The notes beneath the pieces are model-generated. The model searched no databases. It saw only the letters and a list, made by a program, of their open reading frames with translations, and had not been told where the DNA came from. Below, in pieces: positions 1-64,000 of a stretch of 64,000 nucleotides of DNA. This stretch comes from Rhizobium sp. TH2 (GTDB lineage Bacteria > Pseudomonadota > Alphaproteobacteria > Rhizobiales > Rhizobiaceae): NCBI RefSeq assembly GCF_024707525.1, contig NZ_CP062231.1, positions 1,426,001 through 1,490,000 on the forward strand, read 5' to 3'. Made by a program: the position numbers and the translations under genes. Each line of letters opens with the position of its first letter. Within the stretch, counting starts at the first letter, position 1.

Positions 1-231
1 GAGCACGGGCTTCCGGCCATAGATATCCGCAAGCCGGCCGAAGATGATCGTGGTCGCCGTCTGGGCCAGCAGAAATGACGAAAAGGTCCAGCTGTAGAGG
101 TTGATGTCGCCGAGTTCTGCCGCGATCTGCGGCATGGCGGTGGCGACGATCGTCGCCTCGATAGCGATCATTGCCATGCTTGCCATGACGGCGGCAATGA
201 CAAGTGCTCTGTTCGAGCCTTTGGCTGACAT
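1..231 (-). CDS. MFS drug:H+ antiporter, N-terminal part
   Basis: Only the first 77 codons are in the window; the gene runs off the left edge. The translation opens MSAKGSNRALVIAAV and continues through a hydrophobic segment with the motif ATIVATAMPQIAAELG, then TATTIIFGRLADIYGRKPVL, which is the loop 2-3 signature (GRLADIYGRK) of major facilitator transporters. The first-helix sequence is typical of the 14-helix DHA2 (EmrB/QacA) multidrug efflux subfamily, so a proton-coupled inner-membrane exporter is the expected function. The ATG at 229-231 begins the recognisable first helix. Substrate cannot be told from this fragment. Confidence 0.85.
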   Translation of the reverse strand, partial: MSAKGSNRALVIAAVMASMAMIAIEATIVATAMPQIAAELGDINLYSWTFSSFLLAQTATTIIFGRLADIYGRKPVL

Positions 232-427
232 GATATGTCCTTGGCGTGGGATGTCGGCAGCAAATGCGCGTGCGCGCGAAGCAATGTTACTCTAGGCGTC
301 TGGATTGTACAGTCAACCAATTGTGCCCAGGCAAGCCATTTCGATCCGTATTTTTCGATTTTGCACGGACCTTGCCCGCTATCGCCTCAGCCTGCTATCC
401 CTGTTCAACGCCTTCAAGGGATGACGC

Positions 428-1957
428 ATGGCAGACGATCCGATCCATTTCGGTCCCTTCACATTCGATCCTGGCCGGATGACGGTTGCCCGGGGCGGCG
501 AGGTCTCGCAGCTCGGCAATCGTGCGGCCTTGCTGCTCAAATGCCTGGCCGAAGCCGGCGGTGGCACGGTTTCGAAGGAAGCGCTCATGAATGCCGCCTG
601 GCCCGGCGTCGCGGTCGAGGAGGGCAATCTGACGGTCCAGATTGCCGGAATGCGCAAGCTGCTTGGGCAGGACGGGGAGGGGCGGGACTGGATCGTGACC
701 GTGCCGCGCGCGGGCTATAGGCTGCTCGCCGCCCCCGCGGCGGATAGGGTGCCCGAACCCGGCCCCCGAATGCCTGTGCTCGCCGTCCTGCCGTTCCGCA
801 ATCTCTCGCGCGATGCCGATGCCGATTACTTCGCCGATGGCGTGGTGGCCGATATCATCACGGCGCTGTCGCGCTTCCGCAGCTTTCGCGTCATTTCCCG
901 CAACACCGTCTTTGCCCGCCGCAGCCACGATGCCGACATCCGCCAGGCCGCCGCCGATCTCGGCGCCGACTATCTGGTCGAGGGTGACATCCGCCGCGCC
1001 GGCGAGCGCCTGCGCATATCGGTTCGGCTGGTGCCCGGCCATGACGGCTTCACGCTCTGGGCCGACCGCTTCGACGGAACTCTGGAGGATGTCTTCGCCT
1101 TTCAGGACCAGATCACCGAGGCCGTCGCATCGCGGCTCAGACCGGCGCTAGAGCAGGCCGAGACCACCCGCTCGCTGCGCGACCGGCCGAAAAGCTTTGC
1201 CGCCTATGACGTCTACCTGCGGGCATTGTGGCTGATCGGCGAGGAAAGCGCGGTGGCCAATGTGGAAGCCCATGCGCTTCTGTTGCAGGCCCTGGAACTC
1301 GAACCGAACAACCCCAACGTGCTCGCCCATGCCGTCTGGGCGCTTGAGCACCGCAACGCCATGGGCTGGCCGCCGATCGGCAACGACGACATCGGGCGCT
1401 GCCTGGACTATGCCCGCCGCGCACTCGAACATTGCGCCGGCGATCCGCGCATCATGGCGCCATGCGGAATGGCCCTGGTGCAGACCGGCAAGGATTATGT
1501 CGGCGGCATGCAGGTCATCGAGGCCGCCGCGGCGGCCAATCCGAACGACCTGTATGTGATGTGCGTGCTCGGCGTCTCGACGCTGCATTGCGGCGATCTT
1601 GATGAGGCGCAGTTGCATCTCGAGCGCGCATTGCGGCTGGCGCCGCAGGACCCCGACCGGCGCTTCGCCATGACGGGCATCGCCCATATCGCGGTCATCC
1701 GGGGCGATTACGAACAGGCGCTCTACTGGGCGGGGCGGTCACTCAGCGTCAATGCTCATTTCGACGCGACCTACTGGATGCTGATATCAGCCAATGCCTA
1801 TCTCGGCCGCATGGAGGAGGCGAAGCTCTATCTCGACCGGCTGCGGGAAATCGCGCCGGGCGTCTCGCTTGCGCGGATCAAGGCCGGGCAGCCGGCCAGG
1901 TATCCCGAGCGCATCGACACAGTGCTCGAAGGCCTACGTCTCGCCGGCCTCCAATGA
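428..1957 (+). CDS. Winged-helix / FlgO-TolB-like / TPR regulator
   Basis: This 509-residue protein has three parts. Residues about 1-105 form an OmpR/CadC-type winged helix (FGPFTFDPGRM at the start, then RAGYRLLAAP at the end of the wing). Residues about 115-240 match the FlgO/TolB N-terminal-like domain seen in CadC-like and adenylate-cyclase-like proteins (VLPFRNLSRDADADYFADG). Residues about 250-509 are helical TPR-like repeats (NPNDLYVMCVLGVSTLHCGD). There is no transmembrane segment and no cyclase domain, so it is probably a cytoplasmic DNA-binding regulator whose signal is sensed through the TPR part. An AGGGA sequence precedes the ATG. The target genes are unknown; the closest downstream gene is 380 bp away beyond a palindromic element. 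Confidence 0.8.
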   Translation: MADDPIHFGPFTFDPGRMTVARGGEVSQLGNRAALLLKCLAEAGGGTVSKEALMNAAWPGVAVEEGNLTVQIAGMRKLLGQDGEGRDWIVTVPRAGYRLLAAPAADRVPEPGPRMPVLAVLPFRNLSRDADADYFADGVVADIITALSRFRSFRVISRNTVFARRSHDADIRQAAADLGADYLVEGDIRRAGERLRISVRLVPGHDGFTLWADRFDGTLEDVFAFQDQITEAVASRLRPALEQAETTRSLRDRPKSFAAYDVYLRALWLIGEESAVANVEAHALLLQALELEPNNPNVLAHAVWALEHRNAMGWPPIGNDDIGRCLDYARRALEHCAGDPRIMAPCGMALVQTGKDYVGGMQVIEAAAAANPNDLYVMCVLGVSTLHCGDLDEAQLHLERALRLAPQDPDRRFAMTGIAHIAVIRGDYEQALYWAGRSLSVNAHFDATYWMLISANAYLGRMEEAKLYLDRLREIAPGVSLARIKAGQPARYPERIDTVLEGLRLAGLQ

Positions 1958-1969
1958 TGCTTTCGACTC

Positions 1970-2239
1970 AAAGCGTGTCGCAGCTATTTGGAGCCATTCT
2001 GTTGGCTCAAACGGAGTCGGATGGTCGACCGGCCGGCGCGCGTCGTAGCCAAATCTACGGCCAAGCCGGCCGGTCGATCAGGCGGCCCGTTTCAGCCAAC
2101 CCGAAGGGCCGGGCATCTTTCCGCCAGTCCCTGCGGCGCCGGTCTCGGCCGTACCTAAGGGTACGACGCTCGCCCGCCGCCTTGGTCCTGACGAAAACCT
2201 GCTCCGGCAGAATGGCTCCAAATAACTGCGACACGCTTT
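1970..2239 (+). repeat. Palindromic structured element, family 1, copy 1
   Basis: The outer inverted repeat is AAAGCGTGTCGCAG (1970-1983) against CTGCGACACGCTTT (2226-2239), and it continues inward to CATTCTG/CAGAATG. Inside are a second hairpin with arms TCGACCGGCCGGC and GCCGGCCGGTCGA, and a third around GTACC/GGGTAC. Blocks shared with copies at 3297-3571 and 63916-64000 include CTGTTGGC, GGAGTCG, GTCGTAGCC, GGGCATCTTTCCGCCAG and CTGACGAAAACCTGCTCCGG. The element starts 12 bp after the stop codon of the upstream regulator. No coding potential was recognised. It may act as a terminator or structured 3' RNA. Confidence 0.85.
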
Positions 2240-2340
2240 AACAACTCATAGGGAGATTTAATCTCCGCCTTGAGTACATTTTCCTGCCGCCCGTTCGACT
2301 ATGGCCGTGTTGAAACCGACATCGCCCACGGGAGGCCATC

Positions 2341-2585
2341 ATGCTTGCTCCAAATTCCATCATGTCGCTGAACCAGGGTGCCGATCTTGCCCGGTGGAAC
2401 ATGCAGCGGCTCTATGCGTCCTCGCCGACCGAAACCCAATAGGCGGCGGAAGAGGCCACGCCTATCGAAGCAATAGCGGCGTCGTCGCGCATTCCCCGCG
2501 TGTCGCTCGGTTTTGCGTCGTTCGTGGGGCGCCTGCTTGGCCTGTGGCGCCCGGGTAACGCCATGACCGGGACTACCGCCCGCTG
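2341..2585 (+). pseudogene. Small ORF interrupted by an in-frame TAG
   Basis: An ATG at 2341, preceded by GGGAGG, opens a 33-codon frame beginning MLAPNSIMSLNQGADLARWN and ending at TAG 2440-2442. The same frame then stays open for 47 more codons (ending RLLGLWRPGNAMTGTTAR) to TGA at 2583-2585. Codon third positions remain GC-rich on both sides of the TAG, as in the real genes here. The simplest reading is a small gene of about 80 codons broken by one nonsense change; a genuine 33-residue protein or a sequencing error are alternatives. The family was not recognised. The next gene begins 97 bp downstream on the same strand. Confidence 0.4.
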
Positions 2586-2681
2586 AACGAATCCAAGCCG
2601 AAATCACACGGCCGTTTAACCGGGTGTTAACCATAATTCCTTACTTCTCATTAGCACTTAGGGGAAGCATGGGGATTTGGA

Positions 2682-3299
2682 ATGTCGATTTCGCGTCGTG
2701 GGCTATTGCTGGGTTCATTGGCTCTTCTCGCCGGCTGTTCAACCAACGGCGCCAATCACAGGGCGAATTACGCGGCAAAGCCCGATGAAGCCCATCCGAT
2801 GCCGGCCATGCCGCTCGACAAGATCAAGCCGGAACTGCGCCGCACTGAAGTCGCCTACGAGACCGGCCAGAAGCCCGGCACGATCGTCGTCGATACGCCG
2901 GCGCGGCGCCTCTATTACATTCTCGGTGATGGTATGGCGATGCGCTACGGAATTGGCGTCGGCCGCGAGGGCCTCGCACTCTCGGGCAACGCCCATATCG
3001 GCCGCAAGGCTGAATGGCCGAGTTGGACGCCGACTGTCAACATGATCCGCCGCGATCCGGCCAAGAACCGCAAATATGCGGGCGGTGTGCCGGGCGGCCT
3101 CGCTAATCCGCTCGGCGCCCGGGCGCTCTATCTCTATCGCGGTGGTGGCGATACGCATTTCCGCATCCACGGCACCAACCAGCCGAGCTCGATCGGCTAC
3201 GCCATGTCGTCGGGCTGCATTCGCATGCTCAATCACGATGTCATCGATCTCTACAGCCGCGTCGACGTCGGCACCAAGGTCTTCGTGATCCAGGCTTAG
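2682..3299 (+). CDS. L,D-transpeptidase lipoprotein (YkuD domain)
   Basis: This 205-residue protein starts with a lipoprotein signal (LLLGSLALLAGC, lipidated Cys19). The YkuD fold follows from about residue 60 to 203. The catalytic signature is complete: His163 in RIHGTN and Cys179 in SSGCIRM. Enzymes of this ErfK/YbiS/YcfS/YnhG class make 3-3 cross-links in peptidoglycan or attach outer-membrane proteins to it, in the periplasm; rhizobia carry many paralogues. The stop codon TAG (3297-3299) is the first base-paired part of the palindromic element that follows. Which of the two reactions this member performs cannot be read from sequence. Confidence 0.92.
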   Translation: MSISRRGLLLGSLALLAGCSTNGANHRANYAAKPDEAHPMPAMPLDKIKPELRRTEVAYETGQKPGTIVVDTPARRLYYILGDGMAMRYGIGVGREGLALSGNAHIGRKAEWPSWTPTVNMIRRDPAKNRKYAGGVPGGLANPLGARALYLYRGGGDTHFRIHGTNQPSSIGYAMSSGCIRMLNHDVIDLYSRVDVGTKVFVIQA

Positions 3300-3571
3300 A
3301 TCGTTTCATTGTTAAATGGAAGCATTCTGCCGGAGCAGGTTTTCGTCAGGGCAGAGGCGATTGGCGAAGGGCATACCCCGATGTACGTCCGAGCCGATCG
3401 CCTCTGATCCTGGCGGAAAGATGCCCGGCCCCTTCGGGGTTGGCCGATACGGGCCGCCTATTCGTTCGGTCGCCTTGGCCGTAGAACTGGGCTACGACAC
3501 GCGCCGACCGAACGAATATCCGACTCCGTCTCGGCCAACAGAATGATTCCATTTAACAATGAAGCGATCTA
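3297..3571 (-). repeat. Palindromic structured element, family 1, copy 2
   Basis: This copy lies in the opposite orientation to copy 1. Its outer arms include TTCATTGTTAAATGGAA on the left and TTCCATTTAACAATGAA on the right. The palindrome extends through TAGATCG to CGATCTA, so that both convergent stop codons, TAG at 3297-3299 and the complement of CTA at 3569-3571, are in the arms. The second hairpin has arms ATTCGTTCGGTCG and CGACCGAACGAAT, different in sequence from copy 1 but again complementary. The third has CAGAGGCGATTGGC against GCCGATCGCCTCTG, with one G-U type pair. The element fills the whole gap between the two genes and probably ends transcription from both sides. Confidence 0.88.
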
Positions 3572-4480
3572 GGCCTTCTTCCGCGACAGGATACCCGTCG
3601 ACAGCAGCACGCCCGCGCCGGTGACAAAGGCGGCGGCGATGATCAGCAGCCCCACGGGCTCGCCGAGGATCCATGCGCCGGCAAAGGCGGCCGCGACCGG
3701 GGTGATCGCCGTATAGGCCGCTGCCTGCGTACCGCCGAGCGTACGCACCGCGTAACCATAGAGGATCATTGTTCCGAGGCCCGAGAGCACGCCCTGCGTC
3801 AGCACCTGCAAGCCGATCTCGCCCATGGGTACATCGAAGAAGCCGGTGCCGAAGAAGGGCAGCAGGGCAAGGTTGATGATCATCGACCAAATCGAGATCA
3901 GCGCGCCGCCTTCGAAGGCGTTGAGACCCGAATGCTTGAAGGCATGGGTGTAGATCGCAAAGCAGGTCGCCCCCAGTGGAAGCACCACATAGCTCACCCA
4001 GGACAAAGCATGTCCCGTGAGGCTGCCGGCAAGCAGGATCAAGCCGCCGGCGAGTATCGCGGCCATGCCGAGCTTGCGGGCATTGTCCGGTCGTTCGCCG
4101 AGCACTGCCATACCGATCAGCGCGACGAAGAAGGGCATGGCCCCGGGCAGCAGCACGCCGGCGGCAGCGGCAGGCGTGTGATGCATGCCGAGGGCGACGA
4201 TCTGGAAGAAGAACGCGCCGCAGCCCAGCACCATCAAGACAAGTGGCAGTTTCGGCGTGTTTTTGGGCCAAAGGCCCGTCCGCAGCCAGACTGGAGCCAG
4301 AACGATTGCGGGTACACCATAGCGCAACAGGCTCAGGTCGAGGGTGGTCAGCGCCGTGCCGAACCCATGGCGCGTGGAGGTGAGCCATGCGGCCCAGATG
4401 AAGACCACGCCGAGCGCCGATAGAGCCCCGAGCAGGTTACGGGACGATCCGGATGTCGTCGTGATTGTTGTATCGCTCAT
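3569..4480 (-). CDS. EamA-family (DMT) inner-membrane transporter
   Basis: This is a drug/metabolite exporter family protein of 303 residues with about ten hydrophobic helices in two EamA repeats (AAWLTSTRHGFG in the first; QAAAYTAITPVAAAFAGAWI and GEPVGLLIIAAAFVTGAGV in the second). Family members export amino acids, metabolites or drugs across the inner membrane. The ATG at 4480 is chosen because GGAG lies six bases upstream; an ATG two codons earlier is possible. It is divergent from an Lrp/AsnC-type regulator 127 bp away, which suggests amino-acid-responsive control of amino acid efflux. The substrate is inferred only. Confidence 0.88.
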   Translation of the reverse strand: MSDTTITTTSGSSRNLLGALSALGVVFIWAAWLTSTRHGFGTALTTLDLSLLRYGVPAIVLAPVWLRTGLWPKNTPKLPLVLMVLGCGAFFFQIVALGMHHTPAAAAGVLLPGAMPFFVALIGMAVLGERPDNARKLGMAAILAGGLILLAGSLTGHALSWVSYVVLPLGATCFAIYTHAFKHSGLNAFEGGALISIWSMIINLALLPFFGTGFFDVPMGEIGLQVLTQGVLSGLGTMILYGYAVRTLGGTQAAAYTAITPVAAAFAGAWILGEPVGLLIIAAAFVTGAGVLLSTGILSRKKA

Positions 4481-4566
4481 CGTCATCTCCGTCCGTTGGA
4501 TGTCACGATGATAGGCGGAAGCGCCGGGGCGTGTCCTTGCGCATTCGGTCTTGAATTTCCACGACA

Positions 4567-4595
4567 GCGCAATATTATGCCAAAATATATCGCGC
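4567..4595. promoter_or_regulatory. AT-rich dyad upstream of Lrp-type gene
   Basis: Between the EamA transporter and the Lrp/AsnC gene, an AT-rich core (AATATTATG, then AAAATATAT) is bracketed by GCGC and CGCGC, giving an imperfect dyad 13 bp before the regulator ATG. Lrp/AsnC proteins usually bind AT-rich imperfect dyads in divergent promoters like this one. Assignment as the operator is an inference from position and composition. Confidence 0.35.
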
Positions 4596-4607
4596 AGGAG
4601 ATGGAAA

Positions 4608-5132
4608 ATGCCAAAGCTCGATGCATTCGATCTCGCCATCCTCTCTAACTTGCAGGAGAATGGCCGCGCTGCCAACGTCGATATTGCCGAGGCGGTGCAC
4701 CTGTCGCCATCGCCCTGCCTGCGGCGAATCCGCAATCTTGAGGAGGAAGGCGTCATCCGTGGCTATCGCGCCGACATAGACCGGACCAAAGTCGGGCTCG
4801 GACTGACGGTCTTCGTCGAGATGAAGGTCGGTGGACATAACAAGGAGAGCGCCAACCGCTTCCAGGAAGTGCTGGCCGAGGTGCCGGAGGTAATCTCCTG
4901 TTTCATGATCTCGGGCAGCGCCGATTTCCTCGCGGAGGTCGTCGTCGAGGATCTGCCTGCCTATGAGCGCGTGCTGACCGACAAGCTTTTGACGCTGCCC
5001 TTCGTCGTCGATATCCGCTCCAACTTCGCGATCCGCACGGTCAAGACCGCTGGGCCGCTGAAGCTGCCGGGCACCGGTGAGAGCGTCCGGAAGTCTTCAA
5101 GCGACCCATTCGAAGAGCTTTTCAAGAAGTAG
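4608..5132 (+). CDS. Lrp/AsnC-family transcriptional regulator
   Basis: This 174-residue protein has an N-terminal AsnC-type helix-turn-helix (LDAFDLAILSNLQENGR, then LSPSPCLRRIRNLEEEGVI) and a C-terminal RAM ligand-binding domain (GLTVFVEMKVGGH, VISCFMISGSADF). Such proteins bind DNA as oligomers and respond to amino acids. The start at 4608 is chosen over an upstream in-frame ATG because AGGAG precedes it and it begins at the usual N-terminus (MPKLDAFD). It is divergent from the EamA exporter, the usual arrangement for Lrp-type regulators of amino acid efflux genes. The C-terminal tail after residue 150 is slightly longer than the family core. Confidence 0.92.
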   Translation: MPKLDAFDLAILSNLQENGRAANVDIAEAVHLSPSPCLRRIRNLEEEGVIRGYRADIDRTKVGLGLTVFVEMKVGGHNKESANRFQEVLAEVPEVISCFMISGSADFLAEVVVEDLPAYERVLTDKLLTLPFVVDIRSNFAIRTVKTAGPLKLPGTGESVRKSSSDPFEELFKK

Positions 5133-5142
5133 CGTTCGCCTC

Positions 5143-6153
5143 TCAGAAGCCCTCGAGCACGATCTTGCCGATAGTGGTGTGGCTTTCGATCTGCTGATGA
5201 GCGCGCCGGAGATTGGCAGCATTGATCGTGCCGTAGCTTTCGGCCGCCGTGGTCCTGATCTTCCCCGCATCGACGAGTTCCGAGACCTCGTTGAGCAGCT
5301 TGTGCTGCTCGATCATATCTGATGTGCCGAAGACCGCACGGGTGAACATCGACTCCCAGCGGACCGACGCGGACTTACCCTTGAACGGCTTTACGTTGAG
5401 CTCGACGGGATCGTCGATAAGGCCGAAGCGGCCCTGCGGCGCGATGATTTCGGCGATTCCGGCGACATGCTGATCGGTATGCGTCGTCGAGAAGACGAAG
5501 CCTGGCGTGAGCCCCAGCGCCTTGAACTGCTCGGGCAGGGGCTTGCTGTGGCTCACCACGTGATGCGCCCCAAGCGACTTCACCCATTCCGCCGTTTCCG
5601 GACGCGAGGACGTGGCGACGACGGTCAGGTCGGTCAGCTGACGGGCGAGCTGGATGGCGATCGAGCTGACGCCGCCGGCGCCGCCGATGATCAGGATCGA
5701 CCGGAAGTCGCCGGGAACCGGATCCTTCACCTGCAGCCGGTCGAACAGCATTTCATAGGCGGTGATCGATGTGAGGGGCAGGGCGGCGGCCTGCGCGAAG
5801 TTCAGCGACTTCGGCTTGCGTCCAACGATGCGCTCGTCAACCAGATGATATTCGGCATTCGTCCCGTCACGATTGATGACGCCGGCATAGAAGACCTCAT
5901 CGCCCGGCCTGAACAGCGTAACATCGCCGCCGACGGCCTTGACGACACCGGCAGCATCCCAGCCGAGCTGCACTAAGCCGCCAGCCACCGCCTCACGGCT
6001 TTTGCGCACCTTGGTATCGACCGGGTTCACCGAGATCGCCTTGATCTCGACCAGCAGGTCATGCCCCCTGGCTTCTGGCATCGGCCGCTCGACATCGACA
6101 AGCGACGTCTCGGAGGTGATGTCCTGGGGCTTTTCGTAAGCGACTGCGCGCAT
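5143..6153 (-). CDS. Zinc-type alcohol dehydrogenase-like quinone oxidoreductase
   Basis: This 336-residue medium-chain dehydrogenase/reductase has an N-terminal GroES-like domain (VNPVDTKVR, GWDAAGVVKAVG) and a Rossmann NADPH-binding domain with ILIIGGAGGVSSIAIQLARQ at about residues 173-192. The Cys-rich structural zinc lobe of true alcohol dehydrogenases is absent, so it groups with the zinc-independent quinone oxidoreductase branch. Members reduce quinones or activated alkenes and are often induced by electrophiles. It is divergent from an HxlR regulator (137 bp between starts), a frequent pairing in which the regulator senses electrophilic or redox stress. The specific substrate is unknown. 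Confidence 0.88.
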   Translation of the reverse strand: MRAVAYEKPQDITSETSLVDVERPMPEARGHDLLVEIKAISVNPVDTKVRKSREAVAGGLVQLGWDAAGVVKAVGGDVTLFRPGDEVFYAGVINRDGTNAEYHLVDERIVGRKPKSLNFAQAAALPLTSITAYEMLFDRLQVKDPVPGDFRSILIIGGAGGVSSIAIQLARQLTDLTVVATSSRPETAEWVKSLGAHHVVSHSKPLPEQFKALGLTPGFVFSTTHTDQHVAGIAEIIAPQGRFGLIDDPVELNVKPFKGKSASVRWESMFTRAVFGTSDMIEQHKLLNEVSELVDAGKIRTTAAESYGTINAANLRRAHQQIESHTTIGKIVLEGF

Positions 6154-6290
6154 GATCTGTCTCCTTCAAATGTTGTCGAGAAGGTAGATGCGCATTATGT
6201 GACAAGAACGCAAGAATGCACATTTTGTGTATATAGGTACAAAAAGGATACCGTGAATTCAGCGGCATCCGCAAACGGAAGGTTTAATCC

Positions 6291-6677
6291 ATGTCCCGTC
6301 CGCGCGCCAAGCTCACCAACAATTTCCCCGGCTGCCCGGTGGAATCGACGCTGACTTTTCTCGACGGCAAATGGAAGGGGGTGATCCTCTTCCACCTCTT
6401 CGATGGCACGCATCGGTTCAGCGAATTGAAGCGGAAGCTGAAGTCGATCACCCAGCGCATGCTGACCAAGCAGTTGCGGGAACTCGAGGAGGCGGGGCTG
6501 GTGTCGCGCACCGTGCATCCGGTCGTGCCGCCGCGTGTCGATTATGCGCTGACGCCGCTGGGCAAGAGCATGGAGCCGGTGATCCGGGCGCTCGCCGCCT
6601 GGGGCGAGCAGCATGTTCTCTGCCGGGATGGCGAGAAGTTCGTTATTCCGCCGCTTGCGGAAGTTGCGGCCGCATAG
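6291..6677 (+). CDS. HxlR-family transcriptional regulator
   Basis: This 128-residue winged-helix protein carries the HxlR core: CPVESTLTFLDGKWKGVILF, then FSELKRKLKSITQRMLTKQL and VHPVVPPRVDYALTPLGKSM. The conserved Cys at residue 14, just before the helix-turn-helix, is the residue that senses thiol-reactive agents in HypR/YodB-type members. GGAAGG lies before the ATG. It is divergent from the quinone oxidoreductase gene, which is its likely target. Its last 35 bp overlap the 3' end of the convergent MFS gene, so the two transcripts are partly antisense. Confidence 0.92.
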   Translation: MSRPRAKLTNNFPGCPVESTLTFLDGKWKGVILFHLFDGTHRFSELKRKLKSITQRMLTKQLRELEEAGLVSRTVHPVVPPRVDYALTPLGKSMEPVIRALAAWGEQHVLCRDGEKFVIPPLAEVAAA

Positions 6678-7905
6678 AACGCGTCGGGCTCTTGCGTTCG
6701 AGCCAGACCGAAAGGCCAAAGATACCCAGGCCGATAATCGACAGGACCACACCGACCCAGCCGGTCGCGGCATAGCCGAAACCCATGGCGATGACCACGC
6801 CGCCGAGCCATGCGCCGATGGCGTTGGCGACGTTGAAGGCAGAATGCATCGAGGCTGCGGCCATGGTCTGGCCGTCGGCCGCGACATCCATCAGCCTTGT
6901 CTGCACGGCAGGGCCAGCCGCAAATCCGCAGCCGATCAGGAAGACCGACAGGCAGAGCAGCCATACGCTGCCGGCGCCAAGCGCGAACATCGTCATGACG
7001 ACCATGTTCATGACAAGCATGCTGCCGATCGTGCCCATCAGGAACATGTCGGCGAGCTTGGAACCGATCAGGTTGCCGATATTCATGCCGACGCCGAAAA
7101 TCACCATGACGACAGGCACCATGCCGACCGAGAGCAGCGTCACTTCGGTCACCGTCAGCGCGATATAGCTGAAGATGGCGAACATGCCGCCGAAGCCGGT
7201 GGCGGCGATGGCGAGCGTCAGCCACACCTGCGGGCGGGTGAACGCGCCGAGCTCGCGGGCAATGCTGGCGCCTTCGACCACCTGGTCCCGAGGCAGATAG
7301 ATCCAGATCAGTGTCACCGTCAGCGCGGCGATCAGGCCCACGGCCCAGAACATCACTTCCCAGGACAGCGCCTGGCCGAAGAAAGCCATGACTGGCGTGC
7401 CGGCCAGCGTCGCGACGGTCAGGCCGAGCATCACCTTGCCCACGGCACGGACACGGTAATGCAGCGGCACCATTGAGGCGGCGACCAGCGCCCCGACGCC
7501 GAAATAGGCGCCATGCGGCAGGCCGGACAGGAAACGCAGGATCGTGAAGGAAGTGAAATCGGGCGCGACCGCGCTCAGGATATTGGTGACCGCGAAGAAG
7601 CCCATCAGCAGGAGCAGCAGCGGGCGCCGCGCCATCTTTGCCGCCATGATCGCAATCAGCGGCGCGCCGACGACCACGCCAAGCGCATAGGCGCTGATCA
7701 CATAGCCCGCCACCGGGGTCGAGACGGAGAATGTAGCGGCAACGTTGGGCAGCAGGCCCATGATGGCGAATTCGCCCGTTCCGATCGCAAAGCCGCCGAC
7801 CGCGAGCGCGAACAGCACCAGCGCCACCTGAAGCTTGGAATACCCTGCCGCGGGTTCCGCATGGTCGAGCGAATCGGAATAGGCCATATCGGTCACGAGC
7901 GGCAT
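6643..7905 (-). CDS. MFS exporter, DHA1 (AraJ/YdhP-like) type
   Basis: This 420-residue protein has about 12 membrane helices. Motifs include FAIGTGEFAIMGLLPNVA in helix 1, YALGVVVGAPLIAIMAAKMA with the loop after helix 2, and FLSGLPHGAYFGVGALVAA in helix 4. These are typical of the AraJ/YdhP branch of proton-coupled sugar or drug efflux proteins. The chosen ATG at 7905 has a weak ribosome-binding site; an ATG six codons further in is possible. The gene overlaps the convergent HxlR gene by 35 bp. The substrate is not evident. Confidence 0.88.
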   Translation of the reverse strand: MPLVTDMAYSDSLDHAEPAAGYSKLQVALVLFALAVGGFAIGTGEFAIMGLLPNVAATFSVSTPVAGYVISAYALGVVVGAPLIAIMAAKMARRPLLLLLMGFFAVTNILSAVAPDFTSFTILRFLSGLPHGAYFGVGALVAASMVPLHYRVRAVGKVMLGLTVATLAGTPVMAFFGQALSWEVMFWAVGLIAALTVTLIWIYLPRDQVVEGASIARELGAFTRPQVWLTLAIAATGFGGMFAIFSYIALTVTEVTLLSVGMVPVVMVIFGVGMNIGNLIGSKLADMFLMGTIGSMLVMNMVVMTMFALGAGSVWLLCLSVFLIGCGFAAGPAVQTRLMDVAADGQTMAAASMHSAFNVANAIGAWLGGVVIAMGFGYAATGWVGVVLSIIGLGIFGLSVWLERKSPTRSMRPQLPQAAE

Positions 7906-8124
7906 GCTTTCTGTCTTTGAGCGCTTCCGGATTCACCGGAGAAAATCGGGGTGTCGCCAGGCAGGGCCTGTGAATCCGCGATTGGTCATACGATATAACA
8001 AGAAGCGTGTCTGAGCGTAAGGCTTTTGTTGCGGCGCACAAAGCTGGGCGTGGCGCGGAACCGGCCTTCCCCGTCACGCGTTTCTGTGTGATTGATCGGG
8101 AAATCCGTTTTTCAGGGCGAATTC

Positions 8125-9039
8125 ATGCATTTCAAAGCGTATTTCAACCGGGACGGCGGTACTTTCCGGACCATCGACATGGCCGCCTATGCGCAAAAGG
8201 CAGAGCAGGTATTCCGCGATGCAGGGCATGAAATCGAGTGCCACGTGGTTGCCGGCAAGGAAATGGTCAAAGCGATCGAGAAAGGCGCCTCCGAGAAGGG
8301 CACCGAGGGCCTGATCGCCGGTGGCGGCGACGGCACGATCTCGACGGCTGCGGGCATTGCCTGGAAAGCGGACCTGCCACTCGGCGTGGTCCCGGCCGGC
8401 ACGATGAACCTCTTTGCCCGATCGTTGAAGCTGCCGCTCGATATCTACGCGGTGCTCGATGTGCTGGCCAAGGGCCACGTGATGGACGCCGATATCGGCA
8501 GTGCCGATGGCCGTCCGTTCGTGCATCAGTTCTCGGCCGGCATGCATGCCCGCATGGTGCGGCTGCGCGATGCCATGACCTATGCGTCCCGCATCGGCAA
8601 GATGGCGGCAAATGTCCGCGCCTCGGTGGGTGTGGTGCTCGATCCACCGCGATTTGAGGTTGAGTTCGATGTAGAGGGACATAAAGAGCACCGGCTGGTC
8701 TCGGCGATCAACGTGTCGAACAACCCATTCGGCAACAACAGCTTGATGTTCTCGGAAGAACTCAATAGCGGCCATCTCGGTTTCTATCTCACCGACGCAC
8801 TCCGCCCGGCCGGAGCCGCCATCCTCGCGATCGACATATTGCGCGGCAGAATGAGCCAGAACGTCGCCGTCACCGAGATGCGCGCCCGCTCGGTCGATCT
8901 GCATTTCCCCAAACTCTACCGCAAGGCCAATTGCGTGCTCGACGGGGAGTTGATGCCGCTCGGCCGCAATGTTTCGCTCCGGCTGCATGCCGGCGCGCTG
9001 AAGGTCATCGTGCCAGAGACGCTGCCTGAAGTGCCTTAG
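8125..9039 (+). CDS. Diacylglycerol/lipid kinase family protein
   Basis: This 304-residue DagK/YegS/LCB5-type protein has the nucleotide-binding signature GGGDGTIS at residues 66-73 and the second conserved region GVVPAGTMNLFARSLKLP. The C-terminal beta-sandwich holds VLDGELMPLGRNVSLRLHAG, matching the DGE motif of the family. These enzymes use ATP to phosphorylate diacylglycerol, sphingoid bases or related lipids at the cytoplasmic face of the membrane. The ATG at 8125 is preferred to an upstream in-frame TTG at 8092. It converges on amn, with only 6 bp between stop codons. The lipid substrate is inferred from the family only. Confidence 0.88.
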   Translation: MHFKAYFNRDGGTFRTIDMAAYAQKAEQVFRDAGHEIECHVVAGKEMVKAIEKGASEKGTEGLIAGGGDGTISTAAGIAWKADLPLGVVPAGTMNLFARSLKLPLDIYAVLDVLAKGHVMDADIGSADGRPFVHQFSAGMHARMVRLRDAMTYASRIGKMAANVRASVGVVLDPPRFEVEFDVEGHKEHRLVSAINVSNNPFGNNSLMFSEELNSGHLGFYLTDALRPAGAAILAIDILRGRMSQNVAVTEMRARSVDLHFPKLYRKANCVLDGELMPLGRNVSLRLHAGALKVIVPETLPEVP

Positions 9040-9045
9040 AGTGCT

Positions 9046-10548
9046 TTACTGAAAAGCCGTCTCGAAGAAGCTCCGAAGCTTGCGCGAATGAAGCTGTGCG
9101 GCCGGCATGGCGGATAGCTTTTCGAGCGCCAGGATGCCGATCCTGAGGTGCTGGTTGACCTGGTTCTTGTAGAACGCCGTGGCCATGCCCGGCAGTTTGA
9201 GCTCGCCATGCAGCGGCTTGTCGGACACGCAGAGCAGCGTGCCATAGGGCACCCGGAAACGGAACCCGTTGGCGGCGATGGTCGCCGATTCCATGTCGAG
9301 CGCGATGGCGCGCGCCTGGCTGAGCCGCTTGACCGGCCCGCGCTGGTCGCGAAGTTCCCAGTTGCGGTTGTCGATCGTCGCCACGGTGCCGGTGCGCATG
9401 ATGCGCTTGAGCTCATAGCCGTCATAGCCGGTCACGTCGGCCACTGCATCCTGCAGCGCCTGCTGGACTTCGGCGAGCGCCGGGATCGGCACCCAGACCG
9501 GCAAGTCGTCATCCAGCACATGATCCTCGCGCATATAGGCATGCGCCAGAACGTAATCGCCCAGCGTCTGGCTGTTGCGCAGGCCCGCGCAATGGCCGAG
9601 CATCAGCCAGGCATGGGGTCGGAGAACCGCCACGTGGTCGGTGATCGTCTTGGCGTTGGAAGGCCCGATGCCGATATTGACCAGGGTGATGCCGGCATGG
9701 CCCTTCTTCTTCAAGTGATATGCAGGCATCTGCGGCAGGCGAGCGGCGGGCACGCCGGTTTGCGGTTCGCTGAAGCCCGGCGGCGTGATCGCATTGCCGG
9801 GCTCGACGAACTCGCTATAGCCATTGCCGCCCTCGACCATCATCTGGCGCGCCCAGGCGCAGAACTCATCGACATAGAACTGGTAGTTCGTGAACAGCAC
9901 GAAATTCTGGAAATGCTTGGCGCGCGTGGCGGTGTAATGGCTGAGCCGCGCCAGCGAGTAATCGATGCGTTGCGCGGTGAAGGGCGCCAGCGGCCGTGGG
10001 CCACCCGGCGGCGGCTCATACTCGCCATTGGCGATCTCGTCATCCGTGGTGGCAAGATCAGGGGTGTCGAACAGGTCGCGTAGCGGCACATCGAGCGTAT
10101 TGGCGGCACTCGCCTCCACATGCGCACCTTCGCCGAAGGCGAAGTGCAGCGGGATGGGCGTCGCCGATTCCGAGATCGTCACCGGCAGGCCATGATTGAC
10201 GATAAGCTGGCCGATCTGCGTCTTGAGATAGTGACGGAAGAGCTTCGGCTGGGTGATCGTGGTCGAATAGAGCCCGGGCTCGCTGAGGAAGCCATAGGGC
10301 ATGCGGGAGTCGATGCGATCGTAGCGCAGGGTCTCCATGCGGACTTCGGGATAATAGGCCCGGTAGCGCTTATGCGGCTGGCCGCCCTTGATCACCGCCT
10401 CGAAACTGTCGCGCAGGAAGGCGGTGTTGCGGTCGTAGAGCTCTTCGAGCGCATCGACGGCGGCAGTCGCGTCGTGGAATGCGACGGCCGTAAAATTTTC
10501 AGGGGTGACGGTATCGAGGAGGGATGTGGAGAGGATTCGCTTTGCCAT
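9046..10548 (-). CDS. amn: AMP nucleosidase
   Basis: This 500-residue protein is full length for bacterial Amn. The N-terminal domain (HKRYRAYYPEVRMETLRYD) is followed by a catalytic nucleoside-phosphorylase-like fold with VNIGIGPSNAKTITDHVAVL, LMLGHCAGLRNSQTLGDYVL and the substrate-binding segment ALDMESATIAANGFRFRVPY. The enzyme hydrolyses AMP to adenine and ribose 5-phosphate in the cytoplasm, adjusting adenylate pools and feeding purine salvage. Start ATG 10548 gives the usual N-terminus; no strong ribosome-binding site is seen. A hairpin (10588-10627) separates it from the small gene upstream on the same strand. Confidence 0.96.
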   Translation of the reverse strand: MAKRILSTSLLDTVTPENFTAVAFHDATAAVDALEELYDRNTAFLRDSFEAVIKGGQPHKRYRAYYPEVRMETLRYDRIDSRMPYGFLSEPGLYSTTITQPKLFRHYLKTQIGQLIVNHGLPVTISESATPIPLHFAFGEGAHVEASAANTLDVPLRDLFDTPDLATTDDEIANGEYEPPPGGPRPLAPFTAQRIDYSLARLSHYTATRAKHFQNFVLFTNYQFYVDEFCAWARQMMVEGGNGYSEFVEPGNAITPPGFSEPQTGVPAARLPQMPAYHLKKKGHAGITLVNIGIGPSNAKTITDHVAVLRPHAWLMLGHCAGLRNSQTLGDYVLAHAYMREDHVLDDDLPVWVPIPALAEVQQALQDAVADVTGYDGYELKRIMRTGTVATIDNRNWELRDQRGPVKRLSQARAIALDMESATIAANGFRFRVPYGTLLCVSDKPLHGELKLPGMATAFYKNQVNQHLRIGILALEKLSAMPAAQLHSRKLRSFFETAFQ

Positions 10549-10587
10549 GTGCCATTATAATAGGCACTTGATGACAATCAATCGGGG

Positions 10588-10627
10588 CCGCCGGATTTCA
10601 AGCAGATTTTTGCTCGAAATCCGGCGG
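10588..10627 (-). terminator. Stem-loop between small exported peptide gene and amn
   Basis: CCGCCGGATTTC (10588-10599) is perfectly complementary to GAAATCCGGCGG (10616-10627), extended by AGCA/TGCT closer to the loop. It begins 9 bp after the stop codon of the 56-codon minus-strand frame and 40 bp before the amn start codon. There is no long T run after it on the minus strand, so it could be an intrinsic terminator of modest strength, an attenuator, or a 5' structure of amn. Confidence 0.55.
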
Positions 10628-10636
10628 TGGGATATT

Positions 10637-10807
10637 TCAAAGCGATGCCTTGCAATGGATGCCCGAAGGCTGCGGGCAGGGGGCGCTCAAACCAATGACG
10701 CCGACATGGTTGCGCTTGCCGCTGCTTTCCACAGCCGCGGTGAGGCCAACCGCAAACAGGCTCATGATGAGGCAGATGATTGTGAAGCGGCGTGCGATAA
10801 TGGTCAT
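10637..10807 (-). CDS. Small exported protein of unknown function (56 aa)
   Basis: An ATG at 10807, preceded by GGGACGGAA, opens a 56-residue frame. The first 25 residues look like a signal peptide: a basic start MTIIARRFT, a hydrophobic core IICLIMSLFAVGLTAAV, and a possible signal peptidase site after TAA or near VESSG. The predicted mature part is about 30 residues with two cysteines (SAPCPQPSG and HCKASL). A strong stem-loop follows the stop. The family was not recognised. The gene is shorter than many gene-calling cut-offs, so it may be missing from routine annotations. The signal-peptide pattern plus the hairpin are the evidence that it is real. Confidence 0.5.
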   Translation of the reverse strand: MTIIARRFTIICLIMSLFAVGLTAAVESSGKRNHVGVIGLSAPCPQPSGIHCKASL

Positions 10808-11029
10808 TTCCGTCCCGAAGCGTCCGAATGTTGAACGTCTTCTAAACCGCCGAGGCTGAACTCACGCTGATCTCGCCATTCATTTGGCATTCAGAATGGT
10901 TGCCGACTTGCTAACGAAACACTACCTGTGGCCGGTCGACCGGATCTCCGAGATGGGAGGCGCGACGGAATGCGGCATCGCCGAACGCGTTCTGCCGGTC
11001 TATCTTGCGCCTCAAAGGAATGCTCCCTC

Positions 11030-11506
11030 ATGGAAGATGCCGCCGAACGCCGGGCGCGAATTGTCGAACAGAAGAAGCGCGAGACGGGCATCGACGAAGC
11101 GATGATCGACCGTCTGGTGCGCGCATTCTATGGCAAAGTCCGTCTCGATCCGGCGCTCGGCCCGATCTTCAACGAACGCGTCGTGGATTGGGAACACCAT
11201 TTCAAACAGCTGGGTGCCTTCTGGTCCTCGGTGACGCTCGGCAGCGGCGCCTATGCCGGCTCGCCGATGCAGAAGCACATCGGCCTTCCCGTCGATGGCA
11301 GGCATTTCGACCGGTGGCTCAGGCTGTTCGCCGAGACGGCGATGGAAACCTGCCCTCCCGCTGCGGCACGCCTCTTCCTCGAACGCGCGATCCGCATTGC
11401 CGAGAGTTTGGAATTGGCCATATCAGGCGATCTCGGCGTCATGCTGGCCAAGGGCGAACGCCTGCACCGGCCGGAACTCGATGCCACGGTCTTGCCGCAA
11501 GCCTGA
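11030..11506 (+). CDS. Group III truncated haemoglobin
   Basis: This 158-residue protein contains the 2-over-2 globin fold of group III truncated haemoglobins at about residues 21-125. Family-typical residues are FYGKVRLDPALGPIFN, the proximal haem ligand His83 in MQKHIGLP, and RHFDRWLRLF with the conserved Trp96. Group III members are cytoplasmic haem proteins proposed to act in nitric oxide or peroxynitrite chemistry and low-oxygen physiology. The ATG at 11030 is preceded by AAGGAA and gives a normal N-terminus. No operon partner is visible; the upstream neighbour is divergent. Confidence 0.92.
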   Translation: MEDAAERRARIVEQKKRETGIDEAMIDRLVRAFYGKVRLDPALGPIFNERVVDWEHHFKQLGAFWSSVTLGSGAYAGSPMQKHIGLPVDGRHFDRWLRLFAETAMETCPPAAARLFLERAIRIAESLELAISGDLGVMLAKGERLHRPELDATVLPQA

Positions 11507-11944
11507 AGGCGCTTCCCACGCGGCTATAAATACCCCCATTTGTTAATATCCGGCGTCCGTTTTCGTGTCTCAGCGAAGGCATCTTTTTACGACACCCTGA
11601 TTTCCAACCGTTTTCTTGGTGAACAAAGGGTTGAAACCACAAGCTGAAATTTCGGTAAAGTTTTTCGCGGAATACGTATGTATCAGCGAGTCCGATGCTT
11701 AACGAAAACCCAAGTTTACCAAGCGTTTGTACTTTGTTTGTCTCAAATTAATCATGCATTTTAAGCTGACGTTGAAGGCCGTCCGGCATAGTGAAGCCAT
11801 AAGACGAGCGGGGACGAAAACACCGCCAAACACCGGAGAAGACCGAGAAAAACCGCAAAAGCGGACCGGCCTTCTCCGGAGCCTCCCAAGGCAAAACAGA
11901 GAGAAAAAGAACAACGGTTACTGGCAAACAAAGGGACGACTGAA
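11507..11944. other. 438-bp gap with long leader hairpin
   Basis: This stretch is less GC-rich than its surroundings and holds no convincing gene on either strand. From 11833 to 11879 a hairpin is visible: CCGGAGAAG pairs with CTTCTCCGG, and inside it CCGC pairs with GCGG around an AAAA loop. It lies 65-112 bp upstream of the Sel1 mini-protein start, so it would be in that gene's 5' untranslated leader if transcription begins in the AT-rich part near 11640-11760. Confidence 0.5.
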
Positions 11945-12208
11945 ATGGCACGCTTTGACATGAACACGATGGAAGCTTCGATGGGCGGCGAGACCCGCGC
12001 CGACACTTTCTGCACCATGGGCCTGATGTATGCGACCGGCCGCGGTTGCGAGATCGACCTGGTTTCCGCGCACAAGTGGCTCAACATCGCCGCCATCAAG
12101 GGTTCCGAGCGCGCCGCTCACCTCCGCGCCGAGCTTTCCCGCTCGATGAGCAAGGGCGAACTCGCCGCGGCACTCCGCGCGGCCCGCGAATGGATGACGA
12201 TGCATTGA
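11945..12208 (+). CDS. Sel1-repeat mini-protein
   Basis: This 87-residue protein is built around about one and a half Sel1-like repeats: FCTMGLMYATGRGCEIDLVS then AHKWLNIAAIKGSERAAHLR. The pattern of small and aromatic residues is that of the SLR helix pair, normally a protein-protein interaction unit. There is no signal peptide or membrane segment, so a cytoplasmic adaptor role is likely. It stands alone between a long leader with a hairpin and a terminator-like hairpin. The ligand is unknown. Confidence 0.85.
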   Translation: MARFDMNTMEASMGGETRADTFCTMGLMYATGRGCEIDLVSAHKWLNIAAIKGSERAAHLRAELSRSMSKGELAAALRAAREWMTMH

Positions 12209-12235
12209 GTGAATGGCTTCAAACAACCTGCTTTT

Positions 12236-12299
12236 AGCGAATGGCGAGTAGTTTTGGCCTGTGACCTCCAGTCGGCCAGCAAACTATTCGCTCTTCGCT
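12236..12299. terminator. Imperfect hairpin between convergent genes
   Basis: AGCGAATGGCGAGTAGTTT on the left pairs, with a few mismatches, with AAACTATTCGCTCTTCGCT on the right, and TGGCC pairs with GGCCA near the loop. It lies 28 bp after the Sel1 mini-protein stop and 6 bp before the stop of the opposing gene, so it probably serves both as a terminator. The ATTCGCT motifs resemble small dispersed repeats common in rhizobial genomes. Confidence 0.5.
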
Positions 12300-12304
12300 A
12301 TTCG

Positions 12305-12898
12305 CTAGTCTTCCAATCCTTTTCCATCGAAAATCTTCGGCATGTATTTCTCGATCCTGGCTTCCCGGGTCTTGGATTGCTTGGCCGATGAAAAGTGGAG
12401 AAGATATCCCCGCTGTCGCCCCGGCGTCAGCGCCTGGAAGGCGGTCTTCAATTCCGGCATTGCATCAAGTTTGGCCTGGAATTCCTCGACGACCGCAAAT
12501 TCCGACGCCTTCTTGAAATCCACTTTGAAGCCGGCCTTCTCCACATCCACGGCCTGGTGGATGTAAGCCTTCAGGATGTTGTCCATCCGCTTGATTTCAT
12601 CGAGACCGGTGAACCGAATCTGGCGGGCCGCCTGCACATTCTCCGTCTGCTGCACCAGGATCTTTTCCGGATCCGTCATCAACGCGCCCTTGAAGAGCAG
12701 GAGCGCGCAATATTCCTTGAAGCCGTGGATCAGGACGACATTCTTCTTGTCGATGGAATAGCAGGGCCAGCCCCATTTGAAATCCTCGGTCAGCTGGCAG
12801 TCGAGAATGATCTTTCTCAGCGCCTCGATTTCCGCGCGCCATTCCGTGGTCCGGGCCAGGAATGCATCGACCTTGGGATTTGTCTCGCTCTTTGCCAC
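12305..12898 (-). CDS. YdeI/OmdA-like protein with DUF1801 domain
   Basis: This 197-residue protein has an N-terminal DUF1801-type domain (VDAFLARTTEWRAEIEALRK, FKWGWPCYS, KNVVLIHGFKEYCALLLFKG) and a C-terminal YdeI/OmdA segment (LTPGRQRGYLLHFSSAKQSK, TREARIEKYMPKIFDGKG). Family members are small cytoplasmic proteins; YdeI homologues have been linked to peptide resistance, but no biochemical activity is firmly established. The start is GTG at 12898, with GGGAGG seven bases upstream. It follows the aminotransferase gene by 29 bp on the same strand and may be co-transcribed with it. Confidence 0.85.
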   Translation of the reverse strand: MAKSETNPKVDAFLARTTEWRAEIEALRKIILDCQLTEDFKWGWPCYSIDKKNVVLIHGFKEYCALLLFKGALMTDPEKILVQQTENVQAARQIRFTGLDEIKRMDNILKAYIHQAVDVEKAGFKVDFKKASEFAVVEEFQAKLDAMPELKTAFQALTPGRQRGYLLHFSSAKQSKTREARIEKYMPKIFDGKGLED

Positions 12899-12927
12899 TG
12901 TCTACCTCCCAATTGATTGGCAACGGT

Positions 12928-14046
12928 CTACGGGTTTCCCAACCGCTTCAGAACTTTCGGCAGTGCCGCCTCGAAGAGATCGAGATCCTTGTCCGGCCCG
13001 ACGCTGACACGGACGCAGCGGTTGAGCGGAGCGACACCGGGCATGCGGATGAACACGCCTTCCTCCATCAGCCCATCGACGATGGCGCGTGAATAGACGC
13101 CATCGCGGCCGCAGTCGATCGCCACGAAATTCGTCGCCGAGGGCAGGGGTGTCAAACCGTTGGTCCGTGCGATGGCGGCGATCCGGTCGCGGGCGGCGCT
13201 GATCTTGCCAAGCACGTCTGCGAGATAGTTCTTGTCCTTCAGCGCTGCGATGGCTGCCGCCACACCGATCCGGTTCAGCCCGAAATGGTTGCGGATCTTG
13301 TCGAAAGCGGTGGCGGTATCGGCAGCCGAAATGACATAGCCGATACGGGATCCGGCGAGCCCATAGGCTTTCGAGAAGGTACGGGTACGGATGACGTTCG
13401 GCCGGTCGATCAACGCATCGGCTGGGGGTATGGTGCCTGATGGAGCGGTCTCGCCATAGGCTTCATCGAGGATCAGCATCGTGGTTTCCGGCACGGCGCG
13501 CGCGAACTCCAGCACGCGGTCCGCGCTGTACCAACTGCCCATCGGATTGTCCGGATTGGCAAAATAGGCGAGCGGCGCATCCTCGCGCTCGATCGCCGCG
13601 AGCAGGCCGTCGAGGTCTTCTTTGTCATCCCTGTAGGAAACCGTGACCAGCCGGCCGCCAAAGCCGACGACGTGATAATTGAAGGTCGGATAGCCGCCGA
13701 GCGAGGTGACGACCGGCATGCCGGGCTCGATCACCAGCCGCACGATCTGGCCGAGAATGCCGTCTATGCCTTCGCCGATATTGATGAATTTGGGGTCGAG
13801 GCCGAGATGCGCGGCGATCGCGTGCCTGAGCTCGAAGCTCTCCGGATCGGTATATTTCCAGGTCTCGGTCGCGGCCTGCCGCATCGCCTCGATCACCGAC
13901 GGCGCCGGTCCGAAGCCGCTCTCATTGGCGCCGATCCGCGCCTTGACCTCGAGATGGCGGTTGCGCTCGATGGCCTCCGGCCCGACGAACGGAACGGTGG
14001 CCGGCAGATCGCGGGCAATGCGCGTGAAGCGCGAGAAATTCGACAT
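12928..14046 (-). CDS. Histidinol-phosphate-type PLP aminotransferase
   Basis: This 372-residue fold type I pyridoxal-phosphate enzyme has IGANESGFGPAPSVIEAMRQ at the start of the substrate region, YFANPDNPMGSWYSADRV in the cofactor-binding loop, DEAY for the pyridine-nitrogen aspartate, and the Schiff-base lysine in RTFSKAYGLAGSRIGY. The sequence is closest to HisC-like class I/II aminotransferases. No histidine biosynthesis gene is nearby, so a role for a second HisC-like enzyme (histidinol phosphate or aromatic amino acids) is as likely as the main pathway step. It probably shares a transcript with the YdeI-like gene downstream. Confidence 0.88.
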   Translation of the reverse strand: MSNFSRFTRIARDLPATVPFVGPEAIERNRHLEVKARIGANESGFGPAPSVIEAMRQAATETWKYTDPESFELRHAIAAHLGLDPKFINIGEGIDGILGQIVRLVIEPGMPVVTSLGGYPTFNYHVVGFGGRLVTVSYRDDKEDLDGLLAAIEREDAPLAYFANPDNPMGSWYSADRVLEFARAVPETTMLILDEAYGETAPSGTIPPADALIDRPNVIRTRTFSKAYGLAGSRIGYVISAADTATAFDKIRNHFGLNRIGVAAAIAALKDKNYLADVLGKISAARDRIAAIARTNGLTPLPSATNFVAIDCGRDGVYSRAIVDGLMEEGVFIRMPGVAPLNRCVRVSVGPDKDLDLFEAALPKVLKRLGNP

Positions 14047-14110
14047 GCTGGAAAACCCTGATTCATCCTGGCGGTGGAGAATAGAGTTTTCGCTTACGCC
14101 TGCAAGGTGG

Positions 14111-14470
14111 TCATTTGGCTTCGGTGAAGAAGTCGCCTCGAACGATCACATGCAGCAATTCGTCCTCGATCGGCTTGATGAACTTCACGCCGACGCGGCT
14201 GCCGTTGCGATAGATCTCGGCGCAGCCGATACGGTTCGAGGTGCCGACGATGTTGAGGTAGTAGTGATCCGGCAGGCCGATCGTGGTCATCAGATTGATG
14301 GTTGCGCCGATCTTTGAAATGTCCACGAGGTGGCAGCTGCGGATCGACATGCCGGCGAGCGCGGGATTGACCGCCATCAACCGCGCAGCGCGGTTAAGGA
14401 CAAATCGCTCGGCGCCGCGGCCGTGCTGAGAGGCGTCGCTATGAAGGTTGGCTAGTGCGTTCTCGGCCAT
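14111..14470 (-). CDS. PilZ-like domain protein
   Basis: This 119-residue protein has the beta-barrel pattern of PilZ domains: CHLVDISKIGATINLMTTIG, LPDHYYLNIVGTSNRIGCAE, and RNGSRVGVKFIKPI. An arginine pair precedes the barrel (ERFVLNRAARL), roughly where the c-di-GMP-binding RxxxR motif sits, but the spacing is not canonical. The GAT segment stands where PilZ has D/NxSxxG. GGGGAG precedes the ATG. A second PilZ-like gene lies immediately upstream on the same strand. Whether it binds c-di-GMP is uncertain. Confidence 0.65.
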   Translation of the reverse strand: MAENALANLHSDASQHGRGAERFVLNRAARLMAVNPALAGMSIRSCHLVDISKIGATINLMTTIGLPDHYYLNIVGTSNRIGCAEIYRNGSRVGVKFIKPIEDELLHVIVRGDFFTEAK

Positions 14471-14640
14471 TGATGGCTCCCCAGGGGTTACCGGGACAAC
14501 TTCGCACAGGAGTGTTTCACTCGCTTCAATCCGAAAGTTAGATTTTTATCGACTGCGAAATTTATTGAGGAAAACCAACGGTCAGTGTCCAGCTTTGAAA
14601 CGCATCTCTGGATTGCGTGCCGAGCGTTCGTATCGGTAGG

Positions 14641-15012
14641 TTAGGCGAGCGGCTCGATCTCGAGCGAAGCGGTGCCGACGATGCTCTGCAGGAAGCCGAC
14701 ATCGAGGAACATGTTGAACTTGACCAGCATGTGGTCGGCTTCGCGGCTTGCCTCGGTCGCACCGATTTCCTCGCTCGAACCAAGGATGACGAGGAAGAAG
14801 TTCTTCGGCAGCTCGATGCGGGGATTGATGTTGATCAGCGCCGCGGCACAGGAGATGCGCTGGATGACGCAGTGATGCTGGGTGGAGATGGTAAGGTGAT
14901 GGCCGACCGGGATGACGAGCCCGGCACGATCGATGCTATGCAGGCGGAAGCTGCGCTTCGGATTCTGGAGTTGCAGCCGCTCGTGAAAGTCCTTGAAGTG
15001 ATGTAAGGACAT
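14641..15012 (-). CDS. Degenerate PilZ-like protein
   Basis: This 123-residue protein has a similar length and pattern to its downstream neighbour: LQNPKRSFRLHSIDRAGLVI, CVIQRISCAAALININPRIE, LPKNFFLVILGSSEEIGATE, VKFNMFLDVGFLQSIVG. The ISCAAALI and LPKNFFL segments fit the third and fourth PilZ strands, but no clear RxxxR is present before the barrel, so c-di-GMP binding may be lost. The ATG at 15012 is set by GGAGGG seven bases upstream. The pair may have come from duplication; they are separated by 170 bp. Confidence 0.55.
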   Translation of the reverse strand: MSLHHFKDFHERLQLQNPKRSFRLHSIDRAGLVIPVGHHLTISTQHHCVIQRISCAAALININPRIELPKNFFLVILGSSEEIGATEASREADHMLVKFNMFLDVGFLQSIVGTASLEIEPLA

Positions 15013-15343
15013 CGAGCCCTCCAGAGTGTTGCGTCGGCGCAATCATATCATCCGATCGTTTAACAAATCTGAATCCGCTTTGGCGCCAATGCGTTACGCT
15101 TCTTCGGCCTGGAGATAGCTGCCATAAGACAATGTCATGGATCGGCAGATTGACGCTTTTGCCGGCGTCACGTATATCGTCCGGCGGCCGAGGTGCCTGC
15201 CGCTCGCGAGCAAATGCTCATGGTGAATTCCTCTTTTGATCGAACCCTGTCACATCGCTTGAGCGAACTGACGGCAATGCGAGCTCCCGACATGGTGCGT
15301 TCTGAAGCGTGCTGGTTTCGCGAACTGGATTGACGAGGTTTCG
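15013..15343. other. 331-bp gap upstream of the MATE gene
   Basis: This is a divergent promoter region between the PilZ-like gene and the MATE exporter. The only thing seen is a 37-codon frame at 15220-15333 (ATG start; MVNSSFDRTLSH, ending FRELD) that stops 11 bp before the MATE start codon. It has no clear ribosome-binding site and could be a leader peptide or chance. No operator or terminator was recognised. Confidence 0.4.
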
Positions 15344-16714
15344 ATGAATTCCACTGATGCGAACAATATGTTCCTGCATGGCAGCCTGCCTGCGCTTTTT
15401 GCGAGGACCGCTGCACCCATAATTCTGATCATGACCATCAACGGCCTCTATGTTGTGGCCGACGCCTATTTCATCGGCCTTTATGCCGGTGCCGATGCGC
15501 TCTCCGCCGTGTCGCTCATCTTCCCCATGGCGATGATGATGGTTGCGCTGCAGACGCTTGTGTCGAATGGCATGTCCAGCATTCTCGCACGCCATCTCGG
15601 CGCCGGACGCCGCGACGAGGCGCGCCAGACCTTCACCGGCGCGCATCTGCTGGTTCTCGCCGTGATCGCTTTCGTCTATCTGCTGTTCTTCACGCTCGGC
15701 CGCATGGCGATCGCCGAGGGTGCCGCTGGCGCGCCAGCCGTGGCGGCCAATGCCGAACTCTTCATGACCATTATGGTGATCTTCGCGCCCGTGACCTTCT
15801 TCCTGTCGCTCAATATCGACGGGCTGCGCTGCGAAGGCCGCCTCGGCTTCATGACGCTGGTCACCATCTCGGCGACGCTGATGAACATTGGCTTGAACTG
15901 GCTGTTCATGGGCGGCTTCGGCTGGGGTGTGGCGGGCTCGGCCTTCGGCTCGGTGCTGGCGCAAGCGATCTGCCTGTCGATCGTGCTGGCTTTCCGTTTC
16001 CGGACCCCTGGCGTGCTGAAACTCGCCCGCCCCGGCCCGGTGACGGAATGGAAGCAGATGCTGGCGCTCGGCGCGCCATCGAGCCTCGGGTTTCTCGGCA
16101 CCTCGCTGATATCGGCGGCAATGATCACCAATATCCGCCTTTGGGAGCCTGAGCACTATGTGGCGACGATCGCAGCCTACGGCATCGTCACGCGTCTGCT
16201 GACGGTCGCCTATCTGCCGATGCTGGGCATTTCGATCGCCTTCCAGACGATCGCCGGGAATAACTACGGCGCTCGATTGATGGATCGCACTAATGGCAGC
16301 CTCAAGATCGCACTTCTGGCCGTCACGGTGCATTGCGGCACCGTCCAGCTTGTCGCCTGGCTCATGGCGCCACAGATCGGCGCCATGTTCTCAAGCGACC
16401 CGCTGATCATCAGCGAGACGGCCCGAATCCTGCCCTGGATCGCTTTCGTCTACGTGCTTTGCGGCTTGCCGATCATCCTGTCCGGCTATTTCCAGTCGAT
16501 CGGCGATGCCGGCAATGCGGCCATCCTTGGCTTGTCCCGCAACTATCTGTTCTCGCTGCCATTACTGCTGATCCTGCCGCATCTGTTCGGCGAGATAGGC
16601 ATCTGGATGGCGGCGCCAGCGGCGGATATCGCCATAATCGGTCTCATCGTGGTGGTGCTCGGCATCAACGCCATGCGCCGCGGCTGGCGTTTTGGGGTGT
16701 TGCAGCCGGTGTAA
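15344..16714 (+). CDS. MATE-family multidrug/metabolite exporter
   Basis: This 456-residue polytopic protein has about 12 hydrophobic helices and the two-fold symmetric MATE pattern (LIMTINGLYVVADAYFIGLY in the first half; TRLLTVAYLPMLGISIAFQT in the second). GNNYGARLMDR matches the conserved loop of bacterial MATE proteins. Members export cationic drugs or metabolites using Na+ or H+. GAGG lies before the ATG at 15344. The short gap to the convergent antitoxin-like gene is 5 bp. The substrate is unknown. Confidence 0.92.
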   Translation: MNSTDANNMFLHGSLPALFARTAAPIILIMTINGLYVVADAYFIGLYAGADALSAVSLIFPMAMMMVALQTLVSNGMSSILARHLGAGRRDEARQTFTGAHLLVLAVIAFVYLLFFTLGRMAIAEGAAGAPAVAANAELFMTIMVIFAPVTFFLSLNIDGLRCEGRLGFMTLVTISATLMNIGLNWLFMGGFGWGVAGSAFGSVLAQAICLSIVLAFRFRTPGVLKLARPGPVTEWKQMLALGAPSSLGFLGTSLISAAMITNIRLWEPEHYVATIAAYGIVTRLLTVAYLPMLGISIAFQTIAGNNYGARLMDRTNGSLKIALLAVTVHCGTVQLVAWLMAPQIGAMFSSDPLIISETARILPWIAFVYVLCGLPIILSGYFQSIGDAGNAAILGLSRNYLFSLPLLLILPHLFGEIGIWMAAPAADIAIIGLIVVVLGINAMRRGWRFGVLQPV

Positions 16715-16719
16715 GGCGA

Positions 16720-16893
16720 TTATGGTTCTGAACGGGCGAGGATTTCTTCGCTCGTTTGGCCTTCGTTCTTAAGAATTGGCTTCAATTGGGCCGTTCTGCC
16801 CGGCCCGTCCGAAATAAGGATTTCTTCTCCGCGCTGCGCTCGTTCCATTAGCTCTTCAAAACGCTGCTGCGCTTCTTCTACATTGAAAAGCAT
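16720..16893 (-). CDS. Phd/YefM-type antitoxin, no partner toxin
   Basis: This 57-residue protein matches the N-terminal half of Phd/YefM antitoxins: MLFNVEEAQQRFEELMERAQ, RGEEILISDGPGRTAQLKPI. The ATG at 16893 has GGAGG seven bases upstream. Type II antitoxins are normally co-transcribed with a toxin gene directly downstream, but here the downstream space is occupied by the 3' end of the MATE gene on the other strand, and the upstream gap of 60 bp has none. It is therefore an orphan antitoxin or a domesticated DNA-binding protein. The C-terminal toxin-binding part is short. Confidence 0.7.
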   Translation of the reverse strand: MLFNVEEAQQRFEELMERAQRGEEILISDGPGRTAQLKPILKNEGQTSEEILARSEP

Positions 16894-16953
16894 CGACGCC
16901 TCCAAGTGATCGAGAGTCGCAAATTAGGCGCGAAAGTCGGTCGTTGCAATCCA

Positions 16954-17751
16954 TCACGCCTTCAGCAGCCACTCGTGTTCCGGCGCATTATGAAACTTCC
17001 ACACCCGCTTCGGCCCGGCCATGACGTTGAGATAATAGAGGTCATAGCCATGGATCGTCGCGCAGGGGTGATACCCCTTCGGCACCAGCGTCACGTCGCC
17101 GTCCTCTACCGCCATCGCTTCATCGAGCGAGCGGTCATCGGTGTAAACGCGCTGGAAGGCGAAGCCCTGGGGTGGGTTCAGGCGGTGGTAATAGGTCTCT
17201 TCGAGCAGGCTCTCATTCGGCAGGTCGTCCTGGTCGTGCTTGTGCGAGGGATAGGACGAGGTGTTGCCTGATGGTGTGATGACCTCGACCACCAGCAGCG
17301 AATGGGCGGAATTGTCGTCTTCCGGCATGATGTTGGTGACATGCCTGACATTGGCGCCCTTGCCGCGGATGAACTGCGGATGCGTGCCGGGCGGAATGAG
17401 CTTGGTCTTGTGGTCACCGCCGCTTGGTGCCGAGCAGACGGCTAGCTCTAGATCGGTCAAAGCCTTGACCTGCCATTCGGAGCCGGCCGGCACATAGAGC
17501 GCATGCGGCGCGCCCTCGAACGGGCTCATTCGCTCGCCGAGCACGCCAATCGGCTTCTCATCGACGGTCGTCGCGCTCTTGCCGCTGATCCAGACGAGGC
17601 AGACTTCACGATCGCCGGTCAGGGCGCTGATCCGGTCGCCGGCCTTCACCCGGTGCATGTCAAAGCCGACATAGGTCCAGCCGGCGCTTTCCGGCGTCAC
17701 ATGCGTGACGCGGCCTTGGGTGCCGTTTGGTTTAACGAGTAGGTTCGGCAT
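16954..17751 (-). CDS. iolB: 5-deoxy-glucuronate isomerase
   Basis: This 265-residue IolB is a double-cupin metal enzyme. Metal-ligand motifs are visible in SYPSHKHDQDDL and ETYYHRLNPPQGFAFQRVYT, and VPKGYHPCATIHGYDLYYLN matches the C-terminal barrel. It converts 5-deoxy-D-glucuronate to 5-dehydro-2-deoxy-D-gluconate in myo-inositol catabolism, after IolD. It is the last gene of the minus-strand iol series and is separated from iolE by a ~200-bp palindromic element, so its expression may be uncoupled from the upstream genes. Confidence 0.95.
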   Translation of the reverse strand: MPNLLVKPNGTQGRVTHVTPESAGWTYVGFDMHRVKAGDRISALTGDREVCLVWISGKSATTVDEKPIGVLGERMSPFEGAPHALYVPAGSEWQVKALTDLELAVCSAPSGGDHKTKLIPPGTHPQFIRGKGANVRHVTNIMPEDDNSAHSLLVVEVITPSGNTSSYPSHKHDQDDLPNESLLEETYYHRLNPPQGFAFQRVYTDDRSLDEAMAVEDGDVTLVPKGYHPCATIHGYDLYYLNVMAGPKRVWKFHNAPEHEWLLKA

Positions 17752-17792
17752 GAGCTGTTCTCCCGTCGTTTCTGATGCGGCGTGGGTTGCTT

Positions 17793-17994
17793 ACCCCTCA
17801 CCAACTTCGGCCAAGGGTTCGCCATGCTCACCCGGCCTTCGTATCCTCTCCCGCAGGGGGAGAGGTAGGGTGCCCCACTCGCGACCTATACTTGAGGCAC
17901 TACGGGCACCGCAAGTTTACCTCTCCCCTTGCGGGAGAGGATAGTAAGCCCGCGTGAGACGAAGTCGAACGTTTGGGCGCACTAGGTGAGGGGT
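17793..17994. repeat. Palindromic element, family 2, copy A
   Basis: Outer arms are ACCCCTCACC (17793-17802) and GGTGAGGGGT (17985-17994). Inside, TATCCTCTCCCGCAGGGGGA is complementary to the downstream segment ending CTTGCGGGAGAGGATA, each arm itself able to fold back through CTCTCC/GGAGAG. The element occupies nearly the whole iolE-iolB gap. Related copies are at 20902-21073 and 62180-62379. It is non-coding and of the type of rhizobial palindromic intergenic repeats. Confidence 0.85.
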
Positions 17995-18010
17995 GACGCG
18001 ACTTGCGCCG

Positions 18011-18928
18011 CTATCCCTTCGGAAACCCCTCAGTTGCCACAGTATACCCCGCCGCTGCCATCACGCGCATCAATTCCTTGTGCCCGATCTCGGCCATCTT
18101 CTGTGGCGGCGCCTTGAGCGGATCCTGCTCGGCCTCGACGACGAACCAGCCTTCATAGCCGTGATCGGCCAGCCGCTGGACGATCGCGCCGAAATCCAGC
18201 GAGCCATCGCCCGGCACGGTAAAGGCACCAAGTGCCACGGCATCAAGGAAGGATTGACGGCTGCGGTCAAGTCCGTCGATGACGGCTTGGCGGATGTCCT
18301 TGACGTGGACATGGTTGATGCGGGCATGGTGGTTGTCGATGGCGCGCAACACGTCGCCGCCGGCAAAGGCCAGGTGCCCGGCATCGAGCAGAAGCGGAAT
18401 GCCTTCGCCGGAATTCTTCATGAAGGCGTCCAGTTCCGGTTCGGTCTCCACGACGGCCGCCATATGGTGGTGATAGGACAGCGGCATGCCCTGTTCGGTG
18501 CACCATTCTCCGAATTGGGTGACCTTGCGCCCATAGGCCTTCATCTCGTCGTCGGAAAGGCGCGGCTTGGTAGCGAGCGGCTTCGAACGATCGCCCTGGA
18601 TCGAGCGGCCCACCTCGCCATAGACGATGCATGGTGCATCGACCGCCTTGAACAGCTCGATCATCGGGAGGATGCGATCCTTGTTGGCGGCGAGTTCCTC
18701 GTCCACCAGCGTGCCCGAGAACCAGCCGCCGCACAGCGTCACATCGGCGGCGCGCAGGATCGGCAGCATCTCGGCTGGATTGTTGGGGAAGCGGCGGCCT
18801 TGCTCCATGCCCGTAAAACCGGCGCTGCGGGACTGGCGCAGGCACTCCTCGAGCGATACGTCGTCGCTGAGTTCCGGAAGATCGTCGTTCCACCAGGCGA
18901 TGGGCGACATGCCGAGTTTGGCTTTCAT
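18011..18928 (-). CDS. iolE: Inosose dehydratase (scyllo-inosose dehydratase)
   Basis: This 305-residue protein has a xylose-isomerase-like TIM barrel. IolE signatures include SPIAWWNDDLPELSDDVSLE near the N-terminus, GWFSGTLVDEEL, LSYHHHMAAVVETEPELDAF and LLLDAGHLAFAGGD, with metal ligands expected in HHHM and DAGH and in HVHVKD. It dehydrates 2-keto-myo-inositol to 3D-trihydroxycyclohexane-1,2-dione. The start at 18928 is set by AAGGAG seven bases upstream, rather than an ATG five codons earlier. It lies 68 bp downstream of iolD. Confidence 0.95.
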   Translation of the reverse strand: MKAKLGMSPIAWWNDDLPELSDDVSLEECLRQSRSAGFTGMEQGRRFPNNPAEMLPILRAADVTLCGGWFSGTLVDEELAANKDRILPMIELFKAVDAPCIVYGEVGRSIQGDRSKPLATKPRLSDDEMKAYGRKVTQFGEWCTEQGMPLSYHHHMAAVVETEPELDAFMKNSGEGIPLLLDAGHLAFAGGDVLRAIDNHHARINHVHVKDIRQAVIDGLDRSRQSFLDAVALGAFTVPGDGSLDFGAIVQRLADHGYEGWFVVEAEQDPLKAPPQKMAEIGHKELMRVMAAAGYTVATEGFPKG

Positions 18929-18996
18929 GATATTCTCCTTCATGCATCGCCAGGCGATCGAGACCCGATCTTCCAGCGACGGTCATTCCTGTCTGT

Positions 18997-20847
18997 TTAG
19001 TTGATACGCTGGGCGGCGAGGGCATTCACATACTCCGCGCGCGCCTTGTTGACCTGTTCGCGGGCGCTGACCTCGGGCACCGCGACATCCCACCAGTGGC
19101 CGCCTTCGTCCGTGGTGATCAGCGGATCGGTATCGATCACGATCACCGTGGTCTTGCCGTTGTCTTTCGTGTCCTTCAGCGCCTGTTCCAGCTCGGCGAC
19201 CGAGGCAACCTTGATCGCCACCGCCCCCATGCTCTCCGCGTGCTTGCGGAAATCGATGTCGGGCATCACCTCGTGATAGGCGTCCTTCAAGAGATTGTTG
19301 AAGTTCGCGCCGCCCGTCGCCATCTGCAGTCGGTTGATGCAGCCGAAGCCCCTGTTATCGAGCAGCACGACGGTGATCTTCTGGCCGATCATGACCGAGG
19401 TCGAGAGCTCCGAATTCATCATCATGTAGGAGCCGTCGCCGAGCATGACGACGACGTCGGCATCCGGCCGTGCCATCTTGACGCCGAGCCCGCCGGCAAT
19501 CTCGTAGCCCATGCAGGAAAAACCGTATTCCATATGGTAACTGCCCGGCGAGGTCGCCGGCCACAGCTTGTGAAGCTCGCCCGGCAGGCCGCCCGAGGCG
19601 CAGACCAGAACTGTGTTCTCGCCGGAATGATTGCGCGCGGTGCCGCCGATCACATGGGCGTCGGAGGGCAGCGCAACATTGGTCGCGGCCATGGCCTTGT
19701 CGGCCGCCTTCATCCATTCGGCCTTCACCCTCGCAGCCTTGTCCTTCAGAGCGGCCGGGGCGGCCCAGCCGCCGAGCGCCTTCGACATTGCGTCGAGCGT
19801 CACCTTGGCATCGCCGACAACCGGCAGTGCATCATGCTTGGCAGCATCGAAGCCTGCGGTGTTGATGCCGACGAACTGGACGTGGTCGCCCTTGAAGATC
19901 GCCCAGGAGCCGGTGGTGAAATCCTGTAGCCGGCTGCCGACGGCGAGGATCAGGTCGGCCTCTTCGGTCAGCACATTGGCGGCCGAGGTGCCGGTCACGC
20001 CGACCGAGCCCATGGCCATGGGATGGCGTTCGTCGATCGAGGACTTGCCGGCCTGGGTGACGACGACGGGGATGCCGTGCTTTTCGGCGAAATCCGTGAG
20101 TTCCTTGGTCGCCAGCGAATAGAGCACACCGCCACCGGCGATGATCACCGGCTTGGTCGAGGCCTTGAGCGCCGCGACGGCTGCCGCCAGCTCGTTCTCG
20201 TCAGGCAGCGGCCGGCGGAAGGACCAGACCTTCTCCTCGAAGAAGCTCTCCGGATAGTCGAAGGCCTCCGCCTGCACGTCCTGGCAGAGCGAGAGGCAGA
20301 CCGGGCCGCAATCGACGGGGTCGGTCATCACCTGCATGGCGCGGCGCAGCGCCGAGATGATCTGCTCCGGACGCGTGATGCGGTCGAAATAACGGACCAC
20401 AGGACGGAAGGCATCGTTGGCCGACAGCGTACCGTCCTGAAAGCTTTCGATCTGCTGCAGCACCGGGTCGGGCGCGCGATTGGCGAAGACATCGCCGGGC
20501 AGGAACAGCACGGGGAGGCGGTTTACATGCGCGACACCAGCAGCCGTTACCATGTTAAGCGCGCCGGGTCCGATCGAGGTCGTCACGGCCATGAAGCGCT
20601 GGCGGAACGAGGCCTTGGCATAGGCGACGGCGGCGTTGGCCATGCCCTGTTCGTTATGCGCCCGGTAGGTCTTCAATTCGTCGCGCACCTGGTAAAGCGC
20701 TTCGCCCATGCCGGCGACATTGCCGTGGCCAAAGATCGCCCACACGCCGCCGAAGATCGGCACCTTCTTGCCATCCACCACGGTCATCTGCTTCTTGAGG
20801 TAGTGCGCGACAGCCTGTGCCATCGTCAGCCGTATCGTCTTCGTCAT
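18997..20847 (-). CDS. iolD: 3D-(3,5/4)-trihydroxycyclohexane-1,2-dione hydrolase
   Basis: This 616-residue thiamine-diphosphate enzyme has full family length. The N-terminal Pyr domain contains FGHGNVAGMGEALYQ and RAHNEQGMANAAVAYAKA with the catalytic glutamate, the central domain PVIIAGGGVLYSLATKEL, and the ThDP-binding motif VVMLGDGSYMMMNSELSTSV near residue 470-490. It opens the cyclohexanedione ring to 5-deoxy-glucuronate. It lies between iolC (upstream, across a palindromic element) and iolE. Confidence 0.96.
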   Translation of the reverse strand: MTKTIRLTMAQAVAHYLKKQMTVVDGKKVPIFGGVWAIFGHGNVAGMGEALYQVRDELKTYRAHNEQGMANAAVAYAKASFRQRFMAVTTSIGPGALNMVTAAGVAHVNRLPVLFLPGDVFANRAPDPVLQQIESFQDGTLSANDAFRPVVRYFDRITRPEQIISALRRAMQVMTDPVDCGPVCLSLCQDVQAEAFDYPESFFEEKVWSFRRPLPDENELAAAVAALKASTKPVIIAGGGVLYSLATKELTDFAEKHGIPVVVTQAGKSSIDERHPMAMGSVGVTGTSAANVLTEEADLILAVGSRLQDFTTGSWAIFKGDHVQFVGINTAGFDAAKHDALPVVGDAKVTLDAMSKALGGWAAPAALKDKAARVKAEWMKAADKAMAATNVALPSDAHVIGGTARNHSGENTVLVCASGGLPGELHKLWPATSPGSYHMEYGFSCMGYEIAGGLGVKMARPDADVVVMLGDGSYMMMNSELSTSVMIGQKITVVLLDNRGFGCINRLQMATGGANFNNLLKDAYHEVMPDIDFRKHAESMGAVAIKVASVAELEQALKDTKDNGKTTVIVIDTDPLITTDEGGHWWDVAVPEVSAREQVNKARAEYVNALAAQRIN

Positions 20848-20901
20848 CGTGTTCCTCCCGCTTTCCTATCAACGTCGCGGTTCAAATCTTTTCATGGCAA
20901 A

Positions 20902-21073
20902 GGCTCACCCCTCACCAACTTCGACCAAGGGCTCGCTGCGCTTGCCCGGTCTTCGTATCCTCTCCCGCAAGGGGAGAGGTAAACTCGGCGCCTACCTCTC
21001 CCCTTGCGGGAGAGGATAGCAAGTCCGCGTGTGCTGAAAGCGAACGCTGGACGCGCTTGGTGAGGGGTGAGCC
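20902..21073. repeat. Palindromic element, family 2, copy B
   Basis: Outer arms GGCTCACCCCTCACCAA (20902-20918) and TTGGTGAGGGGTGAGCC (21057-21073) are perfectly complementary. Inner arms CTCTCCCGCAAGGGGAGAG and CTCTCCCCTTGCGGGAGAG pair with each other and also fold on themselves. The element sits between iolC and iolD, starting 15 bp after the iolC stop. It could act as an internal attenuator or an RNA-processing and stability site in the iol transcript. Confidence 0.87.
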
Positions 21074-21087
21074 TCACGTTCAAACTA

Positions 21088-23013
21088 TCATCGCCCCCGC
21101 GTCCTTAACCAAGCCTTCGTCAACTCCTCGAACCGACCCGCCATGTCGGCGATGGCCGCTTCATCGTTCATCTGGCCGGACAGCCATTGCTGGGCCGCAT
21201 GCGCGAAAATCGTGCGGCCAACCGCGAATCCCTTCACCGACGGTGCCACTGCGGTGGCGGCGAATGCCTTCTCCAGTTCGGCCGCCGGCGCTTCCAGGCC
21301 GAGCAGCACGATGCCGCGGCAATATTCGTCGTTCTCGGCAATCACGGCCTCGATGTTCTTCCACGCCTGGGCCGAATGCTGCGGTTCAAGCTTCCACCAG
21401 TCAGGCTTGATGCCGAGATCATAGAGTTCCTGCACCGCACGCGCGATCGTGTCGTCATCGAGCTTGCCGTGCTTGCCGGCGATGATTTCGACCAGCAGCT
21501 CGCGTCCGACCTTGCGGGCAGCCTCGAACAGCGTCCGCAGTTTCTGCTGCTGTTCCTTCTTCAGATGCTCGGGATCATCGGGGTGATAGAAGCAGAGGCA
21601 CTTGATGCAATGGTCGACAGGCCATTCGACGAGTTGCGAGCCGACGTCCTGGCTGAACTCGAAGCGCAGCGGACGCGAGCCTGGCAGCTCGACCGGACGG
21701 CCGATCCAGGTGAGGTTCTTCTTGGCGGCATCGAAGAAGGCCTCGCGACCGAAGCGCTCGTCGATCAGCATGCCGTAGCCCTCGCGGCCCTGGCTTACCC
21801 GAGCGCAGGCCGCGACCGCGAGCCGCTTAAAGGCATTGATCTTGCTATGCGAAACCTTCAACTCGTCGGCGATATCGGTCAATTGCGAGCGGTGATCGAT
21901 GGCGAGCGCCATCAGCAGCGGGATCTCCTTGCGCCGATTGGTCGCCCAATGGATATGGTTGAGGTTCTCGTCCTTGCGGAGCGCGCGGAACTTCGAGCCG
22001 TTGCGCAGGAAGAACTGCAACTCGTCCCAGGTCGGATATTCCGGCGCGCAGAGCAGGCGGGAGACTGCGAATGCGCCACAGGCATTGGCCCAGGTGGCCG
22101 AGGTCGCATGCGGTTCGCCCTTCAGCCAGCCGCGCAGGAAGCCGGACATGAAGGCGTCGCCCGCGCCCAGCACATTATAAACCTCGATCGGAAAACCCTG
22201 GCCGATGATGCCGTCTTCGAGATCGTCGCTGATCGGGCCGTCATAGACGATGCAGCCCATGGCGCCGCGCTTGAGTACGATGGTCGCGGGCGTGACGGCG
22301 CGGATCGCTTTCAGCGAGGCCAGCACATTGTCCGCCCCCGAAGCGATCATGATCTCTTCTTCGGTTCCGACAACAAGGTCGCAATCCGGCAGCACCGATT
22401 TCATCAGCGCCGAGACGCGGTCGGATTTCACATAGCGCTCAAAACCCTCGGCGTGGCCGGCAAGGCCCCACAAATTAGGGCGATAGTCGATATCGAAGAT
22501 CACCTTGCCGCCGGTTTCCTTGGCGACGCGGATCGCCTTGCGCTGCGCAGCCTCGGTGTTGGGCTTGGAGAAATGCGTGCCGGAGACGAGCACTGCGGCG
22601 GAGGATTTCACGAAATCCTCGTCGATATCGTCTTCGTCGAGCGCCATGTCGGCGCAATCGGTGCGCACGAAAATCATCGGCGAAACGCCTTCGGATTCCA
22701 CCGAGAGCAACACCAGCGCGGTCAGCCGCTCCTTGTCGGTGACGATGCCTGATGTGTTCACACCCTCACGGTCGAGTTGCTCGCGGATGAAGCGGCCCAT
22801 CTGCTCGTCACCGACCCTAGTGACCAGTGCCGAGCGCAGGCCCAGCCGTGCCGTGCCGACGGAAATGTTGGTCGGGCAGCCGCCGACGGATTTGGCGAAG
22901 GAGGCGATGTCCTCGAGCCGCGAGCCGCTCTGCTGGCCATAGAGATCCACTGAGGACCGGCCGATGGCGATCACATCGAGACGTCTTTCAGGACCGCTAC
23001 CGGACTGGGCCAT
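21088..23013 (-). CDS. iolC: 5-dehydro-2-deoxygluconokinase fused to aldolase-like domain
   Basis: This 641-residue protein is about twice the length of Bacillus IolC. Residues about 10-330 are a PfkB-family kinase (VIAIGRSSVDLYGQ, KSVGGCPTNISVGTARLG, and YNVLGAGDAFMSGFLRGWL with the anion hole and catalytic Asp). Residues about 345-641 match DUF2090 (PLLMALAIDHRSQLTDIADE, KCLCFYHPDDPEHLKKEQQQ, LKGFAVGRTIF-like end), thought to act as the aldolase step. The fusion would phosphorylate 5-dehydro-2-deoxygluconate and then cleave it to dihydroxyacetone phosphate and malonate semialdehyde. The ATG at 23013 follows GGAGG. Two IolR-like sites lie 49-91 bp upstream. Confidence 0.93.
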   Translation of the reverse strand: MAQSGSGPERRLDVIAIGRSSVDLYGQQSGSRLEDIASFAKSVGGCPTNISVGTARLGLRSALVTRVGDEQMGRFIREQLDREGVNTSGIVTDKERLTALVLLSVESEGVSPMIFVRTDCADMALDEDDIDEDFVKSSAAVLVSGTHFSKPNTEAAQRKAIRVAKETGGKVIFDIDYRPNLWGLAGHAEGFERYVKSDRVSALMKSVLPDCDLVVGTEEEIMIASGADNVLASLKAIRAVTPATIVLKRGAMGCIVYDGPISDDLEDGIIGQGFPIEVYNVLGAGDAFMSGFLRGWLKGEPHATSATWANACGAFAVSRLLCAPEYPTWDELQFFLRNGSKFRALRKDENLNHIHWATNRRKEIPLLMALAIDHRSQLTDIADELKVSHSKINAFKRLAVAACARVSQGREGYGMLIDERFGREAFFDAAKKNLTWIGRPVELPGSRPLRFEFSQDVGSQLVEWPVDHCIKCLCFYHPDDPEHLKKEQQQKLRTLFEAARKVGRELLVEIIAGKHGKLDDDTIARAVQELYDLGIKPDWWKLEPQHSAQAWKNIEAVIAENDEYCRGIVLLGLEAPAAELEKAFAATAVAPSVKGFAVGRTIFAHAAQQWLSGQMNDEAAIADMAGRFEELTKAWLRTRGR

Positions 23014-23061
23014 GTTTTCCTCCGCGCAAGGCGTCTTCTGCATTATCGATTTGCATGTTTT

Positions 23062-23104
23062 GAAACATTAGTTCCATTATAAAGTCAAATGGAATTTTTG
23101 TTTC
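23062..23104. promoter_or_regulatory. Paired IolR-like operators before iolC
   Basis: GAAACATTAGTTCC (23062-23075) and the reverse complement of GGAATTTTTGTTTC (23091-23104) both have the form GAAA-N6-TTCC and face each other across 15 bp, so the whole segment is a large dyad (GAAACATTAGTTCCA against TGGAATTTTTGTTTC). The form is close to the GGAA-N6-TTCC motif that I recall for the RpiR-type repressor IolR of Sinorhizobium. Position just upstream of iolC supports repressor control; binding is inferred. Confidence 0.65.
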
Positions 23105-23108
23105 ATCA

Positions 23109-23969
23109 TCAGTTCTGCAACTTTTCACGCCCGCTCTGCCGCCGCTTCTCGGCGATCGCTACCGGCAGGGCCATGGCAAGCGCCATGGACGCCGAGAGCG
23201 ACCGGAAGCCCGAGAAATCCGATTCCGCGACCTCGAACCATGTGGTCGAAAAACCCGTCAGTGGTGAGAAGACCGAATCGGTGATCGACACCAGTGGCAC
23301 GCCGCGTTTGGCGAAGGCCTGGGCATAGGCGATGCTGTCGGCGGCGTAGGGCGAAAACGACACGGCGAAGGCGGCGTCGCGGCTGGTGGCGAATTGCGCC
23401 ATTTCCGGCTCCACACCGTTGGGCGAGGACACCATGATGTAGCGGATGCCGAGCTTGCCACAGGCATAGGCCATATGCGCGGTGAGAGGATAGGAGCGGC
23501 GCTTGGCAATGAGATAGATGGTCTCGGCTTGCGCCATGATATCGACCGCCCTGGCGAAATGTGCCGGATCAATTGCAGAGGCGAGGCGCGCGATCGACTG
23601 TGAGGCAGCGTTGAGGAAGCCGCTCAGAAGCTCGGCTTCCTCGACATGCTTCCTGTCCTTTTCCAGAATATTGAGGCGCTCCTCGTAGGAGAGGTTCTTC
23701 TCCTTGAGTCTGTCGCGGAAAATGCTCTGCAGATCGGAGAAACCTTCATAGCCGAGGTGCCGCGCCAGCCGTACCAACGTCGAAGGCTGCACTTCGGCGG
23801 CAGAGGCGATGCTGGCGGCCGTGCCGAAGGCGATTTCATCGGGATTGGCGAGCGAATAGGCTGCAACCTGCGCCAGCCGCTTGGGCATGTCGGACTTGCG
23901 CTCGACCATGAATGCACGCAAACTGTCGAAATCGCGCGGGCTCGGTGCGGTCTTCGCCGGTTCGTCCAT
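23109..23969 (-). CDS. iolR: RpiR-family inositol repressor
   Basis: This 286-residue regulator has an N-terminal RpiR helix-turn-helix (MPKRLAQVAAYSLANPDEIA, then ASAAEVQPSTLVRLARHLGY) and a C-terminal SIS sugar-phosphate-binding domain (IYLIAKRRSYPLTAHMAYAC, VVSFSPYAADSIAYAQ-like segment). By genetic context it is the IolR repressor of the inositol genes, expected to be released by a phosphorylated pathway intermediate. The ATG at 23969 lies 5 bp after GGAGG, and the in-frame GTG four codons upstream is less likely. GGAA-N6-TTCC 39-52 bp upstream suggests autoregulation. Confidence 0.9.
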   Translation of the reverse strand: MDEPAKTAPSPRDFDSLRAFMVERKSDMPKRLAQVAAYSLANPDEIAFGTAASIASAAEVQPSTLVRLARHLGYEGFSDLQSIFRDRLKEKNLSYEERLNILEKDRKHVEEAELLSGFLNAASQSIARLASAIDPAHFARAVDIMAQAETIYLIAKRRSYPLTAHMAYACGKLGIRYIMVSSPNGVEPEMAQFATSRDAAFAVSFSPYAADSIAYAQAFAKRGVPLVSITDSVFSPLTGFSTTWFEVAESDFSGFRSLSASMALAMALPVAIAEKRRQSGREKLQN

Positions 23970-24007
23970 CCATTCCTCCACATTTGAGAGGAGTGCATAC
24001 CAAGACC

Positions 24008-24074
24008 GGAACGTTTATTCCACAAAAAAGCGAAACCGCTGTCAAAATCCCCGCGATGGCGAAATTTCTATTCC
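24008..24074. promoter_or_regulatory. IolR-like operators between iolR and the dehydrogenase
   Basis: GGAACGTTTATTCC (24008-24021) is an exact GGAA-N6-TTCC dyad and GAAATTTCTATTCC (24061-24074) is a GAAA-N6-TTCC match. The first is close to the iolR start and the second 53-66 bp before the GTG of the divergent dehydrogenase gene. Together with the two sites before iolC, four matches cluster within about 1 kb at three promoters. Function as IolR sites is inferred. Confidence 0.6.
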
Positions 24075-24126
24075 CAAATTAATTGCGATAGCGTATCCGT
24101 TCCGGAAATCTGACGTGGAGGATGTC

Positions 24127-25242
24127 GTGGCGGGATTGGGAATCGGTCTTATCGGCACGGGTTACATGGGCAAGTGCCACGCGCTGGCGTGGAACGCGGT
24201 GACATCAGTGTTCGGCGATGTCGAGCGGCCGCGCCTCGTCAGCCTTGGCGAGGTGAATGCCGATCTCGCCCGCAAGAAGGCCGATGAGTTCGGCTTTGCC
24301 CAATCGACGGGCGACTGGCGCGAAGTCGTTGCCAATCCGGATGTCGATGTCGTCTCCGTCACCACGCCCAACCAGTTCCACGCCGAAATGGCGATCGCCG
24401 CGCTCGAAGCCGGCGAGCATGTCTGGTGCGAAAAGCCGATGGCAACCTCGTTTGCCGATGCCGAGCACATGCTCGCCGCCGCCCGCGCGTCGGGCAAGGT
24501 CACTGTGATGGGCTACAACTACATCCAGAATCCCCTGGTCCGTCACATCGCCGCGCTCATCCGTTCGGGTGCTATCGGCGATGTGACCCATGTCCGCGTC
24601 GAGATGGACGAGGACTACATGGCCGATCCCCAGGAAGCTTTTTACTGGAAGAGCGAGGTGCAATCCGGCTACGGCGCGCTCGACGATTTTGCTGTCCACC
24701 CATTGTCACTGCTCTCGGTTCTCGTCGGTCTGCCGACCGAAGTGATGACCGACATGGCCAAGCCCTATGCCGACCGGCCGGCGCGGGAAGGGGGCAGGCG
24801 AGCGGTCGAGAACCACGACATCGCCAATGTGCTGATGCATATGGAAGGCGGCGTGTCCGGCGTGCTGCTCGCCAATCGCTCAGCCTGGGGCCGCAAGGGC
24901 CGAATCATGGTTCAGGTCTACGGCTCCGAAGGCTCCATCCTTTACGACCAGGAGCGGATGAACGAATTCCAGCTCTACGATCGCAAGGGCGAACCGGCCA
25001 ATCACGGCTTCCGCACGATCATGACGTCTGGTAGCCACCCGATCTATGGCAAGTTCATACCGGCGCCGGGCCATGGGCTCGGCTTCAACGATCTGAAGAT
25101 CATCGAATGCCGGGAAATGCTCTCGGCAATATCAGGACAACCCGCCCACGTGATCGATTTCGAACGCGGCCTGGAAATAGAAAGGGCCGTTCATGCGATG
25201 GCCAGATCGCATTTCGAGCGCCGCTGGATGACCGTTGCGTGA
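24127..25242 (+). CDS. Gfo/Idh/MocA oxidoreductase, inositol-type
   Basis: This 371-residue NAD(P)-dependent dehydrogenase has the N-terminal Rossmann motif GIGLIGTGYMGKCHALAWNA, the family catalytic EKP motif in GEHVWCEKPMATSFADAE, and the GYNYIQNPLVRHIAALI segment. The length and sequence fit the larger inositol-linked dehydrogenases found next to iolR in rhizobia, which are thought to oxidise inositol isomers such as scyllo-inositol, rather than the smaller IdhA/IolG. The start is GTG at 24127, with GGAGG seven bases upstream. It is divergent from iolR and likely under its control. Confidence 0.85.
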   Translation: MAGLGIGLIGTGYMGKCHALAWNAVTSVFGDVERPRLVSLGEVNADLARKKADEFGFAQSTGDWREVVANPDVDVVSVTTPNQFHAEMAIAALEAGEHVWCEKPMATSFADAEHMLAAARASGKVTVMGYNYIQNPLVRHIAALIRSGAIGDVTHVRVEMDEDYMADPQEAFYWKSEVQSGYGALDDFAVHPLSLLSVLVGLPTEVMTDMAKPYADRPAREGGRRAVENHDIANVLMHMEGGVSGVLLANRSAWGRKGRIMVQVYGSEGSILYDQERMNEFQLYDRKGEPANHGFRTIMTSGSHPIYGKFIPAPGHGLGFNDLKIIECREMLSAISGQPAHVIDFERGLEIERAVHAMARSHFERRWMTVA

Positions 25243-25340
25243 GCCCCGGGTTTATCAATTATTAAATTTTCTCCATGCGCGACATTGAATCTCATGGGGC
25301 CATCCGTAATACTCCCGATAGACTTTCTGGAGGTACGGGC

Positions 25341-28300
25341 ATGTCCATGCGGCTTACACCACGCCGTCTCCCTTTTTTAATTGTATTCGCGGCGGTTTTC
25401 GCATTCTCCAGTGGTGCCGCGGAAGCGGGCAAGAGAGTTGCGCTCTTGATCGGCAATCAGCAATACCTGGCGACGGCGCCGCTCAAGAATCCCAGCAATG
25501 ACGTCCAGCTGATGCGCACCACGCTGCTCGCCGCCGGCTTCGATGAGGTCGATGTCGCGATCGACGTCGATCTGGTGGGCATGAAGAAGGCGCTGCGCTC
25601 GTTCGAGGACAAGGTCTATGGCTCCGAGGTCGCGGTGCTCTATTATTCCGGGCACGGGCTGGAAATGAAGGGCACCAACTACCTCATCCCGACCGACGCC
25701 CTGCTGAAGTCCGATCGCGACGTCGAAGATGAAGCGCTGCCGCTGGAGCGCGCGGAACGCTCGCTCAACGGCGCCTCGCGCCTCAAGCTGATCATCCTCG
25801 ATGCCTGCCGCAACAACCCGTTCATCGAGGCGATGGCTGCTTCGTCGGGCACGCGCGCCGTGCAGAAGGGCCTTGCCAAGGTCGAGCCCGAAGGCGCCGA
25901 CACGCTGGTCGCCTATGCCTCGCGCGCCGGCACCGTGGCGCTTGACGGCTCGGGCGAAAACTCGCCCTTCGCCGAAGCGCTGTCGAAATATATCGCCCAG
26001 CCCGGCGTTGATATCCGCATCGCACTCGGCCAAGTCCGCGACGAGGTGGTCAAGGTCACGCAGCGCAAGCAGGAGCCGTTCGTCTATGGCTCGCTCGGCG
26101 GTGCGCAGATCTATCTCTCGATCAAGGAACTCAACGTCACCGTCAACAACAACGCCGACACCAAGACCGAGGACAAGAAGGAAGAAGTCGCCCCGAACGG
26201 CATTTCATCGGCGGCTGCCGATTGGCAGAACATCAAGGACCTCGCTGATAAGGAACTTCTGGAAGCCTTCATCGCCAAGCACGGCTCGGACGCCGTCTAC
26301 AAAATGCTGGCGGAAAAGAAGCTGCAACTGCTCGCCAAGGCCGAAGCCGACCCTGATATAAGCGCCGACCAGATCGCCTGGGAGGCGCTGAAGGGTTCGA
26401 CTGATACGTCGGCCCTGAAGCGGTTTCTCGAGCGTTATCCGGACAGCAAGTACAAGGGCGAGGCCGAGCAGGCGATCGCCTCGCTCGCGCCGGCGCAGAA
26501 CCAGAACATTACCTCCTTCACCCTCAAGGATACGCCCGCCGCGCGCGACTGCTATCTGCTGGCGGCCGAGCCGCAGTCTCTCAGCGGTTTTCCCGGCGTC
26601 TACCTGACCAAGATCGATGCCAGGCGTGCGCTCACGGCCTGCGCCCAGGCCGTCAACGAAAATCCGCAGGACGGCATGTTGACCGACCTTCTCGGCCGCG
26701 CCCATGAGGCCGACCGGAACTATGCCGAAGCACGCCGCAATTACAAGAAGGCAGCCGATCTCGGAAACCTCTTCGCGCTGACCAATCTCGGCTGGTTCTC
26801 GGTCTATGGCCTCGATGGTCCGGTCAATGTCGAGGAAGGCCGCAAGGCGTTCGAAAAGGGTGCGATCTCCGGCAACCATGCGGCACAGGCTTCGCTCGCC
26901 TTCCTCTATCGCGATGGCTATGGCGGCACCGAGCAGAACAATGCCGAGGCGATCCGCTGGTACGAGAAATCGGCCGAGCAGGGCAATGCCACGGCACTCG
27001 GCAATCTCGGCTGGTTCTATCGCGAAGGCGTGGGCGTCCAAAAGGATTTCGAGAAGTCGCTGGCCTATTATCGCCGTGGCGCCGATGCCGGCGACATGAG
27101 TTCGATCACCGCGATGGGCTATGCCGCGCAGAACGGCCTCGGCATGCCGCAAAGCTACGAAGAGGCGCGCAATTGGTACGAGAAGGGCGCCAATGCGGGC
27201 GATTCCTATTCCATGGCCTCGCTCGGCTTCCTCTATGATGCCGGTGCCGGCGTGAAGCAGGATTATGTCGAAGCCCGCTATTGGTATGAGAAGGCCGCCG
27301 ATGCCGGCAGCGCCTATGCCATGGGCAATCTCTCGCGCCTTTATGACCAGGGCCTCGGCACGTCGGTCGACGCCAAGGAAGCGGTGCGTTGGGCGGTGGC
27401 TGCGGTGGAACGCGGCGATACCGGCAAGCTCGACGAACTGAAGAAGTCGCCGACCAATTTCTCGGCCAATTTCCGCGTCGAGTTCCAACGCGTGCTCAAG
27501 GAGCGAGGCTATTTCCGTGGCGTCGTCAACGGTGATTTCGGCGCCGACACGATGACCGCCATCGACAGCCTGGCGGCCGGCAAGGATCTCAATCCCGAGA
27601 CCGCCAACAATAACACCAACAACAATGTCGGCATTTCCTCGAGCGGCAAGGTCGAGAACGGCGCCGACGTCAATAGCGGCAATTCGGTCTCGACCACGAT
27701 TGCCGATGCCATCACCTTTCGTCCGAATGTGAAGAGCCTGACCAGCACCGCGCGCGAATGCTATGCGCTGGCCGGCGAACCGGGCTCGGAGCCGAACTTC
27801 CCGGGCGTCGTCTTCGCCGATATCCAGATCCGCAAGGCGATCGATGTCTGCACGAGGGCATCAGAGGAAGACCCGCGCGACTCCATGCTCTATGACATGA
27901 TCGGCCGCGCCAACGACATGGACCGCAATTACGAGCAGGCGCGCCGCTGGTATCAGAAGGCCGTCGATCTCGGCAATTCGCACGCTTATACAAACATGTC
28001 GTGGCTGGCGATTTATGGTAACGGCGAACCTCAGGACATGCAGAAGGGCATGCGGATGATGGAGCGGGCGGCAAATGCCGGCAACTCCTACGCCCAGGCC
28101 TCGCTCGGCTGGATCTACCGTGAAGGCTATGGCGGCATTTCGCAGAACTATAAAGTTGCCTTCGACTGGTATCTGAAGGCTGCGATGCAGGACTACGCCA
28201 ATGCGCAGGCCTCCGTCGGCTGGCTCTATCGCGAAGGCCTCGGCGTCGAGCGCGATTATGCGAAGTCGCTCGATTTCTACCGCAAGGCGGCGCTCCAGGG

Positions 28301-29231
28301 TGATATCAACGCCATGGGTTCCGTCGGCTATGCGCTGCAGAACGGCTTCGGCACCGACGTCAATTTCGACGAGGCGCGCTACTGGTACGAGAAGGGCGTC
28401 GACAAGAACGATGCCTATGCGCTCTCGGCGCTCGCCTGGCTCTATCGCGAAGGCAAGGGCGTCGACCAGGATTATGGCCGCGCGCTCGATCTCTATCGTC
28501 GTGCCGCCGAGAAGAATGATGTCACGGGCATGTCGTCGCTCGGCTACATGGCGCAATATGGTCTCGGCATGCCGGTCAACTATCCCGAGGCGCTGCGCTG
28601 GTACGAGATGGCGGCGGCACAGAACGACGCTTATTCCTTCTCCTCGCTCGGCTGGATGTATCGCGAGGGCGTGGGCGTGACGCGCGACTACGTGAAGTCG
28701 CTGGATTATTATCGTCGCGGTGCCGAGCTCGGCGACCTTAACTCGATGGGTTCGGTTGGCTACGCGCTGCAGAACGGCCTCGGTGCGCCGATCAATTTCG
28801 AAGAAGCGCGCCAATGGTACGAGAAGGGTGCCGAGCGGGAAGATCCCTATTCGATGGCGTCTCTCGCTTGGCTCTACGAGAACGGCAAGGGCGTCCCCCA
28901 GGACTACAACCAGGCCAAGATCTGGTATGAGAAGGCGGCCAGCAGCGGCAATACATACGCCATGGGCAATCTCGCCTATCTCCTGGACCGCGGCATGGGC
29001 AGCAGCCCGGACCCGCGCGAGGCCGCACGGTTGGCGATTTCGGCGCTGGAAGGCGGCGAGGCACCCTTCATCAACGACATGAAGAAGGGCGCGGCGAACT
29101 ACAGCCAGGAATTCCGCCGTGAAATTCAGCGCGTGCTGCAGCAGCGTGGCTATTACAAAGGTCCGCTCGACGGTGTCTTCGGCGTGACGACATCGACCGC
29201 GATCGACAAGCTGACGGGTTCGCGCACCTGA
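25341..29231 (+). CDS. Exported caspase-fold protein with duplicated Sel1/PG-binding modules
   Basis: This 1296-residue protein starts with a Sec signal (RRLPFLIVFAAVFAFSSGAA, cleavage near AEAGK). Residues about 30-270 are a caspase (C14, metacaspase-like) domain with His105 in YYSGHGLEMKG and Cys156 in ILDACRNNPF. Two related modules follow: residues about 390-748 and about 799-1296. Each opens with a Cys-containing segment (DCYLLAAEP; ECYALAGEP), continues with Sel1 repeats (about 6 and 10; AAQASLAFLYRDGYGG) and ends in a peptidoglycan-binding-like helix set (VLKERGYFRGVVNGDFG; VLQQRGYYKGPLDGVFG). An Asn-rich linker (ETANNNTNNNVG) joins them. The ATG at 25341 follows GGAGG. Substrate and partner are unknown; periplasmic location is inferred. 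Confidence 0.9.
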   Translation: MSMRLTPRRLPFLIVFAAVFAFSSGAAEAGKRVALLIGNQQYLATAPLKNPSNDVQLMRTTLLAAGFDEVDVAIDVDLVGMKKALRSFEDKVYGSEVAVLYYSGHGLEMKGTNYLIPTDALLKSDRDVEDEALPLERAERSLNGASRLKLIILDACRNNPFIEAMAASSGTRAVQKGLAKVEPEGADTLVAYASRAGTVALDGSGENSPFAEALSKYIAQPGVDIRIALGQVRDEVVKVTQRKQEPFVYGSLGGAQIYLSIKELNVTVNNNADTKTEDKKEEVAPNGISSAAADWQNIKDLADKELLEAFIAKHGSDAVYKMLAEKKLQLLAKAEADPDISADQIAWEALKGSTDTSALKRFLERYPDSKYKGEAEQAIASLAPAQNQNITSFTLKDTPAARDCYLLAAEPQSLSGFPGVYLTKIDARRALTACAQAVNENPQDGMLTDLLGRAHEADRNYAEARRNYKKAADLGNLFALTNLGWFSVYGLDGPVNVEEGRKAFEKGAISGNHAAQASLAFLYRDGYGGTEQNNAEAIRWYEKSAEQGNATALGNLGWFYREGVGVQKDFEKSLAYYRRGADAGDMSSITAMGYAAQNGLGMPQSYEEARNWYEKGANAGDSYSMASLGFLYDAGAGVKQDYVEARYWYEKAADAGSAYAMGNLSRLYDQGLGTSVDAKEAVRWAVAAVERGDTGKLDELKKSPTNFSANFRVEFQRVLKERGYFRGVVNGDFGADTMTAIDSLAAGKDLNPETANNNTNNNVGISSSGKVENGADVNSGNSVSTTIADAITFRPNVKSLTSTARECYALAGEPGSEPNFPGVVFADIQIRKAIDVCTRASEEDPRDSMLYDMIGRANDMDRNYEQARRWYQKAVDLGNSHAYTNMSWLAIYGNGEPQDMQKGMRMMERAANAGNSYAQASLGWIYREGYGGISQNYKVAFDWYLKAAMQDYANAQASVGWLYREGLGVERDYAKSLDFYRKAALQGDINAMGSVGYALQNGFGTDVNFDEARYWYEKGVDKNDAYALSALAWLYREGKGVDQDYGRALDLYRRAAEKNDVTGMSSLGYMAQYGLGMPVNYPEALRWYEMAAAQNDAYSFSSLGWMYREGVGVTRDYVKSLDYYRRGAELGDLNSMGSVGYALQNGLGAPINFEEARQWYEKGAEREDPYSMASLAWLYENGKGVPQDYNQAKIWYEKAASSGNTYAMGNLAYLLDRGMGSSPDPREAARLAISALEGGEAPFINDMKKGAANYSQEFRREIQRVLQQRGYYKGPLDGVFGVTTSTAIDKLTGSRT

Positions 29232-29253
29232 GATCAGCGAATGCCCAAACGGA

Positions 29254-29282
29254 AGAACGCCCGGTGATGAGCCGGGCGTTCT
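29254..29282. terminator. Bidirectional terminator hairpin
   Basis: AGAACGCCCGG (29254-29264) is perfectly complementary to CCGGGCGTTCT (29272-29282), with a 7-base loop. It lies 23 bp after the stop of the caspase-fold gene and 24 bp before the stop of the convergent RTX gene, so it probably terminates both. The run of T on either side is short (GCATTT on the plus strand). Confidence 0.8.
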
Positions 29283-29305
29283 GCATTTAAGAAGATGCGA
29301 TCCCG

Positions 29306-30292
29306 TCAGAGGATGAAATCACTGTCCTGGAGGCTGTTGACGCCCTTGACCTCGATCTGGAAGTCGGCGGTGCCGTCGCCATCCACGTCACCGGAAACAA
29401 CGCCGTTATCGAAGCGAAGCTCGCCGGCTGTGTTGCTGAAAGCCGCCGAGCCGATGAAGGTGAACGAACCCGCGGCGCTCAGGTCAATCTTGTCGCCATT
29501 CTCGAAATCCTCGATGATGTCGCGATTGCCGCCGCCGACGCCCGTGTCGGTAACGTCAGTGAAGATGAAGTGATCGTTGCCCGCATCGCCCCACATCTTG
29601 TCGACGCCCTTGTCGCCGGTCAGATCGTCCGCGCCATTGCCGCCATAAATGAAGTCCGCACCATTGCCGCCGAACAGCTTGTCATTGCCCTTGAAGCCGT
29701 TGACATCGTCGCTGCCATCCATGCCCCAGAGCTTGTTGTCGCCCTTGGAGCCAAAGATGCCGTCGCCGTAGGATGTGCCTTCGGCATTCTCAAAATCGAA
29801 GATCTTTTCCTTGCGGCCCTGGCCGGTGCGGGCGAATTCCCGGCCGAGGTCGAGATCGACGCCCCAACCCTTCAGAAAGTCGTCGTCCTGGGCCATGTAG
29901 CTGACGGTGTCGTTGCCATTACCGCCGACAAGGAGATTCCAGTAGCCCGCCGAGGAGATGAAATCATTGCCGCCGTCGCCGAAATAGTCGCTCTGACGGG
30001 TGTGGATGGTCATCGTGTCGTTGCCGCCGGCGCCATAGATCTCGTCATGACGTCCGCTCTTGGCGAAGCCGTCACCGGTATAGGTGTCCGCGCCACCGCC
30101 CAGGTTAAACCTGTTGGCGCCCTCGATATCGCTGGTCACCACGTCGGCACCATCGCCGGCATTGACCCAGGTGTCGGTCAGTATCACATTGATCTGGTCA
30201 GCGCCGCCCTTGGTGATGATATTGTAGTAGTCATCCTGGTTCGTCTGATTGACAACATCGACCCCGTTGGTGCCTGTGTAAGTCTTGGCCAT
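29306..30292 (-). CDS. RTX calcium-binding repeat protein
   Basis: This 328-residue acidic protein has glycine- and aspartate-rich nonapeptide repeats: NLGGGADTYTGDG, GAGGNDTMTIH, FGGNGADFIYGGNGADDLTG. The C-terminal region (DIIEDFENGDKIDLSAAGSF, ending LQDSDFIL) is the usual end of type I-secreted RTX proteins, where a small-residue/hydrophobic tail is the export signal; there is no Sec signal. Calcium outside the cell would fold the repeats. No type I secretion genes are in the window. AAGGAA lies before the ATG. Its role (surface, biofilm or adhesion) is inferred from the family only. Confidence 0.88.
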   Translation of the reverse strand: MAKTYTGTNGVDVVNQTNQDDYYNIITKGGADQINVILTDTWVNAGDGADVVTSDIEGANRFNLGGGADTYTGDGFAKSGRHDEIYGAGGNDTMTIHTRQSDYFGDGGNDFISSAGYWNLLVGGNGNDTVSYMAQDDDFLKGWGVDLDLGREFARTGQGRKEKIFDFENAEGTSYGDGIFGSKGDNKLWGMDGSDDVNGFKGNDKLFGGNGADFIYGGNGADDLTGDKGVDKMWGDAGNDHFIFTDVTDTGVGGGNRDIIEDFENGDKIDLSAAGSFTFIGSAAFSNTAGELRFDNGVVSGDVDGDGTADFQIEVKGVNSLQDSDFIL

Positions 30293-30587
30293 GGATTTTT
30301 CCTTCCTCGTCCTGCATCGCCAGGCTCAGTGCGCCGCAACTGGACCAGATTGATGGTCAAATCGCGGCAAACAGGCCGGCATTATGCGCGCTCTAACGCG
30401 ATCCTTCTGAATTGGGGCTGAAAAGCCCGTTAATCCCAGGTTCAGATTCGTTAAATTCGTCGCGATTCAGCGCGCTCAGCCTGCCGAACGCGCCGCCCGC
30501 GGACTTGTTCCGGCAAGACTCCCCCACGTGACCTGATGTCAACGGGTTGACGCAGAGTGATCTGGCTTGTCCAGAGTCAGCCGGTGC

Positions 30588-31577
30588 TTACATACCCCAG
30601 CGCAGGCCCGCCGTATGCACCGGCCGGTCCCAGAGATCGAGCATCTCGTCGTCCATCATGACAACGGTGATCGAGCATCCGGCCATGTCGAGCGAGGTGA
30701 CATAGGAGCCGACGAGCGAGCGGACGATCGTCACGCCCTTCTTCTCGAGGATCGCCCGGGCGGAATTGTACATCAGGTAGAGTTCCATCGCCGGCGTGCC
30801 GCCGAAGCCGTTGACGAAGAGCAGGGCATTGCCCTTCGCCCTGTTGCCGAGGTCGTTGACGATGGATGAGCAGATTTCCTCGGCGATCGCATCGGCGCTC
30901 TTCAGCGTATCGCGGCGGCGGCCCGGTTCGCCATGGATGCCGACACCGAATTCCATCTCGCCATCGCCGATGTCGAAGGTCGGCTTGCCGGCGGCCGGCA
31001 CGGTGCAACTGGTCAGCGCCACGCCCATCGAGCGGGCATTGGCATTGACGCGCCTGGCAAGCTCGGCGAGGGGGGCGAGCGCCATGCCGCTTTCGGCGGC
31101 CGCACCGGCGATCTTCTCGACCACCATCGTGCCAGCAACGCCGCGCCGGCCGGTCGTCCAGGTGGAGTCCTCGACGGCGACGTCGTCATTGGTGATGACG
31201 CTCATAACCTGGCCGGACGCCATCTCGGCGCCCATCTCGAAATTCATCACGTCGCCTTCATAGTTCTTGACGATGAATAGGCAGCCGGCGCCCGTATCGA
31301 CGGCGGCCGCCGCTTCCATCATCTGGTCGGGCGTCGGCGAGGTGAAGACCTGTCCCGGGCAGGCGGCATCCAACATGCCATGGCCGACGAAACCGCCATG
31401 CAGCGGCTCGTGCCCCGAGCCACCGCCCGAGATCAGCGCCACCTTTCCGGCCTTCAGTTCCTTGCGGCGGATGAATTTTCCGGACTGGTCGAGCGTCAGG
31501 ATTTCGGCATGTGCCGCGGCAAAACCATGCAGGCTCTCGGTCAGGATCGTGTCCACCGAATTCATGAACTTTTTCAT
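30588..31577 (-). CDS. dhaK: PEP-dependent dihydroxyacetone kinase, DhaK subunit
   Basis: This 329-residue subunit binds dihydroxyacetone. His215 in FGVGIHGEPG is the residue that forms the hemiaminal with substrate, and His56 in ISGGGSGHEPLHGG is the second active-site histidine; both match E. coli DhaK. It is the last gene of a 10-kb minus-strand operon carrying the other kinase subunits and a transporter, separated from the gene before it by a 157-bp palindromic element. GGAGG precedes the ATG at 31577. Confidence 0.96.
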   Translation of the reverse strand: MKKFMNSVDTILTESLHGFAAAHAEILTLDQSGKFIRRKELKAGKVALISGGGSGHEPLHGGFVGHGMLDAACPGQVFTSPTPDQMMEAAAAVDTGAGCLFIVKNYEGDVMNFEMGAEMASGQVMSVITNDDVAVEDSTWTTGRRGVAGTMVVEKIAGAAAESGMALAPLAELARRVNANARSMGVALTSCTVPAAGKPTFDIGDGEMEFGVGIHGEPGRRRDTLKSADAIAEEICSSIVNDLGNRAKGNALLFVNGFGGTPAMELYLMYNSARAILEKKGVTIVRSLVGSYVTSLDMAGCSITVVMMDDEMLDLWDRPVHTAGLRWGM

Positions 31578-31609
31578 CGTGTTCTCCTCCCAAATTGCAT
31601 TTCACGTCT

Positions 31610-31766
31610 GCCCCTCATCCTAGCCCTCTCCCCGTAAGGACGGGGAGAGGGGACGCTGGGCTTGCCGTCCGCAACAGACTCTCAACGTTGAGAGTGGCGA
31701 CCAACCGCCCCACGAGTCCCTTCTCCCCGCGAGCGGGGAGAAGATGCCGGCAGGCAGATGAGGGGC
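31610..31766. repeat. Palindromic element, family 3
   Basis: Outer arms GCCCCTCAT (31610-31618) and ATGAGGGGC (31758-31766) enclose three smaller hairpins: CCCTCTCCCCGT with ACGGGGAGAGGG, the 18-bp perfect palindrome ACTCTCAACGTTGAGAGT (31678-31695), and TTCTCCCCGC with GCGGGGAGAA. It lies between dhaK and the gene before it in the operon. Such nested palindromes are common in rhizobial intergenic repeats and could be an RNA-processing or attenuation site. Confidence 0.8.
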
Positions 31767-31785
31767 GCCCAAACCACCAACCTAG

Positions 31786-32196
31786 CTATTCACTCTTCCC
31801 CATGATCGCCGCCATGCGATGGGCGAACTCCGCGATCGCCTCGTCGAACCGCCGGTTCCGCTCTTCGTCCTTGAAGTCGAGCACCATCAGCGACATGTGC
31901 CGAAGCACCGTGCCGCCTTCCAGTTCCTCGCGCTTTTCGGGGTGCGCCGCGTGGTAGTCCTCGAGGAATTGCCGCTTCTCCTCGCCGTTGAAATGGCAGA
32001 CCGAGAAGATTACAGGCACATGCTTGGCCGGAAGCGGCGTCGCGTAGGCCGTCGACAGGATTTGGGTCACGAAGCTGCGATGCTTGCCGAGCGCATCGGC
32101 GATCCGCTGGCGCGTGCCGGAGGGGCGCTTGTCGATGAGCGCCGAGAGCCGGGCCTTGTAGAGCTTGACGGGATCCTCGACGGCAATGTCTGTCAC
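31786..32196 (-). CDS. Small HTH-like protein of the dha operon
   Basis: This 136-residue protein has a likely Xre-type helix-turn-helix at residues about 28-50 (GTRQRIADALGKHRSFVTQI) followed by a helical region (FNGEEKRQFLEDYHAAHPEK, EERNRRFDEAIAEFAHRMA). Its GTG start overlaps the Enzyme I stop (GTGA), so translation is coupled. It sits between Enzyme I and dhaK, which suggests a regulator of this operon or of dihydroxyacetone metabolism, unlike the DhaR activator of enterobacteria. The family was recognised only at the HTH level. Confidence 0.65.
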   Translation of the reverse strand: MTDIAVEDPVKLYKARLSALIDKRPSGTRQRIADALGKHRSFVTQILSTAYATPLPAKHVPVIFSVCHFNGEEKRQFLEDYHAAHPEKREELEGGTVLRHMSLMVLDFKDEERNRRFDEAIAEFAHRMAAIMGKSE

Positions 32197-33803
32197 GCGC
32201 TTCTTTCCATGCCTTCGAGATCGATCTCCGCGATCGCCGCCTTGACCATGCCGATCCGCGATGCGGCGACCGAGACCGAACGCAATCCCGTCTTGAGCAG
32301 GAGGGGGATCAACGCCGGATCGCTGCCCGCGTCGCCGCAGAGACTGACGGGAATGGTGTTTCTCAGCCCAAATCGCGCGACATTGCCGATCAACGACAGC
32401 ACGGCCGGATTGCTAGGCTCGGCGATCTTCGCGAGCGCGCCGCTGTCGCGAGACGCCGCCATCACATATTGCGTCAGGTCGTTCGAGCCGATCGAGAAGA
32501 AGGCGGCCTTCTTGAAACGCTCCGGCGTGATCGCCACCGAGGGCACCTCGACCATGATGCCGAGTTCGGGCCGGGCGAAAGCCACTCCCGCGTCCTTGAG
32601 CTTGTGCATCTCCTCGTCGAACAGCGCGCGCGCCTGTTCGATTTCATCCGGCACAGACACCATCGGCAGCATGATCTTGAGATTGCCATGCACGCCGGCG
32701 CGCAACAGCGCCCGTATCTGCACCCGGAAAATATGAGGCTTTGCGAGGCAGAGGCGGATGCCGCGCACGCCGAGGAATGGATTGCTCTCGGCTTCGGTGA
32801 AGCCGGGCACCGGCTTGTCACCGCCGGCATCGGCCGTGCGGATCGTCACCGGCTTGCCGCCGGCCCATAGCAGGACTTTTCGATAAGCGGCGTACTGCGT
32901 CTCCTCGTCGGGGAGCCTGCTATTGTAGAGGAATTCGGTCCGCATCAGCCCGACGCCGTCGATATGGCCGATGTCGATGGCTTCCGTCTCCTGCGGGTCT
33001 GCGATGTTGACATGGACCGCGATCGACACGCCATCAGCGGTCCTGGCGGGCTTGGGCGCGAACCGCGCGGCAACCGTTGCCTTGCGTTCGAAGGCACCCC
33101 AGTCGTCCTTCCACGTCCTAAGCGATGCGTCGTCCGGTTCGACGACAAAACGACCCGCCTGGGCATCGAGAAGCGAGGGCAAGCCAGAATCGATATGCCC
33201 GCTACCGATGCCGACGACCATCGGCACGCCGCGCTGGCGGGCCAGCATGGCGACATGGCTCGTGGGGCTGCCTTGCCGCAATACGATGCCACCGTCCGTC
33301 CAATTGTGGAAGAGGAAGGTGGTCGGCGTGATATCGTCCGCAAGATAGATCACATTTTCAGGAATGGCCGCCTCCAATTCGTCGCGCAATTCCCGCAGCA
33401 CGCGGTCCTTGATGTCGATCAGATCGGCCGTGCGGGCGCGAAAATACTCCTCCTCGGATTGGGCATAGTTCTCGATCTCGGCGTCGAGCACCTGGCTCCA
33501 GGCGAGATCGGCCGCCATGCCGTTGTCGATCAATTCTTTCGCCGCGTCTCGGAATGTATCGTCTCCAAGCATGGCGGCCTGGAACTCGAGAATGTCGGCG
33601 GCATCACCACGCGCCTTTGACATCATGTCGATGGTAAGTCCCATCGTCAATTCGACTGTATGGACCAGATGTGCGTATTCCGCGTCGGTCGATTTATGGC
33701 GCTGGTAATGCCCGTGCGCGGCAAGCGCGGCACAAAAGACCGGCCCGATGGCAAAACCTGCACTGGCCGGCGTTCCCGTGAAAACCTGCTCATCCCTGCT
33801 CAT
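32193..33803 (-). CDS. ptsI: PTS Enzyme I (PEP-protein phosphotransferase) for DHA kinase
   Basis: This 536-residue Enzyme I has an HPr-binding N-terminal region (TPASAGFAIGPVF), the phosphorylated His183 in GSPTSHVAMLAR, and a PEP-binding barrel with VGLMRTEFLYNS, FSIGSNDLTQYVMAASRDSG and the catalytic cysteine in LCGDAGSDP. It passes phosphate from PEP to HPr and so to DhaM. The ATG at 33803 is preferred to a longer frame; it overlaps the HPr gene by 14 bp. It carries no GAF domain, so it is not the PtsP of the nitrogen PTS. The symbol is by function; this copy is probably specific to the kinase. Confidence 0.92.
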   Translation of the reverse strand: MSRDEQVFTGTPASAGFAIGPVFCAALAAHGHYQRHKSTDAEYAHLVHTVELTMGLTIDMMSKARGDAADILEFQAAMLGDDTFRDAAKELIDNGMAADLAWSQVLDAEIENYAQSEEEYFRARTADLIDIKDRVLRELRDELEAAIPENVIYLADDITPTTFLFHNWTDGGIVLRQGSPTSHVAMLARQRGVPMVVGIGSGHIDSGLPSLLDAQAGRFVVEPDDASLRTWKDDWGAFERKATVAARFAPKPARTADGVSIAVHVNIADPQETEAIDIGHIDGVGLMRTEFLYNSRLPDEETQYAAYRKVLLWAGGKPVTIRTADAGGDKPVPGFTEAESNPFLGVRGIRLCLAKPHIFRVQIRALLRAGVHGNLKIMLPMVSVPDEIEQARALFDEEMHKLKDAGVAFARPELGIMVEVPSVAITPERFKKAAFFSIGSNDLTQYVMAASRDSGALAKIAEPSNPAVLSLIGNVARFGLRNTIPVSLCGDAGSDPALIPLLLKTGLRSVSVAASRIGMVKAAIAEIDLEGMERSA

Positions 33804-34107
33804 GGACTCCGCCCTCGTCGAAATCGCGCTCCACCAGCGCGCGGAGCGTCTCCACTGCCTGATCGGCATCGCGGCCCGTGGCGCGGATATGCAGCACCGT
33901 ACCCTCGGGCGCCTTCATCGCCATGACCTTGACGATGCTCTTTGCATCGATCCACGGCCCGCCATCCCTGGCCGCGATCTCTGTCCTGGCCTGGAATGTC
34001 TTGGCGAGCTTGGTGAACTTCACCGACGGACGGGCATGCAGGCCCACCGCATGGGTGATCGTCACCTGGGTCGCCGCTGTTGCCGTATCCATCTCAGCAT
34101 TCTCCAT
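33790..34107 (-). CDS. ptsH: HPr phosphocarrier protein for DHA kinase
   Basis: This 105-residue HPr has the phosphorylation site His24 in THAVGLHARPSVKFTKLA and the second conserved region WIDAKSIVKVMAMKAPEG with Ser57 where regulatory Ser46 stands in Gram-positive HPr. The protein is slightly longer than usual because of a short N-terminal leader (MENAEMDTAT). AGGAG lies before the ATG. It links Enzyme I to DhaM. It is encoded beside both partners, which supports a dedicated relay separate from the nitrogen PTS. Confidence 0.92.
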   Translation of the reverse strand: MENAEMDTATAATQVTITHAVGLHARPSVKFTKLAKTFQARTEIAARDGGPWIDAKSIVKVMAMKAPEGTVLHIRATGRDADQAVETLRALVERDFDEGGVHEQG

Positions 34108-34129
34108 AATACCGCTCCTGGTCCGCTTA

Positions 34130-34534
34130 TCAAAGCGGGGAAAGTTCTTCCGCCGTTGCCACTACCGCGCCGAGAGCCGCGCCGCCCGAAGCCTCGGTCG
34201 CGGCCATCACCGCGCCCTCGACGATAGGCGCATTGCAGATGCGGATCTTCTCCGAGCGCGGCTCACCGATGATCTCGATGGCCATTTCCGAATTGGTTTC
34301 CGCTCCCCCGAGATCGACGAGGATTGCGACACCCTTTTCGGTCCAGGCATTTTCGATCGCAGCAATAATGGATTCGACCGATGTGCCAAGCCCGCCCGAC
34401 GGATCGCCGCCGCACCAGGCGAGTTTCACCTCGTCGCCGACCATCTGCCGCACCATGTCGGCCGTGCCCTCGGCGACTTTCGGCGAGTGGGACACGATGA
34501 CGATCCCGACATTGTCTTCCGGTGAGCCATTCAT
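34130..34534 (-). CDS. dhaM: DHA kinase phosphotransferase subunit DhaM (EIIA-like)
   Basis: This 134-residue protein is the EIIA-Man-like domain of DhaM, with the phosphorylated His16 in IVIVSHSPKVAEG and the segments VAILVDLGGAETNSEMAIE and NAPIVEGAVMAATEASGG. E. coli DhaM is a fusion with HPr and a partial Enzyme I; here these functions are separate genes in the same operon. DhaM phosphorylates ADP bound on DhaL. Its ATG overlaps the dhaL stop (ATGA). Confidence 0.95.
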   Translation of the reverse strand: MNGSPEDNVGIVIVSHSPKVAEGTADMVRQMVGDEVKLAWCGGDPSGGLGTSVESIIAAIENAWTEKGVAILVDLGGAETNSEMAIEIIGEPRSEKIRICNAPIVEGAVMAATEASGGAALGAVVATAEELSPL

Positions 34535-35160
34535 CGGCGCGTCTCCATGAAATCCGAAATTGTCCTTGCCATCAGCGCCACCGAACGCGAACCTGGGTCC
34601 ATATGACCCGCCGAGCGCTCGCCAAGAAATGACGCGCGGCCGCGGGAGGCGATGACGGGAATGGTGGCATTGGCGGCCTCATCCGCTACTTCCTTGATCC
34701 CAAACGGATCGCCCCCGCCATCCAGCGCATCTGATATCGGGTAGAGCACATCGAGCATGGTCTTCTGGCCCTTTTCGGATTTGCCCCGCACGGCGACACT
34801 ATCCACCGCCTTGCGGAATGCGGCATTGAATGCGGCGCGGTCGGGGGTCTCGCCGATTTCCTTGCCGAGCGTCATCAGCAAGGTGCCGAACAGCGGGCCG
34901 GACGCGCCGCCCACAGTCATCACGAGCTTCATGCCGGCCGCCTTCAACGCCTCGCCGATCGGCTTGGCGGAGAGCGCATCGGCTTCACCCGCCAGCGCCT
35001 CGAAGCCGCGCTTCATGTTGTAACCGTGATCGCCATCGCCGATCGCCGAATCGAGCGCCGTCAACTCGTCGGCGTGATCGGCGATTGTCTTCGAGAGCGC
35101 CCCGATCAGGGCCTTGATGTCATCTGCTTTCAGCATCGCTACCGTGTCCATTTCCATCAT
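34531..35160 (-). CDS. dhaL: DHA kinase ADP-binding subunit DhaL
   Basis: This 209-residue helical subunit holds ADP and two Mg ions through Asp37, Asp42 and Asp44 in TALDSAIGDGDHGYNM. Further conserved segments are GGASGPLFGTLLMTLGKE and GRASFLGERSAGHMDPGSRS. It transfers phosphate from DhaM to dihydroxyacetone on DhaK. The ATG at 35160 overlaps the TGA of the upstream ATPase gene, giving coupling; ATGs 1 and 3 codons later are possible. Confidence 0.95.
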   Translation of the reverse strand: MMEMDTVAMLKADDIKALIGALSKTIADHADELTALDSAIGDGDHGYNMKRGFEALAGEADALSAKPIGEALKAAGMKLVMTVGGASGPLFGTLLMTLGKEIGETPDRAAFNAAFRKAVDSVAVRGKSEKGQKTMLDVLYPISDALDGGGDPFGIKEVADEAANATIPVIASRGRASFLGERSAGHMDPGSRSVALMARTISDFMETRR

Positions 35161-36170
35161 CCGATCCGCCTGCCATCCGCGCCGAAATAGAGCGGGTTGG
35201 TCAGCGACAGCGCCACCCGGTCTCCGGCTTTCAGCGGCGAGGCGGGATCGGCCAGGCTGATCAGCTTCTTCGGTCCGCATTTCAGGTGCAGATGCTTCTG
35301 GTCACCCAAATGCTCGATCCAGTCAATCTCGGCATTGGCCGATCCGTTGGCCGAGGCCAAGATTTCCAGATGCTCGGTCCTGACGCCGATCGTCCGCACG
35401 CCGTCCGGCATGTTGGCGACCGGGATCAGGCCGGGCTCGACAAAGTTGATCGCCGGCTGGCCGAGACGCGCTGCGACATGCAGGTTGGCGGGGCGCTCGT
35501 AGATGTCGCGCGGCGTCCCGGTCTGGATCAGCTCGCCCTCATGCAGAATGCCGATCCGGTCGGCCATGGTCATCGCCTCGATCTGGTCGTGCGTGACATA
35601 GAGCATGGTGGCACCGAGATCGCTCTGGATGCGCTTGAGTTCGAGCCGAAGATCGGCGCGCAGCTTGGCATCGAGCGAGGAGAGGGGCTCGTCCATCAGG
35701 AAGACGGATGGCTCACGAACCAGTGCCCGGCCGATCGCCACGCGCTGCATCTCGCCGCCCGAAAGCCTCGTCGCCTTATTCTCCAGCTTGTGGGCGATGC
35801 GGACCATCGCCGCGACCTCGCGCACGCGGCGGTCGATCGCATTCTTGTCCATGTTCCGCGCTGGCGACTTCAAGGGGAAGGCAAGGTTCTCGTAGACGGT
35901 CAGATGCGGATAGAGCGAATATTGCTGGAACACGAAGGCTGTGTCGCGCGCGGAGGGCGGCAGGTCGTTGACCCGCTCGCCTGATATCATGATATTGCCG
36001 CTGTCGGCCTTTTCGAGCCCGGCGATCAGCCGGAGCGTCGTGGTCTTGCCGGCGCCGGTCGGTCCAAGCAGCACGACGAATTCGCCATCATGGATCTCGA
36101 GCGATACGCCCCTGACCGCCTGGTTGTCGCCGAAGGCCTTGCTGACCTGGTTGAGGACGATATCAGCCAT
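35157..36170 (-). CDS. ABC importer ATPase 2 (MalK/UgpC-like)
   Basis: This 337-residue ATPase of the CUT1 carbohydrate importers has Walker A in LLGPTGAGKTTTLRLI, signature LSGGEMQRVAIGRAL, Walker B in VFLMDEPLSSLDA and a C-terminal TOBE-like regulatory region (IGVRTEHLEIL). It is the second of two adjacent ATPase genes, and importers of the rhizobial glycerol type also use two. The ATG at 36170 has GGAGGG upstream and overlaps the preceding ATPase stop by 8 bp. It probably forms a heterodimer with its neighbour. Confidence 0.93.
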   Translation of the reverse strand: MADIVLNQVSKAFGDNQAVRGVSLEIHDGEFVVLLGPTGAGKTTTLRLIAGLEKADSGNIMISGERVNDLPPSARDTAFVFQQYSLYPHLTVYENLAFPLKSPARNMDKNAIDRRVREVAAMVRIAHKLENKATRLSGGEMQRVAIGRALVREPSVFLMDEPLSSLDAKLRADLRLELKRIQSDLGATMLYVTHDQIEAMTMADRIGILHEGELIQTGTPRDIYERPANLHVAARLGQPAINFVEPGLIPVANMPDGVRTIGVRTEHLEILASANGSANAEIDWIEHLGDQKHLHLKCGPKKLISLADPASPLKAGDRVALSLTNPLYFGADGRRIG

Positions 36171-37260
36171 TGAGCCCTCCATCGTAAAGCACCGAGCGGA
36201 TCGCCCGGCCAGAGGCTTCCTCGAACAGCGACAGTTTCGGCCCATCGAAATTCAGCCCGACATTGTCGCCGGATGAAAGCTGGCGCGCCGAGGAGGTGCG
36301 CGCCTTGATCATCGTGCCGTCGATATTGATGGCGACGATCTGGGACGTGCCGAGATAGGCCGTCTCGAACACCTGGCCCCGCAGGCCCGAGCGGTCGTCG
36401 AAGCGGATATGCTCCGGCCGTACGCCGAGCACCAGCTTGGTGGGCGCGATGTCCTCGCGGACCTCGGGCACGAAGACCGGCTGCCCGTCGATCATGATGC
36501 TCGTATCGCCCTTCTTCAGCCCGCCTTCGAAACGGATGAAATTCATCGGCGGCGAGCCGACGAAATCGGCAACAAACATGGTCGCCGGGCGATTATAGAC
36601 CTCTTCCGGCGTGCCATATTGCTCGATGACGCCATTGCTCATGATGGCGATCTTGTCGGCCATCGACATGGCTTCGAGCTGGTCATGCGTGACATAGACC
36701 GTCGTGGCGCCGATCCGGTTATGGAGTTCCCTGAGTTCGCGCACCATCAGGTCGCGGAATTCGGTATCCAGCGTGCCGAGCGGCTCGTCCATCAGGAAGC
36801 ATTTCGGACGCCGGACGATGGCGCGACCGAGCGCCACACGCTGGCGGTCGCCGCCCGCGAGCCCCGACACCGACTTGTCGAGGAGATGCGTGATCTGCAG
36901 CAGCTTGGCCGTTTCCTCGACGCGCGTCGCGATCTCGCCGCGCGGCATGCCCTGGTTGACCAGCGGATAGGCCATGTTCTTGCGCACATTCATATGCGGA
37001 TAGAGCGCGAAGAGCTGGAACACGAAGGCGATGTCGCGGTCGCGTGCCCGCCGCATGGTGACATCGTTGCCATCGAGCAAGATCTGGCCTGAGCTCGGCA
37101 GTTCGAGGCCGGCGATCATCCTCAGTGTTGTCGTCTTGCCGCAGCCGGACGGACCAAGCAGCGCCAGGAACTCGCCGTCCTCGACGACGAAATTCGAGTT
37201 CTGCACGGCATTGAAGCTGCCGAACGATTTTTGCAGATTTTCCACGCGTATTTCGGACAT
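36163..37260 (-). CDS. ABC importer ATPase 1 (MalK/UgpC-like)
   Basis: This 365-residue ATPase has Walker A in LLGPSGCGKTTTLRMIAG and Walker B in KCFLMDEPLGTLDT with switch histidine in YVTHDQLEAMSMADK, plus a TOBE-like tail (VLGVRPEHIRFDDRSG). The ABC signature is LAGGDRQRVALGRA instead of the common LSGGQ, a notable variation. Paired with the next gene, whose signature is normal, it may form one canonical and one altered ATP site. The second ATG (37260) is chosen because GGAG lies six bases upstream. Confidence 0.92.
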   Translation of the reverse strand: MSEIRVENLQKSFGSFNAVQNSNFVVEDGEFLALLGPSGCGKTTTLRMIAGLELPSSGQILLDGNDVTMRRARDRDIAFVFQLFALYPHMNVRKNMAYPLVNQGMPRGEIATRVEETAKLLQITHLLDKSVSGLAGGDRQRVALGRAIVRRPKCFLMDEPLGTLDTEFRDLMVRELRELHNRIGATTVYVTHDQLEAMSMADKIAIMSNGVIEQYGTPEEVYNRPATMFVADFVGSPPMNFIRFEGGLKKGDTSIMIDGQPVFVPEVREDIAPTKLVLGVRPEHIRFDDRSGLRGQVFETAYLGTSQIVAINIDGTMIKARTSSARQLSSGDNVGLNFDGPKLSLFEEASGRAIRSVLYDGGLNG

Positions 37261-37263
37261 CAT

Positions 37264-37467
37264 CTACTCCGGAAACTTCGAGACGATGACGAACATGGCC
37301 GTGCCCGCCAGCAGCGTCACGAAGGAATAGGTATAAAGCGCCATCACGAAGGGCTGAAACATCATCAGGAAGCCGGCCCCGATCAAGGCCACCGCGATAT
37401 TCTCCAGCCGGCCGCGACGCAGCCAGGGCGATCTCTTGTTGATGGGCTTTGTGCTGTCGATACTCAT
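37264..37467 (-). CDS. Small two-helix membrane protein of the ABC operon
   Basis: This 67-residue protein has a basic N-terminus (KRSPWLRRGRLENIAV) and two hydrophobic helices (VALIGAGFLMMFQPFVMALY and SFVTLLAGTAMFVIV). It sits between a permease gene (4-bp overlap) and the first ATPase gene. A small unknown membrane protein at a similar place is known in rhizobial glycerol-type ABC operons (glpU). It may be an accessory subunit of the importer. Confidence 0.75.
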   Translation of the reverse strand: MSIDSTKPINKRSPWLRRGRLENIAVALIGAGFLMMFQPFVMALYTYSFVTLLAGTAMFVIVSKFPE

Positions 37468-38417
37468 TTGCGCACGGCTCCAAAGGTGATCCCGCGCAGC
37501 AGTTGCTTGCGCAGCAGGATGGTGAACAGCAGGATCGGGATCAGGAAGATTGTGGTGCCGGAGGCGACCGCCGGCCAGTCCTGCCCGCCTTCGCCGATGA
37601 TGGTCGGAATGAAGGGCGGCGCGGTCTGCGCGGTGCCGGAGGTCAAGAGCGCCGCGAAAGCATATTCGTTCCAGGCGAAGATCAGGCAGAAGATCGCGGT
37701 CGCGGCAATGCCCGTCGTCGCCTGCGGCAGCACGACCTTGCGGAAGGCCTGCAGCCGCGTATAGCCGTCAATCATCGCCGCCTCCTCGTATTCGCGCGGG
37801 ATCTCGTCGATGAAGCCCTTGAGCAGCCAGACGGCGAGCGACACGTTGACCGCCGTATAGAGCAGGATCATGCCGAGCGCGGTGTCGGACAGGCCGAGCT
37901 CGCGATACATCAGATAGATCGGGATCGCGACCGCCACCGGCGGCATCATCCGGGTCGACAGGATGAAGAACAGCAGGTCATCCGCCAGTGGCACCTTGAA
38001 GCGCGAGAATCCGTAGGCCGCGAGCGTGCCGAGAAACACCGCCAGGAAGGTCGAGCCGAAGGCGATCACCAGGGAATTGACGAAGCGCGGCAGGAAATTC
38101 GACGGTCCGGCGATCACCATGTTGCGCTTGCGGGTAACTGTGTCGCAAGTGCCCTGGGGTGCGCCGAGCGCTGCAATGTAATCCGGCGTCTGCCGCGTCC
38201 GGGTCGTGAACAGGTTGCAGTAGCCCTCGAGCGTCGGCGTGAACAGGATGCGCGGCGGATAGGCGATCGAATCCGGCGGCGACTTGATGCTGGTCAGGAA
38301 GATCCAGGCGAGCGGCACCATGGTGATCAGCGCATAGATGATGACGATCGTGCCTGCGACATATTTCGTGGTCTGGCTCGGCTCGACGACCGAGTGGGCT
38401 GTGTTGCCGGAGCTCAT
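37464..38417 (-). CDS. ABC importer permease (MalG-like)
   Basis: This 317-residue permease has six hydrophobic helices and the cytoplasmic EAA loop EEAAMIDGYTRLQAFRKVVL that contacts the ATPase. VAIPIYLMYRELGLSDTALG precedes it. The large periplasmic segment between helices 1 and 2 (about residues 45-100) is longer than in MalG, as in the rhizobial polyol importers. Its start overlaps the preceding permease gene by 4 bp (ATGA). Confidence 0.93.
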   Translation of the reverse strand: MSSGNTAHSVVEPSQTTKYVAGTIVIIYALITMVPLAWIFLTSIKSPPDSIAYPPRILFTPTLEGYCNLFTTRTRQTPDYIAALGAPQGTCDTVTRKRNMVIAGPSNFLPRFVNSLVIAFGSTFLAVFLGTLAAYGFSRFKVPLADDLLFFILSTRMMPPVAVAIPIYLMYRELGLSDTALGMILLYTAVNVSLAVWLLKGFIDEIPREYEEAAMIDGYTRLQAFRKVVLPQATTGIAATAIFCLIFAWNEYAFAALLTSGTAQTAPPFIPTIIGEGGQDWPAVASGTTIFLIPILLFTILLRKQLLRGITFGAVRK

Positions 38418-39382
38418 CGTTGCTTCACCTTGTTGAGTGCCTTGACATAGATGTTGGCGAGGCCGAACACCGCGACGAAGAGGACGATGGCGAAGGCGGA
38501 GGACCGTCCGGTCGCCCAGCTTTCGAAGGCCTGTCGCTTGAGCGTGATCGAGGCGACCTCGGTGGTCGAGCCGGGTCCGCCGCCGGTGAGCAGCGTTACC
38601 ATGTCGAACATCTTGAAGTTCTCGATGCCCCGGAACAGCACGGCGAGCATGATGAAGGGGAGCGCCATCGGCACGGTGATCGTCCAGAACTGCCGCCAGG
38701 GGGAGGCGCGATCGACCTCGGCCGCTTCATAGATGTAATCCGGGATCGAGCGCAGGCCGGCTAGGCAAATCAGCATCACGTAGGGCGTCCACATCCACGT
38801 ATCGACAATGATGATCGACCATGGCGCCAGGCTCGTATTGCCGAGCATCTGGATATCCGAGGGATGCAGCCCCGAAAGGAACGAGACGGCGTAGGCGAAG
38901 AGGCCGATCTGAGGCTCGTAGAGAAAGCGCCAGAAATTGCCGACCACGGCGGGCGACAGCATCATCGGGATCAGGATGATCGTCGTCCAGAAGGCGTGTC
39001 CACGGAACTTGCGGTCGATCAGATAGGCGAGTGAGAAGCCGATCAACGTTTGCAGGACGATCGTCCAGAACACGAAATGCGCCGTGGTCTGCATCGCCAT
39101 CCAGATATCGGGATCGTTGAGCACGCGCTGGTAGTTCCGAAGTCCGACGCTTTCGACGACCGCGTTCGGCCGGTTGGCACGGAAATTGGTGAAGGACAGA
39201 TAAATCGCCCAGAACAGCGGAAAGATGTTGATCGCCAGCAGCAGCACGATGGCCGGGGAGATGAAGACCCAGGCGATCCACTTGTCGGACAGGCCCCGTA
39301 TGCGGTGCGCGGCCTTGAGCGGCGTCTTCCGGGCCAAAGCTTCGGCGGCCCTATCCATCGCGGATGAGGTGGTGTCGGTCAC
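38414..39382 (-). CDS. ABC importer permease (MalF-like)
   Basis: This 322-residue permease has six helices (WIAWVFISPAIVLLLAINIF at the start) and the EAA-type loop in YEAAEVDRASPWRQFWTITV. It pairs with the permease encoded next. It lies 101 bp downstream of the binding-protein gene, the gap containing two stem-loops, which fits the common arrangement in which the binding protein is made in excess of the membrane parts. Confidence 0.93.
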   Translation of the reverse strand: MTDTTSSAMDRAAEALARKTPLKAAHRIRGLSDKWIAWVFISPAIVLLLAINIFPLFWAIYLSFTNFRANRPNAVVESVGLRNYQRVLNDPDIWMAMQTTAHFVFWTIVLQTLIGFSLAYLIDRKFRGHAFWTTIILIPMMLSPAVVGNFWRFLYEPQIGLFAYAVSFLSGLHPSDIQMLGNTSLAPWSIIIVDTWMWTPYVMLICLAGLRSIPDYIYEAAEVDRASPWRQFWTITVPMALPFIMLAVLFRGIENFKMFDMVTLLTGGGPGSTTEVASITLKRQAFESWATGRSSAFAIVLFVAVFGLANIYVKALNKVKQR

Positions 39383-39406
39383 CGGATTTTCCCTTGGGTT
39401 TCATGT

Positions 39407-39463
39407 GCCGGTCTTCCGGCTTGGATTGTCAGGCTCCGGTCAGGCCCCGCCGCCGTAACGGCG
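39407..39463 (-). terminator. Stem-loops between binding-protein and permease genes
   Basis: Two small hairpins, GCCGG-TCTT-CCGGC (39407-39420) and CGCCG-TAA-CGGCG (39451-39463), lie in the 101-bp gap downstream of the binding-protein gene. They may protect the upstream message or reduce read-through, as in other ABC operons. No T run follows, so this is not a strong intrinsic terminator. Confidence 0.4.
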
Positions 39464-39483
39464 AGACCTTTCCGGGGAGAAGG

Positions 39484-40815
39484 TTAGATCTTGCCGTCGT
39501 CCTCGAACACTTCGGTCCAGTCCTTGACCAGGCCGTCGAGTGCTTCTTTCGCGGTGCCGTTGCCGGCAACCACATAGTCGTGGAAGCGCTTCTGCGAAGC
39601 CTGCAACAGCGAAGCGTAGCTAGGCTCGGCCCAGAAGTCCTTCACGATCGCCATCGATTCCAGGAAGGTCTTGGCATAGGGCTGGCTGGCGACGAAGCCC
39701 GGGTCTTCGACCACGGCCTTCAGGCACGAGAAGCCACCGAGCTGCCACCACTTGGCCTGCACGTCAGGCTGTGCGAACCACTTGATGTACTTGAGAGCGG
39801 CTTCCTGCTTGTCGGAATAGGAAACGACCGAGATGCCCTGTCCGCCGAGCTGCGCGAACTGATCTCCATCCGGTCCCTTCGGATTGGCGAAGTAGCCGAT
39901 CTTGTCGCCACCGACGGCTTCGTCCTTCTGAAGGCCCGGCCAGGTGAAGGCGAAGTTCATGTGCATCGCCACCTGTCCGGATTTGAAGGCATCGACGCCT
40001 TCGCCCATATAGCTGTTCGATGCGCCCGGAGGCGTGCAGCAATCGTAAAGCGCCTTGTAGAATTCCAGGCCCTTCACGGATTTCTCGGAATTCACGAAGC
40101 CTTCCATGTCATACGGCTTGTCCGGGTTTTCATACTTGAAGCCGAAGGAATAGAGCACGTCCATCGTGCCCATCGTCACGCCTTCCGAGCCGCGCTCGGT
40201 ATAGATCGATGCGCCATAGACGGTCTTGCCGTCGATCTCGCGCTTCTGGAAGAATTCGGCGATCTGCTTGAGCTGTTCGAAGGTGGTCGGTGCGGCCAGG
40301 TCCCAGCCGTACTTTTCCTTGAATTCCTTCTGCAGTTCCGGCTTGGTGAACCAGTCCTTGCGATAGGTCCAGCCGACCACGTCGCCCATGGCGGGCAGCG
40401 CCCAATAGTTCGGCGTGTTCTTCGGCCATTCTGAATAACCCACGACCGTCGCCGGCACGAAGTCATCCATCTTGATGCCTTCCTTGTCGAAGAAGTCGTT
40501 GAGTTTAACATAGTGGCCGTTCTCGGCCGAGCCGCCGATCCACTGGCTGTCGCCGATGATCAGGTCGCAGAGCTTGCCCTTGGAATTCAATTCGTTGAGG
40601 AAGCGGTCGGCGTAGTTGGTCCACGGCACGAATTCGAATTTCATGTCGATGCCGGATTTGGCGGTGAAGTCTTTCGACAGTTCCACCAGCGCGTTGGCCG
40701 GATCCCATGCCGCCCAGCAGAGCGTGAGTTGTTCGGCTTGGGCGCTCTGGCCGATGCCGAGGCTCAGCACGGTCGCGGTCGTGGCTCCGAGTATGGCTTT
40801 TCCTAAATGACGCAT
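39484..40815 (-). CDS. Periplasmic substrate-binding protein, CUT1 type
   Basis: This 443-residue extracellular solute-binding protein (family 1) starts with a signal peptide (LGKAILGATTATVLSLGIGQ, cleavage near SAQAEQ). The mature part shows KSGIDMKFEFVPWTNYADRF, YWALPAMGDVVGWTYRKDWF and WPGLQKDEAVGGDKIGYFAN. Two adjacent cysteines (ALYDCCTPPG) may form a disulfide with others. It is the first gene of the importer/DHA-kinase operon. The linked kinase suggests that the ligand is dihydroxyacetone, glycerol or a polyol that yields dihydroxyacetone; this is an inference. Confidence 0.92.
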   Translation of the reverse strand: MRHLGKAILGATTATVLSLGIGQSAQAEQLTLCWAAWDPANALVELSKDFTAKSGIDMKFEFVPWTNYADRFLNELNSKGKLCDLIIGDSQWIGGSAENGHYVKLNDFFDKEGIKMDDFVPATVVGYSEWPKNTPNYWALPAMGDVVGWTYRKDWFTKPELQKEFKEKYGWDLAAPTTFEQLKQIAEFFQKREIDGKTVYGASIYTERGSEGVTMGTMDVLYSFGFKYENPDKPYDMEGFVNSEKSVKGLEFYKALYDCCTPPGASNSYMGEGVDAFKSGQVAMHMNFAFTWPGLQKDEAVGGDKIGYFANPKGPDGDQFAQLGGQGISVVSYSDKQEAALKYIKWFAQPDVQAKWWQLGGFSCLKAVVEDPGFVASQPYAKTFLESMAIVKDFWAEPSYASLLQASQKRFHDYVVAGNGTAKEALDGLVKDWTEVFEDDGKI

Positions 40816-41184
40816 GATTTCCTCCCAGTTGGCACCGGCCCCATGCCGGCCCGAATCGGCCCCGTTCCCGTGGGACCAATAACTCGGACAAACCAGGTCT
40901 CCCCACCCGAATGTTGAGTTATATGTTTATATCGACACAAATCACTAAACATGGCAATCGGAAAATGTGCTGCATTGCAGCAGGTACAAGGTGTTGCGAT
41001 GGCGAGAATTGTTTAGTTGATTGGATTCGCTCAGGTTTTGGTTCAGACAAGTGGCTGGTGAAAAAGCATCGCGAGACCGCATTTGCAGCGCCTGCTTCCG
41101 TTTCTTCAAACCAATGCGACTGCAAAGATTACTTTATTTGAAGCAGCGACTATGGCTCGTTGCGTCGCATGAAGGAGGAACGCG
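40816..41184. other. 369-bp divergent promoter region
   Basis: This region separates the importer/DHA-kinase operon and the amine dehydrogenase gene. It contains AT-rich segments (GTTATATGTTTATATCG at about 40917-40935) and a short perfect hairpin, TGCTGC-ATT-GCAGCA (40968-40982). A good ribosome-binding site, AAGGAGG, lies just before the start at 41185. No gene or known operator was recognised. Confidence 0.5.
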
Positions 41185-43293
41185 ATGGATGAATTCGTGG
41201 AATGGGGCACCAAGCTGGCGCGGCCTGCCCGCTACGACGTACTGTTCGAGCCCGTCAAGATCGGTCCGGTGACGGCGCGCAACCGCTTCTACCAGGTGCC
41301 GCATTGCAACGGCATGGGCTACCGCGATCCGACGGCACTCGCCCATATGCGCGGCGTTAAGGCCGAGGGCGGCTGGGCGGTCATCTGCACCGAGCAGGTC
41401 GAGCTCCATCACACATCCGAGATCACGCCCTTCATCGAGCTTCGCCTCTGGGATGATCGCGACATTCCGGCCCTATCGCGCATGGCCGACAAGATCCACG
41501 AACACGGCAGCCTTGCCGGCATCGAGCTTGCCTATAACGGCATGAACGGCTCGAACCTCTATACGCGCGAAGTGCCGATGGGGCCGGCGCATCTGCCGGT
41601 CGCCACCTTCACCTATGATCCGGTGCAGGCGCGCCGCATGGACATGGAGGACATCAAAAATGTCCGCAAATGGCATCTGGCGGCGGTCCGGCGTGCGAAG
41701 CGTGCGGGCTTCGACCTGATCTACGTCTATGCCGCCCACGCGCTCGGCTTCCTGCATCACTTCCTGTCGCGCCGATACAACCAGCGTACCGACGAATACG
41801 GCGGCTCGATCGAAAACCGCATCCGGCTGATGCGCGAGATCACCGAGGAAACGATTTCGGCCGTCGGCGATACCTGCGCGGTGCCGATCCGTATTTCGGT
41901 CGATGAACTCATGGGCGAGGGCGGTCTCTACAAGGAGGAGGTCGAGGACATGATCGGCCTGATGGGCGATCTGCCTGATCTCTGGGACGTGACTCTGGCC
42001 GGCTGGGAAAACGACAGCCGCACCTCGCGCTTCGCCGAGGAAGGCGCTCAGGAACCGTTCATTCTGGGTATCAAACGGCTGACCTCCAAGCCCGTGGTCG
42101 GCGTCGGCCGCTACACCTCGGTCGACCGAATGGTAAGCCTGGTCAACAAGGGCATTCTCGACATGATCGGCGCCGCGCGGCCCTCGATCGCCGATCCATT
42201 CCTGCCGAAGAAGATCGAGGAAGGCCGTTTCGACGACATCCGCGAATGTATTGGCTGTAACATCTGCGTCTCCGGCGATTTCACCATGTCGCCGATCCGC
42301 TGCACCCAGAACCCCACCATGGCCGAGGAATGGCGCAAGGGCTGGCACCCGGAGAAGGTGCGGCGGAAGAAGACCGACAAGCCGGTGCTGATCGTCGGCT
42401 CCGGCCCTGCGGGCCTCGAGGCCGCGCAGACGCTTGGCAAGCGCGGCTATGACGTGACGCTCGCCGAAGCCGGCACCGAACTCGGTGGCCGCGTGCTGAA
42501 GGAGGCGAAGCTGCCGGGCCTCTCTGCCTGGATCCGCGTCGCCGATTACCGCAAGCTGCAGCTCAACCAGTTGCCCAATGTCGCAACCTATTTCGAAAGC
42601 CGCCTCACCGCCGACGATGTGCTGAGCTTCGGCATCCCGCGCGTGGTGATCGCCACGGGTTCGACCTGGCGCGCCGATGGCGTCGGCCACTATCACACGC
42701 TCCCGATGCGGATCGCCGAGGGCAGCCAGGTGCTCTCGCCGAGCGATGTGATGGACGGCCGCATGCCGGTCGGCGGCACGGTGCTCGTCTGGGACGACGA
42801 GCATTATTACATGGGCGGCGTCATGGCCGAGCTGATGGCCGAGAAGGGTTTCGACGTGACCTATGCGACGCCCGCCTCGGAGGCCTCGACCTGGACCCGC
42901 AACACCATGGAACAGCATTTCATCCAGAAGCGCATGCTGGAAAAAGGCATAAAGATCATCAGCTTCAAGGCACTGGAAAGCGTTTCGCCTGGCGAAGCCA
43001 CACTCGCTTGCACCTTCACCGGCAAGCTGGAAAAGATCGCCGCCGATTGCGTCATCCCCGTCACCGCACGCCTGCCGAACGACGCCCTCTGTCTTGATTT
43101 GCTGGCGCGCAAACCCGAATGGGCCGACAGCGGCATCGAATGCGTCACGGCGATCGGCGACGCGCTGGCGCCCGCGACAATCGCCCACGCCACCTATGCC
43201 GGCCGCCGCTATGCAGAAGAACTCGACCAGCCGCCGCTCGCCGAGGGCGAACTCCCCTTCAAACGCGAAATCACCGGCCTCGCGCCGCTATGA
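41185..43293 (+). CDS. Trimethylamine/dimethylglycine dehydrogenase-like flavo-FeS enzyme
   Basis: This 702-residue protein belongs to the trimethylamine/histamine dehydrogenase and DgcA branch of old-yellow-enzyme-related oxidoreductases. Cys41 in RNRFYQVPHCNGMG is the residue that in trimethylamine dehydrogenase carries covalent 6-S-cysteinyl FMN. Cys355, Cys358, Cys361 and Cys373 (ECIGCNICVSG, RCTQN) form the [4Fe-4S] site. A Rossmann domain begins at VLIVGSGPAGLEAAQTLGKR. The enzyme would oxidatively demethylate or deaminate a methylated amine; dimethylglycine is the best guess from resemblance to DgcA, but sarcosine- or betaine-derived amines are possible. AAGGAGG precedes the ATG. A cupin gene follows by 8 bp. 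Confidence 0.88.
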   Translation: MDEFVEWGTKLARPARYDVLFEPVKIGPVTARNRFYQVPHCNGMGYRDPTALAHMRGVKAEGGWAVICTEQVELHHTSEITPFIELRLWDDRDIPALSRMADKIHEHGSLAGIELAYNGMNGSNLYTREVPMGPAHLPVATFTYDPVQARRMDMEDIKNVRKWHLAAVRRAKRAGFDLIYVYAAHALGFLHHFLSRRYNQRTDEYGGSIENRIRLMREITEETISAVGDTCAVPIRISVDELMGEGGLYKEEVEDMIGLMGDLPDLWDVTLAGWENDSRTSRFAEEGAQEPFILGIKRLTSKPVVGVGRYTSVDRMVSLVNKGILDMIGAARPSIADPFLPKKIEEGRFDDIRECIGCNICVSGDFTMSPIRCTQNPTMAEEWRKGWHPEKVRRKKTDKPVLIVGSGPAGLEAAQTLGKRGYDVTLAEAGTELGGRVLKEAKLPGLSAWIRVADYRKLQLNQLPNVATYFESRLTADDVLSFGIPRVVIATGSTWRADGVGHYHTLPMRIAEGSQVLSPSDVMDGRMPVGGTVLVWDDEHYYMGGVMAELMAEKGFDVTYATPASEASTWTRNTMEQHFIQKRMLEKGIKIISFKALESVSPGEATLACTFTGKLEKIAADCVIPVTARLPNDALCLDLLARKPEWADSGIECVTAIGDALAPATIAHATYAGRRYAEELDQPPLAEGELPFKREITGLAPL

Positions 43294-43301
43294 GGAAAGA
43301 C

Positions 43302-43673
43302 ATGATGATACCGTTCAAGCTCGATATGGACCGCGCCGGCCTTGACGCCTGGGGCACGCCCGAGGATATCGGCGCCGAGACGCTGGAAGGCCCGATGCAG
43401 GTCTCCGGCAAGCTCACCTTCGGTACTTTCGAGACCCCGGTTTCGGGTGGGCTCTATGCCGCGACAAAAGGCAAGTACCGCGTCACCTATCCCTTCCACG
43501 AGCACGCCACGCTGCTCGATGGCGAACTCGCGCTCACAGATGAGGCGACCGGCGTCACCGTCCATTATGGCCCCGGCGACGGCTGGATCATCGCCAAGGG
43601 CACAAGGGTGATCTGGCACATCATCTCGCCCTCGATCCGCAAGAGCTATCTCGCCGTCACGACCGACATCTGA
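43302..43673 (+). CDS. Cupin domain protein (EutQ/DUF861-like)
   Basis: This 123-residue single-domain cupin has the core YPFHEHATLLDGELALTDEA with histidines of the first cupin motif and YGPGDGWIIAKGTRVIWHI in the second. Such small cupins are EutQ-like and usually of unknown catalysis. It follows the amine dehydrogenase on the same strand by 8 bp and is probably co-transcribed. The ATG at 43302 has GAGG upstream; a GTG/ATG four codons earlier at 43290 would overlap the preceding stop. A role with the amine dehydrogenase is inferred from position. Confidence 0.82.
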   Translation: MMIPFKLDMDRAGLDAWGTPEDIGAETLEGPMQVSGKLTFGTFETPVSGGLYAATKGKYRVTYPFHEHATLLDGELALTDEATGVTVHYGPGDGWIIAKGTRVIWHIISPSIRKSYLAVTTDI

Positions 43674-43762
43674 TGGTCGCAGCGGTAGGTCGCGACGTCT
43701 TGGCGATTGACGGGGGTGGGTCACCGGCGCTAACTGGCCCGGAAAATGGAGCCCTCCGCCCG

Positions 43763-44332
43763 ATGAAACGGCTGCGTCGCATCGCTATCTTGACCGTCAT
43801 GCTACTCGTAGGGGCGAGCACCTGGCTCGGTCTGCAATACCTCACCGGCAACGTGCACGAGGTCATCGCCGGGCAATTCTACCGCTCCGGCCAGCTTTCG
43901 GGCAGCGGCTTCGCTGACGTGATCGAGCGCTACAAGATCAAGACGGTGCTCAATCTCAGGGGCGAAAGCCATCGCCAATGGTACCAGGACGAGGTCGGCG
44001 CCACGACGCGCCTCGGCGTCCGCCACATCGACTTCAAGATGTCGGCGCTCAAGGAACTCACGCTCGAAGAGACCAAGCAACTGGTGACGATGATGCGCGA
44101 CGCGCCCAAGCCGCTGCTCATCCACTGCGAGGGCGGCGCCGACCGATCCGGCTTCGCCGCCGTCCTCTACCTCCAGCAGATCGCCGGCATCAACGAGGAC
44201 ATCGCCGAACTCCAGCTCTCACCCTATTTCGGCCATTTCGGCATTTCCTGGCTGACCGGCACCCAGGCCATGGACGAGAGCTGGGAGAAGTTCGAGGACA
44301 AAAGCGGCATAGAGGCGACGGGGTTTCTGTGA
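43763..44332 (+). CDS. Membrane-anchored dual-specificity-type phosphatase
   Basis: This 189-residue protein has an N-terminal signal anchor (IAILTVMLLVGASTWLGLQY) and a tyrosine/dual-specificity phosphatase domain. The P-loop HCEGGADRSG contains nucleophile Cys122 and Arg128 (CX5R), and LNLRGESHRQWYQDE precedes it. The catalytic domain is expected in the periplasm, which is unusual for this fold, or inside if the anchor orientation is reversed. It follows the cupin gene by 89 bp on the same strand. The substrate is unknown. Confidence 0.85.
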   Translation: MKRLRRIAILTVMLLVGASTWLGLQYLTGNVHEVIAGQFYRSGQLSGSGFADVIERYKIKTVLNLRGESHRQWYQDEVGATTRLGVRHIDFKMSALKELTLEETKQLVTMMRDAPKPLLIHCEGGADRSGFAAVLYLQQIAGINEDIAELQLSPYFGHFGISWLTGTQAMDESWEKFEDKSGIEATGFL

Positions 44333-44585
44333 AGAAGTCGTTCGTTTGGCGCTAGCCGCCATGTCGTGTCGTGCGTCCGTCGATCGCCGATCGACGGCCA
44401 TTTGTTCCGCGTCACATGCGGTGTCACCTCGGTCAATGGACGGCGGCGTCCGGCGCCATCCCTGGAGGCGTTGGCACATCCGGCGTTGGTCCAATCCTGA
44501 GCACGCGCCAGCCAAGGAGAGGGAAGACAGGTTCCTTCAATTCAACCATCGTCGCACCCGCTGCCCAACTCCATGGCCGGGACGT

Positions 44586-45521
44586 TCAATGCCAGCTGAT
44601 ATCGGTGTAGCTCGTGCTGATGATCGTGCCGCGCTCCTGCTTGACGATCCTTGGAATATCGGCCAGCGAGCCGATTGCGGCGGCCTTGCCGGTTGCCTTG
44701 GCGAACTGGCAGGCGGCATCCACCTTCGGCCCCATGGAGCCGGCGGGGAAGGAATACTTGCCGATCGCCTCGGGGCTGGTCTTGTGGATCGCCTTCTGGT
44801 TCGGCTTACCCCAGTCAATGAACACGGCGTCCGCATCGGTAGCCATGATGTAGAGGTCGGCTTCCAGTTCGCGGGCAAGGAGCTCGGAGCAGAGATCCTT
44901 GTCGATGACAGCCTCGACACCCCTGAGCTTTCGGTCGGCACCCTTCTCGTACATCGTCGGGATGCCGCCGCCGCCGGCGCAAATGACCACCGCACCCTTT
45001 TCGAGCATCCAGCGCACCGGCCTGATCTCGAAGATGCGTTTGGGCAAGGGCGACGGCACGACGCGCCGCCACTTCTGCCCATCCTGCTTGAAGACCCAGC
45101 TCTTTTCGCCCGCGAGCCGGTCTGCATCGGCTTTTTCATAGACGGGCCCGACGAACTTGGTTGGATTCTTGAAGCCCGGGTCGTCACCATCGACCTCGAC
45201 CATCGTCAAGAGCGTGGCGAAAGGCACCTCGAAAGGCAGGAGATTGCCGAGTTCCTGTTCCAGCATGTAGCCGATCATGCCTTCAGTCTCGGCACCTAGC
45301 ACGTCGAGTGGATAGGCCTCGTCGGGCTTGTATGCGGCGCCCTGCAGGGCAAGAAGGCCGACTTGCGGCCCGTTGCCATGGGTAATCACCACCTGATGTT
45401 CCTGTGCGATCGGCGCGATCGCTTCCGCAGCAACGCGGATGTTCCTGCGCTGGGCCTCCGCCGTCATGGGCTCGCCGCGTTTCAGGAGCGCGTTGCCGCC
45501 CAATGCGATAACGATACGCAT
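44586..45521 (-). CDS. arcC: Carbamate kinase
   Basis: This 311-residue amino acid kinase family enzyme has [33 protein letters not shown] and [20 protein letters not shown], all typical of carbamate kinase. It converts carbamoyl phosphate and ADP to ATP, carbon dioxide and ammonia, the energy-yielding step of the arginine deiminase pathway. The ATG at 45521 begins 3 bp after the arcB stop and has GGGGGA upstream. It is the last gene of the arcDABC series. Confidence 0.96.
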
Positions 45522-45523
45522 GA

Positions 45524-46528
45524 TCAATCCCCCAGCGTGGCGACGAGAAGGGCCTTGATCGAATGCAGCCTGTTTTCGGCCTGCTCGAACGCGACATTGG
45601 CCTCGGATTCGAAGACATCATTCGTCACCTCGAGGCCGTTCTTCATGCCGTAGTCGGTAGCGATCTGTTTGCCCAGCGTGGTTTCGGTATCGTGGAACGC
45701 CGGCAGGCAATGCATGAACTTGACCTGCGGATTGCCGCTGGCCTTCATGAGCGCAGGGTTGACCTGGTAGGGCGTCAGCAGCTTGATGCGCTCCTTCCAG
45801 ACTTCCTTTGGTTCTCCCATCGATACCCAGACGTCGGTGTGAATGAAATCAACGTCTTTGACCGCGGCTTTGGGGTCATCTGTGACCGTCAGACGGGCGC
45901 CGGATGCTTTTGCTAGTCCTTTTGCAATCTTCATGTATTCGTCTGCAGGCCAGAGGGATTTCGGGCCGCAAATGCGAACGTCCATGCCCATCAGGCAGCC
46001 GACGATCAGCAACGAATGACCCATGTTCGAGTGTGTATCGCCGACATAGGCATACTTGATGTCGCTGATCGGCTTGTCGCTGAACTCCCGCATGGTCATG
46101 ACGTCGGCGAGCATCTGGGTGGGGTGATACTCGTCCGTCAAGCCGTTGTAGACCGGAACGCCCGCCCATTTCGCCAATGTTTCCACGCCGTGCTGGGCAG
46201 CGCCGCGATACTCGATCGCGTCGTACATGCGGCCGAGCACCCGGGCGGTATCCTTGAAGGACTCCTTGTGGCCGATCTGCGAGCCGGCCGGATCGAGATA
46301 GGTGACATTGGCGCCCTGGTCGGAGCAGGCGACCTCGAAAGCACAGCGTGTGCGGGTCGAGGTCTTTTCGAAGATCAGGCAGATTTCCTTGCCCTTGAGG
46401 TGTTGCTGCTCGGTGCGGGCGTATTTCGCACGCTTGAGATCACGGCCGAGGTCGAGCAGGAAGCGGAATTCCCGCGGCGTATAGTCCTGGACGGTCAGCA
46501 GCGAACGATTGCGAAGGTTCAGACTCAT
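45524..46528 (-). CDS. arcB: Ornithine carbamoyltransferase, catabolic
   Basis: This 334-residue transcarbamylase has the carbamoyl-phosphate motif STRTR at residues 57-61, HPTQ in [12 protein letters not shown], and HCLPAFHD near the C-terminus. The gene context (arcA, arcC, arcD) points to the catabolic direction, converting citrulline and phosphate to ornithine and carbamoyl phosphate. GGAG precedes the ATG. It lies 40 bp downstream of arcA. Confidence 0.95.
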
Positions 46529-46568
46529 GATGCTTCTCCAGATTTTTCACGTGTTTCGGTTTTGGCCG

Positions 46569-47798
46569 TCAGTAAGCTGGATCCCGCGAAATCGGGCAGG
46601 TCATGCAATGGCCGCCACCGCGACCGCGTCCGAGCTCGGCGCCGCGGATGGTGATCACTTCAATGCCGGCCTTGCGAAGAAGCGTGTTGGTATGGGTGTT
46701 GCGGTCGTAGGCAACCACGACGCCTGGCTCGAGCGCCACGACGTTATTGCCGTCGTCCCACTGCTCGCGTTCGGCTTCATAGGCATCGCCGCCCGTCCCC
46801 ACCGTACGTAGTTTCTTGAGGCCAAGAGCCTCGGCGACCACTTCGAGCATCGGCTTCTTGTCCTCCCGGATCTCGAAGCCACCTTTGTCGTCGGTCGGGT
46901 AGAGGCTATAGCAGCGTATCTGATCGACGACGTCGCGGAACAGCGTCACGAGATCGCGATCGCAGAAGCTGAAGACGGTATCGAGATGCATGGCAGCGCG
47001 GCTCTTCGGCATCAGGCAGCCGATCACGCGATCCGCGGCCTTGTTCTTGAACAGCGAACTGGCGACCTGGCTGACGGCCTGATAGGTGGTGCGCTCGCCC
47101 ATGCCGATCAGCACATTGCCCTTGCCGATTGGCATGACGTCGCCGCCTTCCATTGTCGACGTCGCATATTGCTCGTCAGAATCCCCCCACCAGATCTTGA
47201 AATCGCCGCCCTTGAACATCGGGTGGAACTTGTAGATCGCCCGCTGGATCAACGTTTCGGGGCGCCGCGCCGGCCAGAACATCGGGTTGACCGTCACACC
47301 ATTATAGATCCAGCACGACGGATCGCGCTGAAACAGCGTGTTGGGAATGGGCGGCGTAACGAACCCCGACGCGCCAAAGGCTTCGAACAGCATGCTCTTC
47401 GTCTTGGATTCCGGGAGATCGTTATTGGCGATACCGCCGATCAGAAGGTCCGCAAGCTGGTTGGCGGGCACCCCGTCCAACCACGGGCGGACGGTGTCCA
47501 CGACATGCATGCCAAGCGCATTGTCCGTGATCCGCCTGTCGAGCACGAACTTGCGTGCTTCCGGATCTGCGACGGTCTCGGCCAGCAGGTCATGCATCTC
47601 CAGGACTTCGACGCCTCGTTCCTGCATCTTCAGCACGAAATCATAGTGGTCTTTCTGGGCCTCGTGGACCCAGATGACATCGTCGAACAATAGATCGTGG
47701 CAGTTGCCTGGGGTGAGGCGCTCGTGGGCGAGCGACGGCCTGCACACCATCACCGTCCTGAGTTTGCCGACTTCCGAATGAACACCAAATTTAGGCAC
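46569..47798 (-). CDS. arcA: Arginine deiminase
   Basis: This 409-residue enzyme has the conserved start [20 protein letters not shown], the FDD site in [18 protein letters not shown], and the nucleophile Cys398 in [16 protein letters not shown] at the C-terminus. It hydrolyses arginine to citrulline and ammonia. The start is GTG at 47798 with GGAGG upstream ([10 protein letters not shown]), replacing a longer TTG-initiated frame. It lies 54 bp downstream of arcD. Confidence 0.96.
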
Positions 47799-47852
47799 GT
47801 TAGCTCCTCCACTGGTCACTGGAATCTTCAAGAATATGTCGGTCCAGCTCGG

Positions 47853-49325
47853 TCAGAGCGGGCTGATCTTGCCTGTAATGAGGAGATAGGCCGCTATCAC
47901 TGCAAGCAGGGTTATGACGACGGCAATCAGGGCCTCGGCGCCGGTGAATACCTTTTCGCCGTGCTCCCGCCGCGCCAGGACGTAGACAAGGATGCCGGGG
48001 ACGAAGAGGATCGTGCACATCAGCAGGTAGGTGAGCCCCGCCGCGTAGACCAGCCACAGGCCATAGAGCGTGGCGACCAGGCCGACGATCAGGTCGCGGC
48101 TGCGTCCCGTGCCGCCGGTGTAAGTCTCTCCGCTCAGGGCGAGCTTCAGCGCATAGCCGCCTGAAAAAACATAGGGCGGCAGAATGGCGACCGACGCGAT
48201 GAAGTAGAAGAACTGATAGGCGCTCTTCGAGAAGAAGCTGAGGATCAGGAAGACCTGGATCAGGATGTTGGTCGCCCACAGCGCGTTGACGGGCGAACCG
48301 TTGGCGTTCTCGCTCGCAAACCAGCGCGGGAACGTGCCATCCTTGCCGCATGTGTAGGGAATTTCCGCACAGAGCAGCGTCCATGACAGGAAGGCTCCGC
48401 CGACCGAGACCATCAGGCCGAGATTGATCATCGCCGCGCCCCAATAGCCGATCAGCGGCTCGAGTACGCCGGCCATCGACGGGACCTTGAGCCCCGCAAG
48501 CTCGGTCTGGGTGAGCACGCCGGTCGAGATCAGCGACACCAGGATATAGATGCCGAGCGCACCGATGAAGCCGATGACCGTTGCCCGGCCGACATCCGAA
48601 CGATTGGCCGCACGTGCGGAATAGACGCTGGCGCCCTCGATGCCGATGAACACCCAGAGCGTCACCAGCATGGTGCTCTTGACCTGGTTGACGATGCTTC
48701 CGAGCCCGGTATCGCCCTCGGCGCCCGACGGCTGGCCCCAGAAATTGAAGGTGAACTTGTCCCAGTTGAAGGCGATGATTGCGATAATCACGAACAGCAG
48801 CAGCGGCACGAGCTTCGCAACCGTGGTGACGATATTGATGAAGGCAGCGCCCTTCACGCCCTGGAGCACGAGAAAGTGCACGAGCCACAGGCAGATCGAG
48901 GCACCGGCGATGGAGATCAGGTTGTTGCCGTCGCCAAAGGTCGGCACAAAGAAGGACAGGGCGGAGAAAATTGCCACCGCATAGGCAACGTTGCCGAGGA
49001 AGGCGCTGAGCCAGTAGCCCCAGGCACTGTTGAAGCCCACGAAAGCTCCAAAGCCCGCCTTGGCGTAGGCGTAAGGGCCGGCGTTGAGGTCAGGCTTGCG
49101 CACGGCGAGCGACTGATAGACGAAAGCGAGCATCAGCATGCCGATGCCGGTGATAATCCAGCCGATGATGATCGCGCCCGGCGATGCGCCGCGCGACATG
49201 TCGGAGGGAAGGTTGAAGACGCCGCCACCGATCATCGAGCCGACCACCAGCGCAGTCAGTGGTATCAGCGTGAGCTTGTCCGATTTCTTTTCTGCCACCA
49301 ATTCCTGATCAACAACAACAGCCAT
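47853..49325 (-). CDS. arcD: Arginine/ornithine antiporter
   Basis: This 490-residue APC-superfamily transporter has about 13 helices, with VVGSMIGGGVFNLPSDMSRG at the substrate site in helix 1 and GPYAYAKAGFGAFVGFNSAW. The basic amino acid/polyamine antiporter pattern and position in the arc operon identify it as the arginine-ornithine exchanger. The start at 49325 is preferred because AGGTGA lies upstream; an ATG 14 codons earlier has no ribosome-binding site. It is the first gene of arcDABC and is divergent from napE. Confidence 0.93.
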   Translation of the reverse strand: MAVVVDQELVAEKKSDKLTLIPLTALVVGSMIGGGVFNLPSDMSRGASPGAIIIGWIITGIGMLMLAFVYQSLAVRKPDLNAGPYAYAKAGFGAFVGFNSAWGYWLSAFLGNVAYAVAIFSALSFFVPTFGDGNNLISIAGASICLWLVHFLVLQGVKGAAFINIVTTVAKLVPLLLFVIIAIIAFNWDKFTFNFWGQPSGAEGDTGLGSIVNQVKSTMLVTLWVFIGIEGASVYSARAANRSDVGRATVIGFIGALGIYILVSLISTGVLTQTELAGLKVPSMAGVLEPLIGYWGAAMINLGLMVSVGGAFLSWTLLCAEIPYTCGKDGTFPRWFASENANGSPVNALWATNILIQVFLILSFFSKSAYQFFYFIASVAILPPYVFSGGYALKLALSGETYTGGTGRSRDLIVGLVATLYGLWLVYAAGLTYLLMCTILFVPGILVYVLARREHGEKVFTGAEALIAVVITLLAVIAAYLLITGKISPL

Positions 49326-49796
49326 GATATCACCTGACGTTTGTGGAGATTGGTATGTGAAGGCCATGCGGAACCGACGAAATTCACAGCGCGACAGCCA
49401 CTACAAAGCTAGGCCGCGGCGAACGACGTCATTGTGGTTTTCGGTGCTAAGTTTCTTGTTCAGCGTGTGTTGAGAATACGCTGCGCGGTGCGCCCATCCA
49501 TTGTATGCAGCGCATTGTCTCAACTGTTCTTGTAATCTTATGCTGCCGTCACATGCCCGTTGGTTTGGGATACCGCCGTGTTCCCAAACTTTCAAGCACG
49601 TTACTGTAACGTGTTACTGTAATTTACGTGGTAATTGCGTGGTCATAAGGATTAGATGGTTTTGGTTGAGTTTGGGCTAGCCAAGAGTTAACCGCAACGC
49701 TTTGCCTTGAGATGCCCATCGAGTTTTAAACCGCAGAGGCATTCAGCCCTTACGCCTAGCGATGTGTATGCCTTTCTGAGTACCTGGGAGGACGAT
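49326..49796. other. 471-bp shared arc-nap regulatory region
   Basis: This region separates the divergent arcDABC and napEFDABC operons. It is more AT-rich than the genes around it. Apart from the tandem TTAC-GTAA motifs at 49602-49635, no full FNR/FixK-type TTGAT-N4-ATCAA site was found by eye. No small gene was recognised. Confidence 0.6.
49598..49635. promoter_or_regulatory. Tandem TTAC-N-GTAA operator-like motifs
   Basis: TTACTGTAA occurs at 49602-49610 and 49615-49623, and TTACGTGGTAA at 49625-49635, so three dyads lie in a row with centres 13 and 11 bp apart. The first is within the larger palindrome CACGTTACTGTAACGTG (49598-49614). Position in the shared arc-nap region suggests binding by a dimeric regulator. 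The regulator is not identified; the pattern is not the standard FNR box. Confidence 0.5.
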
Positions 49797-49985
49797 GTGG
49801 ACGGCAAGAGCGAATCTGGCGCGCCTATCGACCTCCGCAGACGCCGGCTGCGCGAGTTGGCGACCTTTTTCGTGCTCGCGTTTGGCATTTGGCCGATCGT
49901 CGCGGTTGGCGTCGTGGGCGGATACGGCTTTCTCGTGTGGTTCTACCAGATTCTCAACGGGCCTCCTGGCCCGCATGGAGGCTAG
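49797..49985 (+). CDS. napE: NapE, small membrane subunit
   Basis: This 62-residue protein has a short basic N-terminus (SGAPIDLRRRRLRELATF) and one membrane segment (FVLAFGIWPIVAVGVVGGYG). It matches NapE, an accessory membrane protein of unknown function in alphaproteobacterial nap operons. GTG at 49797 is chosen because GGGAGG lies five bases upstream. It starts the nap operon. Confidence 0.9.
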   Translation: MDGKSESGAPIDLRRRRLRELATFFVLAFGIWPIVAVGVVGGYGFLVWFYQILNGPPGPHGG

Positions 49986-49991
49986 AAGTCC

Positions 49992-50492
49992 ATGCTTGGT
50001 TCGGCAGCAACGAGACGCGGTTTCCTGTTTGGCCCGGGTGAGAGCCGACCACAGGGCGTTCTGCCGCCTGGCGCGACGGCGGAGAGCATTTCGACATGCT
50101 CGGGTTGCGGTCAGTGCGTCGCCGGCTGCCCCCAGAAAATTATCCTCTTGGAGAGTGGTCGGCCTCGGGTCGATTTCTCCCGGGGTGAATGCACCTTTTG
50201 CGGCGAATGTAGCGCGCGATGTCCGGAGGCCGTGTTCACCATGGCCCACGCAATTCACTTTGATCACGTCGCCAACATCCAGGATCGCTGCCTGGCCCTG
50301 AACGCTGTTGACTGCCAATCCTGCAGAGACGCCTGCCCGGAGACCGCGATCCATTTCGTGCCATTGCGCGGCATGCCATTCCAACCCGTCCTCGACGCAG
50401 CCTGTTGCACCGGGTGCGGCGCTTGTCTGTCTGTCTGTCCCGTCCAGGCGATTGGATTGTCAGCCGTTTCAAGGGAGCTCGAGCATGTCTGA
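49992..50492 (+). CDS. napF: NapF ferredoxin-type protein
   Basis: This 166-residue iron-sulfur protein has several [4Fe-4S] motifs: CSGCGQCVAGCP, CTFCGECSARCP, CQSCRDACPE and CTGCGACLSVCP. NapF is a cytoplasmic maturation factor thought to help NapA acquire its iron-sulfur cluster before export. The gene starts 6 bp after napE and overlaps napD by 8 bp. Confidence 0.94.
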   Translation: MLGSAATRRGFLFGPGESRPQGVLPPGATAESISTCSGCGQCVAGCPQKIILLESGRPRVDFSRGECTFCGECSARCPEAVFTMAHAIHFDHVANIQDRCLALNAVDCQSCRDACPETAIHFVPLRGMPFQPVLDAACCTGCGACLSVCPVQAIGLSAVSRELEHV

Positions 50493-50748
50493 CGCCCGGG
50501 ATTTCTGGCACGTCTCAAGCGCAATCGTGATGGCCCATCCCGACCGGGCAGCGGCGGTGGCAGAGACGATCGACCTCTTGCCGGGCGTGGAGGTTCATGC
50601 GGTCGGCGGCAGCAAGATTGTGGTGGTGATCGAGGGCGACTGCTTGGGTGCGCTCGGAGACACCTTGATTGAAATATCGGCGATGGCGGGGGTTCTTTCC
50701 GCCAACATGGTGTTTGAACAGGCGATTCAGCAGGAGATTGCGACATGA
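50485..50748 (+). CDS. napD: NapD, NapA-specific chaperone
   Basis: This 87-residue protein matches NapD ([40 protein letters not shown]). NapD binds the twin-arginine signal of NapA and holds it until cofactor insertion is complete. The ATG at 50485 overlaps the napF stop, and its own stop overlaps the napA start by 4 bp, so translation is coupled in this operon. Confidence 0.94.
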
Positions 50749-53249
50749 CGATCGAGCTTACCCGCCGCCAGCTGCTGAAGGCGCATGCCGCTGCGGTGGC
50801 CGCGTCAACGGCCGGGATCGCATTGCCTGCCGCCGCCCAATCGATCGCGGGTGGGGTCGAGGCGGTTGAGATCAAGTGGTCCAAAGCACCCTGCCGCTTC
50901 TGCGGCACGGGCTGCGGCGTAATGGTCGGGGTGAAGGCTGGCCAGGTGGTCGCCACCCACGGCGACATGGAGGCGGAGGTCAACCGCGGTCTCAACTGCG
51001 TGAAGGGCTATTTCCTGTCGAAGATCATGTATGGCAAGGATCGCCTTACCGTACCCCTGCTTCGCAAGACCGGCGGCATCTATGACAAGGACGGCGAGTT
51101 CGAGCCAGTCAGCTGGGACGAAGCCTTCGACGTGATGGCCGAACAGTGCAAGCGGGTTCTCAAGGCGAAGGGACCGACGGCTGTTGGCATGTTTGGCTCC
51201 GGACAGTGGACGATCTTCGAAGGCTATGCAGCCACCAAATTGATGCGCGCGGGCTTCCGTTCCAACAATCTCGACCCGAATGCCCGACACTGCATGGCCT
51301 CGGCTGCCGTCGCCTTCATGCGCACCTTCGGCATGGACGAGCCGATGGGCTGTTATGACGATTTCGAGCATGCGGATGCCTTCGTGCTCTGGGGCTCCAA
51401 CATGGCAGAGATGCACCCGATCCTCTGGACGCGCATTGCCGATCGGAGACTCGGACACGAGCATGTGAAGGTAGCGGTGCTTTCGACGTTCACCCACCGC
51501 AGCATGGATCTCGCCGACGTTCCGATCATCTTCAAGCCAGGCACGGACCTCGCGATCCTCAACTACATCGCAAACTACATCATCGAAAACGGTAAGGTGA
51601 ACCAGGACTTCGTCGACAAGCATACGAAGTTCATGAAGGGTACGACAGACATTGGTTACGGGCTCAGGCCGGATAATCCGCTGGAGCTGAACGCGACAGG
51701 GGTCGCAACGGCCGACAAGATGACCCCGATCGATTTCGAGGCCTTCAAGGCGCAGGTGTCCGAATACACTCTGGAAAAAACCGCCGAGATGACGGGCGCT
51801 GACACGGCTTTCCTCAAGCAATTGGCCGAACTCTACGCCGATCCCAAGATCAAGGTGATGTCGCTTTGGACGATGGGCTTCAACCAGCATGTCCGCGGCG
51901 TCTGGGCCAATCAGATGGTCTACAATCTTCATCTTCTGACCGGGAAGATATCAGAGCCGGGCAACAGCCCGTTCTCGCTCACCGGCCAACCATCGGCCTG
52001 CGGCACAGCGCGCGAGGTCGGCACGTTCGCCCATCGCCTACCCGCCGACATGGTGGTGACCAATCCGGAACATCGCAAGCATGCCGAGGAAATCTGGAAA
52101 CTGCCGCACGGATTGCTGCCCGACAAGCCAGGCTATCACGCGGTCCTGCAGGATCGGATGCTGCATGACGGCAAGTTGAATTTCTATTGGGTACAATGCA
52201 ACAACAACGTCCAGGCCGCCCCCAATACCAGCAACGAGACCTATAAGGGCTACCGCAACCCGGACAACTTCATTGTAGTTTCGGACGTCTATCCGACAGT
52301 CACGGCGATGAGCGCCGATCTCATCCTGCCCGCCGCGATGTGGGTGGAAAAAGAAGGTGCGTATGGCAATGCCGAGCGGCGCACTCATGTCTGGCATCAA
52401 TTGGTGGACGCGCCGGGAGCCGCCCGTTCCGACCTCTGGCAACTGGTGGAATTCTCCAAGCGCTTCACGACCGACGAGGTCTGGACCAAGGACATTCTCG
52501 ACGCCAATCCTGCTTACAAGGGCAAGACGCTCTATGAGGTGCTCTTCCAGAACGGCAATGTCGACCGTTTTCCAGCGAGCGAGGTGTCGCCGGAATACGC
52601 AAACCTCGAGGCCAAGGATTTCGGGTTCTATATCCAGAAGGGACTGTTCGAAGAATATGCGGAATTCGGGCGTGGTCATGGCCACGATCTCGCGCCATAT
52701 GACAAGTACCATACGGTACGCGGGCTGCGGTGGCCCGTCGTGAACGGAGAGGAAACGCGGTGGCGATATCGCGAGGGATATGACCCCTATGTGAAACCTG
52801 GCGAGGGGTTGAAGTTCTATGGTCAGAAGGACGGTCGCGCGGTGATTCTTTCCGTGCCATATGAACCGCCTGCTGAATCGCCCGACGAGGAGTTCGATTT
52901 CTGGCTTGTGACCGGGAGAGTGCTCGAGCATTGGCACTCCGGCTCGATGACGATGCGCGTTCCCGAACTCTATAGGGCCTTCCCCGGCGCACGCTGCTTC
53001 ATGAATCCTGAAGACGCGCGCACGCGCGGCATCAACCAGGGTGCGGAGGTGCGGATCGTCTCGCGGCGTGGAGAAATACGCTCGCGGATCGATATCCGTG
53101 GCCGCAACCGGATGCCGAAGGGCCTGATCTTCGTGCCGTGGTTCGATGCGAGCCAGTTGATCAACAAGGTGACGCTCGACGCCACCGATCCCATCTCCAA
53201 ACAGACGGATTTCAAAAAATGCGCGGTCAAGATTCTTCCCGTCGCCTGA
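50745..53249 (+). CDS. napA: Periplasmic nitrate reductase catalytic subunit
   Basis: This 834-residue molybdoenzyme has a twin-arginine signal ([20 protein letters not shown]), a [4Fe-4S] site (Cys50, Cys53, Cys57, Cys85) and the molybdenum ligand Cys183 in [13 protein letters not shown]. The bis-MGD binding regions such as [19 protein letters not shown] are present. It reduces nitrate to nitrite in the periplasm with electrons from NapC and NapB. Length and motifs are those of a complete enzyme. Its end overlaps napB by 31 bp. Confidence 0.97.
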
Positions 53250-53725
53250 TCTCACGTCAGGTCTGGGGCGTCGTCGCCGTCGCCCTTGCGCTTTTTACCA
53301 CCACGGTCGCCGTCGCGCAGATGGTCGACCGACGTGTTCCCCAACTCTCAGGAAACACTGATCCGATGCAGGACGTCGATCCGGGCTACTTTCCAAAATG
53401 GGTCGTTGATGACCAGCGTCGCATGCGGGCTTATCCGGAGCAGCCCCCGATCATCCCTCATTCTATCGAGGGCTACCAGCTGACGATCAACACCAATCGT
53501 TGTCTCTCTTGTCACAAACGCGAGTTCACGGAGATTTCGGGCGCACCGATGATCAGCGTTACGCATTTCATGACGCGCAGGGCGCAGATGCTCGCCGACG
53601 TTGCACCCCGGCGATATTTCTGCACCGCTTGCCATGTGCCTCAGGCCGACATCAAACCGCTGGTGGAAAACACGTTCAAAGACATGAGCGAACTCGGGTT
53701 CCGGCCGACTGGAAGCGAGCAATGA
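53219..53725 (+). CDS. napB: NapB di-haem cytochrome c
   Basis: This 168-residue protein has an N-terminal signal ([19 protein letters not shown]) and two CXXCH haem sites, CLSCHKR and CTACHVPQ. It matches NapB, which passes electrons to NapA in the periplasm. The ATG at 53219 lies inside the napA 3' end in another frame, an overlap of 31 bp. The unusually long overlap could be a start-site error of the longest ATG, but the signal peptide begins from this position. Confidence 0.93.
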
Positions 53726-54411
53726 TCAGGTGGATAAAATCACTCTTTCAATGGGCATGGGGAATCCTGACAAGGCCGGCGACGACGCTCGGGCTCGGCT
53801 TCCTGACGCTTGGTGGCTTTGTCGGTGGCGTCATTTTTTGGGGCGCGTTCAATACCGCGCTCGAGGTCACCAACACTGAAACCTTCTGTACATCCTGTCA
53901 CGAAATGCGCGACAACGTATTCGAGGAACTCGGTCGCACAGTTCATTTTTCCAACCGCTCAGGCGTGCGCGCCAGTTGTCCCGATTGCCATGTGCCGCAC
54001 GAGTGGACACGCAAGATCGCCCGGAAGATGCAAGCGTCCAAAGAAGTCTGGGGTAAGATATTTGGCACCATCGACACGCGGGAGAAATTTCTGAAACACC
54101 GCCTTGCACTCGCTCAGAACGAATGGGCGAGATTGAAGGCCAATGACAGCCTCGAATGCCGCAATTGCCACTCCACGGTCGCCATGGATTTATCCAAACA
54201 GACGCAGAGGGCCGCCGACATTCACACCAGATATCTACTGCCCGGCAAGGCGACCTGCATCGACTGCCACAAGGGTATCGCGCATGAGCTACCCGACATG
54301 AGAGGTGTCGAGCCGGGTTGGAAAATGCCGGCTGAAGCAACGGACGTATCATCGCTGCACTGGTCGGAAGTCCATGCGTTGTCAAGCTATCTGGGCGAGC
54401 CTCAGCAATAG
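53722..54411 (+). CDS. napC: NapC tetra-haem quinol dehydrogenase
   Basis: This 229-residue NapC/NirT-family protein has one N-terminal membrane anchor ([20 protein letters not shown]) and four CXXCH sites ([28 protein letters not shown]). It oxidises quinol in the membrane and reduces NapB. The ATG overlaps the napB stop (ATGA). With no napGH genes, electron flow is the simpler NapC-NapB-NapA route. Confidence 0.95.
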
Positions 54412-54794
54412 GCGAGGAACGATCGACGAAGAAAGACAGCACCCAGGGCCGCCTCGGAAATTTGGGAGATTTCGAACCGAGTTGGCGTGCGAACAAGAAT
54501 TTGACCCTATCGCCGGGAGGCTGGCAAGAGGGCTGAAAGAACTGCGGAGCTTGGACGCAAGTGCACTGCGAATTTGACGAGGATGCAGACACGTGGCATT
54601 GTACAACCTACTTGAGATTTCCAGCTGTCCTGCTGCATCGGGGGCGAAATCCATGGCGCGCACCGGCGCGCGCAGCTTCATTTTTCGCAGAAATTTTGAC
54701 GGCTAGGTACGACAGACAATGTAATACCCATGCTTGATTAGCAGAGCTTCATTGGAACCGTCATGAGTCAATCGTTGTTCGGGAGGACAGGAAA
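54412..54794. other. 383-bp gap downstream of napC
   Basis: No gene was recognised here. A possible sigma-70-type promoter (TTGACG near 54698, with TGTAAT about 18 bp downstream) precedes the next gene. A GC-only inverted repeat, GCGCGC around 54658-54675, might end nap transcription. No FixK or FNR dyad was seen. Confidence 0.45.
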
Positions 54795-55271
54795 ATGGAC
54801 AGGACCAAAGATAGTGCTATCGACAGAGGCGCTGTACCCATAAGCGCTGAACAACTTCGAATGAATCTTCTGAAGGAGCAAATGGATGCGCTCGCCAAGG
54901 AGGACCAACTCCGTGCCCGGAAGCATGAGGAACTGACGAAGTTCACCGATAGCTTCTTGAAGGATCAAGTGAGCGACGACGAGATCGCGATGGTTCGGCG
55001 CATCGTCCTCGATGCGGCCAAGAACGGCAAGTACGAGGCCATGGTCTACAGCTTTCCCTCCGACCTCTGCAGCGATAGTGGCAGAGCCATAAACAGTGGG
55101 GACCCGCAATGGACCGAAACGCTCCTTGGAAAGGCCAAGCAGTTCTATGAGCGCTACGTCAACCTGGCCAAGCCGCAAGGCTATAAGCTCAAGGCCATGA
55201 TCGTCACCTTTCCCGAAGGCATACCTGGCGACGTGGGCTTCTTCCTGAATTGGGCCCCTGAGGCAAAATAG
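54795..55271 (+). CDS. Conserved unknown protein near nap
   Basis: This 158-residue soluble protein has a charged helical N-terminal half that may form a coiled coil (ISAEQLRMNLLKEQMDALAK, DQLRARKHEELTKFTDSFLK) and a C-terminal alpha/beta part (YEAMVYSFPSDLCSDSGRAI, LKAMIVTFPEGIPGDVGFFL). I do not recognise a characterised family. It lies between nap and ppk2 and may belong to the same low-oxygen gene group. A role is not predicted. Confidence 0.6.
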   Translation: MDRTKDSAIDRGAVPISAEQLRMNLLKEQMDALAKEDQLRARKHEELTKFTDSFLKDQVSDDEIAMVRRIVLDAAKNGKYEAMVYSFPSDLCSDSGRAINSGDPQWTETLLGKAKQFYERYVNLAKPQGYKLKAMIVTFPEGIPGDVGFFLNWAPEAK

Positions 55272-55544
55272 CGTCCAATTCGCCATATGCGGATGAGCGT
55301 GAACGGGAGCGTTTCATGCTTTGATGGAAGCGCAGCCGACGTTTTTGACGTCGTGGGCACGTTCGCTTGGCCGATGGTTGCGACGAGTTGTAGAAGATGG
55401 CCTGAATGCCACCGACACCGCTGCTTTGCGCCGTGCGCAACTTGAACAAGCAGTCCAACTGCCAAGCCACCAGGTCCTGTCACCGCAGATGGCTTTTTCT
55501 TCATTCGCTTTACCATCGATTAGAAATCGGAAAGAGAGGAAAAA

Positions 55545-56381
55545 ATGGGCAAGAAGAACGAGAAAGCGGCCACGATGTCCGCGGAACCCAACACCGGATC
55601 CAAGGGGAAATGGTACGACAAGGAGCTGAAACGGCTGCAGGTCGAGCTTTCGCACCTCCAGGCTTGGGTCAAGAAAACCGGCGCACGCGTCGTTATCATT
55701 TTTGAAGGTCGCGATGCCGCCGGCAAGGGTGGCGTTATCAAGCGTTTGACTGAGAGGGTGAGCCCGCGGGTTTTCCGGGTCGTCGCATTGCCTGCACCGG
55801 GCGATCGAGAAAGAAGCCAGATTTATATACAACGTTACCTTCAACACCTGCCGGCCGGAGGCGAGATCGTGATCTTCGATCGCTCCTGGTACAATCGCCC
55901 CGGAGTGGAACGCGTCATGGGCTTCTGCAGCGAAAAGAAGGCGCGCAGATTTCTTGAAGTCGCACCCCGTTTTGAGGCTGCAATTGTCGAGAGCGGCATA
56001 ATTTTGCTCAAATACTTCCTCGACGTGAGCGAAGAGGAACAGGAAAAGCGTTTCCGGCAGCGGGTTGAAGACCCCCTTCGGCAATGGAAGCTGAGCCCGA
56101 TGGACGTCGAATCGTATAACCGCTGGTGGGATTACACGCGTGCGTATGACGAGATGATCACCGCGACCGATACAAGGCAAGCGCCATGGTGGATCGTTCC
56201 GTCGAACGACAAGAAGCGGGCGCGGATAAACTGCATCTCCCACATTCTGAAGTCGATACCGTATGAGCACGTCCCGTTCGACAAACCCGTATTCGGGAAA
56301 CGTCAAAAACGTCCCGACGACTTCGTCACCGACATAACTCCCCGAAACCTGGTTCCGGACGTGCTGGAGAACGCACGATAG
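55545..56381 (+). CDS. ppk2: Polyphosphate kinase 2
   Basis: This 278-residue PPK2-family kinase has a Walker A motif FEGRDAAGKGG (residues about 53-63), Walker B in EIVIFDRSWYNRPG (Asp112) and the lid segment DVSEEEQEKRFRQRVEDPLR. PPK2 enzymes use polyphosphate to phosphorylate nucleoside mono- or diphosphates. The single-domain form with this lid resembles class I (ADP or GDP as acceptor). It would help regenerate nucleotides under energy limitation, as with arc and nap. GAAAGAGAGG precedes the ATG. Confidence 0.94.
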   Translation: MGKKNEKAATMSAEPNTGSKGKWYDKELKRLQVELSHLQAWVKKTGARVVIIFEGRDAAGKGGVIKRLTERVSPRVFRVVALPAPGDRERSQIYIQRYLQHLPAGGEIVIFDRSWYNRPGVERVMGFCSEKKARRFLEVAPRFEAAIVESGIILLKYFLDVSEEEQEKRFRQRVEDPLRQWKLSPMDVESYNRWWDYTRAYDEMITATDTRQAPWWIVPSNDKKRARINCISHILKSIPYEHVPFDKPVFGKRQKRPDDFVTDITPRNLVPDVLENAR

Positions 56382-56386
56382 ACTAC

Positions 56387-56454
56387 GGAATCTCTAAGGG
56401 ATTCCCTGTTGCTGACCTGGGATTCAGATGCTGGCCGGAAGACGTCGGCATCTG
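56387..56454 (+). terminator. Hairpins downstream of ppk2
   Basis: GGAATC (56387-56392) pairs with GATTCC (56400-56405), and CAGATGC (56425-56431) pairs with GCATCTG (56448-56454) around GC-rich inner sequence. They start 5 bp after the ppk2 stop. No long T run follows either hairpin. They probably end ppk2 transcription and the opposing porin message; the assignment is moderate. Confidence 0.5.
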
Positions 56455-56654
56455 ATCACGCAAGCACTTTCCGATGACCTGCGGCAAGGTGTTGTCGGTG
56501 GTTATGTCGGGTGAGAGGCGCCGCCATGTTGCGCACCGTGCCTTCATTCAGGAACGCATCGATCAGACACCCCATGTGACGCCGCACCGAGGCTGCGCCG
56601 TCAACGCAGCGAACAGGGCCACGAATGGCCACTGTTCGTCCAGCGTTACAACGA

Positions 56655-57749
56655 TCAGAAGTCGCGCTGGAAGCGCAGCATGCCAGTCTTGGTGTCGGAG
56701 CCCTTGTCCGGGTTGAAGTAGATGGCTTCGGCCAGAAGCGAAAAGCCCGAGGCAACCTGCCAGTTGACATCGCCGACCAGGCGCCAGTCGCCATTGTCGA
56801 ACCACTGGATGTCCTTGGCGACATAGACGCTTTCGGTAACCTGGGCCGAGAAGCTGGCGATGGCGCTGAAGCCATCATAGGCGAAGTAGATATTTTCCGA
56901 GCTGTTCGAATAAAGGCCGTAGAAAGTGAAGCCGTACTTGTCGATATCGGCCTTGAATACCTTCTTGAACGCAAAGGATTCATCGGATTCGTCATAGGCA
57001 ATCGCCGCACCGGCCTGATAATTGCCCCACGTGCCCATGAAACCACCGGAGATATCCGGCAGGTACTGGCGACCACGCTTGCCGGCGACGCCGTCGCCGT
57101 CATGATCTTCCGGCTTGTAGAACTCGTCGGCATCGTTATCGAGCGAGATGAAGGCCTTTATGCTGCCGAAGTCAGCCGTGTAGCTCACATACTGGCGTGA
57201 GTCCGGATAGTTGAAATCGGTCGAGTAGATGCTGCCGTCGTCGGTGCGGCTGCCGTCGCCCATGAACTTCGCCCACAAGCTGTCGTAGTTGCCGAATTCG
57301 AAGCCACCGATGCCGAAATAGTAGTAGTAGGTCAGGTAGCTGTTATTGCCTTCGCCATAGATGTTTTCACCGTTGTTCACGGAGTCGGCCTGGATACGAA
57401 ACCAGCTGAACACAGTGCCCCATTCGGAGTCATTCTTGGCTTCAGTGTCCAGACGCAGGCGCGTATGGTTGTCATAGGAATCCTTCGTAAAGTTGCCGGT
57501 GGGCAGACCAGCGCGGTCATACTTTTCTGTGCCGCCGGAGTCGAAGCGCTTTTCATAGCGCAACTGACCGCCGATCTTCAGGCAGGTTTCGGTGCCCGGG
57601 ATGTAGAAGAAGCCGGTGCCGTAGGCATCGCAGACGCGGACATATTCCATCGGTTCCGGCTCGGCGGCAACGACCGCGTCGGCCGCCTGGGCGCTGGAGA
57701 CAACCGCCAGAGCAGCGGCGGAGCCGAGAAGAAGGCTCTTGATGTTCAT
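56655..57749 (-). CDS. Outer-membrane porin (rhizobial/Brucella Omp2b type)
   Basis: This 364-residue beta-barrel protein has a signal peptide (KSLLLGSAAALAVVSSAQAA) and the porin_2 pattern: VRVCDAYGTGFFYIPGTETC with the conserved cysteine pair near the N-terminus, then KIGGQLRYEKR, and aromatic C-terminus GMLRFQRDF ending in Phe. It forms a trimeric diffusion channel in the outer membrane. Acidic loop regions (DNDADEFYKPEDHDGDGVAG) suggest weak cation selectivity. The ATG at 57749 begins the signal peptide. Confidence 0.94.
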   Translation of the reverse strand: MNIKSLLLGSAAALAVVSSAQAADAVVAAEPEPMEYVRVCDAYGTGFFYIPGTETCLKIGGQLRYEKRFDSGGTEKYDRAGLPTGNFTKDSYDNHTRLRLDTEAKNDSEWGTVFSWFRIQADSVNNGENIYGEGNNSYLTYYYYFGIGGFEFGNYDSLWAKFMGDGSRTDDGSIYSTDFNYPDSRQYVSYTADFGSIKAFISLDNDADEFYKPEDHDGDGVAGKRGRQYLPDISGGFMGTWGNYQAGAAIAYDESDESFAFKKVFKADIDKYGFTFYGLYSNSSENIYFAYDGFSAIASFSAQVTESVYVAKDIQWFDNGDWRLVGDVNWQVASGFSLLAEAIYFNPDKGSDTKTGMLRFQRDF

Positions 57750-58196
57750 GCTATTGGTCCCCTCGATTGAGCATTCGGAATAGGCTGGAACAGAGAGGCT
57801 TCCCACCGGCCTGGAATCTCACACTCCGCGTTCAAGAATCTACTGCCCAAACGGCGCGGTGGCCAAACGGAATTGAGTCACCCTCCGGTCACGGGCTCTA
57901 ATATACGATGTAACAGTTGCGCTTGTGCAACTAACCAACAGAGCTGACCCGCACCAAGGCAAGAAGCTGTCCGCCACCGTCGCAACACCAGACCCGTCCA
58001 ACATTGCACCCTCGAACGGAATTACCGATCGCTTTCAACCGCAAACGGATTTGTGTTGTAACAGCACAGTGGGACTGAGCCAGGATGTCTGGCGACGATT
58101 GCGCCTGGATTCGAAGCTGCATATCATCACCATCCGCCACGGCCGACAGCGGCCGCCCGCCCAACCCCTCGATTCCGATGATGAACACGATTTGAC
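57750..58196. other. 447-bp gap between porin and argE-like gene
   Basis: This is a divergent promoter region. A short hairpin, GTTGC-GCTT-GTGCAAC type (about 57916-57931), is present in the porin leader side. A GTG-started frame (57925-58200) overlaps the next start by 4 bp, but its composition does not look coding. No other feature was recognised. Confidence 0.45.
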
Positions 58197-59351
58197 ATGA
58201 CCCACGTTTACGAAATATTCGACCGCCTCATCGCCTTCCCGACCGTCAGTCGCGATGGCAATATCGAGCTTATCCGCTACATCGCCGATTTCCTGAGTGG
58301 CGCCGGCATCGAGGCCGAGCTCTACCCGCATCAGGATGGTGACCGGGCGTCGCTGTTTGCGACCGTCGGCCCGCATAAAAACGGCGGCGTGGTGCTTTCC
58401 GGCCATACTGATGTCGTGCCGGTCGAGGGCCAGGCGTGGACCAGCGATCCCTTCCGACTGACACGGCGCGAGGACCGGCTGTTTGCCCGTGGTGCCGCCG
58501 ACATGAAGGGTTTTGTCGCATGCGCGATCGAAGCGCTGGTGGCCGCCAAGGATGAGGATCTGGCGCGCCCGCTGCATGTCGCCTTCTCCTATGACGAGGA
58601 GATCGGCTGCGTCGGCGTTCGCCCGATGCTGACCGAGCTCTCGGCCGCCGGCATACGGCCCGAATGGGTGCTGATCGGCGAACCGACCTCGATGCAGGTC
58701 GCCACCGGCCACAAGGGCAAGACCGGCATCCGCGCCACCTGCAAGGGCCACGCGGCACATTCCGCCCTGGCGCCCACTGGCCTCAACGCAATCCATCTTG
58801 CATCCGACTTGCTGACCAGCATTCGCGAGATGCAGGCCGAGATCGAGCGTACCGGGCGCCGCGACGATGACTACGACGTGCCCTATACGACGCTGCATGC
58901 CGGCGTCATCAAGGGTGGCACGGCGCTCAACATCGTGCCAGACAATTGCGAGATGCTGTTCGAGATCCGCAACATCGCGGGCGATGATCCGAAGTCGATC
59001 ATGGATCAGTTCTTCGATCGCGCCGAAGCCATTGTTTCAAAATCGAAAAGCCAGTTTTCGGACGCCGAGATCAGACTCGATATCTTCAACGAATATCCCG
59101 GTCTCGGCACCGACGAGGCGGGCGCTGTGGCGGAGCGGGCGATCACCTTGTCCGGCCAGTCCAACCGCATCAAGGTTGCCTTCGGCACCGAGGGAGGGCT
59201 GTTTCAGGAAGTGCTCGGCACCACCGTTATCGTTTGCGGGCCCGGCAGCATGGACCAGGGTCACAAGCCCGACGAGTTCGTCAGCATCCAGCAGATGGAG
59301 GAATGCCGCAGCATGCTGCTGCGTGTGACCGATACGCTGAGGGCGGATTAA
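58197..59351 (+). CDS. argE: Acetylornithine deacetylase-type M20 amidohydrolase
   Basis: This 384-residue M20 metallopeptidase-family enzyme has zinc ligands in LSGHTDVVPVEGQA (His70), GAADMKGF (Asp102) and SYDEEIGC (Glu134/Glu135), and the dimerisation domain CKGHAAHSALAPTGLNAIHL. The sequence is ArgE-like (N-acetylornithine deacetylase). Other N-acyl amino acids are possible because no arginine-synthesis gene is near. The stop codon overlaps the convergent monooxygenase stop on TTAA. Confidence 0.85.
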   Translation: MTHVYEIFDRLIAFPTVSRDGNIELIRYIADFLSGAGIEAELYPHQDGDRASLFATVGPHKNGGVVLSGHTDVVPVEGQAWTSDPFRLTRREDRLFARGAADMKGFVACAIEALVAAKDEDLARPLHVAFSYDEEIGCVGVRPMLTELSAAGIRPEWVLIGEPTSMQVATGHKGKTGIRATCKGHAAHSALAPTGLNAIHLASDLLTSIREMQAEIERTGRRDDDYDVPYTTLHAGVIKGGTALNIVPDNCEMLFEIRNIAGDDPKSIMDQFFDRAEAIVSKSKSQFSDAEIRLDIFNEYPGLGTDEAGAVAERAITLSGQSNRIKVAFGTEGGLFQEVLGTTVIVCGPGSMDQGHKPDEFVSIQQMEECRSMLLRVTDTLRAD

Positions 59352-60577
59352 CGGCTCCGTGCCGCGATGTGCTCGGCGACGTTCTTGGCATCGCCCCATG
59401 CGCCCCAGATGAAGGCCGAGGCCCGGCGCGACAGCCATGACAGGCCGACGAAATAGAGGCCGGGGACGGGGGAGACGCCATCCTTGTGAAACGGGCGGCC
59501 TTTCGCATCGAAATCGCCGACCTTCAGCCAGCTGAAATCCAGCGCATAGCCCGTTGCCCAGATGATCGATGTGATCCCCGCCTTGGCGAAATCGAGTTCG
59601 AGCACGGGATTGATCGCGCATTCGGGCGCTGGCCCGATAATACGGGCTTCAGGCTCCTCTGGAAAATCCAGTCCCTCACGGACGGCATACGCGTCGGCGG
59701 CATCAAGCACGGAGAGGTAGTCCGCGTCGCCAGCCGCAATGTTTTTCGCCAGATCCGGCGCGAAACGCATCACGCCGTTTTCATAAGTCTCCGCGCGCCC
59801 AACCAGGGTGATACCCCCGGCGGCAAGTTTGCGGAAATCCACGGTATGGCCGCCACGCGCACCGCTGACCGCGATCGTCACATGTTCCAGCGCAGGGTCA
59901 TAAGTCTTGACATCCCAATGCCCGAGCGCACCCAGCCACCAGACGAAATCGCGCCCGCGATAGGCTCGCGGCGGCCGGTTGTGCGGCCCGACCGAGAGAT
60001 AGACTTTCCGTCCCGCACGCGCCAGTTCGTCGGCGATCTGGGTGCCCGATGAGCCGGCGCCGATCACCATCACGGCTCCATCAGGCAGCTGGTCGGGATT
60101 GCGATAGGCGGCGGAATGGATCTGCAGGATCGCGGTCTCGGCCGGCACGAGGACGGGAATGATGGGCTTCTGGAACGGTCCCGTCGCGGCAATCACGTTT
60201 TTCGCTTCGATCACGCCTTGCGAGGTCTCGGCGCGAAAGCCCGAGCCGTCCTCTAGTCGGGTGAGCGACGTGACCTCGACGCCGCAACGGATCGGTGCTG
60301 CGATCTGCTCGGCAAAGGCCTCGAAATAGCCGACGATTCTGTCGCGCGGGGCGAAGCTGTCGGGATCCAGGTCGGCAAATTCCATGGTGGGAAAGCGGTC
60401 ATGCCAGGCGGGACCATTGGCAACCAGCGAATCCCACCGCTCGCTGCGCCAGCGCTCGGCAATCCGGCTCCGCTCGACAAGCAGGTGGGGCACCTTGTTG
60501 TTTGACAGGTGCTCGCTCGCCGCGAGCCCCGCCTGGCCGCCACCGACGATGAGCGTGTCGACTTTTTCAACCGTCAT
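59348..60577 (-). CDS. FAD/NADPH-dependent flavin monooxygenase
   Basis: This 409-residue flavoprotein has two Rossmann sites: TLIVGGGQAGLAASEHLSNN for FAD and VMVIGAGSSGTQIADELARA for NADPH. It resembles the flavin monooxygenases often labelled CzcO or potassium-transport flavoproteins, which oxygenate N or S of amines and sulfides, or act as Baeyer-Villiger-type enzymes. A GTGxxxxP-type sequence is not clear. It is divergent from the RidA gene. A role in amine oxidation with its neighbours is plausible. Confidence 0.85.
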   Translation of the reverse strand: MTVEKVDTLIVGGGQAGLAASEHLSNNKVPHLLVERSRIAERWRSERWDSLVANGPAWHDRFPTMEFADLDPDSFAPRDRIVGYFEAFAEQIAAPIRCGVEVTSLTRLEDGSGFRAETSQGVIEAKNVIAATGPFQKPIIPVLVPAETAILQIHSAAYRNPDQLPDGAVMVIGAGSSGTQIADELARAGRKVYLSVGPHNRPPRAYRGRDFVWWLGALGHWDVKTYDPALEHVTIAVSGARGGHTVDFRKLAAGGITLVGRAETYENGVMRFAPDLAKNIAAGDADYLSVLDAADAYAVREGLDFPEEPEARIIGPAPECAINPVLELDFAKAGITSIIWATGYALDFSWLKVGDFDAKGRPFHKDGVSPVPGLYFVGLSWLSRRASAFIWGAWGDAKNVAEHIAARSR

Positions 60578-60839
60578 AGGCCGGCTCCCTGCTCGAACTC
60601 AGACATTGCGCCCGGACTTGCAGGTGCAGGAAAATGTCTAGTCGAAGCTCTTGGTTCGGGAAATAATGATTTATATCGCTCTTGCTTTGGATATCTTGAT
60701 GTAGTGCCCGGCCTAACCAATCGATTGATTGGTTCGGAATTCCCGATGCAAAATCCACGGAAAGTCTTCTTTCCTTATTGGATCGAATGTGGCTCCAATG
60801 GCCTCTGTCGAACCATGTTCACGTCGGAATGGAATAATC

Positions 60840-61259
60840 ATGCCCACCCACAAACGCATCCGGATGTTCAACACCAGGGACACCTACCTGGAACAGAAAC
60901 TCGACAACGACCTCTGCCAGGTGGTCGTCGCCAAGGGCACCATGGTGTTCGTGCGCGGCCAGATCGGCCAGAACCTCGACACGGCGGAGAATGTCGGGAT
61001 CGGCGATATCGTCGCGCAGACCGAGCAGGCCATGGCCAATATCAAGATGCTGCTTGAGGAGGCCGGCTCCGAACTCTCCCATATCTGCAAGATCACCATC
61101 TACCTGGTCGATCCGCGCTACCGCGAGGCGGTCTACCGCGTGATCGGCAAATGGCTCAAGGGCGTGTTTCCGGTTTCAACCGGCGTAGTGATCTCGGCGC
61201 TCGCCCGGCCGGAATGGCTGGTCGAGGTCGACGTGACGGCGGTTATCCCGGATGCGTGA
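60840..61259 (+). CDS. RidA/YjgF-family protein
   Basis: This 139-residue protein shows the RidA pattern: VVVAKGTMVFVRGQIGQNLD, NIKMLLEEAGSELSHICKIT, YREAVYRVIGKWLKGVFPVS and the C-terminal VEVDVTAVIPD. RidA proteins hydrolyse reactive enamine/imine intermediates; related subgroups act in catabolic pathways of amino acids and amines. It lies between the flavin monooxygenase and DUF1028. The ATG at 60840 has GGAA upstream (weak). Confidence 0.88.
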   Translation: MPTHKRIRMFNTRDTYLEQKLDNDLCQVVVAKGTMVFVRGQIGQNLDTAENVGIGDIVAQTEQAMANIKMLLEEAGSELSHICKITIYLVDPRYREAVYRVIGKWLKGVFPVSTGVVISALARPEWLVEVDVTAVIPDA

Positions 61260-61279
61260 GGTGGCTGCGAACTTGGCTA

Positions 61280-61441
61280 CACCCCCCTCTGTCGCTTCGC
61301 GACATCTCCCCCTCAAGGGGGGAGATTGGAGACTCGTTTCGCCGTTTCCGCAAAAAGCAAAGCGGTGGCTTAGGGCAGAGGTCGCGCAACCGCCGATCTC
61401 CCCCCTTGAGGGGGAGATGCCCGGCAGGGCAGAGGGGGGTG
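61280..61441. repeat. Palindromic element, family 4
   Basis: Outer arms CACCCCCCTCTG (61280-61291) and CAGAGGGGGGTG (61430-61441) are perfectly complementary. Inside, ATCTCCCCCTCAAGGGGGGA and CTCCCCCCTTGAGGGGGAGA pair with each other and fold back on themselves. It lies between the RidA and DUF1028 genes and contains no coding frame. It resembles family 3 in plan but not in sequence. Confidence 0.85.
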
Positions 61442-61475
61442 ATGCGCGGATCGCGACGTCTCCGGAGGCCTGCAC

Positions 61476-62150
61476 ATGACCTTCTCGATCATCGGACGCT
61501 GCACTGAGACCGGCATGATGGGTATCGCCATCTCCTCTTCTTCGCCTGCCGTTGCGGCGCGCTGCGCCCATGCCCGCGCCGGCGTTGGCGTGGTGGCGAC
61601 GCAGAATATCACCGATCCATCATTGGGATCAAAAGGATTGGATCTGATGGCCGGTGGTCTCCCCGCCGATGCGGCACTCTCAAAGCTGCTCGACGGATAT
61701 TCGAACGCACCCTGGCGCCAGATTATGCTGCTCGACAAGAATGGACTGACCGCCCAGCATTCCGGCGAACACACGCTCGGCATCAACAATCTCGCTCATG
61801 GCAAGGATTGCGCGGCTGGCGGCAACTTGCTGGCCAATCCCGCCGTGCCCAAAAGCATGGTTGCGGCTTTCGAAGTGTCCACGGGCCATCTCGGCGACCG
61901 TCTGCTGACCGCCATGCGGGCAGCACTTGCCGCGGGCGGCGAGGCTGGCCCGGTGCATTCGGCGGGCATGCTGATGGTGCGGGAGGTCTCCTGGCCTGTG
62001 GCGGATCTGCGCGTCGATTGGGCCGAGGACGACCCGATCGGCGAACTCGAAACGCTCTGGGGCATCTACAAGCCGCAGCTCAACGATTATGTCACGCGTG
62101 CGCTCAATCCGTCTGGCTCGCCGAGCTATGGCGTGCCGGGGGATGAATGA
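61476..62150 (+). CDS. DUF1028 protein
   Basis: This 224-residue protein is a DUF1028 member (TFSIIGRCTETGMMGIAISS, VGVVATQNITDPSLGSKGLD, GEAGPVHSAGMLMVREVSWP). The fold is Ntn-hydrolase-like; the Thr2 at the N-terminus would be the nucleophile after Met removal, but enzymatic function is not established. Such genes are often near RidA and amidohydrolases in amine or peptide degradation clusters, as here. GGAGG lies before the ATG. Confidence 0.88.
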   Translation: MTFSIIGRCTETGMMGIAISSSSPAVAARCAHARAGVGVVATQNITDPSLGSKGLDLMAGGLPADAALSKLLDGYSNAPWRQIMLLDKNGLTAQHSGEHTLGINNLAHGKDCAAGGNLLANPAVPKSMVAAFEVSTGHLGDRLLTAMRAALAAGGEAGPVHSAGMLMVREVSWPVADLRVDWAEDDPIGELETLWGIYKPQLNDYVTRALNPSGSPSYGVPGDE

Positions 62151-62179
62151 GGTTGTTGGGAGTGCCGCAGCCAGCTTTC

Positions 62180-62379
62180 ACCCCTCACCAACTTCGGCCA
62201 AGGGCTCGCAAGCTCGCCCGGCCTGCGTATCCTCTCCCACAAGGGGAGAGGTAAAGGCGCCACAAGCTCGGCCTTGATTTGAGGCGAGGCAGCGCCACAG
62301 ATTTACCTCTCCCCTTGTGGGAGAGGATAGCAAGTCCGCGTGAGCCGCAGCGAACGCATGGACGCGCTTGGTGAGGGGT
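62180..62379. repeat. Palindromic element, family 2, copy C
   Basis: Outer arms ACCCCTCACCAA (62180-62191) and TTGGTGAGGGGT (62368-62379) match copies A and B. Inner arms are CTCTCCCACAAGGGGAGAG and CTCTCCCCTTGTGGGAGAG. Where copy B has G-C in CCCGCAAG/CTTGCGGG, this copy has A-T (CCCACAAG/CTTGTGGG), so the pairing is kept by change on both sides. It lies in the gap between DUF1028 and the aldehyde dehydrogenase gene. Confidence 0.87.
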
Positions 62380-62427
62380 AAGCCACATTCTGATATGGGC
62401 TCGTGTGATGACCGACGGAGACAACCA

Positions 62428-63918
62428 ATGAACGACATGACCAAGACCGGCTGGGAAGCCGAAGCTACCAAGATCCGCTTCCGTGATCGCGCATTCATCG
62501 ATGGCAAATACGTCCCCGCCGCGTCGGGCAAGACCTTTGACAGCATTAATCCCGCCACTGGCGCGGTGCTGGCACAGATCGCCTCCTGCGATGCCGCCGA
62601 TATCGATCTCGCTGTCCGCGCCGCCCGCCGCGCTTTCGAAGACGGCCGATGGTCGGGCAAGACGCCGGGCGAGCGCAAGGAAATCCTGCTCAGGCTCGCC
62701 AATCTAATCCGCGAGAACCTCACGGAGCTTGCCCTGCTCGAAAGCCTCGACATGGGCAAACTGGTGCAGGACGCGGCGGCCATAGACGTGCCCGGCGCCG
62801 CTGGCGTTTTCCAGTGGTACGCCGAGGCGATCGACAAGGTCTATGATGAGATTGCGCCTACCGGTTCCGGCAATCTCGCGATGATCCGCCGCGAAGCTCT
62901 TGGTGTTATTGCCGCCGTTGTGCCGTGGAATTTTCCGCTCGACATGGCGGCATGGAAATGCGCGCCCGCGCTCGCCATGGGCAACTCGGTGATCCTGAAG
63001 CCGGCCGAACAATCGCCGCTTTCGGCGCTGCGTCTCGCGGAACTCGCGAGCCAAGCCGGCATTCCGGATGGCGTCTTCAATGTCGTGCCCGGCTATGGCG
63101 AAACCGCTGGCAAGGCGCTCGGTCTGCACCCGGATATCGACTGCGTCGCTTTCACCGGCTCGACCGAGGTGGGAAAACTCTTCCTCACCTATTCCGGCCA
63201 ATCCAATATGAAGCAGATCTGGCTCGAATGCGGCGGAAAGAGCCCGAACCTGATCTTCGCCGATTGCGACGATCTCGACGCGGCAGCCGACATGGCGGCT
63301 TTCGGCATCTTCTTCAACCAGGGCGAGGTCTGCTCGGCCAATTCGAGGCTTCTGGTGCAGAAGCCGATCGCCGACGTTTTCATCGAGAAGATGAAGGCGC
63401 GGGCAGGGCGCTATGTACCTGGCAATCCCCTCGATCCGGCATCCACCATGGGCGCAATCGTCGATGAGAAACAGACCGCCCGCATTGCCTCGTTCCTCGA
63501 TTATGGCCGCGCCAATGCCCGGCTGGTCGCGGGCGGCAATCGCGTGACCGTGGATGGCAAGGGTTGCTTTATCGAGCCATCGATTTTCGCTGATGTGAGG
63601 CCTGATGATCGATTGTCGAAGGAGGAGATTTTTGGACCGGTGCTCGCGATCAGCACCTTCGAGACCGAGGACGAGGCGGTCCATATCGCCAACGACTCGA
63701 TCTACGGATTGGCGGCGTCGGTCTGGACCTCGAACCTGTCGCGTGCCCATCGCATGATCGATCGGCTGAAGGTTGGAACGGTATCGGTCAATACGGTCGA
63801 CGCCTTGTCGCCGATGACCCCGTTCGGCGGCTTCAAGCAATCCGGCATCGGCCGTGACCTGTCGCTTCACGCCTTCGACAAGTTCTCCGGCCTCAAGACA
63901 GCATGGATCAAATATTAG
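62428..63918 (+). CDS. NAD(P)-dependent aldehyde dehydrogenase (PuuC-like)
   Basis: This 496-residue aldehyde dehydrogenase has catalytic Cys302 in FFNQGEVCSANSRLLVQ, Glu267 in WLECGGKSPNLIF and the nucleotide-binding VAFTGSTEVGKLFL. It is closest in pattern to the gamma-glutamyl-aminobutyraldehyde dehydrogenase (PuuC)/AldA-like group that oxidises amine-derived aldehydes. The ATG at 62428 follows GGAG, and an earlier in-frame start would run into the palindromic element. The stop TAG begins family 1 copy 3. Confidence 0.92.
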   Translation: MNDMTKTGWEAEATKIRFRDRAFIDGKYVPAASGKTFDSINPATGAVLAQIASCDAADIDLAVRAARRAFEDGRWSGKTPGERKEILLRLANLIRENLTELALLESLDMGKLVQDAAAIDVPGAAGVFQWYAEAIDKVYDEIAPTGSGNLAMIRREALGVIAAVVPWNFPLDMAAWKCAPALAMGNSVILKPAEQSPLSALRLAELASQAGIPDGVFNVVPGYGETAGKALGLHPDIDCVAFTGSTEVGKLFLTYSGQSNMKQIWLECGGKSPNLIFADCDDLDAAADMAAFGIFFNQGEVCSANSRLLVQKPIADVFIEKMKARAGRYVPGNPLDPASTMGAIVDEKQTARIASFLDYGRANARLVAGGNRVTVDGKGCFIEPSIFADVRPDDRLSKEEIFGPVLAISTFETEDEAVHIANDSIYGLAASVWTSNLSRAHRMIDRLKVGTVSVNTVDALSPMTPFGGFKQSGIGRDLSLHAFDKFSGLKTAWIKY

Positions 63919-64000
63919 AGCCTCTTGCATTGAAATGGAACCGGTTCTGTTGGCTCAAGCGGAGTCGCATGTTTGACCGGTGGGCCACGCGTCGTAGCCA
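63916..64000 (+). repeat. Palindromic structured element, family 1, copy 3 (cut by window end)
   Basis: Starting at the TAG stop of the aldehyde dehydrogenase gene, the sequence shows TCTGTTGGCTCAAGCGGAGT and CGCGTCGTAGCCA, matching copy 1 (TCTGTTGGCTCAAACGGAGT; CGCGTCGTAGCCA) in the same orientation. The outer arm (GAGCCTCTTGCATTGAAATG) differs from copies 1 and 2. The rest lies beyond the window. As in the other copies, the TCTGTTGGC end abuts the 3' end of a gene. Confidence 0.8.

Follow-up and report, generated by a model that had tools for sequence, protein, structure and literature searches.

A covarying three-armed palindrome of rhizobia is TA-duplicating, MITE-type mobile DNA whose arms appear to be matched at the DNA level

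The window, the 64-kb stretch of Rhizobium sp. TH2 DNA analysed here, comes from a 5.88-Mb contig of a 6.44-Mb host genome and holds three copies of a palindromic element. Copy 1 occupies positions 1969–2240 of the plus strand, measuring 272 nt with both tip dinucleotides, and its tips have decayed to CA...TA. Its outer stem, P1, is built from a 5' arm of variable sequence at 1970–2000 and a 3' arm at 2209–2239. Between them lie, on the same strand, arm I (2001–2100), a long hairpin with a conserved GGAGTCG block and a GTCGTAGCC tip; a small central hairpin (2101–2107), for which the long form of the element substitutes a 68-nt module with two hairpins; and arm II (2108–2208), in which a conserved GGGCATCTTTCCGCCAG stands opposite CTGACGAAAACCTGCTCCGG. 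Copy 2 (TAGATC...GATCTA, 3297–3571, minus strand) measures 275 nt with both TAs and lies between two convergent genes. Read along the minus strand, it consists of the P1 5' arm (3540–3571), arm I (3439–3539), the small central hairpin (3430–3438), arm II (3329–3429) and the P1 3' arm (3297–3328). Its terminal TAG at 3297–3299 of the plus strand is the stop codon of an L,D-transpeptidase (YkuD) gene (2682–3299), and the TAG at the opposite end (3569–3571, minus strand) is the stop codon of the convergent EamA transporter gene. Copy 3 runs on the plus strand from 63916 to the window edge at 64000, and its terminal TAG (63916–63918) is the end of an aldehyde dehydrogenase ORF (62368–63918).

A sequence-only reading had described copies 1 and 2 as sharing conserved blocks and complementary arms. 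Blocks and arms are present in the sequence, and both copies fold about 12 sd beyond their shuffles (copy 1, −171.3 kcal/mol, z −12.3; copy 2, −159.8 kcal/mol, z −12.6; 0 of 200 shuffles as good for either). The third copy that it placed at 63916 is there, but it is full rather than partial: it ends only at the window edge and is whole in locus L022, at 1472–1747.

The element is ~272 bp long plus a duplicated TA (~274–275 bp in all), with consensus ends TA-GAGC...GCTC-TA. P1, of ~31 pairs, closes it around arm I (~100 nt), the tiny central hairpin and arm II (~100 nt). P1 pairs the element ends in 96.9% of cells of a 32-copy alignment, which comprises the two window copies, 28 of 33 representatives (all except L026, L001, L059, L079 and L041) and two extra copies of subfamily B. 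Near-invariant letters are confined to the GAGC/GCTC tips, the joints TTCTGTTGGC/CCGGCAGAA, the GGAGTCG and GTCGTAGCC blocks, and GGGCATCTTTCCGCCAG opposite CTGACGAAAACCTG; sequence variation falls in the intervening stems. Length and architecture are unchanged in a subfamily that is only ~70% identical. The long form, with the 68-nt module instead of the central hairpin, occurs in at least seven places in the host genome, and all six exact matches to the inverted repeat of the module fall inside element copies. The CcrM motif GANTC, placed in the arm I stem, is found in 41 of 42 host copies and 66 of 83 other copies. The longest ORF with most of its length inside a copy in the window encodes 95 aa (1954–2241), and the element has no transposase gene.

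A 25-base conserved pattern matches the host genome 44 times with up to three mismatches, and the reversed control 0 times; a DNA search of the same genome gave at least 59 matching pieces among the best 40 of 96 candidates, which were scored. Three isolated matches to the outer arm in that genome, considered as signs of an autonomous relative, are decayed copies. With up to two mismatches the pattern is present in 17 of 297 same-family genomes, the host counted, and in 7 of 109 genera, and in none of 384 genomes drawn across the class (the host genome apart). Among the loci collected, the carriers with a name belong to Rhizobium, Sinorhizobium/Ensifer, Neorhizobium, Agrobacterium and close relatives. 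None of the other four host-genus genomes among the 297 has the tight pattern, but three genomes of that genus (G003, G004 and G008) carry the ~70%-identical subfamily. The element matches 165 plasmid records, or 211 with a Sinorhizobium copy as query, and none of the phage records searched. Five non-rhizobial exact 18-mer matches among the 80 loci listed (L040, L047, L054, L067 and L104) contain no element match and were taken as chance. The collection used below started from 211 copies, of which 160 were full and 125 distinct after removal of those identical in flank and sequence (any above 480 nt would be dropped); 104 of the 125 measure 255–295 bp and yield a set of 102 distinct copies. 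The suggestion that the window copies belong to a repeated rhizobial palindromic element is borne out by the 44 host matches and the 125 distinct full copies.

The site of copy 2 is empty in five of the eight other same-genus genomes searched (G001, G003, G004, G005 and G008), where the aligned blocks of the two convergent genes lie 7–51 nt apart. At three further sites, on Rhizobium plasmids, we aligned filled with empty alleles, and in all three a single TA has become TA[GAGC...GCTC]TA. L231 provides a clean empty allele of site 1; L230 was rejected as another, for 8 flanking bases are also gone there, apparently through a later deletion across a GGC repeat. Site 2, on metQ plasmids, is empty in L233 and L234, and site 3 is filled in R. 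etli Mim1 and empty in CFN 42, at 99.4% identity. The left TA is preceded by C or T in 118 of 125 full copies, and the right TA is followed by G or A in 116 of 124. IS630/Tc1/mariner-type transposases produce TA duplication at YTAR, with RUP and Correia as examples (PMC2229807). We conclude that the element is non-autonomous, MITE-type mobile DNA that inserts at YTAR and duplicates the TA. One seemingly flipped orthologous pair, L055 and L118, represents two insertions ~20 bp apart, at separate sites.

The host genome also contains a ~1.05-kb IS630 (L245, at 979–2025) that ends in TA-GAGCAC...GTGCTC-TA, with C before the left TA and G after the right one; its target is CTAG. Among 14 PF13358 (IS630-type) loci in four genomes, GAGC tips were found only in L245. 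A crude scan of the same loci for TA-flanked inverted ends (12 of 16 positions matching) returned three matches (L245, L265 and L269), which is about the chance level by estimate rather than by computation. Relatives of L245 were found in 578 plasmid records; of the 15 listed, several stop at exactly those tips. TAGAGC stands at the start of all six ends of three such ISs (L245, L346 and L347); of the five ISs examined, L345 and L348 had no TA-flanked ends by the criteria used, and L349 was left out of the end comparison. The 62 distinct element tails that follow TAGAGC score 7.6 against the IS ends and shuffled tails 5.7 (sd 0.15, 200 shuffles), which counts as one resemblance and not 62, the tails being related. 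Because an IS630 in the same genome has matching TA-GAGC tips and a CTAG target, an IS630-family transposase is the likely mover of the element and this IS its candidate partner. The link rests on similarity of the tips and short tails.

The arms had been said, from two copies, to differ in sequence and remain complementary, and alignments of many copies take this covariation far beyond chance. Among 32 divergent copies, 53 of 113 pairs changed on both sides, against a shuffled mean of 27.8 (sd 2.5, 0 of 500 as high), and the covariation score was 0.277, against 0.099 when shuffled and at most 0.060 with the partner slid by 1–3 columns. The same alignment, which spans both subfamilies, has 95.0% of its cells paired, against 85.2% after shuffling. 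Relatedness of the copies inflates these shuffle tests; the sliding control and the near-neighbour counts are still clear. In the 102-copy set, 43 of 113 pairs occur in two or more Watson-Crick versions with both letters different, every version being present in at least two copies. Across 75 nearest-neighbour pairs of copies there are 79 both-sided Watson-Crick changes, where ~2.8 are expected by chance, along with 348 other pair changes. Adjacent both-sided changes cluster weakly (11, where the null gives 6.0, sd 2.2, and at most 14). An indel is usually compensated as well: of 121 copies scored, 114 have the same two letters beside TTCTG/CAGAA in both arms and 7 do not, four of the 125 being unscorable. 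Some outer arms are wholly different, for example those of copies 1 and 2, which is what recombination among a few fixed element types, with arms swapped as blocks, would give. Against such swapping, arm types are numerous and graded, close copies show compensations of single pairs, and both-sided changes occur at 22 of the 32 outer-stem pairs in the 32-copy alignment. With intermediate arm types this numerous, and a ~70%-identical subfamily of the same architecture, we reject the version with two fixed types that the sequence-only reading had raised, and we regard recombination among a few types as scarcely credible.

In an RNA, a change from G-C to G-U keeps the pair and a change from G-C to A-C loses it, whereas double-stranded DNA makes no such distinction, one and the same event giving either variant according to the arm on which it falls. 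Among the 102 copies, columns with a Watson-Crick majority have G-U and A-C variants in about equal numbers (149:135 cells, 55:56 distinct column-types, 34:26 singletons). An identical pipeline applied to 6S RNA from the same family gave 73:12 cells, 27:5 types and 11:2 singletons; this control used 29 of 30 fetched loci, one cut by a contig end being dropped, from 58 genomes with a match. The proportions of types differ from those of 6S RNA both in the 102-copy set (Fisher p=0.00046) and in the 32-copy set (23:32, p=0.00011), and singletons alone do not differ significantly (p=0.11). Against the DNA reading, cells alone lean towards G-U in the 32-copy set (80:46) and in host copies (70:27), though not in other copies (63:92). 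Between tandem genes the orientation of the element is unbiased, at 12:8 in the host and 18:16 elsewhere (106 of the 125 copies entered these counts and the gene-context counts given below, 41 from the host and 65 others, copies with less than 700 bp of flank being left out). An Rfam search of the window, one of the checks proposed with the sequence-only reading, returned no match at or above a gathering score; 11 weak Rfam matches all fall below the cut-off.

A structured RNA, be it an sRNA, a UTR element or an RNase III substrate, with its fold selected on the transcript, would agree with the very stable fold, the strong covariation and the conserved joints and tips. Fixed wobble columns also lean slightly towards G-U (4 G-U, 2 A-C, with two invariant A-C columns added by hand to the count), and transcribed REP-like repeats are reported in the accessible text of a study of S. 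meliloti (PMC2873474). Selection on RNA is nonetheless opposed by the parity of G-U and A-C changes, unlike 6S RNA, by the unbiased orientation, by the lack of an Rfam match at gathering score and by the presence of the element in some strains and not in others. We consider it very unlikely that the fold is selected as RNA, and a weak RNA component may exist. The matching of the arms appears to be kept at the DNA level and not by selection on a folded RNA. Covariation had been taken as a sign of selection on RNA or on a cruciform; the DNA alternative stands, and selection on RNA finds no support.

Changes within resident copies indicate how arms could stay matched. Site 2 is a single insertion site for which 13 of 14 filled records, among the 60 records listed, were read; the direction of its changes was inferred from other copies rather than from a tree. 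Arm II is imperfect in two records (L239 and L307), with GGATCAGA facing TTTGCC. In 10 records the left arm reads GGGCAAA, perfect to TTTGCCC and one base shorter, and in L306 the right arm reads TTTGATCC (TTTGATC), perfect to GGATCAAA and one base longer. L241 carries a 41-nt arm II tip that is exactly reverse-complemented relative to five other records. The whole element is inverted in L241 and L242, by an in-place flip or a separate insertion. Recurrent inversion of arm tips was rejected, since none of the 102 copies of the general set has an inverted tip. A parallel case occurs in the host genome: of the four places at which sister copy L182 departs from copy 2, L179 and L180, two make the same arm perfect, and the GGATCAG/CTGCCC bulge in arm II of copy 2 is 'perfected' to GGGCAG in L182. 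In the comparison of copy 2 with L182, nearly the same stretch folds as DNA at −18.2 and −27.1, and the GGGC form is found on three different backgrounds.

Template switching during replication is described, in the accessible text of two studies, as causing arm homogenisation, multi-base and compensatory changes and occasional spacer inversion in yeast genes and in rRNA and microRNA hairpins (PMC8604942, PMC8794818); the same kinds of change are seen here, in repeated mobile DNA. The rewriting at site 2 in both directions, an indel included, and the inverted tip are, we infer, footprints of such events. Imperfect inverted repeats would be copy-edited during DNA replication by template switching, that is, quasipalindrome correction: one arm would template the other and leave compensatory changes that span several bases and carry indels. 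New copies may in addition be selected for a DNA hairpin that transposition requires, which would reinforce the matching. Given the direction inferred at site 2, the mostly one-sided variants there, the weak clustering of both-sided changes and the lack of inverted tips in the general set, we hold with moderate confidence that template switching is the main source of arm matching.

Selection of this kind could also be the primary cause, if transposition, through its machinery or through a single-stranded or cruciform intermediate, depends on paired arms and only matched copies multiply. Several observations fit: between nearest-neighbour copies stems differ less than unpaired columns (0.031 vs 0.072), outer arms at different sites vary in sequence and not in pairing, and one-sided changes build up in resident copies (16 of 18 distinct stem variants in situ at site 2). 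The share of both-sided changes at site 2 is indistinguishable from the share among non-orthologous copies (p=0.55). Arm-matching changes arise without movement too, running both ways at a single shared site, which argues against selection of new copies as the whole cause. Moreover, IS630-type transposases normally recognise end sequence, not shape, and the element tails keep some likeness to IS630 ends. DNA-hairpin selection during transposition is a serious rival to template switching, if a less probable one, and both may act. A related possibility is that transposition reads mainly the shape of the ends, a paired stem with a fixed tip by the TA, so that the repeats drift together with template switching as copy-editor; because the tails resemble IS630 ends, we have lowered our estimate of this from possible to rather unlikely. 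The account that we favour as a whole, and regard as probable, is a TA-duplicating MITE, likely moved by an IS630-family transposase, with arms kept complementary mainly by template switching.

As far as tested, the element behaves as an IS630-type TA MITE, and we do not class it as RIME, CIR, REP or an RNA family; it is an unusual MITE variant in that its terminal repeats vary widely yet stay paired. According to the accessible text of PMC2229807, Correia/NEMIS of Neisseria, RUP of S. pneumoniae and ERIC are likewise short, non-coding and strongly folding, with terminal inverted repeats, TA termini and target duplication; Correia has short and long forms, as here, and for RUP an IS630 partner is proposed, comparable to our candidate. 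The same source gives Correia, RUP and ERIC as stem loops of ~100–200 bp, whereas the element has ~274 bp, three arms and an outer repeat that is variable yet paired. CIR of Caulobacter and Brucella shares an alphaproteobacterial home, TA termini, two linked long arms and the CcrM motif GANTC; in what is accessible of its description, CIR has no end pairing and carries GANTC at a terminal loop (PMC2229807), whereas here P1 pairs the ends and GANTC lies in the arm I stem. Bru-RS of Brucella, compared by its accessible description only, is also a palindromic repeat with tens of copies, at a length of 103–105 bp unlike that of the element (PMC2267715). The Rhizobiales IS630 ISs (L245, L346 and L347) share the TA-GAGC tips and TA at both ends, and L245 the CTAG target; they differ in their ~1.05-kb length, transposase, short inverted repeats and lack of arms. 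To our knowledge, REP/REPIN sequences show no target duplication. These RAYT-mobilised repeats have units of 20–40 bp in the accessible text of PMC3733652, against 272 bp with TA duplication here.

A literature search on rhizobial palindromic and MITE elements, with subscription papers largely outside its reach, found no description of a 274-bp three-armed TA element, which may already be named. The pckA (pckA-chvI) loci of three genomes searched for RIME gave no palindrome or element-like match, a weak test for RIME. RIME is ~108 bp long and has two palindromes. RIME, the A/B/C palindromes and the Sm repeats of Sinorhizobium/Rhizobium resemble the element as rhizobial intergenic repeats with dozens of copies per genome, according to the accessible text of PMC2573895 and PMC2245857. 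The comparison with RIME and the Sm repeats is by description, and the element may be identical to or overlap with one of them.

Among sequence evidence for a functional RNA, covariation is rated the strongest, and the element shows strong covariation without the wobble bias of RNA. It offers a natural test case for false structured-RNA calls in bacterial intergenic repeats, and the count of G-U against A-C variants is a cheap discriminator of RNA from DNA. The accessible main text of two reviews of covariation pitfalls does not mention palindromes or inverted repeats (PMC8250186, PMC11234323). Many copies at known sites also provide material for measuring template switching in evolution.

The element further offers neighbouring genes a terminal TAG that doubles as their stop codon. 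Open frames of at least 300 nt that run up to the edge of the element stop exactly on the terminal TAG in 44 of 66 cases on the 5' side and 38 of 51 on the 3' side (53 and 63 edges, respectively, have no such frame); in the window the YkuD and EamA genes around copy 2 and the aldehyde dehydrogenase gene before copy 3 all end in this way. With flanks rejoined and a crude gene caller, 16 of 41 host copies lie in a stop codon, 20 are intergenic and 5 are within a gene, and the figures for 65 other copies are 19, 24 and 22. The 95 YTAR sites in the window, those inside copies included, divide into 11 in stop codons, 45 intergenic and 39 within genes. Purging from genes is visible in the host genome; among the other copies, for which the gene caller may be in error, it is not clear. 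Insertion into stop codons is tolerated because the TA and the G of the element rebuild TAG. At two of the IS630 insertion sequences, L346 and L347, the annotated neighbour gene also ends at the terminal TAG of the IS itself.

The element carries a conserved CcrM-type GANTC site, GAGTC, which lies at 2014-2018 of the window in copy 1 and within the same block in other copies. This site is retained in 41 of 42 full copies in the host genome and in 66 of 83 full copies elsewhere.

The element also has a long form, in which a two-hairpin module of 68 nt (TCCCGCAGATTTGC...) takes the place of the central hairpin. Long-form copies are located on host contig C1 at 469746, 1201454, 1330916, 2237859, 2257266, and 3420408, and also in record L181. 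At one Rhizobium site (L121/L127), the element is present in its long form in one genome and in its short form in another. Three further host copies are decayed (L248:2001, L249:2083, and L250:3974): one has lost nearly all of its interior to deletion and retains just one outer arm with GGCTCTA directly after it, a second is truncated, and the third lacks arm I. Sister genomes G003, G004, and G008 contain a subfamily, B (L251-L260, and L274 onward), that is ~70% identical and shares the three-arm fold of the element, with TAGAGCGTGTYTCA tips in the majority of copies.

A candidate mobiliser of the element is an IS630-family insertion sequence in the host genome (L245, 979-2025; contig C1 near 4,382,933), which has TA-GAGC tips, a CTAG target, and two open frames (1061-1450 and 1537-2010).

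In two plasmid records, L241 (CP050518) and L242 (NZ_CP048283), the element occupies the TA site used in the eleven other records read, but its entire length is inverted with respect to them; this may reflect inversion in place or else an independent insertion. The window also contains a further short near-palindrome at 12235-12307, TA-flanked and 73 bp long (TTAGCGAATGGCGAG...TTCGCTATTCGCTAG).
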